Assembly: GCA_014871385.1 (NCBI GenBank)
Contig: CM026429.1
Coordinates: forward strand, 9,763,640-9,827,639
DNA from: Ceratodon purpureus
Taxonomy: Eukaryota; Streptophyta; Bryopsida; Pseudoditrichales; Ditrichaceae
DNA: 64,000 bases
Direction of reading: 5' to 3'
The notes beneath the pieces are model-generated. The model was not told the DNA's origin and ran no database searches. It worked only from the letters and a program-made list of their open reading frames with translations. The translations under genes were made by a program, and so were the position numbers. Shown here piece by piece: positions 1 through 64,000 of the stretch (position 1 is the stretch's first letter; each line of letters begins with the position of its first letter).

Positions 1-342
1 AACAACTTGTGGTGAGCCATTTTTGGACAATAAATTGGACTCTTATAAAACTAACATGAAATTTCAGATTGTCAAAAATGAATGGAGAGGATGAGTGGAG
101 TAGAGGAGGTGGGAGGAAGGAGGGGAGAAGGTAGGAGGGCCCTCCCTCTTCCGCCATCTCTCACATTGGGAAGAGCCTCCATGCCCGCAAGGAAGAATGT
201 CGGAAGTAGTCTTGGCAAGGAGGCTGGGGCACGCCAAAACCACCCACCTAGTTGAGTCCTAGTTGGCATTGGGGGGATGGATGGCGGTGCCCTAAGGATT
301 TTGAGGCAGTAACTTCACATTGAAGAACATAATCCTGCCTCT
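1..342. other. Intergenic, no gene recognised
   Basis: AT-moderate sequence with a purine-rich patch around 90-140. The open frames here are short, have no family resemblance, and the purine/pyrimidine bias explains them. Nothing else is supported. Confidence 0.5.
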
Positions 343-637
343 AAGGTAGAATGTCCTTAAACCACCCACTGCCCCAAAACCGATCAGGACTAATTTCTAG
401 ATTTTGAAAAATCAGATGTACCTTGTTTGTACATTTTAGCATCTGATCGGTTTTAGGTCGGGGACACTTTTCACTTATAAAATTCATAATAAATTGGTTT
501 TTTGCTATTTAATTTCGGAAAAAAGTGCCTTAGGCATCATTCTTGTTCTGCCTTCGATGACAAATTACAGAAAATACATAGCAGCGCCTGAACTATACCA
601 AAATCCTTAAGTGGGTGATTTAAGGACATTCTACCTT
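343..637. mobile_element. MITE with 28-bp terminal inverted repeats, TA-flanked
   Basis: The left end (343-370) and the reverse complement of the right end (610-637) match over 28 bases with one mismatch. The outermost AA/TT can be read as a TA target duplication followed by AGGTAGAATGTCC. A second inverted repeat lies inside (ACCGATCAG near 380 and CTGATCGGT near 447). The 295-bp length, lack of coding capacity and TA flank fit a Tc1/mariner (Stowaway-like) MITE. The element at 13,914-14,201 has a clearly related terminus, which argues for one family. Class assignment is inference; the inverted repeats are seen directly. Confidence 0.75.
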
Positions 638-3600
638 ACCACAAGCACTTGAAGGCAAACACTTAGGTGCTGATGTAGAACATTCCAGTATTCATTCAGA
701 ATAAATTGAAATATTCCTCGTTGAGTTTAATTCCCTTGAGGGTTCAATTGAGAAACTTTTGTTTCACCATGACTGCACACTGTAAAATTCTGTGCTGTAT
801 ACATGAACCCACTGCCACCAGAGTGAATGTCCAATAATTCTCCATATGATCCTGTGCACCTTCTTCATATGAACCTTATAAAGATAACGGAGCCATATTC
901 ATGTAAGGGATGATCAGATCACGCTAGAGAACTTATTCTTATGACCTTCCAAAAGAGTTGGAACTACACCCAATGAACATGAACAGTGTGAGACTTGTGT
1001 GTCCACCATGGAAGTCGTATTCACAAAACAATATAAGATCTCATTGAGAATGTTTGGATTGTATCACAACATATTTGCTATGGTAGTTGAGGCACGACCA
1101 CAGCATGGATAGCCGCCTCTGTAGTGTGTCATTCCAAACACAAAGTTTTCTAGTTTTAACACATCTTGGCCTGTCATTTGGATTTTAGCATTAGGTAAAT
1201 TTACAATAATACTCTTTCATATTCTCGCCAGCCTCAAAATAGCTGCAGTAGTTCTAACAGTCCTTAGGTGAATGTAGTCTGGTAACTACAAACCTCCGGA
1301 GTCCGTAGCTTTGTGAGAAGTTTACATTAAATATCAGGGCAAGCCATGATTCTAACTGGATAAGTTCCATTCATGAATAGTGTTATTCCATTCATGAAAA
1401 AGACCACTGCCTTTTTGTCCTTCATTCCTCTCACGATGGATTAGAATTTTACAGTCCATCATCCATGACTTTTACTCTGTTCGTTACACCCACTTGGCTT
1501 GCATTTGGGGAGGCAAATAAGGTTAAGTCATCATCCTCAGATTCAATCTATTTTTACATCATATTAATGCCGTACAATAATATTGACAATACACTCCTCA
1601 GAAAACAGAATGCTATTCAACATGTGATCAAAAGAAACATGGATTGCTGATCCTAGCAGAGGTCCTCCCCCCGCACAGTAGCTTCCTGCTGCTTTGTTTC
1701 TTTCTCTGCAGCTTGCGCTTCTCAACCGAGTGCAAGTACTCTTCTGAAGTGTGGTTACGGTTATGTTGCTTTCACTTTCTCGTATACTTTCTTGTAGACT
1801 TCTCTTATTATTTCGACTCACCCGGATGGGGTCTCAAGGTGTTGATCCAAAATCATTATATTATGATGGTGTGTTTGACTCATTTTGTTTTAAAAAATGA
1901 GACAAACATGTTTTGATTTGCAAAAATAGTTTTGATTTGAAGTTATATATTACTCAAGGCAAAACGTGTATTGATTGGTTATGGCTCTATTCAGCACTCT
2001 TTGGTGCTCGGAACGGGAACAGAATAGTCTGGCATTGTCATACGCCTCCTCTGGGTAGCTTCATCAATTAAAATTGCACACCTCGACTTTGTCTCTGGTT
2101 CTCCGCGATGTTTTGTTTCCTTCTTCGGAATGAAATTTTTAATTGTTTTTAAAAATTCAAAAAAAGGATGAAATAGAACTTCATTGAAAGCTTCAAGCAG
2201 ATGGCAGAGCGGATATGACTGAAGCAATAGCTTGCTTCGTGCATGTCACTGCATGCACAGCGACATTGGCTTTCCTGAGTGGTTTCTTCGCCATTTTGAA
2301 AAGCCACCTGAAACCATAGTACAGAGAAAAGATGTTCCTGGGAAGGACTCTGATGAGACTCTTGATCGCATCACAGGTTATCAGTCTACTGTTCTTCAGC
2401 TGTGTGGAAGGACACTGGAAAATAGTTACCGTAAACTGTGATAATTGTCCAATAAATTCCCAGAAATCTAGTAAATTGAGGAATATTTTTCATAATAGTT
2501 TAAATTAGAAGTGTGCAAGTGTGTGAGGGGAAAAGTATGTACTTGTGAGTCCGTCTGGCTACTACCATATGAGCAGAGCCATCTGGATTTGCCGGAGTCA
2601 CATGCATACTTGATGCTGGAAGGAAGTACACAACCCAAGAAGGTACAGACTTGACTACCTAAGGAAGTCCAGGTATTTGTTGACAATCAGTATACCTATC
2701 AGTTATTAACCTATTTGGTTGTCTTCTAACTGTGCCGTTGCTGTTTAGATAATTAGGTTAACCGTAAACTCTGAACCACAGTCAACATTAGCATTCATCA
2801 CTAGGGGCATGTCAAGCTCTCGTACTGACCAGATTTTTTCCATAGAATTTTTTTGTATCAAACAAAGTACTTGTGTGTCTAAAATTACGGAGGTGAATAA
2901 GCTTTGCTACGCAAGTGAATTCTTTGCAACAATAACAAAAATAAAATAAATGTTATTTCTAAGGTATTACTACAACTAGATATTATGCATTAGGTGAGTT
3001 TTGAAGCCTCCGAAGGGCCATCTAATAGTGCAATTATATCTTGACTCTTCTGGAATGGGCACTTGAGGGCAGTTGCTGAGACCGTGCTTAATTTAGAATA
3101 GAAAAATAAGTCAGAAACTTATTGTGCGGCTTCATTCTGCATCTTGGCCTAGAAGTACTAACGTGGTCGACTCTTGGCCAAGTTGGTACTGGCATGTAGG
3201 TCCAAATTAGTGAGCTCAAACTTGTCGCCTTCATGAGGCCTCACATCTCACCCAATGGTAATCCATTAAGATTAGAGTGACCATTCAAGATATTTTTGGT
3301 TGCTGCAATTTGAACGAACTTCATTGTAGAATGAAAAGAATGATTGTCATCGAATATTCATTGAGGGCAAAAAGTAATCAAACAAAAGAGAGAGAGAGAA
3401 CACTAGTTACATCCAGTTGGGGATAATTCCACATGGCGGGATGCAGATCTACTTAATACTAAGATCAGTTTGGTATTCTATAATATTCCTAACTATCTAC
3501 TTAGAGTCAAAAGCTTTTGATAAGTCTTAGACAATATCTTCAACTTTTGTCTTTGAGATGGCTTTGAGGGTCTTCTTTCAGGCAATGCCACCATAGTCAA

Positions 3601-5544
3601 GAAAGGAGTTCTAGATAAATTGTCTACTCTGTCTAATTAGGTGCAATTTGTTTACAATTGCCGAAAATCATTTGTTATTTTAAAATAGACAGCATATCGA
3701 GACTAATTTCTAGTACATTTATAATCATTTTAATTTAAGTTAAAGCATACCACCTCAATATTGTCTTCATTTTGAAAAGAAATTGTTGCTTGGAGAAAGT
3801 TATGATGTTTCTTCCATCTCCAAAAAGATCTTTTAAAAACTTGAGTGGACAACTCAACCATAATCAAACATATCAAATTACAAATTATACAATTTTATTT
3901 TTATAATTATGAAATATTTTTCAAGTGAAATTTCTTAGAAATAAAATAAATAAAGGATTAAGTCATCTACTGAAAATTCATCTTTTAAATTGATTGTAAA
4001 GTTTACCCATCTAGTACTTTTTGGGACCAAAGTTCATCAAAGATAGTAAAGTCACAAATTATAATATAATTTTTATCTAATATGACTTGAACAATGAGGG
4101 ATTCATATTTTTCCAAACATATGATAACAATGATATAACATACTTCAATGGTCATTAGTATAACATTGGCGCTTAGGATGTTGAACACAAACAAGTTTCT
4201 ATAATATACTGTAAATTGACATTCCATAAACACTATATGTAAGGGTATCTATGCGTTGGCTAAATAGTTACTGCTTCCAAATAATTTATATTATAATAAA
4301 AGCATAAAATTCAAATTTATTTCTAATTTTGTTCACAAAATTTCTATGAGTAATGCAAAAAATATATGAATGTTTATTTATCTAAAAAAAGACTTTAAGT
4401 TAAATAAATATTGGGTTCAAATATTATATATTCTAATGAAATAAAAAATCTAATAAATTGTATTAAATTTTTGTGATGTGCTGATGTAGATTTGCATTGA
4501 CTACATTAAATTTAAGATCCAAAATTACATTCAAAACCTAATAAAAAATTAATGGTTTATGAATCTTCAAAAGTATCATGAACAAACAGAGGACATGAAT
4601 GACTTTTAAACTTTTAGTTGTATATATTTATATCTTGAATAAGAGGAAATAATATTTAAATTTTGTTTTATATTATGTTTCATGTAAAGTTGATTTATGG
4701 ATGAACAAACACAATTATAGTTTTTATATAGATTATATTAACAATTGAGAATTGCACTAAGACCCTTAGTACTCCATTTCAAAGATTAATTTATAACATA
4801 TTTTAAGAGGGCTCCATCTGGTTTCTTCTATTTAAGTAATTGACGAAAGAAGAAGAAATCCAATCCAAGTGTCTTACCAAAACAAAATAACTTTGGTACT
4901 TTAAGGGTTTTTTTTGTATATTGTTTGACAATTTTCAATTATTCCTTTGGTCCCATTTTAAACAATCTATGTAAAACTATTCTACGTTTTATATTTTTTA
5001 TGAAATATAAAATTTAAATTTAAAATTGATATGATTCTAAAAAACTTTAAAATTTTGAAAATGATATATATTTTTGAGAATATTTTTATAAATTTTACAT
5101 TTTAAGATACATTTGTGTTTTTTTTTTTTTTTTTTTTTTTTTTTTTCATTAATCATTGAATATATTAATTTCAAAAGTATAAAAAATAAGTAAAAATATT
5201 TAAATTTTATAATTCTATTATATTTGTAAATTTCTTCAAAGTTGGGACTACTTTGATAATCCAAAAACACCTTTATAGAGTGGATGTATATTATTATTAT
5301 TTTTTTTATTTTTTTTTAATTTGATGACTTTGTAATGGCTTATACAAATCATTATATATCGAGGCAAAATGCGCCAATGATTTGAGGTCAATAGGCCAAT
5401 GCATAACTTGGTTTTAATCCAAAATACCAAAAATAAAAAATCTTTTGTAACATGTGTCATACAATAATTTAAAGTGTTTTTAGGGGGATAATTGTTTTTG
5501 TTTTTGAAGATATGTATCCTCTAAGATTGGAGAGATTGCTCCAT
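638..5544. other. AT-rich intergenic stretch without a recognisable gene
   Basis: No convincing coding region. At 2,210-2,480 two overlapping plus frames stay open for 60-80 codons, one hydrophobic, but neither resembles a known family and no start or splice context is convincing. A 29-base poly-T tract lies at 5,118-5,146. From about 3.7 kb on the sequence becomes very AT-rich, typical of old repeat decay. Confidence 0.5.
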
Positions 5545-5548
5545 TTAA

Positions 5549-6711
5549 TCCCTAAAGGCCTTTGAAACGAGGTTGTAATTGTGGCTCTTTTAGGCAAACT
5601 GTTCTAAAGTCCATGAATTTAGGCATTTTCTAAAACATTTACTATACATAGCTTTCTAATGGCACAATTCTCAAAGCATTTGGGGGTAACAATACAAAAG
5701 TTATGAATTTTAAAAGAATATTTTCTAATTTTGGGCAGCAAATAACCAATCAGAATCTCTCATTTTTTGCCAAAGTTGCTTGTCATTCACAAGGGCAATA
5801 AGTGACAAGACTAAATTTCTAAGGATCGGCGCTTGCAAAATAATGGGCCGAGTATTTTTCAATCCATGCACATTGATGACAAATTTTATCCGTTAGACAT
5901 TTTTCATCTAACTAACAATTTTCATCAAGAGGGATTATCTTCATTCTTGAAAATTCTTCATCCAAATGATAGTTGTTATCCATAACTCAGTTTGCATCCA
6001 AAATACTCTTTTTATCCACCAAAAATATTACATCCAATCTTCATTTTTAATCCAGATTCATCCAATATATATGATGTGGCATGGGGTCCATCCACAAGAT
6101 CCTCTATTACCAAAATTGCCCTTTGAAGTTAAAGGAAAATATACAATTTACACTTTAAAAAATTCAAAAAATTTGAATTTAATTTGAATTGCATTTAATA
6201 TTTTTGTGCTTTTTCTCTTATTAACATAAACATATTCACTATTTAGACTTTAAATTGAACATGTTAAGATATCTTATTGATAGTTTTAATTTTGGAGAAT
6301 GTAAGGCCATTTTCGCACACCCCCTTTCACAAAATCAAGGTTTTTTCCCTTCCCAAGCCCATATGGGACTCAAACTTTGTGTGAGTGTACTTAACTTCTA
6401 CACATACATGAATCAATGACCATCCATAGATCAAATTGGTTTGCAATGTATACTTTTTGGGCATCAAAACTTAGGTTTATTGTTGGCACAGTGTCAAAAA
6501 AAACTTTTATTGTGTGTTCAAACCTCATAATCTTGCAATTGTTGCCGTGGAATGAGCTCAAATTTGGTATACATCTTTTAGGGCAAGATAGGTAAAAGAT
6601 CCTATGGTTACATATTCCATTTGATGTCTAATTTTAGAAATCAATAGGTTTCTATTAGTAGGGTTTTTTTTGGGTAGTTTTCGCTCTAAAAACACCAACA
6701 AACTTTAAAGG
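5549..6711. mobile_element. TTAA-flanked non-autonomous piggyBac-like element (degenerate)
   Basis: TTAA at 5,545-5,548 and 6,712-6,715 bracket a 1,163-bp unit. The left end reads TCCCTAAAG and the right end, reverse-complemented, CCTTTAAAG, so the termini match at 7 of 9 bases. A relative of almost the same length lies at about 59,979-61,139 and aligns along most of it, for example the CAATGGCACAATT-like words, the TGATGTGGCA..GGGTCCA block near 6,072 and the subterminal block near 6,515-6,610. No coding capacity. The piggyBac assignment rests on TTAA plus C-rich termini and on resemblance to the other TTAA elements here. Confidence 0.6.
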
Positions 6712-6922
6712 TTAATTAAAGTTGTAACAAAATTTGACCATTCTTGTTATTGGACATAATTAGATCAACTTTGAAACAATTTTGATTGTAGTGAATGTGG
6801 TGTATGTTTTAATCCAAAGAAACAAAAACATAGTAGAAGAAATAAAGAAATGAAGAAGAACTCGAGTCTCTCCTGAAGGACCATTGTGGATTGAATATCA
6901 ATTTATTGTGCATCTTTTATTA

Positions 6923-7734
6923 GAGGCGGTTTACACTACAGAGCATGAAGATATACCAAGAAAATTAAAATCATTACATGGTTACGGCTCTTGGTTTAGA
7001 GTTGTGACTATGAAAAATAAAAAATCATTTTCTGAATGTCTTGGTCACGTCTCATAGTGTAAAGTGGATTTGGACTATAATGACTTTGGACTAAAAAACT
7101 AGTAACATCAAGGGAAATATGGGGTCTCTAAAAGGCCTTTGGATTCCCCACGTGCCTAAAATTTTGGTGAAATCGTGCACTTTATCTTGTTGGCACTAAT
7201 GGTGCAATGAGGTTGCCAACATTAAATTTTGTGGGTCCAACCAATCGCTGCCAACATTGGTATTGTGTGCCAAAGCTGTTAGCGCAGGAAACAGTGCCAG
7301 GAGTAATGACGCTCCCAACCCTGTGGCTTTTGACGTTGTCAACGGGTAGGACATCCACCAATGGGATTACTTGGAGAGGCGATACTTGGGCATCACGTTC
7401 ACTTACTTCGGGCTGTCTTACAAGGCCTCTTGAAGACCCCACATTTCTCCTATTGAATAATTGAATTTCCGCCAATCACTAAATTTTTGCCCAATGGTCT
7501 CTTTGATATTCGTCATATCAACCTCTTTGCGTCGACTCAACGGAAATCCGTTGGATCATAAAAACATCATCCACGCAGCAAAAATTAGCATATTTAGGTA
7601 ACCTCGAACTTTGCAGTCAATCTCCTTTTTCCAAAGTAGTGTAAAGCAAAGTTAGATTGGGATGACATTCTTGGCCTATCACAGATTTTAGAGGGCGGCA
7701 GTCAATCTCCGTGGTCCATAGTGTAAACCGCCCC
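6923..7734. mobile_element. Tourist/PIF-Harbinger-like MITE with TTA target duplication
   Basis: The left end GAGGCGGTTTACACTA (6,923-6,938) and the reverse complement of the right end GGGGCGGTTTACACTA (7,719-7,734) match at 15 of 16 bases. TTA flanks both sides (6,920-6,922 and 7,735-7,737), as expected for PIF/Harbinger. A second copy of the terminal word lies inside near 7,060, so the structure may be composite. The GC-richer middle (7,200-7,470) gives two overlapping open frames on opposite strands with no family resemblance; I do not call them genes. Confidence 0.65.
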
Positions 7735-7737
7735 TTA

Positions 7738-8773
7738 ATTGTCACTTTTGTAGATAATATGCTAGTCATTGGTGGGTTTTGGACTTTTGCAAAAACATCA
7801 TATACAAATTTATTACCAATTCAATTTTATGGAAAAATCACAATTTTGATTGCAGTGATCTATAAACCTAATTATCTATCCACCTAAAATGTTGATATTG
7901 AAGTTTGGTCTACTTCGCACATTGAGCAAGTGCTCTAGGAACTCATTCTTGATCACGGGCAAGTGCTCTAAGAACTCGTTCATGATCATGGGCGCGCCGC
8001 TTGGCACCACACCCAACGACTTAGTGAGCTCTATTTTTCGCAGACTCCGAGATTTAGTGCCCATTTTCACTCTTTGTGATTGAGAACTCCTTTCTTTGGT
8101 TTAGGTGTTGGGGTTACGGTTACGTGGCATTTTGGCTCAGCTGATACCCAGTTAGTTCTACTAGGCTTCATACTAGGCATTATTGTTTGAAAATCTAAAC
8201 ATCTCTGCCAAGGAGGCTTGTCTCCTTTGGACTTCAATGTTTGTGACCTTCGTAAATCCGATGAGGTTTCATCCTCTTGTTTCAAAAATAAAATGTTGAT
8301 ATTTTATAAATCAATTGCAAAAAGTTACATTTCTGATCCCGGTTTGTGTTATTTCAAAGTGCGTTTCATATAGTTGGTCTTAGTTCAAAGTCTATTGAAT
8401 ATATTTTTGTCAAACAGTAGAATAATTATGTTATTATTATATCTGAGTAAACATACTAATTTATTTTTTTAAATTAAATTTGCTTGTCCTGACCGGTAGA
8501 GTTCACCTACATTAACATAACTTCAAAGTTCTGACTGGGAACAGTATGTCTTTAGCAGTAGAAACCTGACACCACTGCTGAATGTGTCCCTCTGAAGTTG
8601 CAGAATTGTTTCTTTAGAGTGTAGTTGTACAAACCTACTTCCAGTTGACCATTGTTGATAGGAATTAATACCATGTTGACTAAGTTCCCAACATTACTAG
8701 TTCTACAACAAATCTCCAATATTCTAAACACTGTGCAGTTCAATAACTTCAATTTGGTTTGCAAGTAGATTGA
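7738..8773. other. Intergenic, no gene recognised
   Basis: Short open frames near 7,880-8,280 occur on both strands over the same bases and show no family features. A local direct duplication of the word GGCAAGTGCTCTA-like sequence lies near 7,925-7,990. Confidence 0.45.
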
Positions 8774-9034
8774 CCGTGGTAGCATAGCATGTTCGTCCAA
8801 AGATAGTTCTAGAAAATAATAAATGTAAAAAATAGAAAATTACAAAGACAACAAAATTTTAAAAATATAATAAATTATTTTTTGCAATATTTGTTATTTC
8901 TAAACCATTTAAGGTCATTTTCACTGACTTTTTCCTAAATCAAGAAAATTGAGAATTTCAGTTCTTTCATTGGTGAATTTTTTTTCTTTCTAAAATAAAT
9001 AAATATTTGTTGGCCAACCTGCTATGGTGGTACG
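8774..9034. mobile_element. MITE, CCGTA family copy 1
   Basis: About 260 bp, with left end CCGTGGTAGCATAGCATG and right end reverse-complementing to CGTACCACCATAGCAGG. It aligns with the copies at 9,844-10,100 and 21,898-22,187, including the internal words GAAAATTA and CCATTTAAGGTCATTTT. The flanking TA seen in the other copies has decayed here. Non-coding. Confidence 0.65.
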
Positions 9035-9843
9035 TCCGTTTCATTTAAATGAAATTTGTATCTAGAAAAATTATGATCCCTTCTTTCAATGAAAACCTGG
9101 TGGGAAACAATCACTTTCTATAAACTTCCAAGTTTAAGACTTTAGAATTAGAGAGTAGAATATAATTTTGGCTCAAATAGAATATGGCTTTCAAGGAATG
9201 GCCTTGATTGCATCATCTACAAGCTTCTATGTCAATTCTGTGGATTTAGCCAATCAACTACAACAATTGAATCGTGTTAGAGCCTCAAAGTGACCTCAGC
9301 TTCTCCAAAAAAATGGAAATTGTATTTTGGAAATCCAAACAATTTATCTGATAATCAAACCTTGAATCATTTTACAGTGAAAAATTGACTTATTGATTTT
9401 AAAGATCAAAACATCTTAAGACATGAGATTGATTTATTACTTAGTAAAGTTTTCCAAAATAGTTGTAAGGCAATATAATGGAAATGGCATTCAAAATTTT
9501 TATGTAGTAATTCATTTGAAGAAACATAGGTAATGCTTTCATTCAAATCATATTTACATCTACAACAAACACAAACTTTTTAAAACTAGACTAACTAATT
9601 ACAAATGAATCATAATTTTGTTACAGGGCATGCACTTGTATATGGTTGTGAAATTCTTTATAGTAAAAAATTATTCTTTAAGCCTTATCCAAGAATGCAA
9701 AGCTTTAAGTGGCAAGACAAGGGTCTTGAATTCCATAGTACAAACTTCCGCTATGAATACACTTCTTCAATCCACAATTCAATCAATCCACAATTCAATC
9801 AATCCAAATGTTGGATGTCGATGCCTTTTCCTTGTCCAAGCTA
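9035..9843. other. Intergenic spacer between two MITE copies
   Basis: AT-rich. Two overlapping plus frames at 9,605-9,913 are open but run into the neighbouring MITE and contain a tandem duplication of a CAATCCACAATT-like word (9,770-9,805). No gene called. Confidence 0.45.
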
Positions 9844-10100
9844 CCGTAGTACCATAGCATGTTTGTCCAAAAATGATTCAAAAAATAAAAATGTAAAAAT
9901 TAGAAAATTATGAAACTATAATTTTTTTTTACTTTTTATTTTTTATTTTTGCAATATTTTGTTGTTTCTAAACCATTTAAGGTCATTTTATTGATTTTTC
10001 ACTAAAAATTAATTAAATAAATTCAATTTTTTGAAAGGTGAACCTTATTTTTTTTTTAAATAAAATATTTGTTCGTTAGGTGACAAACTTGCTGTTACGG
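9844..10100. mobile_element. MITE, CCGTA family copy 2
   Basis: 257 bp flanked by TA (9,842-9,843 and 10,101-10,102). The left end is CCGTAGTACCATAGCATG and the right end reverse-complements to CCGTAACAGCAAGTTTG. It shares the central TTTCTAAACCATTTAAGG word with copy 1, only about 0.8 kb away. The TA target points to a Tc1/mariner-type MITE; Mutator-like remains an alternative. Confidence 0.7.
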
Positions 10101-10308
10101 TATCTGAATGTCACCAAGAAATGGAAGTGTGGTTCTCATCATGGTTCTTTATTTTGCCTAGGCCCCAAATAACCATTCCTTCCATTCCATTCTAATTTGA
10201 AGAGTCTACAACATATATCTTGGACTATCTATGAAGTATCAAAATGTTGTTTAAGGGTTTAAAACTCACCTTTAAACATCAATGCTTAGATAAGAGGTTA
10301 TTTATACG

Positions 10309-10409
10309 GTAGGTTCATAGCCGGTCTGGCACTTGATAGCCGAATAATTAACCCCTAAACTCCCAGGCAACCAAAATGTGGTCGCCGGCTATTATGAACA
10401 GGTTCCTAC
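10309..10409. repeat. Imperfect inverted repeat spanning the left end of a TTAA element
   Basis: GTAGGTTCATAGCCGG at 10,309-10,324 pairs with the segment at 10,385-10,409, which carries small insertions. The hairpin straddles the TTAA junction at 10,348-10,351, so one arm is flank and the other is element. Confidence 0.5.
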
Positions 10410-11272
10410 AGTGTCAAAAATAAATTTCAAGTTTTGAGATTTTGATTGTGGATTCTCTAGGTCATTACCTACATACCAAGCTTTGTTTCATAAGATTTGG
10501 TTATGTAATGCAAAAGTTATGAATGGTTGAAGGTAAAAAATCTCAACGCGATCAGCCACAAAAAATTCAAATATATTTTTTAAAAATAATAAAAAAATCA
10601 TCATTTTGTAGAGATTCATATTCAAATAGAATGCTTTGATTCAGTCCATTCCAACAAGTGAGGTAAAAGATATGACAAGTCATGTTATGTGGGCAATTTT
10701 GGTCAAGTCTTCAATAAAAAAACTTTAATAGCTCATTTTGAATACAATTTTGACAATTTTTCTAAAATAAAAATTGGAAAAGGTTTTTGTTATGTATCAC
10801 ATCATTTTTACCGTTGAAAGTAACGATATCCACTTTTATGTGGGCGTAATTAGCAATTTATTTTTTCCTTGTATTCTACATTGTATTTAGATTTACATAT
10901 CTTTTGAAGATGAAAATCTAGGTTTTTTCTTTTGATATTTTTTGTGTAGATTCTCAAGTCATTTTAAAATTTGAATATGGAGTTGCCCATTTCAAACTTG
11001 TAAAGCATATTTTTTGAAAATTCATTGAAAGTGAGATTTCAGCTTTTTGAAGGATTGAAAAGAAATCGTTTTTTAACTTTGAACATTATGATCTTGCAAT
11101 TGGTGTTGTATTTTTTACTAAAATTTTGGAAAAGAATGTCTTAATAAGTTAGCTATAAGATCCTACGGTTGAAATTGCAAAAAAATGTCATAAAATTGGA
11201 AAAACTAACTTCCATCACAAAGGAGTGTTGAAGGGCAGTTTTTGATGTGAGTTCATTGTGGGCATTTAGGGG
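10352..11272. mobile_element. TTAA-flanked non-autonomous piggyBac-like element
   Basis: 921 bp between TTAA at 10,348-10,351 and 11,273-11,276. Left terminus CCCCTAAACTCCCA and reverse-complemented right terminus CCCCTAAATGCCCA agree at 12 of 14 bases. No coding capacity. The block near 11,080-11,180 (a CATTATGATCTTGCAATT-like word, then GATCCTACGGTTGAAATTG) recurs at the same distance from one end in the other TTAA elements. A diverged relative lies at 39.4-40.3 kb. TTAA target and C-rich ends are established features of piggyBac superfamily elements. Confidence 0.75.
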
Positions 11273-11276
11273 TTAA

Positions 11277-12377
11277 TCAAAGTTCAAAAAACAGGTTCAA
11301 TAGCTAAACATAATACATTGAACGTTTCGACAATTTTCTCCTTAGAATTTTAAAATCCGGCTGGTTGTCAAGACCAAGTCACTTCTATAGGTTGACATGT
11401 ATGATTTGAGTTTAGAGTGCTAAGAATGCTTAGTACTTTATACAAGTAGAGTGGAGTTGTATCCAACAATCCATGTGGGATATGTGAACTTTGAGGTGAA
11501 GCACCTAGTTAGTCTTTATTGTTATAACATGCATAGCTTTTGCATAAAGACTTCAAATGACATAAAATTTGTTTGGGGTGAAAGATTGATACTTGATTTC
11601 TAAGATTTTCTTAAGTCTAATTTATTTTTTAAAAGTTGATCCTTTATGCACAAATGAGCTTCAGAAAACTATTAGGAATGCATTTTGATACATAGACCTT
11701 TACAATGTTGTTTCGTCCATATCTTTTGCATAAAAAAATATTTTAACACAAAACTTGTTGGTAGTGGAAGAAGGCTTGATTTCTCAACTTTTGTTAGTTT
11801 GACACAATTCCATAAAACTTCATATTCTATGCTTAAATAGACTCCAAAAACTTGTGTACAACACATTTCAAAAACCTCACCTAGAATCTTGCTACGTATA
11901 ACCCATATTCTTTGTGGACTAATGTTAGTGGTCTTGATTACAAAAAGAGCACTTTCTCCCCCTCGAATCTCATGCACACTTTTCATTTAGGATTGAACCT
12001 AGTGAAAATTACAAAATTTTCACTTTTTGGCAAAATTGAATTGTAATTTATATAATAATCAACAAAAGATGCCAATAATTTTCCAAAATTTTAGGCACCT
12101 AATTTTAGGATTATTTTATCCCGGACCAGCTATAAACCTATGATTTCAATAAATACAATCTAGATATTCACATTATAAGTTTTAGCCAAAATTTCAAACC
12201 ACAATCCATGCTCAAATTGTAATCTTCATTCAATTTTGTTGTTTGATTGTTTGTATTAGATCTAGTCTCTTTGTGACTTGGTATCATGTTCCCCAGATGT
12301 TCCCCTCATTTTCTGGTGACCTGGTTACTTTTGATCCCAGACTTTCGTCCGATATGGGTTTGTGCTCTGTTTTCTTT
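11277..12377. other. AT-rich intergenic sequence, no gene recognised
   Basis: A minus-strand open frame at 11,672-11,986 has no recognisable domain, and no surrounding exon structure supports it. Confidence 0.45.
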
Positions 12378-12418
12378 CAATAAATCTCCTTTTATTGCTA
12401 AAAATTTATTTTTAAAAA

Positions 12419-12451
<33 letters not shown>
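12378..12451 (+). repeat. 3' tail of a LINE remnant (hairpin plus A-tract)
   Basis: CAATAAA (12,378-12,384) and TTTATTG (12,391-12,397) form a short stem-loop followed by an A-rich tail of 28 A's ending at 12,451. The same arrangement ends the full-length LINE at 33,335-33,380, with a different but still paired stem. Probably the 3' end of an old 5'-truncated copy; its upstream limit is not visible. Confidence 0.45.
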
Positions 12452-12452
<1 letters not shown>

Positions 12453-12894
12453 TTTGAATGATAACCGAACATCAAAAATTGAGTTTTCGTGAGTCAACAA
12501 ACCTTTGACCATTCATAAATCTATGCATTTTATTGGATTTTATTTGGATTTTTTCATTGTATGTAAAATACAATTCTCCATCTCTTGTATCCATACTTTG
12601 GAGCTGTAAGAAAATGTGAATACTTTTTCAATTGGAGTAAATTTAACATCTTTGAGTTTGTTTTGGTATAGTCTACGAAAATCCAAAAGATAAAAATCTC
12701 AAAAATTTCAGAAAATGGAATAGGAAATTTTGGAAGAAAATGAACAAATATATAATCAAATAAAGAAAACCTTTTGAACGCTTTGGACGTTTAAGGGTTA
12801 AGGCCTAATCTCTTTCACAAGTCACTCTCAGACCCCTCCAGGTTGCATGCCTGAGAGATGATTTTTTGATTACCAGTTTGATCCTTGGCCTTAA

Positions 12895-13753
12895 CCCCTA
12901 AAGTTCTGAGGGTATTTTTCATCAAAACTGCCTCAAAACAGCCCCTCTTCAAAGCAAGGTGGATTTCGCAAACTTGGGGTTTTTTTAGTACATCTAACCG
13001 TAAGATCTTGTAGCTTACTTCTACATCTACATGTCCACCAAATCTCACACACTCATTCTTCACCAATTGCAAGATCATAACGTTCAAAGTAGAAAAACAA
13101 GTTTTTTTTCCCTGCAAAAAAATGGGACAGCAGAGTTTTGAAGGCCCATTAAACCATTTTTTTGCATTATGGATTTTGGGGGTTTTGATGCACGTCAAAG
13201 AAGACTGAGTTTTCTAATTGCATTTAGAAAATTATATCCAAAAAGTTGTGGAAAGTTGCCAAATAAATCATTTTCCGCTAGGGGGTATGCTGAAATTTAC
13301 AAACAAAGGCCGTTTTTGGACAATAAAAATAGCATATGAAAAAAAATTGGATTAAAAATCCGGACGGTGGGAACATGCTCTACTGCCTCCTCTATACATA
13401 GAAAATTTTATTTTTGAAAAATATCAAAATCTCAATTTTTGGTGGAATTTTAAAGTTTCGTCTTTGGGCAGATTTTGGCAGTTTTGGGCAGATTTTGGCA
13501 GTTTTGGGCAGATTTTGCTGCATTCACAGTGGCTTAGAAAAATTCAGCAGCTGCCCAACGAGCAGCGTTTGACACTTAAACCTTCATAACTTTTGATCCC
13601 AACGTAGGAATTGAAAAATAAAAATACCCACACGAAGATCTCCGAACGGCCCACCTTCAATAAAAATTTCCGAAAATCCTGATATAAATTGCATTCATAG
13701 GTACATGCCCAAATTCCAAAAAAGCCCAAATGTGGCAGATTGTCCTTTAGGGG
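12895..13753. mobile_element. TTAA-flanked non-autonomous piggyBac-like element, inverted relative to its relatives
   Basis: 859 bp between TTAA at 12,891-12,894 and 13,754-13,757. The ends are CCCCTAAAG and CTTTAGGGG. GGCC lies just outside both TTAA copies, so the pre-insertion site was probably a GGCCTTAAGGCC palindrome. The conserved subterminal block appears reverse-complemented near the left end (about 12,998-13,095). Between 13,476 and 13,520 there is a 20-bp tandem repeat of GGGCAGATTTTGGCAGTTTT. A minus frame of 127 codons (12,815-13,198) straddles the left boundary and has no family match. Confidence 0.75.
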
Positions 13754-13913
13754 TTAAGGCCTAGAATTCTACGACAGGAGAAAGCCAACCGAATAGCATA
13801 AAACAGGTATGGTATACAACATCCAACTGCTATTAATGCCCCAATGATCCTACACATGCAGGCAGAGAAGGTAACTGATGTACCATTGCCACCGTTGGAG
13901 TGAAATTTTGGCT

Positions 13914-14201
13914 TAAGGTCGACTGTCCTAAAAGCACCAACTTAAGCGACCTGACCTATTTTTAGCATTATTAAATTCGAAATAAAAATATGATCACATT
14001 CAAAATAGGTTTTCACGAGGATTAAAAAAATTTGCAACATGTAATTCGCATTTCTGAATTTTATACAAAATTCCAAACTGCTAAGTAAGATTTGACCCAA
14101 ATGCGCACTCTACAAACGAGGTACATCTGTCTTCTCACAATCAAGAGAATTAGAACATGGTGCATTTGGGTCAGGGGGCGCTTTTAGAACAGTCGACCTT
14201 A
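13914..14201. mobile_element. MITE related to the one at 343-637, TA-flanked
   Basis: 288 bp. TAAGGTCGACTGTCCTAAAA at the left and the reverse complement of the right end (14,177-14,201) match over 25 bases with two differences. Removing the TA gives the terminus AGGTCGACTGTCC, close to AGGTAGAATGTCC of the 343-637 element. Length, TA flank and absence of coding sequence also agree. Confidence 0.75.
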
Positions 14202-16823
14202 GTAACCACCATCAAGGTGAGCATTGTGCAACATGACCAACTTTGCCAAATATTCCTCCACAGAAGGGAACCCATCAAGATTTGGGAAGTTTCAGAGGGC
14301 ATCCAGCTATTATCCTTTTTTTAATAAGATTGTTCAGTAATTTATGTATGTTACTTATGTGATACTTGGGTGATATTCATGTGTTACTTAGGTAAGTTTT
14401 AAGTTTTGAACCGAAAAATATCCTAAACCTCCAAAATTAAATTGGTAATTTGGCACTTTCATTTGGCTGACTTACAACTAATTGCTGGATCTCCCCGATC
14501 ATTAGAACCCATTTGCTGTCATGGAAGAAATTCAGAATCAATTGGAATCAAATTGTTACATGCTCCAATCTAGATTGGTGATGAACTCTTGGTCCTCTTA
14601 GCAGAAGCTTGCTGTGAATCTCATGACTGTCTGTCCGCATGACCCAGTCACTGCACATGGTATCATGAAAACATGCCATTGCTGATGATGAATATTCAGC
14701 CTTCCTTCAGGATAGGGTGATGCTTTTGATGAGTATAGAAAAGTTCTGATAGGCATGTACCTGGTTGATTCTCTTGCAGCGGTGGGAACTTGGAAGGACT
14801 CAAGGAGGCTCAACTCAGTTCGCCTTCTGCCACCACAACTTTTCTCAATGTTGGATCATGTTCTGTGTCAGATCTGCATTAAAAACCAACATTGTGGGTG
14901 CTTCACAAAAATTTCAAATTAGAATTGTTCACACTATTACAAGATTCCACATTATTTTAGAATACTATCTAGAAAATTTGTAAGTTTTGGTAGCAATACG
15001 TAAAACAATTACATGTTGTGGTAATTTTTATAGTGAAAAATACATAATGTGTTGTGTATAGCATTAATTCATAAATTGTACGTAGCTTTTAGTAGTAGGT
15101 TATCATTCATCATGATTTCTATGTCAATATTTATGTTCTAAATAACTATAAAGTGGTTTATAGAAGAAGAAAAGTTACTTTGTTGGACCTCGATCATGAA
15201 TCAACCAGATACTAAAACCACACATCGTTCATGGTTTCTCACAAATTAACTGTGCTTGGAGGTGATTGCTAAAAGACTGAGTATGTGGCTCTCCAACTCG
15301 TTTAAAGAAATCTTTCTTAAGTAAAATGCATAGAATTTGCAATGACAATGGTAGACTAAAGCTGACATTCTCCTAAACAAAGGTATTCCTTTTCAACACA
15401 ATCCTTCCACTAAACCACACCCAAACATAAGAATCCAAATTACAAAATTCACATGTTGTAATGATCGTCACCCACAAGATAAAATCATGGCTAAGCAAAA
15501 CAAATATCTACCACTTCTCAACCACATCCAACAACTCGGATGGAAAATTGATCCTTTCTTTGTCATTGTAGCATCAATATATGCAGCTATCTACAAAACC
15601 TCAGTTATAGTTCTACTCAAGATCTAAATATACCCGTAAACATATTCAAACACTTTCAAGCATCAACAATATTGCCATCTAAAGGGGTAGTAACAACTAC
15701 TACTCTTTATAGATTAGTGGTTATACCGCTGTTTATCTTGTCACTCTCAGAGTGAATCTTCACCTCTTTTGATTGGTAATACTAACAACTTTTCTGCATG
15801 CTATTCTCACTAGTAGTACCGAGCCATGCATCCAAAAATAGAACAACTCAAACAAGCCCATAGGGTTTTGAACCCCGATTCATTCTATGAGAACAACTCA
15901 TTCCAACTAGCAAGATTTGAGTTCATGGCATAGCAATAAAAGCACACCAAGCACAACCATTTATTTCTAAAAAATGAAAAATGTAGAACATATATAAGAT
16001 GTAATGGTGCTGTCCATTAGGGCCTATTTCATAGCGGATTTACTCTCGAAAAGGGGGAGTAGATTTTTACTTCCATACCTTTGTCCTGTGGGCATTGGAT
16101 TGGGGGTGGATTGAATAAACACTTAATTCACGTCGGTCTTTTCCGGAAACTGAAGTTTTTTTTCTCGGCATTAGTCTTGTGCTTTTGGTTTATTGTCTAG
16201 AGGACATAGACTTAAAATACTTGACAAAAGGACACTTAATTCACCCCAAATTCCTTAAAGAACCGGAGTTCTTCTCTCTCTTCAATATTGGAAGAATGGA
16301 AAGATGTGTACCATTGCCAAATTTGTAAACCACTTCGCTGTTCAAATGCAGTACAACTTTCTCATGACAAAATCATCAATCAAATACTGAGCAGATAGAT
16401 AACTGATGTGCCGGAATTGCAAGATTGCAAACACACTCTCAACATTCTCTGAGAATCAGCCCTCATAGTACAAATTCAAATTCAACAGACCTGGGTCTTC
16501 ATTACCTTGAATGAATGGCAACTAGACACAATGATGATGTGGTGGAAGTTGCCTGGCCAAATCTGTTACTGTTCTCAAAAAGGCAGTCAATCCTTCCTTC
16601 TTGATAAAATGATATCTAGGCCCAAGTAGTGAATGGCTCTTGAGGAGATTCCAATAATGTCCCACTTCTGAATGTTGCTGGTTGAGTTGATATTTTGGCT
16701 AATAATTTGTCCAAATTGTATCTCCTAAACTGAACCCCATTGTATGCGGGCTTCACCCTGTGGCCAACTTGAGAAACTAGCCGTCGAAAATTCAGATTGA
16801 CCTATTCAGAAGAAGAATAACTC
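14202..16823. other. Intergenic sequence without a recognisable gene
   Basis: Short frames at 14,598-14,983 occur on both strands; a coding-like stretch around 14,780-14,870 is broken by stops and may be an old gene or repeat fragment. Nothing else is supported. Confidence 0.4.
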
Positions 16824-17085
16824 CGGCTCCAAAGGGGCCGACGTGAATATAGTGTTTGTTCATTCTATTCACTAATCTAATGGCCACTGGACAAAGGATA
16901 ATGAATCTAGAGCTACTCCTCCTTTAGAAGGTAAACACTTTTTTACACAAAGTGCCTTGAAGACAACCAACATGCCATTTCCCCTAAAGGTCTTTTTGGG
17001 TACCCATATAATGAGGTCTCAAGATCCCCCACCATAGTTGGGTGGACGATGGTAGTAGGCACCACGTCCGCATGGAGGACCTATT
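16824..17085. repeat. Dispersed short repeat, copy A (possible SINE)
   Basis: Aligns in the same orientation with 20,802-21,060. Shared words include GAATATAGTGTTT, GGATAATGAATCTAGAG, GAGGTCTCAAGA and GCACCA near the end. Length about 260 bp, non-coding. The reverse strand of copy B resembles a degenerate tRNA-type promoter, suggesting a SINE on the minus strand; that part is weak. Confidence 0.5.
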
Positions 17086-17136
17086 CAGACTGTAGAGAGT
17101 TTCAACTCTTAGGTTGAAAAATTATATAAAACAAGT

Positions 17137-17974
17137 CCACTTTAAGCCTTTGGTTTCTAACAATGTGAAGCCCCAAAGTCCAAGTCCAAGGGCCAAGATC
17201 TATGAGCCGCATTTTTAACTATTTTTAGAAAATTTAAAAAATTAGAAAATCTGGAGAAAATAAGGGAAGGTGCAAAAATAAATGAAGAATATGTGCAAAA
17301 TATTTTAGCAATATATTCATTATTAAGACAAAGTTGTGATTGATTGAAATTCAGCTTGTTTTTGGCATGCATAGGTGTAATGCCAATGATTATCAAAAGG
17401 TAATCCCTAACTGCCCAACCATGCATATTTTGCATGATGTAAAAAGCTCATCTGTTATTTCTCATCTATCATGCACTTTTTGTAGTGTGATTTTTTTACT
17501 CAATTTTCTATATGAAGCTAGCCTCATATATGTGTCATCCAATCGAATAGGAAACGATTTTTGAAGAAATTATGCTTCATTTTTTGTTGCAATGTTTCCC
17601 CCAAAATTTTGAAGATTTTAGTCTAAAAATGTGCTTGAAAAAATAAACTCATAAAAAATAGCATCCAAAAAATCTCCATAAAATTAGTACACCTACACTA
17701 CTACATTGTATGCCATCACAACAAATTTCATCCCCATACTCCCAATATCTTATTTGTAATTGGATTACAAAATAATATTTTATTTTATGTTTCAAAATTC
17801 ATAGAAAAAAATAGGTGATAGCAATGAAAGATCTAACCGTATCGATTGAATCTAAATTTCAAAATGTATAACTTTTATTTGTACATCAAGTTTCAAATAT
17901 TTATGTTAGTTGCATTTAATAATGCATTTTTGCAAAACCTGCCCAAATTGGACATAGGTAAGGACGCTTAGGGA
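17137..17974. mobile_element. Possible TTAA-family element, one end convincing
   Basis: The right end reads GGACGCTTAGGGA followed by TTAA (17,975-17,978), like the element end GGACGTTTAAGGG-TTAA at about 12,785-12,800. A left partner is less clear: TTAAGCC at 17,133 is the best candidate. A word like the conserved internal block (AGATCTAACCGTA) occurs near 17,830. Confidence 0.3.
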
Positions 17975-17978
17975 TTAA

Positions 17979-20236
17979 ACAATAAAGCATGACAAGCCTT
18001 ATGGAGAATGACTAGCCCTTGATAATCCAAAGAGCCTTATCTTCTTGTGCATATATAATCAACAGACCTTAAACTAGAAGTTTCAGCTGAGCATTTAGCT
18101 TGAGAGACCGTTGCCTTGGCTCTTTAGGCAAAGATGTTGGACTTTGGGCATTCCAACAATCTGATTAGTGCAAATTGATGGCCTTTCAACCTTTGGTTAG
18201 AGTGAAAATGCTTCTTAATGCCCAAAATAAGCCAAGTCATGTGATATTTTTTTATTTTTTTAAAATGAATTTTTAATTTTTAGTTTCTAAATAACCATAG
18301 AAATTGCCGCAATGGCAATATAAAATAATAAAAATAACAAAACATGTCTTCATTGAAGTGTATTATTGTTTAAGATTTTTAGTGTTTGGCTTCTTCATCC
18401 ATTTTTCTCTATTAAATTTATATAATCAAATGCTATGACCTATATTTTCAAAGATTTTTTGTGGCATTTAGATGTCTAGTATAAAATAAAAATTATTGAT
18501 TTTGTTGTCAAATAAATCACATTGTGATAAGACTTAAACTTCATCCAATTTTTATTTAGATTGACAAATTTTATAATTTTTAAAAATTGTGTGATGTTAA
18601 AGCTGTTGAATAACAACTCAATAATTTTTGGTGAAGAAAGTTGTTGATTTTTAAGCAAAGTGTTGTGAGGTAGCTAAGTAACAACACTTGTTCTAATGTA
18701 GAATACAACAACACAATTTCTAACCTTTTTAATTTGTCATATGCATAAATTATAGTAAAAAAATTCAAAAGACATGTGGTGATAAAAGTTTTAGAGGGTA
18801 AAGCCAATTCTACAACAAGTTTTTTTTATTATTGAGCTTAGATGTGACCTTAAGATTGAACTATGATCTTAGCAACAAAATCTTTTTGGACAGTTTTGGT
18901 ATATAATAAAGAAGGAAAATGAAATGCCTTGCAAAAGCTAACAAACAACAAAAGAGAGTGTAAATAGTTATATTGGTGCAACATTAGGAAATGCACTTCA
19001 TGAAGTAAAACAATAGGGAAGGAAGAAACAATAGGAGTGTTTTGACAAGTGAAAATAGAGCTATTGAGAAAAGGAGAGCACGCTTGTGAGTTTACTTAGA
19101 AATTACATGCTTTCTATAAGACGATTTTGCCAATATTTTTGCCAATATTTTAAAAGATACTTAAAAGAACTCCAGAGAGAATAGCAAATAAATTGCAAAC
19201 ATCATAACATCCTCTTTTTGTCAATTGCCTTCATTGCAAAAATGAATCATAAAGGGCAAAAGTAAAATCTAGGGACTAATGATTGTTAACCAATTGACCT
19301 TTGACAATCCAATTTTAAACCATTGTAGTTTGAAACTATTGAGAGTTATTAAAAGAACACATAAAATTTACCAATCAAAGAAAAATAATATTTTAGATAT
19401 AGATACAAATATAATTTTTGTGTAAATTGAATTGGATTCTTTAACTACATACCAAAAGGTAATCAATGAGTTATTTCTAAAAATGTATCATATTTCATCA
19501 AAATAAATTATCATAATATGTCCAATTTCATGACGGTCTTTTTTGGTGAATCATGACATTACTTCCAATTGTAATTTGACACTATATTTCTTTGTTAGCA
19601 TTAATCACAACTACAAACATTGAATGATTCTTGATAATTCATGAGGGTGGATTGCAATTGAGATTAACTGACAAATAGATGGTAGCATAACAAAGATAAT
19701 TGAGTATAATTTGAATTAGTTATTGAGATGTCACATGAATTTTATTAGATTGCTTTACAATAAAAAGGGTAAGATCAATAATAGAAATGACACATATTAT
19801 AATGATGCATGTTAAATCAAAAAATATAGTTTTACAAAATACATCATAGAAGCAAAATTGAGAGAAGTTGGTTTAAAGAAGAGCTAAAGAAAAAACAACA
19901 AGAATCACTATATGACAAATGTGTCCAAAGCTAAATCATATCCTACAAAGTTATTTCAATAGTACCTTTATAGCTAAAGAACATTTAAATTTAGACTACA
20001 ATCAATTTTCTTATGTAGATTTTCTAACACATTTGGATTTTCTTTTACATGGACTATAGCACCGATGGGTACATTGCTACAAGGACTGGTTGTTTTATAC
20101 ATCACTAATTGATTTCCATTTGCAAATTCCATACACATGGTAGTCATGTATATGCATTATTTGAATATGTTTTTTTTTAAAAATAATTTATTTATAGCAA
20201 CTCTAATTCTAGACACATAGTTTTTTTATTGTATAT

Positions 20237-20294
<58 letters not shown>

Positions 20295-20801
20295 CCTACA
20301 TAATTTACAGACCTAGATAGAAAAATGGACAATCTACATTTTCAAATCATACATTTCTTGAATCTTCAACTACATATGTTTTTTGAGGTTTTATTTTACT
20401 TTTGGTGTATCCAATGTAGAAGGATACTTTCACATATACAACAAGTAGAGCCATAATCGCAATGTAAACAAAGAAACTACCACTTTTGTATTTCAATATA
20501 AGGAAGAAGAAGTTAGTCACTTAGCTCGAATATCTCCTTCTTAAAATAATTCTATTTTACATTGGTACAATACGACAAATCAAAGAATCAATACAATTGG
20601 AATAGAAAATAAGGCAAAGATATTAGATTTTTTGATTGGAAGTATTTCTTGTGTTTGGAAGTTTGTTATCTTGTTTATTTTTTTAGATTGAATTTCCTTG
20701 TTCATGTTCCATATGTTTAAGTATTTTGATCTTGATCAATGTTTCAACTCTTTCCACTCTTGAATGTATAAATTCTTGTACTAAATAATAATAATTAAAT
20801 C
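17979..20801. other. Very AT-rich intergenic sequence
   Basis: No coding region supported. Contains a 54-base pure (AT)n microsatellite at 20,239-20,292. Confidence 0.5.
20239..20292. repeat. (AT)n microsatellite
   Basis: Uninterrupted alternating AT run of about 27 units, self-complementary and likely length-variable. Confidence 0.9.
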
Positions 20802-21060
20802 CCGGACCCCATACCCCGGAATGGGCTAATGAGAATATAGTGTTTCTTTGTTCTAACCACTAATCCGATGGCACAAGACAAGGATAATGAATCTAGAGGT
20901 GTTTCCTCATTTTTCCCTCCAAGGATTTTTTGGATAACCATACAACGAGGTCTCAAGACCCCCACCGTACTTGGATAGATTATGGTGGTAAGCACCATGC
21001 TCGCATGGGGGTTTTAATTCATGACCACCTCACTAGTGTACCATGAGTCAATCCATTACA
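20802..21060. repeat. Dispersed short repeat, copy B (possible SINE on the minus strand)
   Basis: Paralogue of 16,824-17,085. Read on the minus strand it begins with TGGATTGACTCATGGTACAC and continues with GAGGTGGTCATGAATTAAAAC, which could be decayed A- and B-box pol III promoter elements; an intact B box is not present. Confidence 0.4.
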
Positions 21061-21410
21061 TCAAGGCCATAGTGCCCTCTTATCATAAATTATATATTGA
21101 TAATATACTTTGATAAATAAAATTCACAATAATCATGTGTAAGTCTATTCTTGAATTGGAAGATTGCAACAAAAATGTGATGTCATAGGTCATCGATGAA
21201 CCTAGTCATTTTTGAAAATTCAACCCAAACTGTGTATTACTTTGAAGTCACACATCCTCCAAAATCTCATTTTTAAGTGTGCATTACACAATTCACATGT
21301 ATACTATAATCTTCCAATCCAACTATCTAATCTTACCAAAAACTTAACAAGCACTTGTATAATTAAAATAAGCTTATATTTACACTGTTAAATATCACAA
21401 ATAGTATTTT

Positions 21411-21442
21411 ATTTTATTTTGGAGCAAATGAAGTAATTCATT
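21411..21442 (-). repeat. 3' tail of a LINE remnant on the minus strand
   Basis: On the minus strand the sequence reads TGCAATGAATTACTTCATTT followed by an A-rich tail. AATGAA and TTCATT (21,427-21,432 and 21,437-21,442) pair, as in the tail of the full-length LINE. Confidence 0.45.
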
Positions 21443-21897
21443 GCAAGGAAAAAATATCACAAATAGTATCACTAACTTAATTCCAGCACAACAGAACAGC
21501 AGACTCCACCTCTCTTTCACCCCCTGACTCATCCTCAGAGTGCGTCTGAGCTCATAATCTCTCTCTCCTTTTATGTGATTACAGTGGAAGTTTTCATAAT
21601 GAGGTAGGGGTAATGGGGGAAAGTGAAGAGGGGGAAGTGGGCTCCTGGCCAAGGCTGTGTGAATCTGTGCCCTCTTCCCAGACACTTAATACTGGGTCAA
21701 AGGACTGTGGGTACACCGAAGAAAAAAGAAGGTATCTTATAAATTATGTTACTCTTACTGGGGGAAGTACTAGCCCCCCCCCCCCCCCCATTTATGTTTG
21801 TTGACTGGAGCTCTGTACAGTGTACGTACCCTCTGTATTCATCCTGGCCTCCCTCACCATCTATACATGAGTGTAGTTAAAGGAAGCGGACCGAGTA
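21443..21897. other. Intergenic, with a 16-base poly-C tract
   Basis: A C16 run at 21,774-21,789. Overlapping frames on both strands at 21,400-21,800 show no family features. Confidence 0.45.
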
Positions 21898-22187
21898 CCC
21901 TAACACTATAGCAGGTTTGTTCATGAATAATTTCCCCCCAAAAAAAATAAAAATTAGAAAATTATGGAGACAAAAAAATGAAAATAGATTTTTTTTTTTT
22001 TTTTTTTTTTTAATTTTTTAAAAAAATTTTGTGATTTTTTTTTATAACTAAGCCATGTAAGGTTATTTTTGCTGATTTTATGCTAAAAAATACAAAACCA
22101 AGAAAATCAATTTTGAAAGGACAAACCTTATTTTTCCAAAAAATAAATATTTGTTCCACGGAGAATGAACCTCCTATGGTATTACGG
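21898..22187. mobile_element. MITE, CCGTA family copy 3
   Basis: 290 bp flanked by TA (21,896-21,897 and 22,188-22,189). The left end is CCCTAACACTATAGCAGG and the right end reverse-complements to CCGTAATACCATAGGAGG. Central words GAAAATTATG and CATGTAAGGTTATTTTTG match copies 1 and 2. A poly-T expansion sits inside. Confidence 0.7.
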
Positions 22188-22699
22188 TAAACAAGAGTAT
22201 CTGCTTCAAAAGCCCCCTTGGCTAAATCCCATCTACTAAGGTTGAGGGCTCAAAACCCTCAAACTTCATATTGTGTAAGGTAGCCGCAGCTAGAAACCGC
22301 CACTTTAGGACCAAAATAATAATAAAGTTGGTGTAGAAAAAAACATATACATAGGAATATGGAACCAAATTTATTTATTTTCTGAAGGTTATTTTAGACA
22401 CTACTGGAAACGGTGCATGGCCATCAATAGACCACCAATAAATGTCTTTTTATACTAAAAATTTATATCTTTAAGTGGAATTGGGCATTTCTTAATGGTC
22501 TTTTTTTGGTGACATAAGAGTTATTTCCACTAGTAATTGGAATTACTAAGAATTTTTGAAGGTCTAGAAAATAGATTTTTAGTAAGAACCAAAACTAGGA
22601 GGCTACCAAAAAATAAAAAAATTTAAAGAGTAAGTGGACATCTAACACAACCATGAATCATAATAGAAGTAGTGTCTTCATATATTTGTGTCTATTTAA

Positions 22700-23629
22700 C
22701 CCCTAAAGGTTTTGGAAATCCAAAATGGCTCTCAGCTGTTTCGGGCAGCCTAGATGAAGGGGTTAAAAGTAATATTTTTGCCTAAGAATTTTACTGGATG
22801 CTCCTTATACCGCAAAGTGTATGTGGTAAAATTTTCAAAACCAAATTTCACTTTTAGAAGCTTCATCTAGAAATTTTAGGTTTCAAGTCCAAAACGGGCA
22901 GTTTAAAATTAGGTTTTTTTAGAATTGTTTTTTTGGAAATGTGTTCATAACCAATTCACTACTCAAAATCCAAAGTGGCCTAAGTCAAAAAGCTTACCAA
23001 TTTTACAAGGGCAGCCTCCAAAAAACACAGAAACAACCTTCATAGTTTTTGGTAATTTTACAATTTTTACTTTCAAAATTTGTCAAAATTTGAGATTTAG
23101 GAATTTTTCAATTCTATTTTTTTTCGATAATTAAAAAACTCATGGAAGTAACTTTTGACCGTTTACTTTTTTAAAAAACCAAAAACATTTGACGTCATTT
23201 AAGTTTTACCATATTGTGGTTTTTGTACCTTCTTCTCGAAAATAACTTGCATGAAGGCCAAAAAAGTATAATGAGACTCTAAAATTTTGCATGGAGGTGC
23301 CCAACTTAGTTACCTACGTGGAAAAAAATATGAGCAAAATGTTTGAGGTAACAATAATCAAGTCTCCCTTGGCACCATTTAGAGTATGTCTTTTGCGCAA
23401 AGCCAAAAAAAAAAAAACGGTAAACTTTGAACGTTATAATCTCACAAATGGTAAAGATCCAACGGTTGAAATTTGACATGGTATTAGTTCAGGTAGCAAG
23501 GTTTAAGATCTTACGGTTGGATGTATCAAAAAGGTAAAAAATTAAGGATCATACTGCAACTTCTACAAGGTTGTCAAAAATCACAGTTTTTGGTTTTGGA
23601 GGCCCAAAAACGGCTTGAACCTTTAGGGG
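22700..23629. mobile_element. TTAA-flanked non-autonomous piggyBac-like element with perfect 12-bp ends
   Basis: 930 bp between TTAA at 22,696-22,699 and 23,630-23,633. Left terminus CCCCTAAAGGTT and the reverse complement of the right terminus are identical over 12 bases, the best-preserved ends among the small TTAA elements here. The conserved subterminal block lies at about 23,425-23,525 (GAACGTTATAATCTCACAAA, GATCCAACGGTTGAAATT, AGATCTTACGGTTGG). No coding capacity beyond short chance frames. Confidence 0.8.
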
Positions 23630-23633
23630 TTAA

Positions 23634-24345
23634 CATTGCAATGTTGGAGTGGGACCTTTAATTTTGGAATTAGGATCCTTGACAAGCAATGAAAAAAATG
23701 GGCTAATTTTATAAACTCCATTTTATACTAATAGAAATTTAGATTACCAGATTATTTACTTTCCATACTAACCTTTGTTTTTATTAATTAGTTTTATATC
23801 AAATCTATAATTTATTTCTATAATATTACAATGTATTTGTATATGATAGACTTCCAATGCTCAAATCTAAGGGACTAGATTCATAATAAGAGTGAAAAAT
23901 GCTTGTTGTCCATCAAAGAGTCATTCAATTTTTTTTAAAAAATCATAGTATACAATTGGCTTTTATATGGAGAATTCTAGTTGGAACTTGTTTCTTTGAA
24001 AGTAGACTTTATTGAGAGCCAAATTGATTTAAGATTTTTTTTTATCTATGTCTATGGAATATAAAATGGAAGTGTAAGAGTGGTGTTATTACAAAGAAAA
24101 GTAGACACTATATCATACAACGAACTAAAAAAGAAAACTATATTAGAGGAAAAAAAACATGAGGAAATGGAAATACTACAAATTCAACATGTATGAAATA
24201 TATGGCATAATTTCTATTGAATATCATTGGTTGAAATAGACAGTATATTTGAAATATTTGTCCAAATTCAAATCTAATTGGATTTGATTCAAGTAATTAT
24301 ATTGTATGCAATAGGTTTGGATTCAATATTAAATAATTTATATAT

Positions 24346-24384
<39 letters not shown>

Positions 24385-26273
24385 TTTTTTTAATAAGCAT
24401 TCTATGAAAATATTTGAAAACATAAAAAATGTATGTCGTTTCAAAAGATACAAAGAAAATATTTGAAGAATTTCAAAAAATACATATATAATCTTTCAAG
24501 TAGTTAAAATGATGCATGTTTTGAAAAAAATAAAATATGTTTCATTTAAGATTTTAAGTTTAAATTAAATACATGAATCCATACAAAAACCATAAATTAA
24601 TATAAAAATACTTAAATTTTATATAAAAATACTTAGAATTATATACTATATATATTATTTTTAACAATACATAGAGAATATCCAAAGAAAGACAAGCAGT
24701 ACATACATGATTGACTTTCAAATGGTTGAAGTGATTTATAAAAAATATAAAAAAGAAAATTTAAAAGTGCTAGTTTATTTTAGCATTCTATGTAGAATTA
24801 GCTTATGATATATGGAGGAAGAAACATATAGTATTCTTTTATCATATAAAGTAAATATCTTCATTTAAGAATGTGACTAGCTTGCAACAGGTTTATAGAA
24901 GGTGTACTATTCATTATTCATTGTCATAATTTAGGGTGGTCCTATAAGAAAATGGAAATAGGGCCTCTAAAAAGGAGGTAGAATAGGGTACATGAGTTAT
25001 AGAGTTCAATTTTAATATCAAGAATTTAAAAATATGCAAGTATAAGCAACATATCAATATAGTAGACTACCTTATCATGGATTTCAATTTATTTGAAAAC
25101 ATCAAATAATATTTGTTAAGTGATAAAAAATGACCAATAATTCATAAACTAAAGGAAAGGGCCCTTAGAAACCAGAACCACTACAATTCTAAACCCATTC
25201 TATTCATCCACATCCTCATTGTAAATAATATATGCAGTATGTACTACGGTATTTACAAGTAGTAAAACTTGCTCATTTTTTTTTTTCCAATAAATTCATT
25301 ATACCAACAATCAAAAATACTCAATTTTTTTTATCAACTTGTACATAAATTTCAATCCTACATTTTGTACAATTTGTGATCCATTTCAAATTTCAAAATT
25401 CGTCTGTTTGATGTAGATAAGAGGCATAGTGATGTAAATTTAATTAATTATAGGTTTCCAAAAGTCTACACTTAACACTGAATTGCCCCCCCCCCCCCCC
25501 CCCCCCCCCCCCCAAAGTAATTTTTGTGTGTATGGATATTAAAATGAATACAAATGTGTTCCTTACTTATTTATCAATTCTTCCCAATTAGTGTAATATA
25601 AAGCCCAAAATACACTCATAAGATAAATTTGATTTGATTGGGTTTTAATAAAATATAATAAATATGTGTACACTATGTCTTTTGCATGTTATTTTGTTTA
25701 TGATTGCAGAATTTTTGTGCCTTTCAAAAGAATACACATGCAATTCATGATGTTTGTCTCTTAATTATTTTCAAATTAAAATTAAAATTTTTCAAGATGT
25801 TTGTCTTTTAGTTGTTTTTAATTTTTAATTTTTTAAGTAACACCACTCAAAATAGTATTATGTGGATTTAAATAGAAAATCATCATTACAAATCATAATA
25901 TAATTATTTCCTATATTTAGAATTTAGAAATGTTGTTTCATTTTTTAGAATGAATTATGGATTATGATTTGAGTTATATACACGTAATCAAAAAATATCA
26001 ATTATTGCTCTACTTATGCATTTGAGATTTTACAACAAAGTAGTACCTAATTTGGCTCAAATAAAAAGAATTTCATTTCCAAAAACAAGAAATTGTCATG
26101 AATTGTCATATTTGCATTAACATTTTGAAACCAAAATTTATTCTGAAACCTTCATAATTCATGGAGCTGATATAAATAAGTTATGAATTGTTGAAGTACA
26201 AAATGAAAGTGGCAAAAATGTGGACAGTAGGGACAACCAAAGAACAAAATGGACATGACAATCTCCTGCATCA
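23634..26273. other. AT-rich intergenic sequence left of the LINE
   Basis: No gene supported. Holds a 32-base poly-T run (24,348-24,379) and a 28-base poly-C run (25,486-25,513). Confidence 0.5.
25486..25513. repeat. Poly-C tract of 28 bases
   Basis: An uninterrupted C28 run in an AT-rich background; the complementary strand is G28 and could form stacked G-quadruplexes. It may be an unstable or poorly assembled site. Confidence 0.85.
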
Positions 26274-26287
26274 AATAGTTAGGAATC
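26274..26287. repeat. Left target-site duplication of the LINE
   Basis: AATAGTTAGGAATC immediately precedes the LINE 5' end and is repeated exactly at 33,381-33,394 after the A-rich tail. Confidence 0.9.
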
Positions 26288-26510
26288 TTCATTCCAACCC
26301 CCATTGGAGGATTTGACGTCGGAGAGAGGCGATGCAATGAAGCTCCGGAGGTGCGCAGCGAGTGTCTGTGTGCGCGGGGGCGGGTAGATTTACCAATTCG
26401 TCGCTTGGTTTCTTGGACTCAATTTCTCTTCGGGTGTCTTGGTTAGAAGACATTCACACCAGAGTTTTTCAATTCCGGTGTCCGTTTAGAAGTGGAGCAG
26501 TTTCCTTTTT

Positions 26511-26522
26511 AGGGTTAGGGTT
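26511..26522 (+). promoter_or_regulatory. Telo-box-like word in the LINE 5' UTR
   Basis: AGGGTTAGGGTT, a plant telomere-repeat-like motif, lies 54 bp upstream of the ORF1 start. Such boxes occur in promoters of plant genes active in dividing cells; a role in LINE transcription is inference. Confidence 0.4.
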
Positions 26523-26575
26523 CCCGAACTCTGTTAGTTGGGGTTTTAGCCCAGAATCGCAGCATATTCGGAGGA

Positions 26576-28849
26576 ATGGCGGAGAGGCTCTCATACGCGG
26601 CGGCACTCAAGGAGCGGATGGAACATGCTCTAGTGGCACCCTTAACGACCTCAGCGGAGGTGGACCGAGATGCCGCCCACCAAGGAGAAGCAGTGGAGCC
26701 CGAGTTTGTTGCTGCAGTCACTAACATGGGGCCGCAGGTGGTGATTCACCCGACGGTAGCTGCTCCAGGGGAACGTCTCCCAGAAGGTTACACTCGTAGC
26801 TGTGCGGGGTTTCTCCTCTGCAACACCATCGTTGAGATCAAAGTGGACCAGGAGGTTGTTCGAAAGGAGGCAGAGCGTCTTCAGAAGCATGCGATTGTCG
26901 CCTACTTCGTCGAGGGACGTCAAACGAGCGCAGCACTCACCCAGTGGACGGCGGCCCTGCAGACCCAAGTAGGAGACTGGGTAGGCCTGGGGCGCGACCT
27001 CGGCAAAGGCTTATTTCAGGTCCTCACAAGACAGACTGCAACGACACAGAAGCTTTTGATGCATACTCCGCATAGATCTAAGTGGGGGACTTGTATCCTA
27101 CAGACGTGGGCCTCAGGTTTCGACTCCAGCAAAACCTCTTGTCTCAAAGTCCCTACGTGGGTTACACTTCGTGGTATCCCGCGAGAGTTTTTGGGCGTGG
27201 CGAAGGAGATTGCGGCTGGATTGGGCGAACTCCTCGGCAGCGATAAGCGCAATGCAACCATGGCAGACCAGCGATTCTGCGTGGCTCTTCAGTCTGGCCA
27301 AGGATGGAAGACTCAGCTTGCCGTTCAGAATGACATCACCGGAGAGAAAGTAGTCATCCTAGTCGACTACTGTAACCTGCCGATTCGCTGCAGGTGCTGC
27401 CACTCGACTGAGCATCTTATTAAAGATTGCCCCGGAATCAGAGCTCCCACTCATGCTGGTGAATCGTCCGAAGGCGCCCCTGTGGAAGACAGGAGCTCAG
27501 CAGCTGTCAGCGACCAACCTCCCGTAGGGGAAGCGGTTGTAAATGAGACAGACCTTCCCCCACCCCCGCCACTACCACGGGTGGCATCGGTGGCTGCTCC
27601 TGGAAATTCTACTGATAGCTTGATGGGGGTGAACTCGGAACCTTCAACTGACATTTCAGGCAACCATTATTCGAATGGTGACCCCCGGTTGACTCCAGAA
27701 TGGGAGTGGAATGGTTGGGAGAAAGTGCCAAGACACAAGCACAAAATTCGATGCAAGTCGTCAGGAGATGCAGGTCCTCGTCACCACTCCAGCCAGGCGC
27801 AGCAGTCAAGGCGGACTTCGCCAAGCGAACCTATCCAGCTCTCTCAAGGGGCGGGCCGATCCTCTGGGGCAGCTCTGCCAAGGAATCAGGGTGCGCAAAA
27901 GGCCAAAGGGAGAGCAGATGCCGCGCAGCAATGGCAGAGGTGGCAGGGGCCAACAAATGTGGAGTGGGTTGCTGGGGCCTCTGTGAACCCCCAGCCAGCA
28001 AAAGGAATAAGAGTAGAGGAGGGCGGGTACATACCGGCCCGAGCCAATGGCAATGTGTCCGGAGAGGAAGCCAGCGTGGTGCACGGCTCGGGTGAGGCAG
28101 GGGCCGAAATGTCAAGGCGATACAACCAAGGTGTCTTAGCAATTTTACGAGAGGAGGCAGCACTTGACCCCATGCAAATGAACGAGAACGACGCATTAAT
28201 CCTGGCAGCCCTGGAAGAGGCCGAAAACCGCCACAATATCGAAGCACAAGGGGAACAGGGCGTAGCCATCCCCCCAGGGACCGCAAACGGTGACACATTG
28301 GAAGGTAACGACAGCCTCAACACACGAGGCCGCCCAGATACTAGTATGCCACCTCCAGGCCCTCGGCAGGAAGGAGAGAGCAGCGGGGATGCCATGGTCT
28401 TCTCTGCTATGGGAAGGCCGGTCCCGGACCTTAACAACCTAGCCGCCATGTCAGGATCAGCGGCTCATGCAGAAGGGAGCATGGGCGAAGGCTCCCAAGC
28501 CTTTCCCCCGCAACTGCGTGGAATTCAAGGCGGGCATGATAGTGCACGGTCTGGGGCATCCACACCTCAGACCCCAAGACCAGAAGGAATGTCGGAAGAA
28601 TTGCAGGCCGAATTCCTAGCTTGGATGCAACAGCGCATTGGTAGGTCCTCTGCAGGAGGAAGCTCGAGGAGAGGCTCGCTCACCCCGCTTCAGCAGTCAG
28701 CCAGACGTCAGGAAGCGTCTCAGTCCGGGCGCAGGCTGCGAGCCTCCATTCTCACGCAACGCCAGTTCCCAAACCGTGGAGAAAACTTAGGCCTTGAATC
28801 ATGCAACGCGGAGCTGTTTCCCGAACCCCCACCCCCACCCCCAGTATGA
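26576..28849 (+). CDS. LINE ORF1 protein, DUF4283-like with CCHC zinc knuckle
   Basis: 757 codons, uninterrupted. The start ATG (26,576) is the first in frame within the 5' UTR and has a G-rich context. Residues about 80-260 resemble the DUF4283 region of plant L1 ORF1 proteins. A zinc knuckle follows at about residues 271-284 (CRCCHSTEHLIKDC, C-x2-C-x4-H-x4-C). The rest, about residues 290-757, is low-complexity, proline-, glycine- and serine-rich, and ends in a proline run before the stop. By family knowledge the protein binds LINE RNA and forms the ribonucleoprotein with ORF2. The stop overlaps the ORF2 ATG (ATGA at 28,846-28,849), suggesting translation of ORF2 by termination-reinitiation. 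Confidence 0.9.
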   Translation: MAERLSYAAALKERMEHALVAPLTTSAEVDRDAAHQGEAVEPEFVAAVTNMGPQVVIHPTVAAPGERLPEGYTRSCAGFLLCNTIVEIKVDQEVVRKEAERLQKHAIVAYFVEGRQTSAALTQWTAALQTQVGDWVGLGRDLGKGLFQVLTRQTATTQKLLMHTPHRSKWGTCILQTWASGFDSSKTSCLKVPTWVTLRGIPREFLGVAKEIAAGLGELLGSDKRNATMADQRFCVALQSGQGWKTQLAVQNDITGEKVVILVDYCNLPIRCRCCHSTEHLIKDCPGIRAPTHAGESSEGAPVEDRSSAAVSDQPPVGEAVVNETDLPPPPPLPRVASVAAPGNSTDSLMGVNSEPSTDISGNHYSNGDPRLTPEWEWNGWEKVPRHKHKIRCKSSGDAGPRHHSSQAQQSRRTSPSEPIQLSQGAGRSSGAALPRNQGAQKAKGRADAAQQWQRWQGPTNVEWVAGASVNPQPAKGIRVEEGGYIPARANGNVSGEEASVVHGSGEAGAEMSRRYNQGVLAILREEAALDPMQMNENDALILAALEEAENRHNIEAQGEQGVAIPPGTANGDTLEGNDSLNTRGRPDTSMPPPGPRQEGESSGDAMVFSAMGRPVPDLNNLAAMSGSAAHAEGSMGEGSQAFPPQLRGIQGGHDSARSGASTPQTPRPEGMSEELQAEFLAWMQQRIGRSSAGGSSRRGSLTPLQQSARRQEASQSGRRLRASILTQRQFPNRGENLGLESCNAELFPEPPPPPPV

Positions 28850-31800
28850 AGATTACAACCGTTATGCAAAACGTACAGTGAATTAACGACTCCCTGAAAA
28901 CGGATATAGTGCGGCAATATTACCGGAGTCTTTTTCCGCAGATTGATGTCCTGTGCTTTCAGGAGCACCACTTGAGAGGGGGCCTTCTTCTCGCGCTGCA
29001 GGCCTCCTTTTGGCCTCAAGCACAATTTTTTGGCTTAGAAGCTGAACCTGGATTTGGTAACGATCCACTAGAAGAAGGAGCCGGGACCGGGGGCGTATGC
29101 ATGTGGGTTGGCCCTAAGGTGGCACACCTGATCATTGCCTCCGGCCGGTCCAGAGATGGCAGAGCCCAATGGATTCGGTTGAGCGGGGTTCCAGGGGGGG
29201 ACGTCGCTATTTTGAACATTTATGCCTCGACGAACGTGAGAGAAAGATGCTACCTGTGGGAAGAGCTGCGTGACACACTTCCGCGCGATTGCCGGTGGTT
29301 AGCTTGCGCCGATTGGAACTTTGTGGAGCAGCGCAGTGATAAGTCGAATTTGGATGGGAGACTTATATCAGCTGGAGAGAGCAGGGTCTTCAGCCTCCTT
29401 AAGGACGCTCTCAATATTGGGGAACGCTTTCGGGTGACTAACGGGGTAAGGTTTTCATGGGACAACAAGCGGTTTGGACCCACGAGGTCCCTGGCTCGTT
29501 TAGACCGATGCTACACCTACTTACAAATGGGTGCAGGAGCCGAGCCGGTTATAGAGTATCACATAAAGGGAGACTGCTACCATTCGGATCACCTCCCAGT
29601 CCTATGTGCAGTCGAACTTCAACCAGTTCCTAAGAGGAGCTCGGCCTACAAAATGAGCAGTCTCCACTTGAAAGATCCGGAAGTAGGGAGACAAGTGAAG
29701 CGGATCTGGAGCCAAAACTCAAGCTTGGGGTTCACCGGTAAGCTCAGGCGGGTTATTAAATTTTACCGCAACTTTTGCGTGAAGGAGGCTGCAGCCTATC
29801 GGGAGGAGGAGACCCGATTGAGGCAGAAAGTGACCGACTCCACTACAGAGCTGCACGACGAACCAGCTTATGAGGACCTACAGCGGCAACTGGGGGAAGC
29901 AGGGGAGCTCTTGAAATCCTCGGAAGAACGTCAAGCGGAAGGGCAACGCATCCGTAGCAGGGTTAAGTGGAAGAGGGTTGGAGATTCTTGTACGGCCGAA
30001 TTCTTCAGGGCGTCGAAGGCGCACTCAGGGGCCTCTAACATCACCACGCTGGAGGACGAGGCAGGAGAGCTGCACTCCGACCAGCAAGGGTTGGAATGCC
30101 TCTGTACACACTTCTATACCCGGCTGTACACAACTTCCCCACCCTCCCTGGAGCAGGCTACGGCGGCATCGCAAGGGCTGGCCACCATCTCAGACCGCCT
30201 CTCTGGAGCCATGAAGCAGTCTCTGAAAGAGCCGGTCAGGATGGGGGAATTGACTCGAGCATTGTCAGAAATGGCTAGTGGCAAAGCGCCGGGACCGGAT
30301 GGTGTGCTCACGGAATTCTTCAAGGAATTCCGGGACACCATCAAGGAGGATTACCTAGCCATGATCCACGCAGCCGTAGCTGATCAGCATTTTCCTCCAG
30401 GGGTTACGAGGGGTCTGATATCCTTACTCCACAAAGGAGACAGCCGCTCCCGCCTCACCAACTGGCGTCCGATTACATTGCTTAATGTGGCATATAAGCT
30501 TTTTGCGAAAGTCCTGCAGATTAGGGTCCAGCCGGTGCTGATGGAGATCATCAGCTTGGACCAATCGGCGTTCCTCCCGTTGCGTTTTATTTTGGACAAC
30601 ATCCTCCTAACCCACGAGACGATGGATTGGGCGAAATTCTCCAAGCAGCCTCTCATCTTCCTGAAGCTTGACTTCTCAAAGGCGTACGATATGGTGGAGT
30701 GGCCCTTTCTGTTCAGTGCCATGAGCAAGCTCGGTTTTCCGGAAGAGTTTGTGAATATGACCAAACTTTTGTTTCACAATGCCACTGCAAGAGTGAAGGT
30801 TAACGGTTCCCAATCCCCTGAGTTTGGCATCTATCGAGGGGTTCGACAGGGGTGCCCTTTGGCCCCCTATCTCTTCTTAATAGTGGCGGAAGTCTTAAAC
30901 GCCATGGTGAAGCAAGGTCAGGAGCAGGGGCTGGTCAAAGGCATAGCTCTCCCGGTGCAAGGTAGGCAACAAACGATCGCTCAGTTTGCTGATGATACGA
31001 GCTTCACACTGCTAGGGGAAGAAGCATCGGTGAAGGCCTTGATCAACATCCTGGACACCTTCTGCCTAGCATCGGGGTTGGTTCTCAATTGGGTAAAGTC
31101 GTGTGGCTTTTGGAAAAGTGGATGGAGGGAAGGGAGGCCCCCATGGACTGAGCAGCTCAATATCACGTGGGTGGACGATGCCAGCATCAGCAAACTGCTT
31201 GGGACGCCATTTGGCCTGTCTCTGGCTGCACAGGACGTGGATACTTTTCTGGAAGACAGGATCACCAAAAAATTACAGTATTGGTGCACTGCTAAGATTA
31301 ACTCAACCGGTAGAGGAGTTATTGTTAATAGTATCCTGTTATCATCTGTGATGTTCTTTGCCTCCATCTGGGGCGGCACTGAGAAGGGGGTGAAGAAAGT
31401 CACCACGGCCATTCAGAATTTTCTCTGGTCGGGGACTCTGCATCGTGCAAGGACTAAAGTGGCCTGGGCCCAGTGTTGTTTGCCTAAGCTTGAAGGAGGG
31501 ATCAACGTTATCAACCCAAAGGATTCGGTCTCAGCACTAATGGTGAAATGGATCCTTAAAGCGTGCGAACCAGGAGCCTCTAACTTGAACTTGCTTCTGA
31601 AGCACCGTCTGAGCGCGTTCCAGCCTTACTCTGGAGGGAGGTGGGGGCCCAGTTAAGAATTCTTCACGTTGACGCACATGCAGGCGAAGCAAGGTTCAGC
31701 AGCTTGGACCAGAGCCGGCAAAGCGTGGAAACACCTCCAAGCCGATGTTATCCAGAGCCCTCCCCGCACTAAGGAAGAAGTCTTGAGCGAACCATTCTGG

Positions 31801-33156
31801 TGGTCGACCCAGGTCCCTCAAATCGGCGCGGGTTTTTCACGGTTGCGAGCTGCTCAGCTGCACAAGAAAGGCCTGCATCGTGTTCGAGACGCATTGGAGA
31901 ATGGGCGGGTGCTGACCCCGGCCGAAGCTCAAGCCCGCTTCCAGCTGCACAATAGGGAGTTCGGAGCGTGGGAAGCAGCAGGCCGCGGACTCCACTCTAC
32001 ATGGGGCCACCTGCTCGACAGTGGGGTTGGGCGAGCCAAGGAAGGCAAATGGCTGGGGTGGTTTGTAGATGAACAGGCTGAAGATCCGAGGATTGTCATG
32101 AGAGCTCCCCCGGGACCGGCCCTTCGCTTAGGGGGCACAGTGAGAGCATGGCCCCTACCATTAGACACCCAGACATTCTCTGTCCTGGCTGTGTCGAAGG
32201 GGCTTCGGCCCTCCGCCTGGCCGCTTAGGTCCATCACCGGCGAGGAATTCTCTACGAGAGGTATCCCTCGAAGAGTCCGAGTAGTGACGCTAGTCAGGGG
32301 GCCAAAAAAAGAGAAGATCAACCTCTTTTATGGCCGGACTGACTTATTGGAATGGGACCCGGGTCGCTTCGCATGGAATGTGGAGGGGCAGGCTACCCCC
32401 TTCATGGAGTATACCTCCAAAGTGGGCAGGGAGCTGCTCCGTAAGCGCATTGTGGTCAACAACCCGGTTACCAGAAAGTGGCAAGGCGTCTTGCCGAATG
32501 ACTTCAGATTACGGTGGAGAACGGTCTGGACGAAAGAAAGGACTAGCAAGGAAGCAGGGCTATTGTGGCTGGTGTGGCACCGCGCGGTCGCTGTCAATCA
32601 CTGGCGCGGCACGTTTGATGCAACAGTCGACATCTCATGCCCCGTTTGCCCTCGAAGATTGGAAGAATCAGTTTTACACAGATTCTGGGAGTGTGTGTCT
32701 GCTCAGAGGGCATGGAGCTGGGCGATTCATATCATGAATACGCTTGTTTGTGGTAGGTTGGCGGTGGGACCGTGGCAGATGGTCACTTGGAAGCATGCTA
32801 TTTTTTCTGAGAGCATCCCCCGGAAGTTTAACCAGTTTAAACGTATCTGGATGGAATTGCGTTCAGTGGTGTTGTGGGCCTTGTGGATCGAAAGGAACGA
32901 CAAAGTCTTTAACAATGCACAATGGCCGGCAGCGAAAATGTACCAGGTGGTGTGGACTGGGATCGTGGACTATGGCAGAGTGGAATGGAGTCAGGTTAAA
33001 ATTTGGAAGAAGTCTCATCCGGCCCAAGCTATCAGCGAGCTTGAGCGATTCAAACTTAGACGGGGTAGATTTGGAATCTTCGCCAATTTTGTGAACAATA
33101 TGCCTCAGTGGCAGTTGAAAGGCCCGGCCTCTGGCTTTGTTTTTGATGTTCACTAG
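28846..33156 (+). pseudogene. LINE ORF2: endonuclease-reverse transcriptase with two in-frame stops
   Basis: One continuous frame of 1,437 codons including the stop, from the ATG overlapping the ORF1 stop. It is broken by TGA at 28,879-28,881 (codon 12, inside the N-terminal NV.GIN motif of the endonuclease) and TAA at 31,654-31,656 (codon 937). The endonuclease shows CFQEHH (about codon 36), ADWNFVE and YHSDHLP (about codon 245). The reverse transcriptase shows GKAPGPDG (about 480), LDFSKAYD (about 608), GVRQGCPLAPYLF and the catalytic FADD (714-717). After the second stop come the connector and a zf-RVT-like region (CPVC..ESVLHRFWEC, about codon 1,265). No frameshift is visible. Not functional as a single protein unless the stops are bypassed. 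Confidence 0.9.
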
Positions 33157-33334
33157 TTTCGGGTGGGCTGTTTGGGGGGCTGGGTGGTGGGGCTTGTTTG
33201 GGGCGGGTTTGGGGGGCCTGGGTGGTCTGTGCTGGGGCGCGGGATGCCGTCGCTTTGGCCGGCCTCCTGGGGGGTGGTAGTTTAGGGGGCCAGGCCACCT
33301 GTGGCTGGCCTCTTGCCTTTTGTTTCTCTTTTGC

Positions 33335-33380
33335 AATGAAAAGTCCTTTTCATTTGTTTCAAAAAAAAAATTAAAAAAAA
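33335..33380 (+). other. LINE 3' stem-loop and A-rich tail
   Basis: AATGAAAAG (33,335-33,343), a TC loop and CTTTTCATT (33,346-33,354) form a perfect 9-bp stem, followed by TTGTTTC and an A-tract. L1-type reverse transcriptases of some plants recognise a 3'-end hairpin in their RNA; three other tails in this window show the same layout. Confidence 0.7.
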
Positions 33381-33394
33381 AATAGTTAGGAATC
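33381..33394. repeat. Right target-site duplication of the LINE
   Basis: AATAGTTAGGAATC, identical to 26,274-26,287. Confidence 0.9.
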
Positions 33395-36300
33395 AAGATT
33401 AAAGGTTGTAGCAGACATAGATTTAGGTTCCATGACAACCATTTAGATTTAGTAGTAGGGAACTATTTCAGACAATCCACCATATTGGGTATGTCTACCT
33501 GATCATAAGTTGGATGTTCAGTTCTTTTTTTATTTGGAATTTATTTGGGAATTCCTAACCGAGCCTGGTCCCAAGTAATGGCCATGGCCCACACATAACC
33601 TCCAAAATCAACAGTACATCATTGCAATCTTACCAGCAAGCATTGGTCTTCATGTGGTTTTAATGGGATCCTTACGATAGTTCGTTATGTTAGGTTGAAT
33701 TCACTAAACCAAGCTGGTACTTATCATGCTTAACTTACCCACTACCCCTTCCATTGATCAGTGCAGCTTCGCTCTCCACAGAATGTAGGACTCCCGGTCA
33801 GCCTGATATACCGAAGATGCTCCTCAAGTTTGATGAAGTTTGATGATTCTATTTATGCCACTAATCCACCAACTATTCTCTGCCGCTGAGAAGCTCTGTA
33901 CCCATTCAATCTTGGGACTTTTTTGTGAAAATTTCAAAGTGTGTGGGATCAATTCCCGACCAAATTTCAGGTTTGCATACAAATAGTCTTATTTTTATTT
34001 TGGGAAGTTCCACAAAGTTAGTGCAAAAGCATCCCTCGAAAACACATTTTTTGAGCATTTCTACAACTTTCTATGAAATTTTAAGTCCGCAAGCATAGAG
34101 TGACCATTAACCGACCGTAGGATCATCATGGTTTTCATGAGAGGTTGGATTCCGAGGATAAAGAACTTCTACACTAATTAGAAGCACTTAATCTTCCATA
34201 ATATCGACGGAATTAGAGCACTCTTGGGACACTTTCAGGAAACAAACTAGGTGATATTTGGAACCAAGATCTAGAATGGTAGCGGCCAGGAATACAACCC
34301 GGCTATAATAATGACCATCTACCTTAGCATGAAGTTAGTTTGATGTTCGACATTTAGCATGATGAGTAGTCTCTTGCTTCTTTTGCAATGAATAGAGCTT
34401 TCATTTGTAACAAAAACAAAAAATAATACATAAACATTATGGATTGAATGATGGAGAGATTCATCTTTTATTATATTAAAGGGTGCTTCATCATTCTTTT
34501 TTCAAGGACTTTTTTTTTTTGTTTTTTTTTTTTTGTTTTTTAGAAATTAAAAATCTTATGGAAATATATTGTTCATCATTTGTGCCATATATTAAATCAT
34601 TTGGAATGATTTTGGATTTATAACGAGACCAATGTCAAAAGATATCTAATATACATATCAAATGGGTTACATGAGGAATGTGGTATGTAGTGAATGAAAT
34701 CATGGTCATCTAATGTAACATAAAGTTCCTTCATGGTTAGCCTTCACTATTTACAAATTTCTATGGTGTTCAAATGGATCAAAATCTACGCTCCTATGAG
34801 TATATTATTTATGTTATACTTTCTTTGAGCAAAGTATTTTGAAGTAGAAAAAAATTGGATAGAAATTGAAGATTTAGACTATTTTACAAATAACTCAAAT
34901 ATCATTTCATTATAGTCGGAAATAGAACAATAAACATAGACTTTGTATTGGTTTTGAACCATTTTCATCTACAATTAGAAGAATTAAGTACTTTGACCTT
35001 TGACTTCATGAGTTTAATTTGAAATCTTCCATTTTTTAATTTTTTAATTTTTTAATTTTTTTTTTCATGTACACTGATACATGTCTAGAAATCACACTTA
35101 GCGAAAGTGTTTAGGTTACATGCAAGGGCCGTCGATAAATCTACAAAACCATTCATGAATTATAGAAACAAATTCAATGAATGTCAGCTTAATTTAAATT
35201 ATTTTTGAATTGTCTAATTTTTGACTATTTTTTGGGTTTCTTGACATAATTTAACAAATTAATTGATCGTTAAATAAAATATGCCTAAGCTCATAAAGAG
35301 CTACAGTATTCCTTTCAACATCCATTTAACCTATTCACCCGACCTATTCACTTTATCATGACTAGGGATGGAGTTTTCTACAAGACACTACTAGGCGTTG
35401 AAATATACTATATCATATTATTTTAGAAGGCAATGTGTTATTGCATATCCACAATACATACCTCGTTGATTATTCTAAAAGAATATGGTATGTACGTTAT
35501 TAGAGCTACATTCTACTTTCAAAAGCGAATTGACAAGCTAAATTTTGACACCTAATAAATGCATCCGGAAAATCTTTTTCCTTAGCTCCATCAAATGTAG
35601 CTTGAATGAATTACTCAATACATTCTAAACTTTGCAAGCTACAACTCAACTTTGTGTGGAAAATAATCATTGTTAATAATCCCCCTTTGATCAAGGATGA
35701 TTGAAATTATGTTTACATTTACAAAAGCAAAACAACATTGAATCTTAGTGACACACAACCTTTTCTACAAGTCCAAATTAATAGAAGAATGAAACATGGT
35801 TTACAATTTTGATTAAAAGTCTAGCGATAACAACAATTACCATCATCAGAAGAATGCCCAAGTAAAAAATATATAAAACAATCTTAAAAAAACACGAAGA
35901 AATGCCTGACTGCACCAAAATGCAACACAAGATTTCTTAGTGTAATTAAAATTCTTTTGGGGGATTTTAGATGGACATCCTTTTAAACAGTGCACATTTT
36001 TGGACCAATGTGATACTGCTAAGCCCCACAATGTTACCTAGGCCTGTTGTTGGACGAAGCATAATACATGTGTCTTCAACTCCTCACGGGTGCAGGCCTT
36101 CTTCTATTTGAGCCTATCATGGGTGGTTTGGGTATTCAAGTAGGTAACATGGAGCAAAGCTGGTTAAAAAGAAAGGTCTTGCTCGTTGATTTGCTCTTTG
36201 TGGTCCCACCAATGCTCACATTTTCATGTCTGCTTAAACCACTCAATTGCCTTACTTGTCACACAAAATCTGCACAGCTATTCATCAACTTGCACATGAA

Positions 36301-37135
36301 AATAATAATAATTGAAGGCTTCAACATGACAAAAAATCGGATGGTAATGGCAAATATATGACAATAAGTCTATTTCTCCACCGAACTTTGGTGACTTGGC
36401 GGATTGATAGTTGCAGTTTCGCAGTCCGTATAGAATGAGCCAGCCATGCAACCACCTAATTCCATGAGCCAGAAGCTCATGTCCTGCACAATCTGAATGA
36501 GAGGTGTTACAGGACTCAATGCACTAAGCTTGGGAGCAACTGCTCTTGGAAAGCATTCAAAAGTCCCACATGGTTTGTCCCTCAGAGTCCATATCCATCT
36601 CTCAGCAACTTTGTCTTGCTAGGTATTTTTTTCTACGGCATACTTTGTGTGGGGTTGGTGCCATGTTACTGTGCTTTTATACAAGAGATAAGGTACTCGA
36701 CACTATTCCTGCTGGTTTAACCCATGAAGCATACTTCCGAGGATGCTTTCCTCAAAAGAAAAATATCCCACATAGGCATTTATTCCGTACTTTAATTTTA
36801 AAAGCACTGCTTATGATTTTTCTATTAACTACTGAAATGAATCTTTGGAGACCCTTGCATTTGTTAGTAGAGGAACACTTTCTACACATCATCAACCAAT
36901 CACCTACCACCATATTGGTAATGTTTCACTCCATATAAATTATGGAATTCGCTTGATTAGGAAACAAGGTGTTGAATACAATGGATTTCCAAGAGAATGC
37001 CACAACACAAATATATTGTAGACATAAAGAAATTGAAATTTCATAACAATGAAAGTACACCTTCTTTCTTAGATAACGATTTCTTGGACCTCCTCCAAAA
37101 ATGAACAAAAAGGAAATTACCTCCTCTTGTAAGCA
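33395..37135. other. Intergenic repeat debris
   Basis: No gene supported. At 34,387-34,405 a LINE-type tail occurs (GCAATGAATAGAGCTTTCATT, then an A-rich run to about 34,430). A plus frame at 36,068-36,361 is hydrophobic in its middle (LKRKVLLVDLLFVVPP) and might be an exon of a membrane protein, but I cannot name the family or find flanking exons. Confidence 0.4.
34387..34430 (+). repeat. 3' tail of a LINE remnant
   Basis: AATGAA..TTCATT stem-loop (34,387-34,405) followed by a short A-rich stretch, in the same sequence context (TTTGCAATGAA) as the full-length LINE end. The upstream limit cannot be set. Confidence 0.5.
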
Positions 37136-37367
37136 CTAATGGGACCTATGCCATTGATCACATTGTATTCATTCACACTTCCTGCTGGCAGGCGCATGGA
37201 GCCTACTCCGGATTTGGCTCCTTGCTGAATTCATAGGCAACAAGCCATGTGAATTCAACTTTTTGCTTACAAATTCAGTGGGGAGCCAAATCCGGAGTAG
37301 GCTCCCTGCGTCTGCAAGCAGGAAGTGTGAACTAATCCAATGTTCTCAATGGCATAGGTCCCATTAG
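37136..37367. repeat. Long foldback: 97-bp arms around a 38-base loop
   Basis: Arms 37,136-37,232 and 37,271-37,367 are reverse complements with roughly 10-15 mismatches and no large gaps. Outermost bases are CTAATGGGACC and GGTCCCATTAG. Either strand would fold into a single long hairpin. It could be a foldback/MITE transposon or a young hairpin small-RNA locus. No target duplication is obvious. A second, smaller imperfect stem (37,402-37,417 with 37,436-37,452) follows directly. Confidence 0.8.
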
Positions 37368-37369
37368 GG

Positions 37370-39380
37370 CTCAATGTGAACCAGCCCATTGAGCGCAACT
37401 CGGTTTGTCTACTCGACGGATTCCACTGCGGAACAGTCGTGTGAGACAAACCAAGCTAATAGATTACCAATTTATATATTATTTTCAAACAAAGAAAGAA
37501 ACAGGGCCCGGAGACCCCTGTGCTCTGAGCAAGTTCCTGTTCAGAGTGTCTGATTGACGTGAGTCAAAAGGCAGTCTCCACAACGAATTGATTCCTGTCT
37601 GATCCCACCCAGAGCACCTACAACTCACGACAAGTTGCACAACACTGGGAGCAGGTGCCGCTGCAGGAAAGATGTCGAAGCAGCAATGCATTGACAGCTG
37701 CTGCAGCTCCGAGCAGACTCGCAGAGCTGCAGCAGCACTCGTCAGTCGAGAATCGAAAGTGCCAAACGCCGTTGAAGGATCTCTGGGCATCACCAGTACT
37801 GGGCACAGGCTCTGGATATGGCAACATGCCATTCAATTCCACGATCTAGCATCTACTCATGTTCTGGAATCCGGATAGCCTTCGAACTTTCCAAGCATCT
37901 TGCCGATCCATGACTCCAAGTTCCAACCGAACCAGATTTTTGTTATTTTGTTTGCCAAACCAACAACAACCGAGCTGCAAATTCTCATTTCTCATGCTAA
38001 CTTTGGGCTAAATGGGGCCGAGCCTGACGTAGTGCATTTTGCTGTAAATACGGTGAGGATGACGTCGTTGCGTATACAAGCTCGGTGATGACTGATAAAT
38101 TTACCACACAGTGGGGATTTATATTTGCAACCTGGGTGAGTTTCAGTGGGCAACTTGGAAGCATTATTGCCATGATGGAGTGACCAAAGTAAGCCTCCCA
38201 TTTACAGCATATGTATCAAAAAACTAATAATCATTCCCATGTGCTGCCCCCTCAGAGTCTGGTAACTCGGAGACTGGAGAGAAAACTGAGCCAGCTGGGT
38301 ATTACTTGTGTGGTACATATACTGTAAAAATATCAAGTGCATCATTTAACTTATGCTATAACAGGATTCTGGAACAGTAAAATCATGAGAATACGCATTT
38401 TCAGTGCAGTAAAGGTTATCTGAAACGAATAAAATATGGGAATGTAATCACTTGGTTTGCTTATCTTACCCTGAGGTTAAAATTGTGTTCCATGTTCTGG
38501 TTTTGATTGCTTGCATGTTGTGGGACTGGGCCCAGTGCAGCTAATATAAGATGTTGTGGATTTAAATTTGACATGGTGTGGGCTAAAGAGGGTATACGTT
38601 ATGACAAACTGAGTTGGGTCCGGCTGGAATATACTGGAATAGTTATCTACTTTATGCTTTTTAGCTGATGGCAGGTGCTCATGTTCCGAGGGGTAAGTCC
38701 CTAGATAGCAGCCTTTCACTTTTGACCGTCTCTTGCAGACGGTGAATTTGAGATCTACACCGTTTTTGAAGTTTTCCTGTTTCCATTTTTGCAATTTACT
38801 GTGTATTTAACAGGTGGTTTAGGCTGCCCGTGGACTAATTTCTTGATTTCTCAGAGTAATAATCATTAGTGATATTATGTTTTTCTATTTGAAAAATGAT
38901 TTTGAAACTATGAAATTCAAAATTATTTCTACAGGGTATGTTATTGTTAAATTCATTATCATTACAATCGAGGCAAGAAATAAATAATCCTAGTGATGAT
39001 TTTTGAATAAATCAAGTTAATTTAGGAATGGCCTTCTAAATGGCCTATTTGGTGTTGAAAAGTCAAAATTCAAGGCTTTCACCAGCATCTTAGAGCTACA
39101 TTGCTTCAACATTTACAATTCCTGAAGTTTTCATAGAATAAACCATCCATGCAGTTAAGTTGTTACGAAATGTTTCACTTTGTTTTTACTCACTTTTTAA
39201 AATTATTTAATTATATGAAAATGATTGCAAACGATTTGTGTTCAATTATTTGAAATAAATATATGCCTTGTTCATATATCATTGTAATTAGATAATGAAA
39301 ATCAAACATATTTCAGATATTTTTACAATATTTTTGTGTACAAATGGGTGTTACAGGCTCACCACACATAGCGAACTTTG
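37370..39380. other. Intergenic, GC-richer 5' part without recognisable gene
   Basis: 37,480-38,200 is less AT-rich and stays open on both strands over 60-115 codons (for example minus 37,485-37,832 and plus 37,672-37,878), but no domain or conserved motif is visible. Confidence 0.4.
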
Positions 39381-39384
39381 TTAA

Positions 39385-40340
39385 CTTCTGAATGCCTATG
39401 GAGCCAAATAGTAGGTGCCGCTAATTTTGGGTAGTTCCATGGTGTCAAAAACAATTTTTCTTTAGGTATTAAATATAAAAAATTTAGATCATTTTTTACG
39501 TACCAAGCTTTGTTTAATAAAATTTTAGTATTTAATGCACAAGTTATGAATAGTTGAAAGTTTCAAAACTTAATGTCGTGGCCAAATTTTTTTTAATTTG
39601 AAATAAATAAATAAATAAATACAATGAACGTATCATTCTTAAAGATTTATATTTCCATTGGAAGCAACAAACCACTCAATTCCAATAAGTAAAGTAAGAG
39701 ATATGTTAGACGGGCCACACCAGAAATCCTAGATACTCCAGCACCCAAAAATACCAGCTCTTTGTATGCTCCGGAAATACAGGGTCAAGATTTCAGTTGG
39801 CTAGAGCTACTGGAGTAGCTTAGAACGAGGGGGTAACCTTGCAACCAACAACTCCAACAACTCCAGCCAACTGAAATCCTAGCCTTGTATTTTCGGAGAA
39901 CACATAGGACTAGTATTTTTGGCTATTGGAGCCGCTGAAATTTTTGACGTGGCCATTGGTATGAGAAGTCATGTTATACAAGCAATTTGATCAGCTATTC
40001 ATCAATGATAACTTTAAGAACTCATTTTGAATTCAATTTTAACAAATTTTCAAACATAAAAATTGCGATTTTTTGAAATGATTCTTGTATTATTTTCACC
40101 GTTGAAATTGACATTGTCTTTTTTATGTAGACTTAATTAAAAAAATTGTCTTTTATTACAATTTTTCAATTGATTTTGTTACTTATTCTAAAACTTTGAG
40201 AAAAGATGTTTCAATAAATTGGCTATAAGATCTTATGGTGTAATTTGCCAAAAAATGTTATGAAATTAAGAAAAATTGGCTTACTTCACAAAGATGTGTT
40301 GAAAAGTAGTTTATGGCCTAAATTCATCAATATGCCTTTG
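39385..40340. mobile_element. Degenerate TTAA-family element, interrupted by a MITE
   Basis: Begins after TTAA at 39,381-39,384 with CTTCTGAATGCC and aligns colinearly with 10,352-11,272: the GGTGTCAAAAA and TACGTACCAAGCTTTGTTT words, the CACAAGTTATGAATAGTTGAA word, and GCTATAAGATCTTATGGT near 40,222. The right end has decayed and is placed by alignment only. The copy is split by a 254-bp hairpin insertion at 39,706-39,959. Confidence 0.6.
39706..39959. mobile_element. Hairpin MITE inserted in a TTAA-family element
   Basis: Arms of about 105 bp (from 39,712 and up to 39,954) are reverse complements, sharing ATTTCAGTTGGCT near the loop side. TATG flanks the insertion on both sides (39,702-39,705 and 39,960-39,963). 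The paralogue at 10.35-11.27 kb reads straight through this point (AGATATGACAAGTC near 10,669-10,682), so it is the empty site. Superfamily not determined. Confidence 0.8.
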
Positions 40341-40343
40341 CCA

Positions 40344-43300
40344 TGAGTGCATTTTAAATGGCCATAGCTTAACAATAAAGCCTAAAAATATACTTTATCA
40401 TTGAAGAATGTTGCAATAGTTTTTAACACAATAAAAAGATTGGAATGTAATTTGGATTGTACTATGGAGCATGAAACAAACAAATTATTGTATGCAACAA
40501 TTTCATCATAGGCAATAGTTTCTCTTTTGGTATCTTTGTTTTAACATAGTTACATATTACATTTTGTTTGCTGAATGTAGCTCACATACTTTGCATCTCT
40601 CTCTTGTCAAGTGGAATAAGGACGTTTAAGTGAATAGGATTTCAATCAATAAGAATGTGATACGTGTCATGCGTCATGTTTCTTCCAAAAAAGAATTCTT
40701 TAAAAAAAAATGTTGTATAAAGTATCATGGAGGTAAAGAATTTAAAGGTGGTTGTATTGTATGGTATGCCACTTTTATTACCAAAAACATGTGCATTAAC
40801 TTTATTTTTATTGTACATGAAAATTGTGATTTTACTCGCTCAATCTACTATGGTCTTATAATACTATGGGTCTTACAACTAAAATTAATACAAGATGAAA
40901 GACAACAAGACGGACAAATCCTATTAGTTTAAATGAGAAAAGGTCAAAAGTCAATCTTACAAAAATATGTTGAGGCAAGAACTTCATAATGTAGCACATT
41001 GCCACGCATCCAATGAAGTGGAAAATTGAAATTCAAAATGATTCTCATTCGAATGAAATAAGTCATTTTCATAAAAGAGCAACACAAGAAAAAAAACACT
41101 AGTGAAGATTGTCTCATAGTTATATAGCACATTAGATGTAGAAAAAATACAAAAAAGTTGAGTAAACCTAGAGAATACAAGAAAAAATAAAAATTTCAAG
41201 AATTGTATCAAATTTTCTATGAATTTTCAAAGGTCCAAAAACTACAGTTCCAATAACAAAGACAGTAAGTGGTTCTGAGAACCAACATGAGCAGGTGGTT
41301 GTGAAACCAACAGTAACAAGTTACTAAAAACAAAGAGTCTTGAATCAATAAGCAAACCAATGAAGCAGCCACTAGTCCATGCCACAAATAGTGTCATCAT
41401 GAACAGTTAATGTACTCCTAAAATCACAATGTTACTAGTGTTGAACACCTGATCCTACTAACTTACAGGAGAATCCATTCTATGATAAATCATTCCAAAA
41501 CAGCCCCAAACTTACTGCCAAGTAGGAGCAAGCGAGGAATCATCCTCTCTCCCTGTAGTGTGGCATGCCAGCAGTGGAACCGAACTACTTTCTTCTGTTT
41601 TGTTTTGTTTTTGGACTCAGCCGTGTCGGTATGCGAGGTGCTCCCACTTTGAGAGCTACAGTAAACACATACACACATGCAGTTATCGATCCTCAAGTGT
41701 TGCCCTTGCAGCTTCCAAATCGAAAACTGCAGTAATTCGTAGCCATGGCTGTACACTAAACTTGTGGGTTTCTCTCACAAGTGTTGGTTTAGGGTTAGGG
41801 TTTCCAGGTTGCTTCACTCATCCAGAATCACATACCTTGTTTTTTCATTGCTGCTGTGTTTGGAGCTCAGGTTTGTGTTTTAGTAGAGTTTGGATTCGAT
41901 GCTTGGAAGTTGTTGTCCTACTCTTGGGGTGGTGGGAGCTAGGCTAGTGCTGCAGATGGAGTGTGGATGTGACCATGTGTAGCTTGTGTCTTGAATTTGC
42001 TTGTAGCATCGAAGTGTTTGTTCATATCTAGTGGGTTTATGGAATGATTGTTGGCTGCATTTTTCACAGGAATGATTGCAGTGATGTAAGCAGATGAGAT
42101 CAGCGAAGAAAGGGAGAGACCATGATGAGGAAGGGGATGGTACCCATGATGAGGCTCCCGGGGTGGTGGTATGTTGTGTCTGGCGTCCTTCTCGGTTCAG
42201 CATTAGCTGCTTGGATTTCTAGGGTGTGGTTGAGGATTTGGGGAGGGAGTCGATCTCAGAGGTTTTGTGTTTGAGTTTGTGCAGGAAAGCTTTGGTGAGG
42301 TATGTTGCATGGACCTGGATTGGAGCTCTGAGGTGGTGATGTTGGCACATTAACTCTATGGCCTCAAGGAATTGTAGGATTGTGAAGCACCGGATGATAT
42401 TGCAGTGGTTTGATGGAGACGTGTGAGCCAAAATGCAACCATGTCTGTACGCATGGACCTACGTATGAAAAGGCATTTTAGCCGCGTACTAAAGAGTTTT
42501 TTGGAGCATTAATCGTGTGCCCTATTCCTGTGATTCGGGTGAGCGTCGAGCATACTTCAGGTGATTCATTTATGACAATTCACATATCTCACGACCGTCT
42601 TTTTTTGTGTCTGTTATGTAAGTTTGACATGTACGTTTGAATAGTCTCGTGAATCAGTCATTTTGACCCGTTTCTGCAGCCAACACGAACAAAGTCTTCA
42701 GAGACACCTGAGAAAGGAAAGAATTTGACATTGCAGTTTTTGAAATGTGCTCCATTATCGCTTTGTTCACACTCTGCGACATATTCCAAGTGAAAATCGC
42801 ACTGGGCCCTCTATCGACGTAGTTGTCCTGGTGCCTTAGGTCTAGCTGCACGTTTGTGGGAACTTCGATATTGTTGAATTTCGGCTTCCATGTCTTTATT
42901 ACATAATGTTTATGATTCATTCCACGTGGCATGTTCATTCACGTTCTTAGTTGTAAGGATTATGAACATTTGCTAACTAATTCTCAAATTTTGAAGCTCG
43001 GAAGGGACTTCGACTAGGAGAAGCAGACTATGAAGTTGTCGGAGATCTACTTTAAAGCGAGTATTTTGAGTTTTACAGTTGTAATTACGTGATAGCATCA
43101 AGGCTTTTGCACTAATGCCATTACTGAGCTCTTCTCAGGTTGTTGTTGACAGGTTTTTGGGGGTCCTAGAAGCGGCTTATGAAGTATGTGAACAGTTTCC
43201 AATTTGCGGTGATTTTGTATAGTAAATATCTGTTCATCCAGCTGGAGTCATGTCCTTGATATTAAGCTGTGTATTATTGATATTAGTTTTTTTTCAAGAT

Positions 43301-46300
43301 GTCAATCTTGCCTTTTGGAGGGATTGTATTTTTATAAGAGTGGCATTGGAACACGGCACCTATTTCTACTTTGTGGTGCAGCAAGCGTGATGTATCTGAT
43401 CTTTCCAGGAGTTCTCTTGAAACTGCATCTGGGGGATTGTTCACAGTTGAGTGGATTTAATAGATTTTACTACAATTGGTTTTTGGATTTTGGATCCAGG
43501 TTTTGAAAGAATTTTGGGCATCCTCAGAATGCGAATCTTTACAAGCCATACTGTTCAGCGAGTAATATTTGTATTACTTTTCAGGTATGGGAATTCAATA
43601 TTCTTTGAATGGGAGCTTTGTACTGACTTGAAGTCCATGAAATCTTAGAATTATTTATAAGTAGTAAACGTGACTAGATTGTGTTTGTTAGATGTTGTTC
43701 TGATTTTTGTTTTGCGTATCCTGGCATTTTGCTACCTGGCGCCCATCAGACCTTTCACCTGAGGTATTCGATTTTCAAGACACGGAGATTTTAGAAAATC
43801 CGCAGAAGAAGCTCCACAATGTTTTGGTCGTTTTGCAGGAGAGGCTCGTGGAGCAGCCCCGGATGCACGCAAGAATGCTTGCAAAATCTGCGTGTGTTCG
43901 AGTCAACAAATCCATGATCCGTTCAAAGCAATGCACGCGATGTGGATGTGTTGGTGAGGCGTGATAAAGGGGTTGGTTAAGTTTATGGATTTTGAATGGA
44001 CTCGCCAAGAGTCCTTGTCCACGTATCCACAAAATATGAACCATGTGACCTCTGGCCTTGCTTGACCGGGAAGGCGTAGTAGACGGGAATCCTACACTAC
44101 AGAGACTCGGTGTTGACTTTTTGTCGGAGCAATCTACATGGCACTGGTATGTTCTTAGAAGACTCCTTACCTGCGGACCAAACGTTAACCTGCTCGAGAT
44201 TACGGCTTCTGGGCTCTCCTCCAGCCTTGAATTGATGGTCCATGTTGCGTCTACGCAGCAACTTCGGAACTGCATCCCGAATTTCGAAAAGGCACATGAA
44301 GCTGGAACATATCTGTACGGCTTCGCATGAGTTATCTGTACGGTGCCACATGCAAGGGAACCCTGGAGTTAGGCCCCAAAGAGGAATCTGGTGAGGAGGG
44401 TGATACTAATGCTATAAGAATCGAGGGAGATGGCTCTGCAAGTACTGAATCGTCGTAGTACGTTGACGTGTATCTCAATTATGATCAGCATCTAAATGCT
44501 GGGGTAGACCCTCCAAGGCGGAGTACAAACTTGCAGACACTGGGAGCGAGAGTTGCTCCAGCCACTGCTCGTGTTATCTACACCAATTGAACGGAGTATT
44601 CAAGTATTCTCGAGTCTTGTGCTAATTTACGCAAATGCCCTGCCTGTATCCGTGAGAGCTCTGCCTGCAAAATAACTTCGGTTCAGAATCCAGACAAAGC
44701 CGACACCAGTCCAACACAAAAATGAAAGGAATCTTAGCTGCTGAAATCTTCTCTAAGAATAAATTTGTGAACTTCGCAGGATCTTGAAGTGGTCAAAACC
44801 AATCAAACATGGCATTTCTGACAGTGGACCACGACAATTAACTCTGCAGCCAGTTTTTGTCGATACTTCTCTTTTGCAACAAAACCAAGGGCCTTATTTC
44901 GGAGTGATCAAAAACAGAACATCCCCATTCTGAACACATTGCTGCAACAATATTGGGCACTGTTTCCTTTTCTTTATTTTAGAAATTTTAGAAATTAGGC
45001 GAGGTTTTCTATTACAGGTAAATGCGTACTGTTTCATCACCACTTTTAACAGTGGGTACATGATAACGCATTAACTCATGGGGCCACTGGAGTCATAAAG
45101 TGAAGGTCGTAACTGGGCGCGGTGCCAAGCATCTGGAAGTGTAGCAGTAACTCTTATTGGTAAATGACAGACTTAGTTATTTCCCGGAAAGATGGGGTGG
45201 TATGGATGGGCCCTCCCCCAAAGGAGAAAATAGTTATGAAGGAGGTAGAGGCCAAGAGCCCTTCTGCGCCGTATGACACTCTGGTCTGGAAATGTCCGAT
45301 GCCAAAGCGGGAGTCCTCATAACGACAAGCAGGGACCAACATGGAAGCAATCAGCGGCTACAACATAGGTACTAGGTAGGACAGCCAGGGTGGCCTCTTT
45401 CTTTCGTTTATTTTTTACTATCTATGGTGGATTTAGTCCCGGGGAAAATAAAACGCTACAGTGGTGCTCCATGCAGGGCTGAAGAAGCATCCTCCACAGT
45501 TTACTATGTCCAATAATTACAACTGCAATATAATCAAGGACAGCCAAGCTGGTTTTGCTTAGAAACTCTGCAGAAAGGTTGGACTCTGAAACCTTGTTGT
45601 GTTCGTTGTTTACCCTTCTGTATTATATAAAGGGGCGAGGTCGTGTCGCCTCGTAGCGGGAGGACATGGTGATAGCCCCAGGCGTCCTGCCCCTTTTCTG
45701 GATACGCCCCTCATTTCCCACTCTGTTTTTACGCTCATTTTCGTCTTATTCGCCATCGTTTGTCATGTGCGAACTGCACCAGTGTCAGATTTATGTGCAT
45801 ACTGTCTTCCAGATCGAACCTACCAGGTTACACCATGATCTCAATCCACAGCAAAAAATAAAAAAGACAATTCAAATTGGAAAAATATCCAACCAAGCAA
45901 CCTCGTCGAAGAAGCAAAGTTCGTTATAGTTGGTCGAGGCTCGAGAACAGACAATCCCGGAAGACACTCCGACTTCCAAGTCCTCATCCTCAATATGCAT
46001 TCTTTGGTTCAGTGTAAACCTACACTGCAGACCAGTAACTTAAACCTCAGAAAAAACATATTAAAATTTCCTGTACTACACTCCAGGATCTTCATCGAAT
46101 GTGAGGAGCAATCCATACTTCCATCTGGTGTCGAACAATTTCCTTCCTGTCGAGATTCGATTGAGTAATTTAACTTTCTGGTTGACACACATCGACAACG
46201 GTGATGAATTAGAAGGAGCCAAAGCACAAGGAACCCCCGCCATGTCCGGCAAGGATTCGAGATATTAGTCAGCCCATCTCGCACCGACTGGTGATGTCGG

Positions 46301-47010
46301 TACATGTGGCACAAACCGAATAATGGATTATTAATTCCCAGATGTTCATTATTTAAGCTTAACCGTGTCCTTGAAGAAGTTGGACGGAGTAAATTTGCTC
46401 TGTTTTTCACCTGTGTTGTAACACTTGCGATAGGTAGTGTTTATGTGTGATATAATCAATTATTTTCTCTCTCTTTGAATGATCGATGATTCCTAGGCTT
46501 GTGATGTATCCTATTGTTGTGGCAGAACCACTCAACTGCATCAGGAAGACGACGAATTACGTTTATACTTTCGATACTTTCACTGGCAGACGCTGTGAAT
46601 CGAGACGAACGGCATCAAAGTAGTGACAGACCCGTTTTTTAACAGTCCAACTGCGCAAGCTCCTGACACGGCGCAGTTTGAATCAACGCTGTGGAAAAGG
46701 AAGCAGGTCAATTGACTGAAAATTCACAGTAACGTCTCTGGCTGCAGCTGCACTCGCAAACTGCCACCAGGAGGAGGCTCCAATATTCCACCACCTCCTA
46801 TGATGCTAGTCTTCTTCCTTGTCAATGACTCGTCAGAATTGCACATGTGAGCTTCAATTCGGTGACCAGGGGGTGACGAATGAAGCAAGTTGGTGTATTA
46901 GATCATCTTTCAGTAGCTTTTCAGTTCATGACTGCTGCTCAGTAATTAGTGAGTGCTGTAAATAGTGAGTGCTGTGGATTGTGAGTACGTGAAGTTGATG
47001 GCACTCCTTT
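40344..47010. other. Intergenic region of higher GC, no gene recognised
   Basis: Several frames are open for 90-166 codons (minus 43,775-44,275, plus 44,058-44,330, minus 46,009-46,410, minus 42,654-42,938) without recognisable domains, and often both strands are open. At 44,330-44,460 a plus frame encodes an acidic stretch (GPKEESGEEGDTNAIRIEGD) that looks protein-like but ends in a stop. A telo-box-like TTTAGGGTTAGGGTTT occurs at 41,788-41,803. Transcribed host sequence or an old LTR element are both possible. Confidence 0.35.
41788..41803 (+). promoter_or_regulatory. Telo-box-like word
   Basis: TTTAGGGTTAGGGTTT, about 2.3 plant telomere units. In plants this is common in core promoters and 5' UTRs. 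No downstream gene is identified, so its role is unknown. Confidence 0.35.
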
Positions 47011-48318
47011 GGCTGCTTTACACTACGTTGGAGAAGTTCACCGTTCATGAATTCTAGGGGAATGGAGCAATGTGATTGGCTAGAAATGAGATTCTTGTCC
47101 AAGATTTACACTATGGCTAAGACTCCTCTAATGGAAAACTTTAAGCATGGATGGAAGAATGACATGGTTGCCAAGATGGAAACACTTTTTGTAAAAAGAG
47201 TTCACCATATGTGAGTTTTTTGGATAACCTCAAAGCTATGGAGAAGAAACTTGGTGTTTCAAAAATTTCAATTTCTTTAGAATAATGTACCTCTAATTTT
47301 CTTATTTTTGGTTTTTCTCATGTGTTGACCTTCTTTATTCCAAGTTATTTATAAGACCCTTGAAACAATTTTTGGATTTTCTAACTCCTTTTTCTATAGT
47401 GACTACTATAATTTCCTTTCATATGTTTTTATTCCTTCTTTAACCCCTCAAGGCCCATGACCAATTTTTGAGTCAAGACGTTTGAGCACGGGTCTTCACT
47501 GTTCATTGTGTATCCAGCGATTTAGGAAGGCTCTTCGGAATTCACCGTTGAAATGGCTTCGGCACTCATTGAGGAACCTAGAAACTAAATTTGGAGAGAT
47601 TTCACCGTCCAGATTGAAAACTTATAACATCTAAACTTTGGCAAGTACAGTCCCAGAACTCCACGACATGGAGCACCCGTGGTTTCAATCCCGAAAATGA
47701 GGTAGTGGTTGGTGTCAGGTGGACACAAAAATTAGAGGAAGAGAAGATGCCAAAGTCCTGAGTATGTATGGAAATTTTCAGACCAATTGGAGAATCGCTA
47801 AACAAATGACTGTCCACCGAGTTCGAAGTAGTATGGCAAATTCAGGAACCTGGCTGGTGGATAAGACCTACACGGATCAGGATGTACAGGTCGCACCAAC
47901 GGGCGTAGGAGGTTGACGTCGGGTACCAACCGCTCGACCCGACTAGAACTAACCGCTCTTCTTGAGTCCTGATCCTGGGACATGCACTCGGACAACATTC
48001 TGAGAAGGTGGCTTCGACTCAATTTCTAATTTCACTTGTAACTAGTCTGCAAGATTTGTCAGTAAGAACCCTCTCCTCTCTCATGCAGCTCTGAGCGGTC
48101 ACCTCAATTGAGTGCCAACTATAATTTCACGAGAGAGGATTCAGCAAAAAGGGTTGAGAGGTGTTCCACAACAGAAAAAGCACATGAGGACATACAGGTT
48201 GCAGTAATTCGGCGGCACTCTTCAAATTACATGATTCCAGTGACACAACGTTTGAGATCAACGCAGACAACACAAGCACTGCACGGTGAAAGTAAAAGTA
48301 CTCGACACTATACCAAAA

Positions 48319-48378
48319 CCAAACAAAACTTCTATCGACAGGCCTACGAAAACAAACAAAACTTCTATCGATAGGCCG
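48319..48378. repeat. Short tandem duplication
   Basis: CAAACAAAACTTCTATCGA followed by AGGCC occurs twice, about 35 bases apart, with one base difference. Confidence 0.7.
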
Positions 48379-48904
48379 CACATTCCAATATTCTTCGGCT
48401 CCTTCCTGTCAATCCAGGCTCGACCATGTCTTCAGCATCCACTCTACAGTCCTTCAAACAATGCAACTGATTAGGATCAATGAGCTAGCCGCATTGCCCA
48501 TTGACGTGAGCTGTCAACTTTTGCAAAACAGGGCTCGTCACATAACCAAATAGGTTCGCCAGGTGGGCCACAAGCACGGCAAACTCGCCGTTGCTTCTTC
48601 TTGCACTGTTTGCAGCGCCGAGGCCACTTAGATGTTGAGTGAACGATATGGTGGAGCTCAGTGCTGCGAGCATTGTACCGAGAGCATGTTGTCGTGATGT
48701 AAATACATATACCATGTAAAAACATCGAGAGATCAACCTTGAAGTCCTAATTCAAAAATTAGATGGAGATAGAAAAGGGTGGGGTCTTGGAGAGATCCAC
48801 GGTCTTGGTTTGTACTGCATCATGTCACTTAGCTCAGGGAAATAGGGTGGCTGGTTGGTTGCTTATTTCCTGCTATCACTAGCGGTGCCAAATTGCAGCT
48901 GCTC

Positions 48905-49005
48905 CGACCGAATCAACGGATCCGACGGGATTCGAACCCGGAATCGGCTGGCAGCTTTCTAGGGACTCTGACAACCAACCAAGTCTACAACTTGGCGACA
49001 GATAT
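48905..49005 (-). repeat. tRNA-derived SINE head (or degenerate tRNA)
   Basis: On the minus strand a perfect pol III B box (GGTTCGAATCC, near 48,915-48,930) lies about 45 bases after an A-box-like TTGGTTGTCAGAG. The T-arm folds, but no matching acceptor stem is visible 72 bases upstream, so a functional tRNA is unlikely and a SINE head is preferred. Confidence 0.4.
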
Positions 49006-49300
49006 TAGTCCCGGAGTGGTTTTATACCACTGTTGGTTAACCGTTTGGCTTTCGACTGACGGAACAGTACTCCTAGGTCTATTCTTTCTCACCTAGGTTA
49101 TCTTTTGATAAATAAAAAGATGCCTTTGGCTGCTAGTGTTTGTTTTACTATAAAGATAACCATTATGATTTTATTGGAGTGTTAAAAGTGGAAGCAAGCT
49201 TCTCAAGGAAGCTACTAGGTTTAGAATAAAAATAACCAGGTAGCTTTGCTTCTCTTAGTTCACTCTGAGTAGTTTGGGTTTGGATTCAGTGTTTGTGGTG

Positions 49301-49714
49301 ATGGAATCACAAGATCCTGACGATTGGCAGTTGCCCTTATCTCAATTACCGGTTGATCCAAGTCAACCATCTTCTTCAAGGCGGCGTTTGTGAGATGAGG
49401 CGGGGCCTTCTGAGCGTTGTGTGCAACCACGAACAGAGCCAGGTATCTCGCAGTTTACACTTCCAGCCTTGCAATTGGATAACAGGGCTTTGGTTATCGT
49501 TTTGGAATCTGAGCCTACGCTTTCCGGGAACTATCAAATGGTGTTTGAGGGGTGCTTTGAGAACAAAAATGAAGGTCAAATAGTGAGCCGCAGTTCTAGT
49601 GAAGTTGGCCATCGATTTTGGCTTCAAGGGCAGCTCAATCTCCTGACCAGGGAACGGAGGGCAAGCTTCATCGCTGCGGTTATTTTGCGTATTTTGGAGT
49701 TTTTGAGTGTTTGA
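49301..49714 (+). pseudogene. Orphan ORF inside the piggyBac-like element, one in-frame stop
   Basis: 138 codons from ATG at 49,301 to the stop at 49,712-49,714, interrupted only by TGA at 49,391-49,393 (codon 31). The N-terminal part is polar (WQLPLSQLPVDPSQPSSSRR). The rest looks like a folded domain with alternating hydrophobic residues (ALQLDNRALVIVLESEP, GHRFWLQGQLNLLTRERR) and ends in a hydrophobic helix (SFIAAVILRILEFLSV). I do not recognise the family. It runs opposite to the transposase and lies in its 3' flank. It could be an accessory protein of the element, a captured gene fragment, or chance. Confidence 0.45.
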
Positions 49715-50284
49715 AGTAGATGCTTCCTTTTGTTGGGATTTTAGTGCTGATTTTGGCTTGTTTTTAGCCTTAGTTTTGAGTTTTATTTCCACCAATTGAT
49801 TTTATTTGGAGTTGGATGAAAGCTAGTTGCTTTCTTTACTTCTATCTAGTTGACTTTGAGGTTTGTGGACCCAAAGATGACTTAGATTGGTGGTAAGATA
49901 AAAATGGGGGGAGCCTATGGGTGGAAAGATGCCCTCATGGGCGAGGCATGGGCTGAGGTGGCCGGGTTTGGAAGGTTATGGGGGGGGAATCCTCCTCTCT
50001 CCTTGTCGTTGTTTTAGTTTTGTGAGGTGTGCTGGAGTGAAGAGAGCCGAGACTTGAATCGGACTCTGTGTATTGTGTAAGTGGAATTTGAACACAAAAA
50101 CTGGTGGAGTTAAAGATAATGAGTATACGCTTCTTTTGGCGTTGATTTCACTTGATTTGGAGCCTTTATGAGTGTTTTGTGAGCGTTTGAGTGAGGAGTG
50201 GTCTGCTGTTCCCCAAAACGAGGAACAGAGATTTTGTACCTCTCCTACAGTCGCAACTCTTGTTGAAGCAAAGTGAAATTCAGA

Positions 50285-50715
50285 GGGAGTGAAGTACTTG
50301 TTGTTAGCTTTCCATAGAAATAACACACTTGTAGATAGCATTTGTAAATCTTGAGTTATGAGCAAATAAGTAGAGTAGTACACACTGCTGCTCAAGATTT
50401 TTTATAGGAAAGTTTGAGTGCTCATATCTTATGGACGGTAGCTTTGTTTCAAATGAAAATTTGATGCAGAATAGCAAACTGTCTTAGCTTTCTATAAAGC
50501 TTTTACACTTGCAGAGAGCATTCGTGAATCTTGAGTTATGAGCAAATAAGTTGAGCAGTATACACTGCCGCTCAAGATTTTATAGTAAAGTTTGAAGGCT
50601 CATATCTTATAGACAGTAGCTGTGTTTCAAATGAAAATTTGATACATTGTAGCAAACTGTCTTAGCTTTCAGTAGAGCTATCACTTATCCAAAGTGGAGC
50701 TCTAGAACGTTTTTG
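50285..50715. repeat. Tandem repeat of about 181 bp, 2.3 copies
   Basis: CTTGAGTTATGAGCAAATAAG occurs at about 50,349 and 50,530, followed each time by CACTGC.GCTCAAGATTTT, AAAGTTTGA, CTCATATCTTAT and CAAATGAAAATTTGAT. A partial third unit (TAGCAAACTGTCTTAGCTTTC) ends the array. Non-coding, inside the 8.2-kb element. Confidence 0.85.
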
Positions 50716-50892
50716 GTGACTGTTTTAGTACTGCTGGTCCAGAAGAGGTCCGAATTGAAGAATTGAAGATTTTGAAGACTTGAAGAATTGAAGAGTCAAG
50801 TGAAGATTTACATTGCGAGGACCTATCCTATGTTGTGGGCATGTAGCTTTGTTATTCTTAGCCTGATTTGGAGGCTCGTTGTGAATTTTGTA

Positions 50893-51013
50893 TTGTAAAC
50901 TTTGTTGCGGGTTTGGCCTGAGGTAACAATCAGCCTTACCTCATTTTGTGTTGTCATTTTTGGCTTTGTAAACCTTGTTGCGGGTTTGGCCTGAGGTAAC
51001 AATCAGCCTTACC
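50893..51013. repeat. Direct repeat of about 46 bp
   Basis: The word TTGTTGCGGGTTTGGCCTGA, continuing into GGTAACAATCAGCCTTACC, occurs twice about 71 bases apart with few differences. Confidence 0.85.
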
Positions 51014-51404
51014 CCATTGATTGTCGTGGGCAACGAAGTGGGGTTAATGGCCCACATGGTTGAATCTTATATCGTTCTCACAGTGAGACTGGGTTGATGA
51101 CCAGTAGACTGTGAATTTGAAAGTTTAGGATCCATATTCACGGACGGTTCAGCTCGTGGTCTGCCGTCCGTTCTACCCGTCCCGTATCCCGTGGTTTCTT
51201 ATCCCTTCCTTGACCCTTGAGCCCCTAGAGCCACAACAGGATAGGCCAACGGGGAGCTGATTGAAGATTCAAGAACTGAAGGGACATTGATCAAGAATCC
51301 TTCCTCCCTAAGTCAATTTCAGCTGCAGCCAGAATCCCTGTGATTTCCCAAAGCAAACCCCTCTCTTCTCGACAACGTGCGTGGTAATGGGAAGAAAGGC
51401 TGAA

Positions 51405-54400
51405 TTAGCTCCATCCGACAGTAAAGTGGAACGCCTTCCGTCCGCGTAGCCTCTCGTTCCGTGCTTCCTGATCGTCCTTATAAAGACGCCATGCATTCTA
51501 AAGCGAGCTGTCGAAGACGAAGAACCAGAGCTTATGCCACCACTTTCGTGTCCAAAACTAACATGTGTAGTCCCTTCGCATCTGGTCAACTACGTCGATA
51601 CCTCGCATGTTCCGCTCATACTCAACCTGCTGCGGACTTGTCGCTTGGGCGGTGCGAACCCCATTCGACCACCGTTGAGCGAAGGCAGCGTCATCGTGGC
51701 ACGGGTTCACCGACGTACTGAGGAAGGTCACAGGCTTGGAATCAAACCAAGTACATGTTGACATTCTTCGACTTGAATGCATTGCCCAAAACAATGTGTT
51801 TCGGAGATGTTCACCTCGGCGAAACCCCGTCAAGCTGGACGGCATACCCACTCTCTTCCCTTTCACAGTCCCAGTGGCGTATATGCCTCGGCCCAACAAT
51901 GACTCAAACAAAGATGGAGATGTGAAGAAGTTATCTACGACTACTATGTGCCCCTTATGTGACATCCCACGTACCAATTGCGAAACAACTCGCTCACCTT
52001 GGCCCACCTCTATAACGCCGTTCTTTCCCAAGTACGGTATCAAGTTGTGAATGTAACGGGATGGGTTGCTAACGAGGGCCCAGACCTTTATGCCGTAACG
52101 GGTAGGTTTCTTCGGCATATACTGCCGAATCGGGCTGAAGTGGCCTCTGTATGCAATCATAATCTCGTCACAGGTAACCAGGTGCTCTGGATTCCATAGT
52201 TGTCGGCTTCATTGCATAAATCCATCCAGAATGGACCGCACCTTCCCAATCTTGTCATACTCGTCCTCTCCTTTCTTTGCAAGGCTTTCGTTGTCCACGC
52301 AGTGGAGGCAGCAAAGAATGCACTCGAACCTGTCTCGAGACATGATCTTCGCAATCACAGGACAATGCCAGAACGAGCCCTCCTTCCAGTAGTCTCGGAT
52401 TGTAGGTGTCTGCTTCAGGGCCATCAGAATCACAATGCCGCACCAAGCCCTGAACTCAACCGCCGTCAGAGGTATCCATCTCGATCCTCCATTGCGATAC
52501 TGTGACTCATACTCTATCATCGCCTGTGCCGCATACAGGTGTGTCTGGCAAACCATTTGGTTCACAACCTCCTCGTCCCAAAAAAGACAGAAGAAGTAAC
52601 TGGCCTTCTTCTTGTTCCGTGTAAATCTCTGCGTCGGCCCTGGATGAGGACCCCGGAACCTGTTCCGATCCCCTAACATGTGAGTGGCTTCCTGTCCCTA
52701 ATGAGCATCTGAATACCGCTCCCTGATTCCTTCAACGCCAACTGGAGTCTCTGTGTCTGCCTCTGTAAAGCGTTGGTATTCTTCGAAGTGAAATGATCCA
52801 CCAGACTCACTCAACCTATCAGACCTATCGTCAAATAAGTCCCAATCAGAGTTCTCATCGTTAGAATCATTACCTGCAAAGTCCATGTAGTCCCCCAACC
52901 AAGAATGGTCATCAGAATCTGATGAAGGGGAGTCGTCTCCATGTAGGGCGATATCAACTGTGTCCTCATTTTCTACACTCGATGCTGGAGGATCCGCCCA
53001 AGCATCCCTTGGAATAGATCCATCGGAGGATTCAGAGGCAGTATCATGTCTTCCATTTGCCTCCTGGTTTTGTTGTCCCTCTATACTTTCATATTTTGTT
53101 CCACATTCTGGATCATGAACCTGCTGCCTCCATCGACCTTGGCTTGCAATAGCTGGGTCTCGCCAGTCTCGAGTTGAGCAATGAAGGCAATTGACAATGT
53201 GCCAACCTATGCCTCCACCAAAATCAACACCAAAAAGATGACTCTCTTCTTCCCAATAGGCCTGCTGCACCTCTCCCACGAAGTGTTCAATTCCTCCATA
53301 CTCTTCTGGAGCATACCCCAGCACTTCCAACCGTACCCACACCTCCGCTGGGTAGGATCTTCCATCGGCTCTGTTTGGCCCTCCTGGAATGCACCGGATC
53401 AGCCTTGCAGCGTTGGCCCCTGCTCCTTGTGTAGTGCCGTGGCTCGCCTGCTCCATGGAACTCTGAACCTGATCAGTACTATTCATGTGATCACGCTGAG
53501 GAACACGGCTTGTACTTCCACCGTGTGGAAGGTCAACACCACTCGCCAATTCCGTGACCGCATCCAGCCAAGCCTCCGTTCGCCCGGACATTGCAAACTG
53601 CGATTCTAAATTCAGAGCAATTGCTGGACGTCCACGTCCTACGCGGTCGACTGCGCCTCCATGTGGTAAGTCCATACCAGTCCTCTGTCGCCTTGTCGCA
53701 TGCACATCAATACTCCCGGGACTATGGATCGGTGGTGAATGCAATCCATGACGCACCTGAGCTCTCCGCAATTGAGGTGGCGTCCGACTATTCGGCACAA
53801 TTGGAGGCGGTACCCAGCCCAACGGGGCTACAAGACATGTGGCCCGACCCCTTCCTCGCCCTCTGCCTCTCCCCCCTGAAACTGCGACACCATGATTCAC
53901 ATCAGTTGGAAGTCGACCTCGTCCCCTTCCTCGCCCTTTGCCTCTGCCTCGCCCCCTCATTGCATCGACATCAATGTTCGTATCATCTGAGTGACCTGCT
54001 CGACCCCTTCCTCGTCCTCTTCCTCTGCCTCACCCCCTTGTTGCATCGACATCAATATTCACATCATCTGGAAGGCCTGCTTGACCCCTTCCTCGTCCTC
54101 TGCCTCCTCCTCTTCCACGACCCCCTTCCGCTCCTTCATCTCTCTGTTGCTCGCCAATAATGTTATTCGCATCTGCCGCTTCATGTTCTCCATGTTGCAC
54201 ATCGCTCGTCATGCTAATACCTCCACTCCATGCACCCCTCCAGCAAGCACCCCTAACACATCCATCCCGAGCTCTCCCACGATTGGATGCAGTGCCTTGC
54301 GGTCTTCCACCCCTCCCCCGCCCCCGTCCCACACCCTGCACGGGCAATTCCTCGGGTTCATGAGGAAGGGGATCTGAAACCCCCCCTCCCGATTCTCCAC

Positions 54401-54956
54401 CTCCACTGCCGGCAGATTCAGCAATTCGGGTGACTGCGCCACAAGCAATTGTCCGTCTTCGGGCAGCTCTACGTTGTGGAATTCTGTGCCGCTTCGCAAT
54501 TCGTCCCTCACCAATTCCGAGATTGCCTCCATCCCGAGCGATGCTTCCTCCATCTGGCTCTGTGCTTGCACTTCCGATGGCATCAGCACTTCCTCTGGTT
54601 GCGCAATGTGAATGTTGGTCCTCCAGCACGGGCCATTGTTGTTCACGCAAGAATTTGTTCACCTCGTCAGGTATGCCGTCCGGATGCCCTTTAGGAAGCC
54701 GTTCCTTCCATCCAAGTAAGCGTCCAACCTGCCTTCGAAAAAGATATCTCCAATTCTGAGTAGCAAGGTCCTTCGGCCAAGTATGATTTATCTCTGGTGC
54801 CGGCAAACTCAACAGGAAAGACTCATTAAGGCAATTCACAACCTGTTGGGCCACTGCTGGTCCCTTTCCCTTGCCGAGAGCCCAGTGATAGAGGCAATCC
54901 ATCGCCTTGTAAACTTCCTCTTGAGTCGCCCGCCCCTTGTTCAACGCAGTTGTCAT
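51405..54956 (-). pseudogene. piggyBac-type transposase (DDE_Tnp_1_7) with long N-terminal extension, five in-frame stops
   Basis: One frame of 1,184 codons from ATG at 54,956 (an in-frame TAA lies just upstream) to TAA at 51,405-51,407, broken by TGA 54,030, TAG 52,698, TGA 52,209, TAG 51,558 and TAG 51,498 (lower coordinates). Residues about 200-420 include RG-rich tandem units, and about 640-750 are acidic (DDSPSSDSDDHSW). The catalytic domain runs from about residue 785. Aspartates stand in TCDEIMIAYRG (930), VVVDNFFTS (1,008) and RGIDVVDQM (1,121 and 1,124). The first two are 78 residues apart, the same spacing as D268 and D346 of the moth enzyme. RKWWHKLWFFVFDSS follows, as in the family. 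No C-terminal cysteine-rich domain is visible. The TAG at 52,698 could instead be a genuine boundary, since ATG follows at 52,679. Role: cut-and-paste transposition at TTAA. Confidence 0.85.
53915..54110 (-). repeat. 84-bp in-frame tandem repeat coding RG-rich units
   Basis: The words GACCCCTTCCTCGTCCTC and TTGCATCGACATCAAT recur about every 84 bases (28 codons). The encoded units read GRGRGRGRG then a D-rich NIDVDA stretch. At least three units are recognisable, and further RG runs without the spacer flank them. Confidence 0.8.
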
Positions 54957-55660
54957 AGTCGCAGCTCCGACTTAGGTAACGCAGGACAGAAATTGCACGA
55001 AGCGCTCAAATGCAATCACAGCTCAGAGTAGAGGCGGCTCACTATCTCTAACACAACGGATTCGTGCAGCCAAGGCGGCCCTCTCCACTCACAAAAATCA
55101 TCAATTGTACTAAACCTCACTTCCCTAGACCTGATTCCCCTCCCGAAAATCTCAACGGCTCCGTAAACCCTAAGCGGTGATGTCCGCAAGACACTCCCTC
55201 TGCAGTAGCCATGTCCAGATAATCCTGAGGAATTCGTTCAAAACTACTGCGCATCCACGTCCGCGTCCCCTCAACCCACTCCAACACTCGCACGACGCAG
55301 TCTTCCTTGACACTGAATGAGTGCAAACGAACTACGGACTCGAGGAGGACGAGAGAGCTTGCCTTCCTTGCAACGGATCCGAGGTCCCTCCCACGCTCAA
55401 CGGCTTATGACCGGCTCGTTCTAGTCACAATTCAGCCCCGCCGTACCAACTGCCTCGTCCCGACTTTCAGAACTTGAGCAAATTTCGGCCATTGTTTACA
55501 ATTCCCTTCTGTGCCGAGCCGCACAAGTACCCCATTGCAACCCTACGATCTGATTTTACGGCTTCTGAGACTTACAGGCCATAGCGTTTGAGATCCGGGC
55601 TGGAAAACCGAACTTTACAATCCAGAGGGGCGCAATTTGAGCCCCTTGGGCGTTGAGGGG
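54957..55660 (-). other. 5' flank of the transposase within the element
   Basis: About 700 bp between the transposase ATG and the element terminus, GC-moderate, presumably promoter and 5' UTR. A minus frame at 55,117-55,326 is open but has no recognisable features. A TATA element cannot be assigned with confidence. Confidence 0.4.
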
Positions 55661-55910
55661 TTAAACATTGTTTTCAAAAAAAATCTAAAATTTTCTAAGC
55701 TATCGTTGTTATTCTCTAGTATGAATTATCCAAATGACTTCTCTTCTTAACAATTACACTATGAACAGTCAAACAATCTTGAGATATTTTTACAATATTT
55801 TTTCCACTTATTTAGCATTTGCCATCATTACCCTCAAATAGCCATGCATTTTGACAGAAGTTTTTTTACCTATTGGTGCACTTCTTCACCACCCTAGTGT
55901 AAAACGGCCC

Positions 55911-58900
55911 TTATAATGACTTTAGAACTTTAGACAACCGTTTTAAAACATACATTGTAAATACAGACAATTTTTGACAATTTGTTTATTGAGAAAATGA
56001 TATTTCGCAGTGTTTGGTTGGTAGTCATGTTAACTTAAACCGAGAGTCCGAGTAAAAAAAGCGAGGACACACTCTGCACCATTTCTAACCCTAATCTGTG
56101 AGAGCTCTCTACTTTTCTCGGAGCTCTCTCTGAATCACAGGGTAGTCAAATTCTTTTGACCTCGGAAAATAGAAACACTGAGGTAACCTCGGCATTGAGC
56201 GCGGATGGGCTCGCAAACTACTGGTTTAAACGCTGAAGTGGGTCTTGCAAATCGGAGCACCAGATTCCAAACAGTGTTCGTCAGTATCATTGAGGCACAC
56301 AAAAAAAAATCTTCTCCAAAAAAAATCTTCTCCAAAAAAAATCTTCTCCAAAAAAAATCTTCTCCAAAAAAAATCTTCTCCAAAAAAAATCTTCTCCTTC
56401 GACACTGCGTCCAATTTGATAGTCTGAATTTGTGAGTGAGTTCTGCAGTCTCTGTACCATGAAAATGTAAATCTTATTTCATACAGAAGCGTATGTCAGT
56501 TTGAGGCATTGAGGTGGTAAGCAAATCATTTGTGGAGGGAGTGGCTGGACACAGTAGCAGGCTCACTCAAACGTATGTTCATTTTCTACAGCGTCAACTT
56601 GACTGTGTTGTCATCATTTTATTTTCGGATGTTATGTGCTCGTGTAATCTACACAGATTTCCATTACAGTTGAAATGTGTACCACCGCCTGGGACCCTTG
56701 AGTGGTTGTGTCAAATTAATGACATTTCTGTACAAACAGAAATCTTCGTTGGAGTAGTGATAACGGCAACCCAACCTGCGTCGAAACATGTTATCAATTT
56801 CAAGAATCTTACAAATATTGAAGTGATTACCTTCAGATTTGTAACTGTCTTGATCATGGCCTGTCATGTGCAATATTGTCCTCTTCAACAAGAGCCATTA
56901 CTCTTCAAAAGAATGTACCGATTTCACAGTCAGAGACTACTCTGTAAATGAGTAGTACAAAATTGTGTATAAGTAAATGTATAAATCATACAACAGTCTA
57001 TCGGAACTACATCAGAGTCAATAGCACACCAACTGGAGAAATACAAGTCAGGAGAGGGAAAGAAATTAGATTTTAACTGGAAATGGCACAAGAGAGCCTG
57101 AGGCCATGGCCGGGAATTCTACACGGGGCACATTCTAATCAAAATCACTTCTTCTATAGCAGGTTTTAAGTGCTTGTCAACAAGTTCTGCGAATCAGCAA
57201 GCGTTTTCTTTAATTTGTTAAAATTTTCTAAGGTAAATTTCGACTAACACCCACGCTAAAAGGCGATTAATTGCTAATGAATCTAAATGCTCGATACAAG
57301 ATATGCAATAAAATATTAGAATGATAGTTGAATTTATACAAAATACTGTGAATAAGTGGAAAGAACATGTTGGAGCTCTTGACCATGAGTAAATGAATGC
57401 TCGTGAGCGCACTGATGCCATAGGTGGTGGTCCGTTTAAATCGAAGGTGAGCATATCCACCATACCTGCTAACACACATTGTCCTGGAGTCGGCAATTGA
57501 ACAGTAATGAGGAAGAGGGCCAGAGGCTGAGATACACATGGTCAGCACGTTGGGGAGATGATTCCATCGACCCCGCAATGGAGACCAATGCCACTGAGGA
57601 GCTGCGTCTAGCAAAGCCAACTTATGTGCAGCAAGTACAGCGACGTTTGTGTGTCATTCTTCGCACTGGTTCGGTAAAAATGGCTTTCAGATACTTCATG
57701 CTAGAACAGTGGTGGTCCTCTTTTCTATAATATCAGTGAAACCGTTGCACAGTTTTTATCTTTGAAATGTTTCTGAAACAGACCTGCAGCACCCATTTGT
57801 GCTGTGTGTAAAACTGGCCTGTACCCTGCCAGGAGTATGTACAAGTAGTTGTGAAATCCGTATGGTGATCTTCATCGGCATGATTTTTTTGGCCTTACAA
57901 GAAACCCCTCTAGGAAGCGGGCCATATATAATATACCACACAAGAAAAATATCACTAGATGTTTTTGTTGAATATTGTTATTGAAACTTCATCTATCACT
58001 GTAGATCAAAGTCCATGTGATGCACTCACCAGCAATTGGAACAGACATGGAATGTACGCCTATTCAAATTCACCGGTTCCACTTGTTACGAGTGTTGATC
58101 CAGCATCCCACTGATGTCAGTCACTGAAGTTGAATTAACATACCAGCGGCTTCACGACTCATGTAATGCAATCATAACACCATTTTTCAAAGATTCGTTA
58201 ACTATGACCACTGAGGCGATTAAAAGTCTCTCTTGTTGTGTGCAACTCTGTTACATCTGCAACCTTCAACTGAAATTCTTGCTGGTCTTAATTCCGCTCA
58301 TTGCCAGACCAACATCATTAATTTCCCTCCTCCTGCCGAGAGAATAGCTCGACAGTTGCAATCCAACACCTTTGTAAATGGCGAACAATGCCATGGAAGT
58401 CACAACACAGACGAAATACTCCAAGCCTGCCAAGGTACCACAAAGGCGAGATAACAATCCAGTACTCTTTGTTGCCAGACGAATACGATCCCATCCACCA
58501 AAACTTGGTCGATGATCTAGACATGTAAAATATGCGCATCCCACCCCTTCCCAAAATCAACCTGCATGATGGTCGAGACGAGATGGTCCGAGCCGAGATC
58601 GTGCAGGGCCGCGGCGGTCGCTGAGTGCATGGAGCCGGCACGTGAGGCGCTGCGTGGAGCTGGCCGTGGACGCCAAGCCAAAGACGTCGGCTATTGGCAG
58701 GGGATGTGGCATGCGTGTGTGCATCGCCGACGGCCCCATGCTCCTAGCGTGCCGCTGGTGGCTACGGAGTCCTTGCACCCCGACTGCAAAGCATCCTGCA
58801 TGCGGCATGCCCACGCGCTGCTCCTCCGGAGATGCCCCCCTCTCGAGTCACCAGTTCCGGAACCAGATTATCATGTTGACTATACTGTCACTCGATGATT

Positions 58901-59113
58901 AGGCAGCTAATTTGGTTGCAGAATTCCACATTCCAGTCTGAATTAGCACATGCGCCAAGTCAGTCAACCAGTGAATGAATCATGTGTGCTTCATGCATGT
59001 TGTTCTTCCCTCTCCGTTGTCTTTGGACATCTTTTCTTCAGATTTTGTTTTTATAAATTTTAATTTGTTTTGGTGAATACAGATTGAAGGCCTCTTTACA
59101 GTATGACTATGGT
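55911..59113. other. Intergenic region with minisatellite and GC-rich patch
   Basis: No gene recognised. Overlapping frames at 56,514-56,951, 57,218-57,730 and 58,114-58,454 lack domains. 58,560-58,870 is strikingly GC-rich with frames open on both strands; it could be an exon or a captured fragment, but nothing identifies it. Confidence 0.4.
56301..56398. repeat. 16-bp minisatellite, about six units
   Basis: Near-perfect tandem copies of AAAAAAAATCTTCTCC. Because 16 is not a multiple of three, it gives KKNLLQKKSSPKKIFS-type repeats in every plus frame and LEKIFFGEDFFWRRFF-type repeats on the minus strand. These are translation artefacts of the repeat. Confidence 0.95.
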
Positions 59114-59718
59114 GGAGAATTTACACTATGGTGGAGAAGACACCGGCTCTAGTGGATAATGGTTTAGAGCGACCAACCAGTATACCAATGAGCTGGTATA
59201 AAATGCCAGACCACCAAGTTGGTGTACCAATGAATTCTAGGACAATGGAGGAATGTGAGCAGTCAAAAAATGAGACTCTTGATTGGTGGGAGTTTAGTAT
59301 TTACATTATGACCAAGACTCATATATATAACTGAGTGGGGAAACTTCAAGCATAGATGAAAAAGTGGCTTGGCTCTCAATATGGAAGTATTTATTTTAAG
59401 GGAGATTTATTGGAAGTGAATTTTCTTTGGTAACCCTAAAGTCTTGGATGGGAAACTTGACCCTCCAAGAATTCCAACTTCATTAAAAATATATTCCTAA
59501 TACTCATGTTATTAGCTCTTTTTGTATGTTGTCTTCCATTATTGAAGGCAATTTTCGATTAACATGGTTCATAGAATTCTCTATTTGGTATTTCTATACT
59601 GAGCAGTCAATTAATTTTGAAATATTTGAAATATTTGAAATATTTTTTCAACTTAACCATGCCTTAAGGCAAAAATCTTGACCAACGAGAGCACTTCTCT
59701 GCTGTAGTGAAAAGTAGC
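59114..59718. mobile_element. Tourist-like MITE, empty-site paralogue
   Basis: Aligns with the two halves of the 47,011-55,910 element: TTTACACTATGGTGGAGAAG at the left, AATGAATTCTAGGACAATGG near 59,231, GAGCAGTCAA near 59,600. The right end is TAGTGAAAAGTAGC followed by TTA. At 59,559-59,562 a single TTAA followed by CATGGTT corresponds to the insertion point of the 8.2-kb element (TTAAACATTGTT at 55,661). Confidence 0.65.
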
Positions 59719-59978
59719 TTAGAATAACATTCTACTGTATATGAAACTGAAAGCTAGTTTATAATGTAAGGTGATTTGGGCCAAAACTTATCTCAATTAC
59801 AGCATACATGACATTATTCTGGCAAAGTTCTGGCAATTCCTAACTTTGGTAATTGACTAGAATTCGGTGGTATGCATTGTTGGAACATCCACTTCGGCCT
59901 TTTAAAATAAGCTTTTGACTTTAGATGTTGAGGCAATTGTAAGGGTCTTATAGACAATGAGTTAGAATAGTAGTTTAT

Positions 59979-61139
59979 TCTATTGAGACCACATTATGGT
60001 CACAACACTTTTGGGCAGGCTATTTTAAGCTTCTAGGTTTTAGGAAATTTTTAATATATTTACTACACGTATCTTTTAGAGATAACTTTCCAATGGCACA
60101 ATTGTTGAAGCATTTGAAGTTATGATGCAAAAAATATGGATTTTAGAAGAATTTGCCTTAAATCTAGGCAGTCATTAACCAATTACAATCTCCGATTTTT
60201 TGCCCAAATTGCCCGCTATTCACAAAGGCAAAAAGTGGCAAGACTAAATTTCAAAGAATGGACACTTGCAATATAATGGGCCCAATTTTTTTCATCCATA
60301 CACATTATTGACATTTTTCATCTTGCAAACATTTTTCCATCAAACTAACGATTTCTTTCCAAAGTAGCTATCATCATCCCTGCACATTTTTCATCTAATT
60401 GACACTCAACATTCAAAAGTTTGTTTTCATACAATACATATTTTTCATCCACAAAAATTTAGATTCAACCTTTAATTTTCATCCAATACTATTATATATC
60501 ATCTTGTTTTATGATGTGGCAGCGGGTCCACCCCACAAGACCCACTATTCTAGAGTTGTCGCTTCAAAATTACAAGAAATTGCAAATTTTATACTTCAAG
60601 ATTGAACGGAAATTCAAGCTTACTCCAATTTTATTGGAATTGTTTGAGGTTCTTTTTCTCATTAACGAGAACATATCTACCATTTGGATTATTGATTGAA
60701 CATGTTTGGATGACCCTTTTGGTTGTTTTAAATTTGGATAATGTAAGGCATTTTCAGCACACCTTTAATGATTAAAACAATGATTTTTTTGCCCTTTCAA
60801 GCCTATATGGGGCTCAAACTTGGTGAGCATAAGCTTAACTTCCATGCTTACAAGAATTGATGACCCTCCATATATCAAATGTGTTTGCAAAGTCAACTTT
60901 TTGGGCATCAAAAATACACTACTAAGGTTGTATTTAAAAAGAACTACTATGACTTTGAACCTTATAATCTCCCAATTTGTACGGTGGATTGAGCTTCAAT
61001 TTGATATACACCTTTTGAACAAGTTAGACACAAGATCCTACAATTAAAAAAATTATATATTGTTTAATTTTGGAAGTCATAAGGTTACTATTAGTAAGGA
61101 TCTAGTTTTGGCTCCAAAAACACGAAGGAACTTAAGGGG
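59979..61139. mobile_element. TTAA-family element, degenerate paralogue of 5,549-6,711
   Basis: About 1,161 bp, colinear with 5,549-6,711: CAATGGCACAATTGTTGAAG, CAAGACTAAATTTC, TGATGTGGCAGCGGGTCCA, GCCTATATGGGGCTCAAACT and the subterminal block (CCTTATAATCTCCCAATTTG, then AAGATCCTACAATT at about 61,031). The right end CTTAAGGGG is followed by ATAA, a one-base change from TTAA; the left flank TTAT is similarly changed. Confidence 0.6.
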
Positions 61140-61143
61140 ATAA

Positions 61144-63637
61144 TACACAACATAGGTATTTCAATTGTATTTTCAAAACATCTTTCCTTGACTAATCACT
61201 ATTTTACAATTCACTCTAACGTCTTTTATGACACATTAGTTCGCATAACAAATCCTTATAAATCTACCACAAGGTCCGCGATTAAAAGTTGGTGAGGGAT
61301 ATTTCATATACTCGTCTTGTGTGGCACCATTCCAAGGCTTCTCTGCATGAGGCGCCCAAGAGTGTGACAAGAGTGAGATTTCGGTGTACTCTCAGTTAAA
61401 CCTGGTATGTTGGCACAATCTTTTAAAAAACAGTGAAGAAACATCTTCAGAAGTTTACACGACCAAAGTTAAGCACTTCGAGAGTGTATAGCTTCCATCT
61501 CATACAGGGTTATCTGTGATCATGTGGAAGCATCGTACGGAGCGTTCTAAGATTTACCGATTTTCCTCTCCTATTCTAGTCCAAGATCACCTGAAATATT
61601 CACGATTATAACAGTTTATGTAACAATTCAAATTGACGCAAATGAATGTCAACCAGAGATTAGTTTGTGACCAATTACATTCCCCCCTGTTCACTGTTAA
61701 ATGTACAGGCATCCTGCTGACATACACACCTGAACATCCAGAACATGTTTTCTGCAATAAAACCATCTTGTCGGTACTAGAGACTGTAACAACGAAGATG
61801 CTTCAGAATGTAATACCACGAAGGTTGTACACACTCTGGCACTCTCCAAGTTCACATTTCGGTCCTACATATCTCTGAAGAAACGTTGAGAGATACAAAT
61901 ATCAACTGGAAACCCTGAAAACTTGCAAAATCATGGATAACAGAGGCTTTTCCTGATTACTTCAACCTGATAGGTAGTGCTCAGATTCACTTGCCCATCG
62001 ATTTGGTAGTCCATGTATCGGTTGCTATAACTTTTGCTTATAGGCCTTTCAATGTAACTCCAAAAAATTTGAATTTTTTTGTCCATATTATGATTGCCCT
62101 TGACCAACCTTTGAGTATTATTTTTACCCAGAAAGAGGCGGTTTCTGGTGTTGCTAAGTTCCAAAAAGGTGCACAATCCTCTGCAAAATATATTCTGGAC
62201 TCAACCCTTTTATGCCAGTGCTATTAGCCCCCATTTCCCTCACCTATGATGCCTCTCCCAACGTACCTTGTACTGCAACGATTGTATACAAATCATTTGC
62301 CTAATGCATAGCATGCATGCGTGATGTTACTTCCACGCTTAAATGAGTAAAAAAACCACAACATTCTCGGAGGATGTAAATGCTTACACCCAACGAAAAT
62401 ATAAATTTCAAGACCAATACAAGACAGGTATTTGGAATATGCCCAATATCCAATCATTCTGAACCTAACAACTGCACACCGGAGCACACTAATACACCTC
62501 CGAGTCTAAACATAATGCAATAGAAATTGGGCAATTGTTCTACAGCGGCAAAAGCAGCAAATTGGTACATCTAGAAAATGGCACGTCCTACAGCAAAAAT
62601 ACGTATTAAGCCAAAATCCAAGACCAATGAAAGTCATGGAACACATGAATTAGCGTTTATCAGGTTGTACATTCAGTTACAGAAGAGTATCACCAGACCA
62701 ACTAACGAAAACCAACGAGGACCGACAGGAGATGTTCAAAACAATGCAAAATATGTTCCACATTGCCTCCGGGCAACGACAATCATGTTCAAATCATTAA
62801 TTCGCTAGACAAATGCTATTCTATTCGACCTCGTCTAACACTACCCTCATAAGCCCAAGGTTTATGCTACAAGCTAACCTGTATCTTACATTCTCCCGAC
62901 TGTACATCTCGCATGTGCTTTCCCTGTACAATCAGCGAGACTTGGCCATGTTTGGTTGGTAGACTCCACTCCCTCACTAATCGGTCCGGTGGTACCTGCT
63001 ACAAAAACTAGCTTAGTCGATTGACAGAGTCCAGACACAAAGGCAACTTCAACTACAGTTCAATCAGGCAGCACATTTATGCAACCAAGGATTTGGGTTG
63101 CATCTTAAGAAGCGTCACATTAGGGACTAAGACCACAAAACAGCTGCCATTTCCATTTTTACACTTCGGTCTTCCATTTGCAACCTAGTTAAAAGATTGC
63201 AAAGACTTGATGGCAAGGGAGACCTACCGGCAAAAACCCCTGTACGCTTGAACTTTTGGCACTACGGCCTGATAATTAGGCTCCGGATGCCCTGTTTGTG
63301 CGGCTCCGCCGCCATTCTTAGCACGCCGCCTTCCGAGATCCGCAAGTATCCCCCATTTGAGCAAGTTTCGCGCCAAAGGGTTTAACAACACTTCAAAGCT
63401 TGACTTTTCTACCCTACGCGAGCATTGGTACTGGGACGATCTCATCAACCACTGTCCACCTCGCTGACTACGCAGTCTCTCATCTGTAGCCATAGATCCA
63501 AGAAAAACCTGTGTTCTCTCGATGTTCCCTCCCGGGTGCGACGCCCTCTCCCGACTAAGTGTCACTGAATGATGAGCACAAGCAGACAGCCGGCCATTTC
63601 CAGTAGCCGGCTGTCACATAAAGGTTCTGCAAGCTGC
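61144..63637. other. Region downstream of the trihelix gene, no other gene recognised
   Basis: May hold the 3' UTR and terminator of the minus-strand trihelix gene near its right end. Short frames at 61,633-61,878, 61,931-62,227 and 63,224-63,565 lack family features. A poly(A) signal cannot be assigned with confidence. Confidence 0.4.
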
Positions 63638-64000
63638 TCACTCCTCCGAATCCATGGAAGAGAGCGCAGCGGGGTCTCGAAGAAGGGCAGAGAACTTAGG
63701 AAGCTGGACAGTTTGCCCAGTAACCTTCTGCAAGAACGAAATCAAAGCAGCATCTCGCTGCGCGGCTAAGGCATGCTCTTGGACTCGAAGCTCATGTTCT
63801 CGAGTCCAGCGGGCCATTTCCTGTTTTCTCCACGCTTCCTCCTTGGCTTGCCTTTCGAGCTCAATCTTTTCCATAGCTTCAAAGAACTTCCGTTGCATAG
63901 CCTCCTGCTTATCAACCAGGTTCTTCATCATCGCCTCAAAATAGTCCAGCTTGGGGGTCCCAGACTTCCCCTCCAGCTTCCTCTTCTTCTTATTCTTCTT
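63638..64000 (-). CDS. Trihelix (GT-2/GTL1-like) transcription factor, C-terminal part, runs off the window
   Basis: 121 codons including the stop (63,638-63,640), open to the window edge. It starts with a basic, nuclear-signal-like run (KKNKKKRKLEGK). Then comes the long central alpha-helical region of GT-2-type trihelix factors: KQEAMQRKFFEAMEKIE, EEAWRKQEMARWTREHE and RDAALISFLQKVTGQTVQLP, a well-conserved signature. The protein ends about 20 residues later. In flowering-plant GT-2/GTL1 proteins this helix is followed by a second trihelix domain, which is absent here. The N-terminal trihelix should lie to the right of the window. Family role: sequence-specific DNA binding at GT elements in the nucleus. 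Probably the only intact host gene in the window. Confidence 0.85.
   Translation of the reverse strand, partial: KKNKKKRKLEGKSGTPKLDYFEAMMKNLVDKQEAMQRKFFEAMEKIELERQAKEEAWRKQEMARWTREHELRVQEHALAAQRDAALISFLQKVTGQTVQLPKFSALLRDPAALSSMDSEE

Follow-up and report, generated by a model that had tools for sequence, protein, structure and literature searches.

Is the 8.2-kb unit enclosed by TTAA in this part of the genome of the moss Ceratodon purpureus a complete piggyBac-like transposon of a plant? The piggyBac transposons are best known from animals (insects) and fungi, and the first-pass annotation of this DNA had proposed a notable plant lineage, represented by a complete element of that size that carries a second ORF on the opposite strand. 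We examined the window, by which we mean the whole stretch of 64,000 nt analysed here, together with the genome from which it comes. The plant host and the superfamily were borne out, but the 8.2-kb size, the completeness and the second gene were not. With a probability of roughly 95 %, positions 47444-55660 hold a moss DNA transposon of the piggyBac superfamily, once autonomous and now dead, that was native at about 5.5 kb and later the target of an LTR insertion.

Ends and target sites

The boundaries of the unit were defined by the following features.

47440..47443, no strand: TTAA target site, left copy (the joined flanks match paralogous sites that are continuous across this point)
47444..47457, plus strand: left terminal inverted repeat CCCCTCAAGGCCCA, 14 bp
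55626..55646, no strand: palindrome AGGGGC-N9-GCCCCT, directly inside the right end (sequence read and stem analysis)
55647..55660, minus strand: right terminal inverted repeat, CCCCTCAACGCCCA in the minus-strand reading, 14 bp
55661..55664, no strand: TTAA target site, right copy (sequence read and joined-flank matches)

The interior from TTAA to TTAA measures 8,217 bp, and the coordinates given by the first-pass annotation proved correct, as did its description of 14-bp ends that differ at one base (CCCCTCAAGGCCCA against CCCCTCAACGCCCA). A repeat search returned the element ends as an inverted pair of 19 nt, 95 % complementary, at a spacing of 8,189 nt. The 18-base end pattern TTAACCCCTCAANGCCCA, with up to two mismatches allowed, was found at 2,804 sites (1404+1400) in the 362.5-Mb genome, compared with 45 sites (21+24) for the reversed pattern, and the bare end core CCCCTMAANGCCCA at 380 genome sites against seven for its reversed form. 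Contig C1 has 47 exact CCCCTMAANGCCCA cores, and a by-eye comparison of two site lists placed TTAA immediately outside 44 of them; eight of the 47 come from one region (C1:7.05-7.12 Mb) that is partly a tandem array, and are not independent.

When the two flanks were joined, they matched a diverged repeat elsewhere in the genome, with 27 matches beyond their own two places. Six of these crossed the junction (query 300-303) without an element-sized gap at 66-70 % identity, namely C9:6367561, C9:16298160, C8:10728280, C9:11654048, C2:20343582 and C12:12126437, and these appear to be diverged paralogous empty sites. No second copy close to the window element is available within its own family, so the evidence for its boundaries comes from relatives and from these diverged sites. 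The excess of end-pattern sites over the control, combined with flanks matching six uninterrupted paralogous sites, identifies the ends of 47444-55660 as real transposon ends.

Among 26 end clusters (46 distinct ends, taken from the window and the loci examined), 12 had a perfect stem of at least 5 bp just inside the terminus; 1,000 base shuffles that preserve base composition, not dinucleotides, gave 2.9 clusters on average and never more than 9. The left end of the window element has a stem of 4 bp only. Just to the right of the element, at window positions 56302-56397, the 16-bp unit AAAAAAAATCTTCTCC is repeated six times without a mismatch.

Transposase gene

The coding features all lie on the minus strand.

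51375..54956, minus strand: transposase frame, from an ATG at 54956 down to the LTR, with six in-frame stops
53918..54106, minus strand: Arg/Gly-rich coding repeat (period 81 bp) within the N-terminal half of that frame
51558..52697, minus strand: DDE_Tnp_1_7 domain (Pfam match and alignment)
48525..48614, minus strand: C-terminal Cys-rich domain, separated from the rest by the LTR (frame read by eye)

The DDE_Tnp_1_7 match was split in two pieces (Pfam E 2.5e-25 and 9.1e-35), the second of which aligned with T. ni piggyBac (6x67) at E 7.1e-15. In that alignment the motifs VTCDE, VVDNF and GIDVVDQ place their Asp residues, which we take to be catalytic, opposite Asp residues of 6x67. All four Asp codons of the domain are present (52167-52169, 51933-51935, 51594-51596 and 51585-51587), in agreement with the earlier report of a minus-strand DDE_Tnp_1_7 frame with its full set of catalytic aspartates. 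That report was also right that the frame contains stops, but it counted five, and there are six before the LTR (54030, 52698, 52209, 51558, 51498 and 51405).

We built a profile from five sequences, four from other families in the genome and one from the window, in which the four Asp columns are invariant. Among 177,635 PDB sequences it matched two at E <=1, both piggyBac-type transposases: T. ni piggyBac (IFP2, 6x67; E 5.4e-46), with all four Asp positions aligned, and piggyBat of Myotis lucifugus (9c0f; E 2.6e-45). The T. ni element targets TTAA and has ends starting CCC with a palindromic motif nearby, piggyBat uses the same TTAA target, and short inverted ends starting CCC or CCY are general in the superfamily. 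Identity to these animal proteins is about 30 % over 196 residues for 6x67 and 23 % over 193 residues for 9c0f. Compared with the 594 aa of the T. ni chain, many relatives in the moss have open frames near 1,000 aa with a long N-terminal region, which in the window copy is Arg/Gly-rich. The land-plant host is a further difference from the T. ni element. With TTAA on both sides, short inverted ends of the type just described (14 bp, one mismatch) and a DDE_Tnp_1_7 transposase with conserved Asp residues, the window element can be assigned to the piggyBac superfamily by the criteria tested.

The Cys-rich domain of the window gave a zf-Tnp_2 match at E 0.016 and 16.1 bits, against a Pfam curated cut-off of 24; the corresponding match in locus L004 (E 1.1e-4) was likewise below the cut-off, and L006 gave none. 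A DDE domain followed by a Cys-rich domain was the order in those relatives where both could be read. By reckoning, taking away the LTR and one target copy does not bring the Cys-rich domain of the window copy into the same reading frame as the DDE domain. An Rfam scan of the window returned no matches.

A nested solo LTR and the native size of the element

Part of the unit proved to be a separate insertion, which splits the transposase gene after the DDE domain and ahead of the C-terminal Cys-rich domain.

48686..48689, no strand: target-site copy left of the LTR, ATGT, sharing three of four bases with the right copy
48690..51374, plus strand: solo LTR of a Ty3/gypsy-type retrotransposon, 2,685 bp, TG...CA
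51375..51378, no strand: target-site copy right of the LTR, ACGT

A genome search with the whole element returned 53 non-self matches, every one inside query 1241-3952 and none touching the piggyBac parts (40 of 129 candidates scored). Many LTR matches were paired about 9 kb apart, and one full-length element with two LTRs spans 11,663 bp. We compared 29 LTR loci (L040-L068) and read the target copies in eight cases (five pairs and three single LTRs), where the copies were identical at 4/4 bp. A primer-binding-like sequence, TTTGGTGCTTCCACT, follows the 5' LTR, and the frame before the 3' LTR of L051 matched Integrase_H2C2 above the cut-off (E 2.6e-21) and rve below it (E 3.1e-6). An integrase just before the 3' LTR is the gypsy order. 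Positions 48690-51374 are thus a solo LTR on the evidence of the TG...CA termini, the paired matches, the short target duplication (three of four bases in the window copy) and full-length copies with two LTRs and an integrase ahead of the 3' LTR. The termini, the target duplication and the integrase position resemble Ty3/gypsy elements, against which we also set the long LTR (2.7 kb) and the 4-bp length of the duplication. The target copies read in this family were CCGT, GCGT and TCGT twice each, ACGG and ACGA, so that CG occupied positions 2-3 in eight of eight cases, a possible target preference of the family.

The 8.2-kb length of the unit is explained by this nested LTR. Subtracting the LTR and one target copy leaves 5,528 bp, and four relatives, each with a pair of exact ends facing one another, measure 4.6-5.4 kb (C11:6903067-6907626, C13:10682711-10687832, C6:35021320-35026455 and C3:9390523-9395904). 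The native element was about 5.5 kb. The window copy is dead, because it carries six in-frame stops and the LTR, and the first-pass reading of a complete 8.2-kb element therefore fails, 2,685 bp of it being foreign.

We regard it as very improbable that the whole 8.2 kb is one native element with an extra plus-strand gene. Both ends and both TTAA sites do enclose the full unit, and plus-strand frames of 106-200 aa are present within it. However, the longest of these frames (123-200 aa, stop to stop) are antisense to the transposase frame, the longest inside the LTR has 106 aa (49394-49714), and none of six such frames (one in the LTR, five antisense) had a Pfam match. The second ORF reported previously is not supported, and the plus-strand frames that may have been read as such belong to these two kinds. 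The segment 48690-51374, moreover, has many matches of its own elsewhere, arranged in LTR-type pairs (scores cover 40 of 129 candidates), and begins and ends as TG...CA between near-matching 4-bp flanks; the four relatives above are only 4.6-5.4 kb in length.

We return to a native element of about 5.5 kb. Beyond the ends, TTAA sites, domains, stops, LTR and paralogous empty sites, which are observed, we infer its biochemistry and order of decay as follows. The native element consisted of a single long transposase gene on the minus strand, encoding an N-terminal Arg/Gly-rich region, the DDE domain with its catalytic Asp residues and a C-terminal Cys-rich domain in that order, and of 14-bp inverted ends with TTAA outside them. 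Following the mechanism of insect piggyBac, the transposase would have bound the ends, excised the element at TTAA and moved it into another TTAA site. The Cys-rich domain perhaps bound the palindrome next to the right terminus, a role suggested because the Cys-rich domain of T. ni piggyBac binds a repeated motif at the ends (PMC8086355). A Ty3/gypsy-type retrotransposon of about 11.7 kb would later have landed in the transposase gene, separating its DDE and Cys-rich domains, and been reduced by recombination to a solo LTR, bringing the unit to 8.2 kb, and point changes would have added stops.

Relatives and families in the genome

The genome contains at least 116 DDE_Tnp_1_7 loci (116 scored among 999 candidates), many of them in open frames of 600-1,200 aa. 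By-eye counting found no stop in the matched stretch of 93 of the 116 scored loci. The first-pass annotation had proposed looking for copies that share both termini, aligning their boundaries and finding intact frames. Relatives with two facing exact ends exist, as listed above, and two of them (C3:9390523-9395904 and C13:10682711-10687832) hold a stop-free transposase match between those ends; the 93 loci supply open-frame relatives. As for boundaries, the alignments of L025/L026, L018/L035 and L027/L037 run from TTAA inward with at most two bases matching outside. For L025 and L026 the identity inside TTAA is 95.4 %, nothing matches beyond it, and because their match ends at TTAA this boundary type is confirmed in a relative.

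Three other pairs, L010/L011, L014/L036 and L021/L022, match beyond TTAA too and are duplications. L014 (C2) and L036 (C83, a contig of 40.6 kb) are identical over 3,018 bp, which is either a recent duplication or a redundant contig. L010 and L011 lie at C1:7061041-7076597, where end motifs recur at 3.88-3.89 kb intervals, and are 99.9 % identical over 3,018 bp, the outside of the element included; this region is a tandem array with a captured piggyBac-like end.

The piggyBac part to the right of the LTR gave 12 non-self matches, the best at 64-65 % DNA identity (C6:35024241, C3:9391802 and C10:706164), and the window element is the one recognised copy of its family among related families. We compared it with families of the same genome (L001-L003; L004, L005 and L007; L006; L008; L025 and L026) in a pairwise identity table of 11 window and genome rows and two animal fragments; L015, L019, L029 and L034, in which the motif was not found, stand outside the table. 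At least five lineages were distinguished, with mutual identity of 32-47 % in the DDE region. The window copy was closest to L025 (67 % over 156 residues) and L026 (57 % over 150), and it shares TTAA and similar ends with these families where the ends of the relatives were available. A search with L004 gave a best relative at 89 % identity and most at 72-85 % (40 of 312 candidates scored), and because the relatives are graded in this way the L004 family as such is not a recent burst.

Substitution rates were estimated for seven pairs, of which six were usable, L004/L008 giving no dS. The dN/dS ratio was 0.03 for L001/L003 and L002/L003, with dS near saturation, and 0.06-0.10 for the three pairs among L004, L005 and L007; L001/L002, at 0.40, showed weaker constraint than the others. 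Purifying selection of this kind suggests that the transposases were functional while spreading, or were kept for some other reason. A domesticated, PGBD-like host gene lying between chance TTAA repeats would suit the strong constraint in five of six usable related pairs (0.03-0.10), and piggyBac genes have been domesticated repeatedly. For the sequence at 47444-55660 we nonetheless consider it highly unlikely, as the gene here is broken by six stops and an LTR, its ends with TTAA are common to many loci, and the relatives L001, L002 and L003 have end-like motifs (three mismatches) near the gene. Animal or fungal contamination or an assembly artefact has a negligible chance of being correct: piggyBac is best known from those groups, but the element sits on a 17.6-Mb contig, within a repeat of the same genome, encloses an LTR repeated on many contigs of that genome and has transposase relatives on each of the 13 large contigs. 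The genome also gave 32 matches to the NAC domain, a plant gene family that had no match in 14 control genomes, and these genes mark the host as a land plant.

Non-autonomous passengers

The dead transposon is accompanied in the window by three short elements.

10348..11276: 929-bp TTAA-bounded element without long frames
12891..13757: 867-bp TTAA-bounded element without long frames
22696..23633: 938-bp TTAA-bounded element without long frames

We scored 39 further copies of each and compared them end to end (within a few bases). The 929-bp element had copies at 91-94 % identity (37/39 end to end; 1,441 first-look candidates), the 867-bp element at 92-95 % (38/39; 3,679) and the 938-bp element at 91-99 % (39/39; 2,434), first-look candidates being candidate copies. 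Two copies of the 938-bp element on other chromosomes reach 99 % identity. These elements represent three TTAA-bounded non-autonomous families of about 0.9 kb with thousands of candidate copies. The 929-bp element matches the end of the transposase-bearing locus L007 at 80 % identity over 670 bp, and L007 is a candidate driver of it.

A probable piggyBac system in a moss

What is unusual here is the host and the abundance, not membership of the superfamily. The available text of a 2022 review of land-plant transposable elements (PMC9033089) gives six plant TIR superfamilies and no piggyBac superfamily for the plant group concerned, and the word 'piggy' is absent from that text. In the accessible portions of two other sources, plants are named in passing among piggyBac hosts (PMC8086355, PMC10813416), and the published repeat tables, as far as available, list 1,230 PiggyBac entries for a fern, amounting to 122 kb, and a single one of 75 bp for a grass. 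A literature search joining piggyBac and Ceratodon returned only 'piggybacking', and the repeat table of the main Ceratodon genome paper may list elements; for piggyBac and mosses, no title on endogenous moss elements was among the matches listed. Viral contigs searched with the transposase profile gave 38 pattern matches, none of which was confirmed, and thus no outside lineage there.

The window element is an ordinary dead copy, and what gives the finding its value is the larger group of relatives elsewhere in the genome. We lean, with some reserve, towards a moss with a recently, perhaps still, active piggyBac system, in which several deep transposase families mobilise thousands of TTAA-bounded passengers of about 0.9 kb. 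In this reading, selection inside the genome has maintained the open frames of these transposases, whose families are deeply separated. A chromosome-scale plant genome in which no fewer than 116 transposase loci stand beside thousands of candidate passengers would add a further superfamily to the plant repertoire in earnest. The genome-wide set would also raise the question of old inheritance versus horizontal arrival, and would make a TTAA-specific system available that is native to a lineage in genetic use.

The distribution of these elements among chromosomes was uneven. C6 (110.5 Mb, 30.5 % of the genome) carried 19 of the 116 scored transposase loci against 35 expected (binomial p 0.0008), a deficit that, like the passenger counts below, is drawn from the best-scoring copies among those listed and may reflect age, not number. 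C6 is probably a sex chromosome; in the part of the source available, C. purpureus is described as having a 360 Mb genome with U/V sex chromosomes of more than 100 Mb each (PMC8000587). Among the 39 scored copies of each passenger, C6 held four of the 929-bp, five of the 867-bp and one of the 938-bp element.
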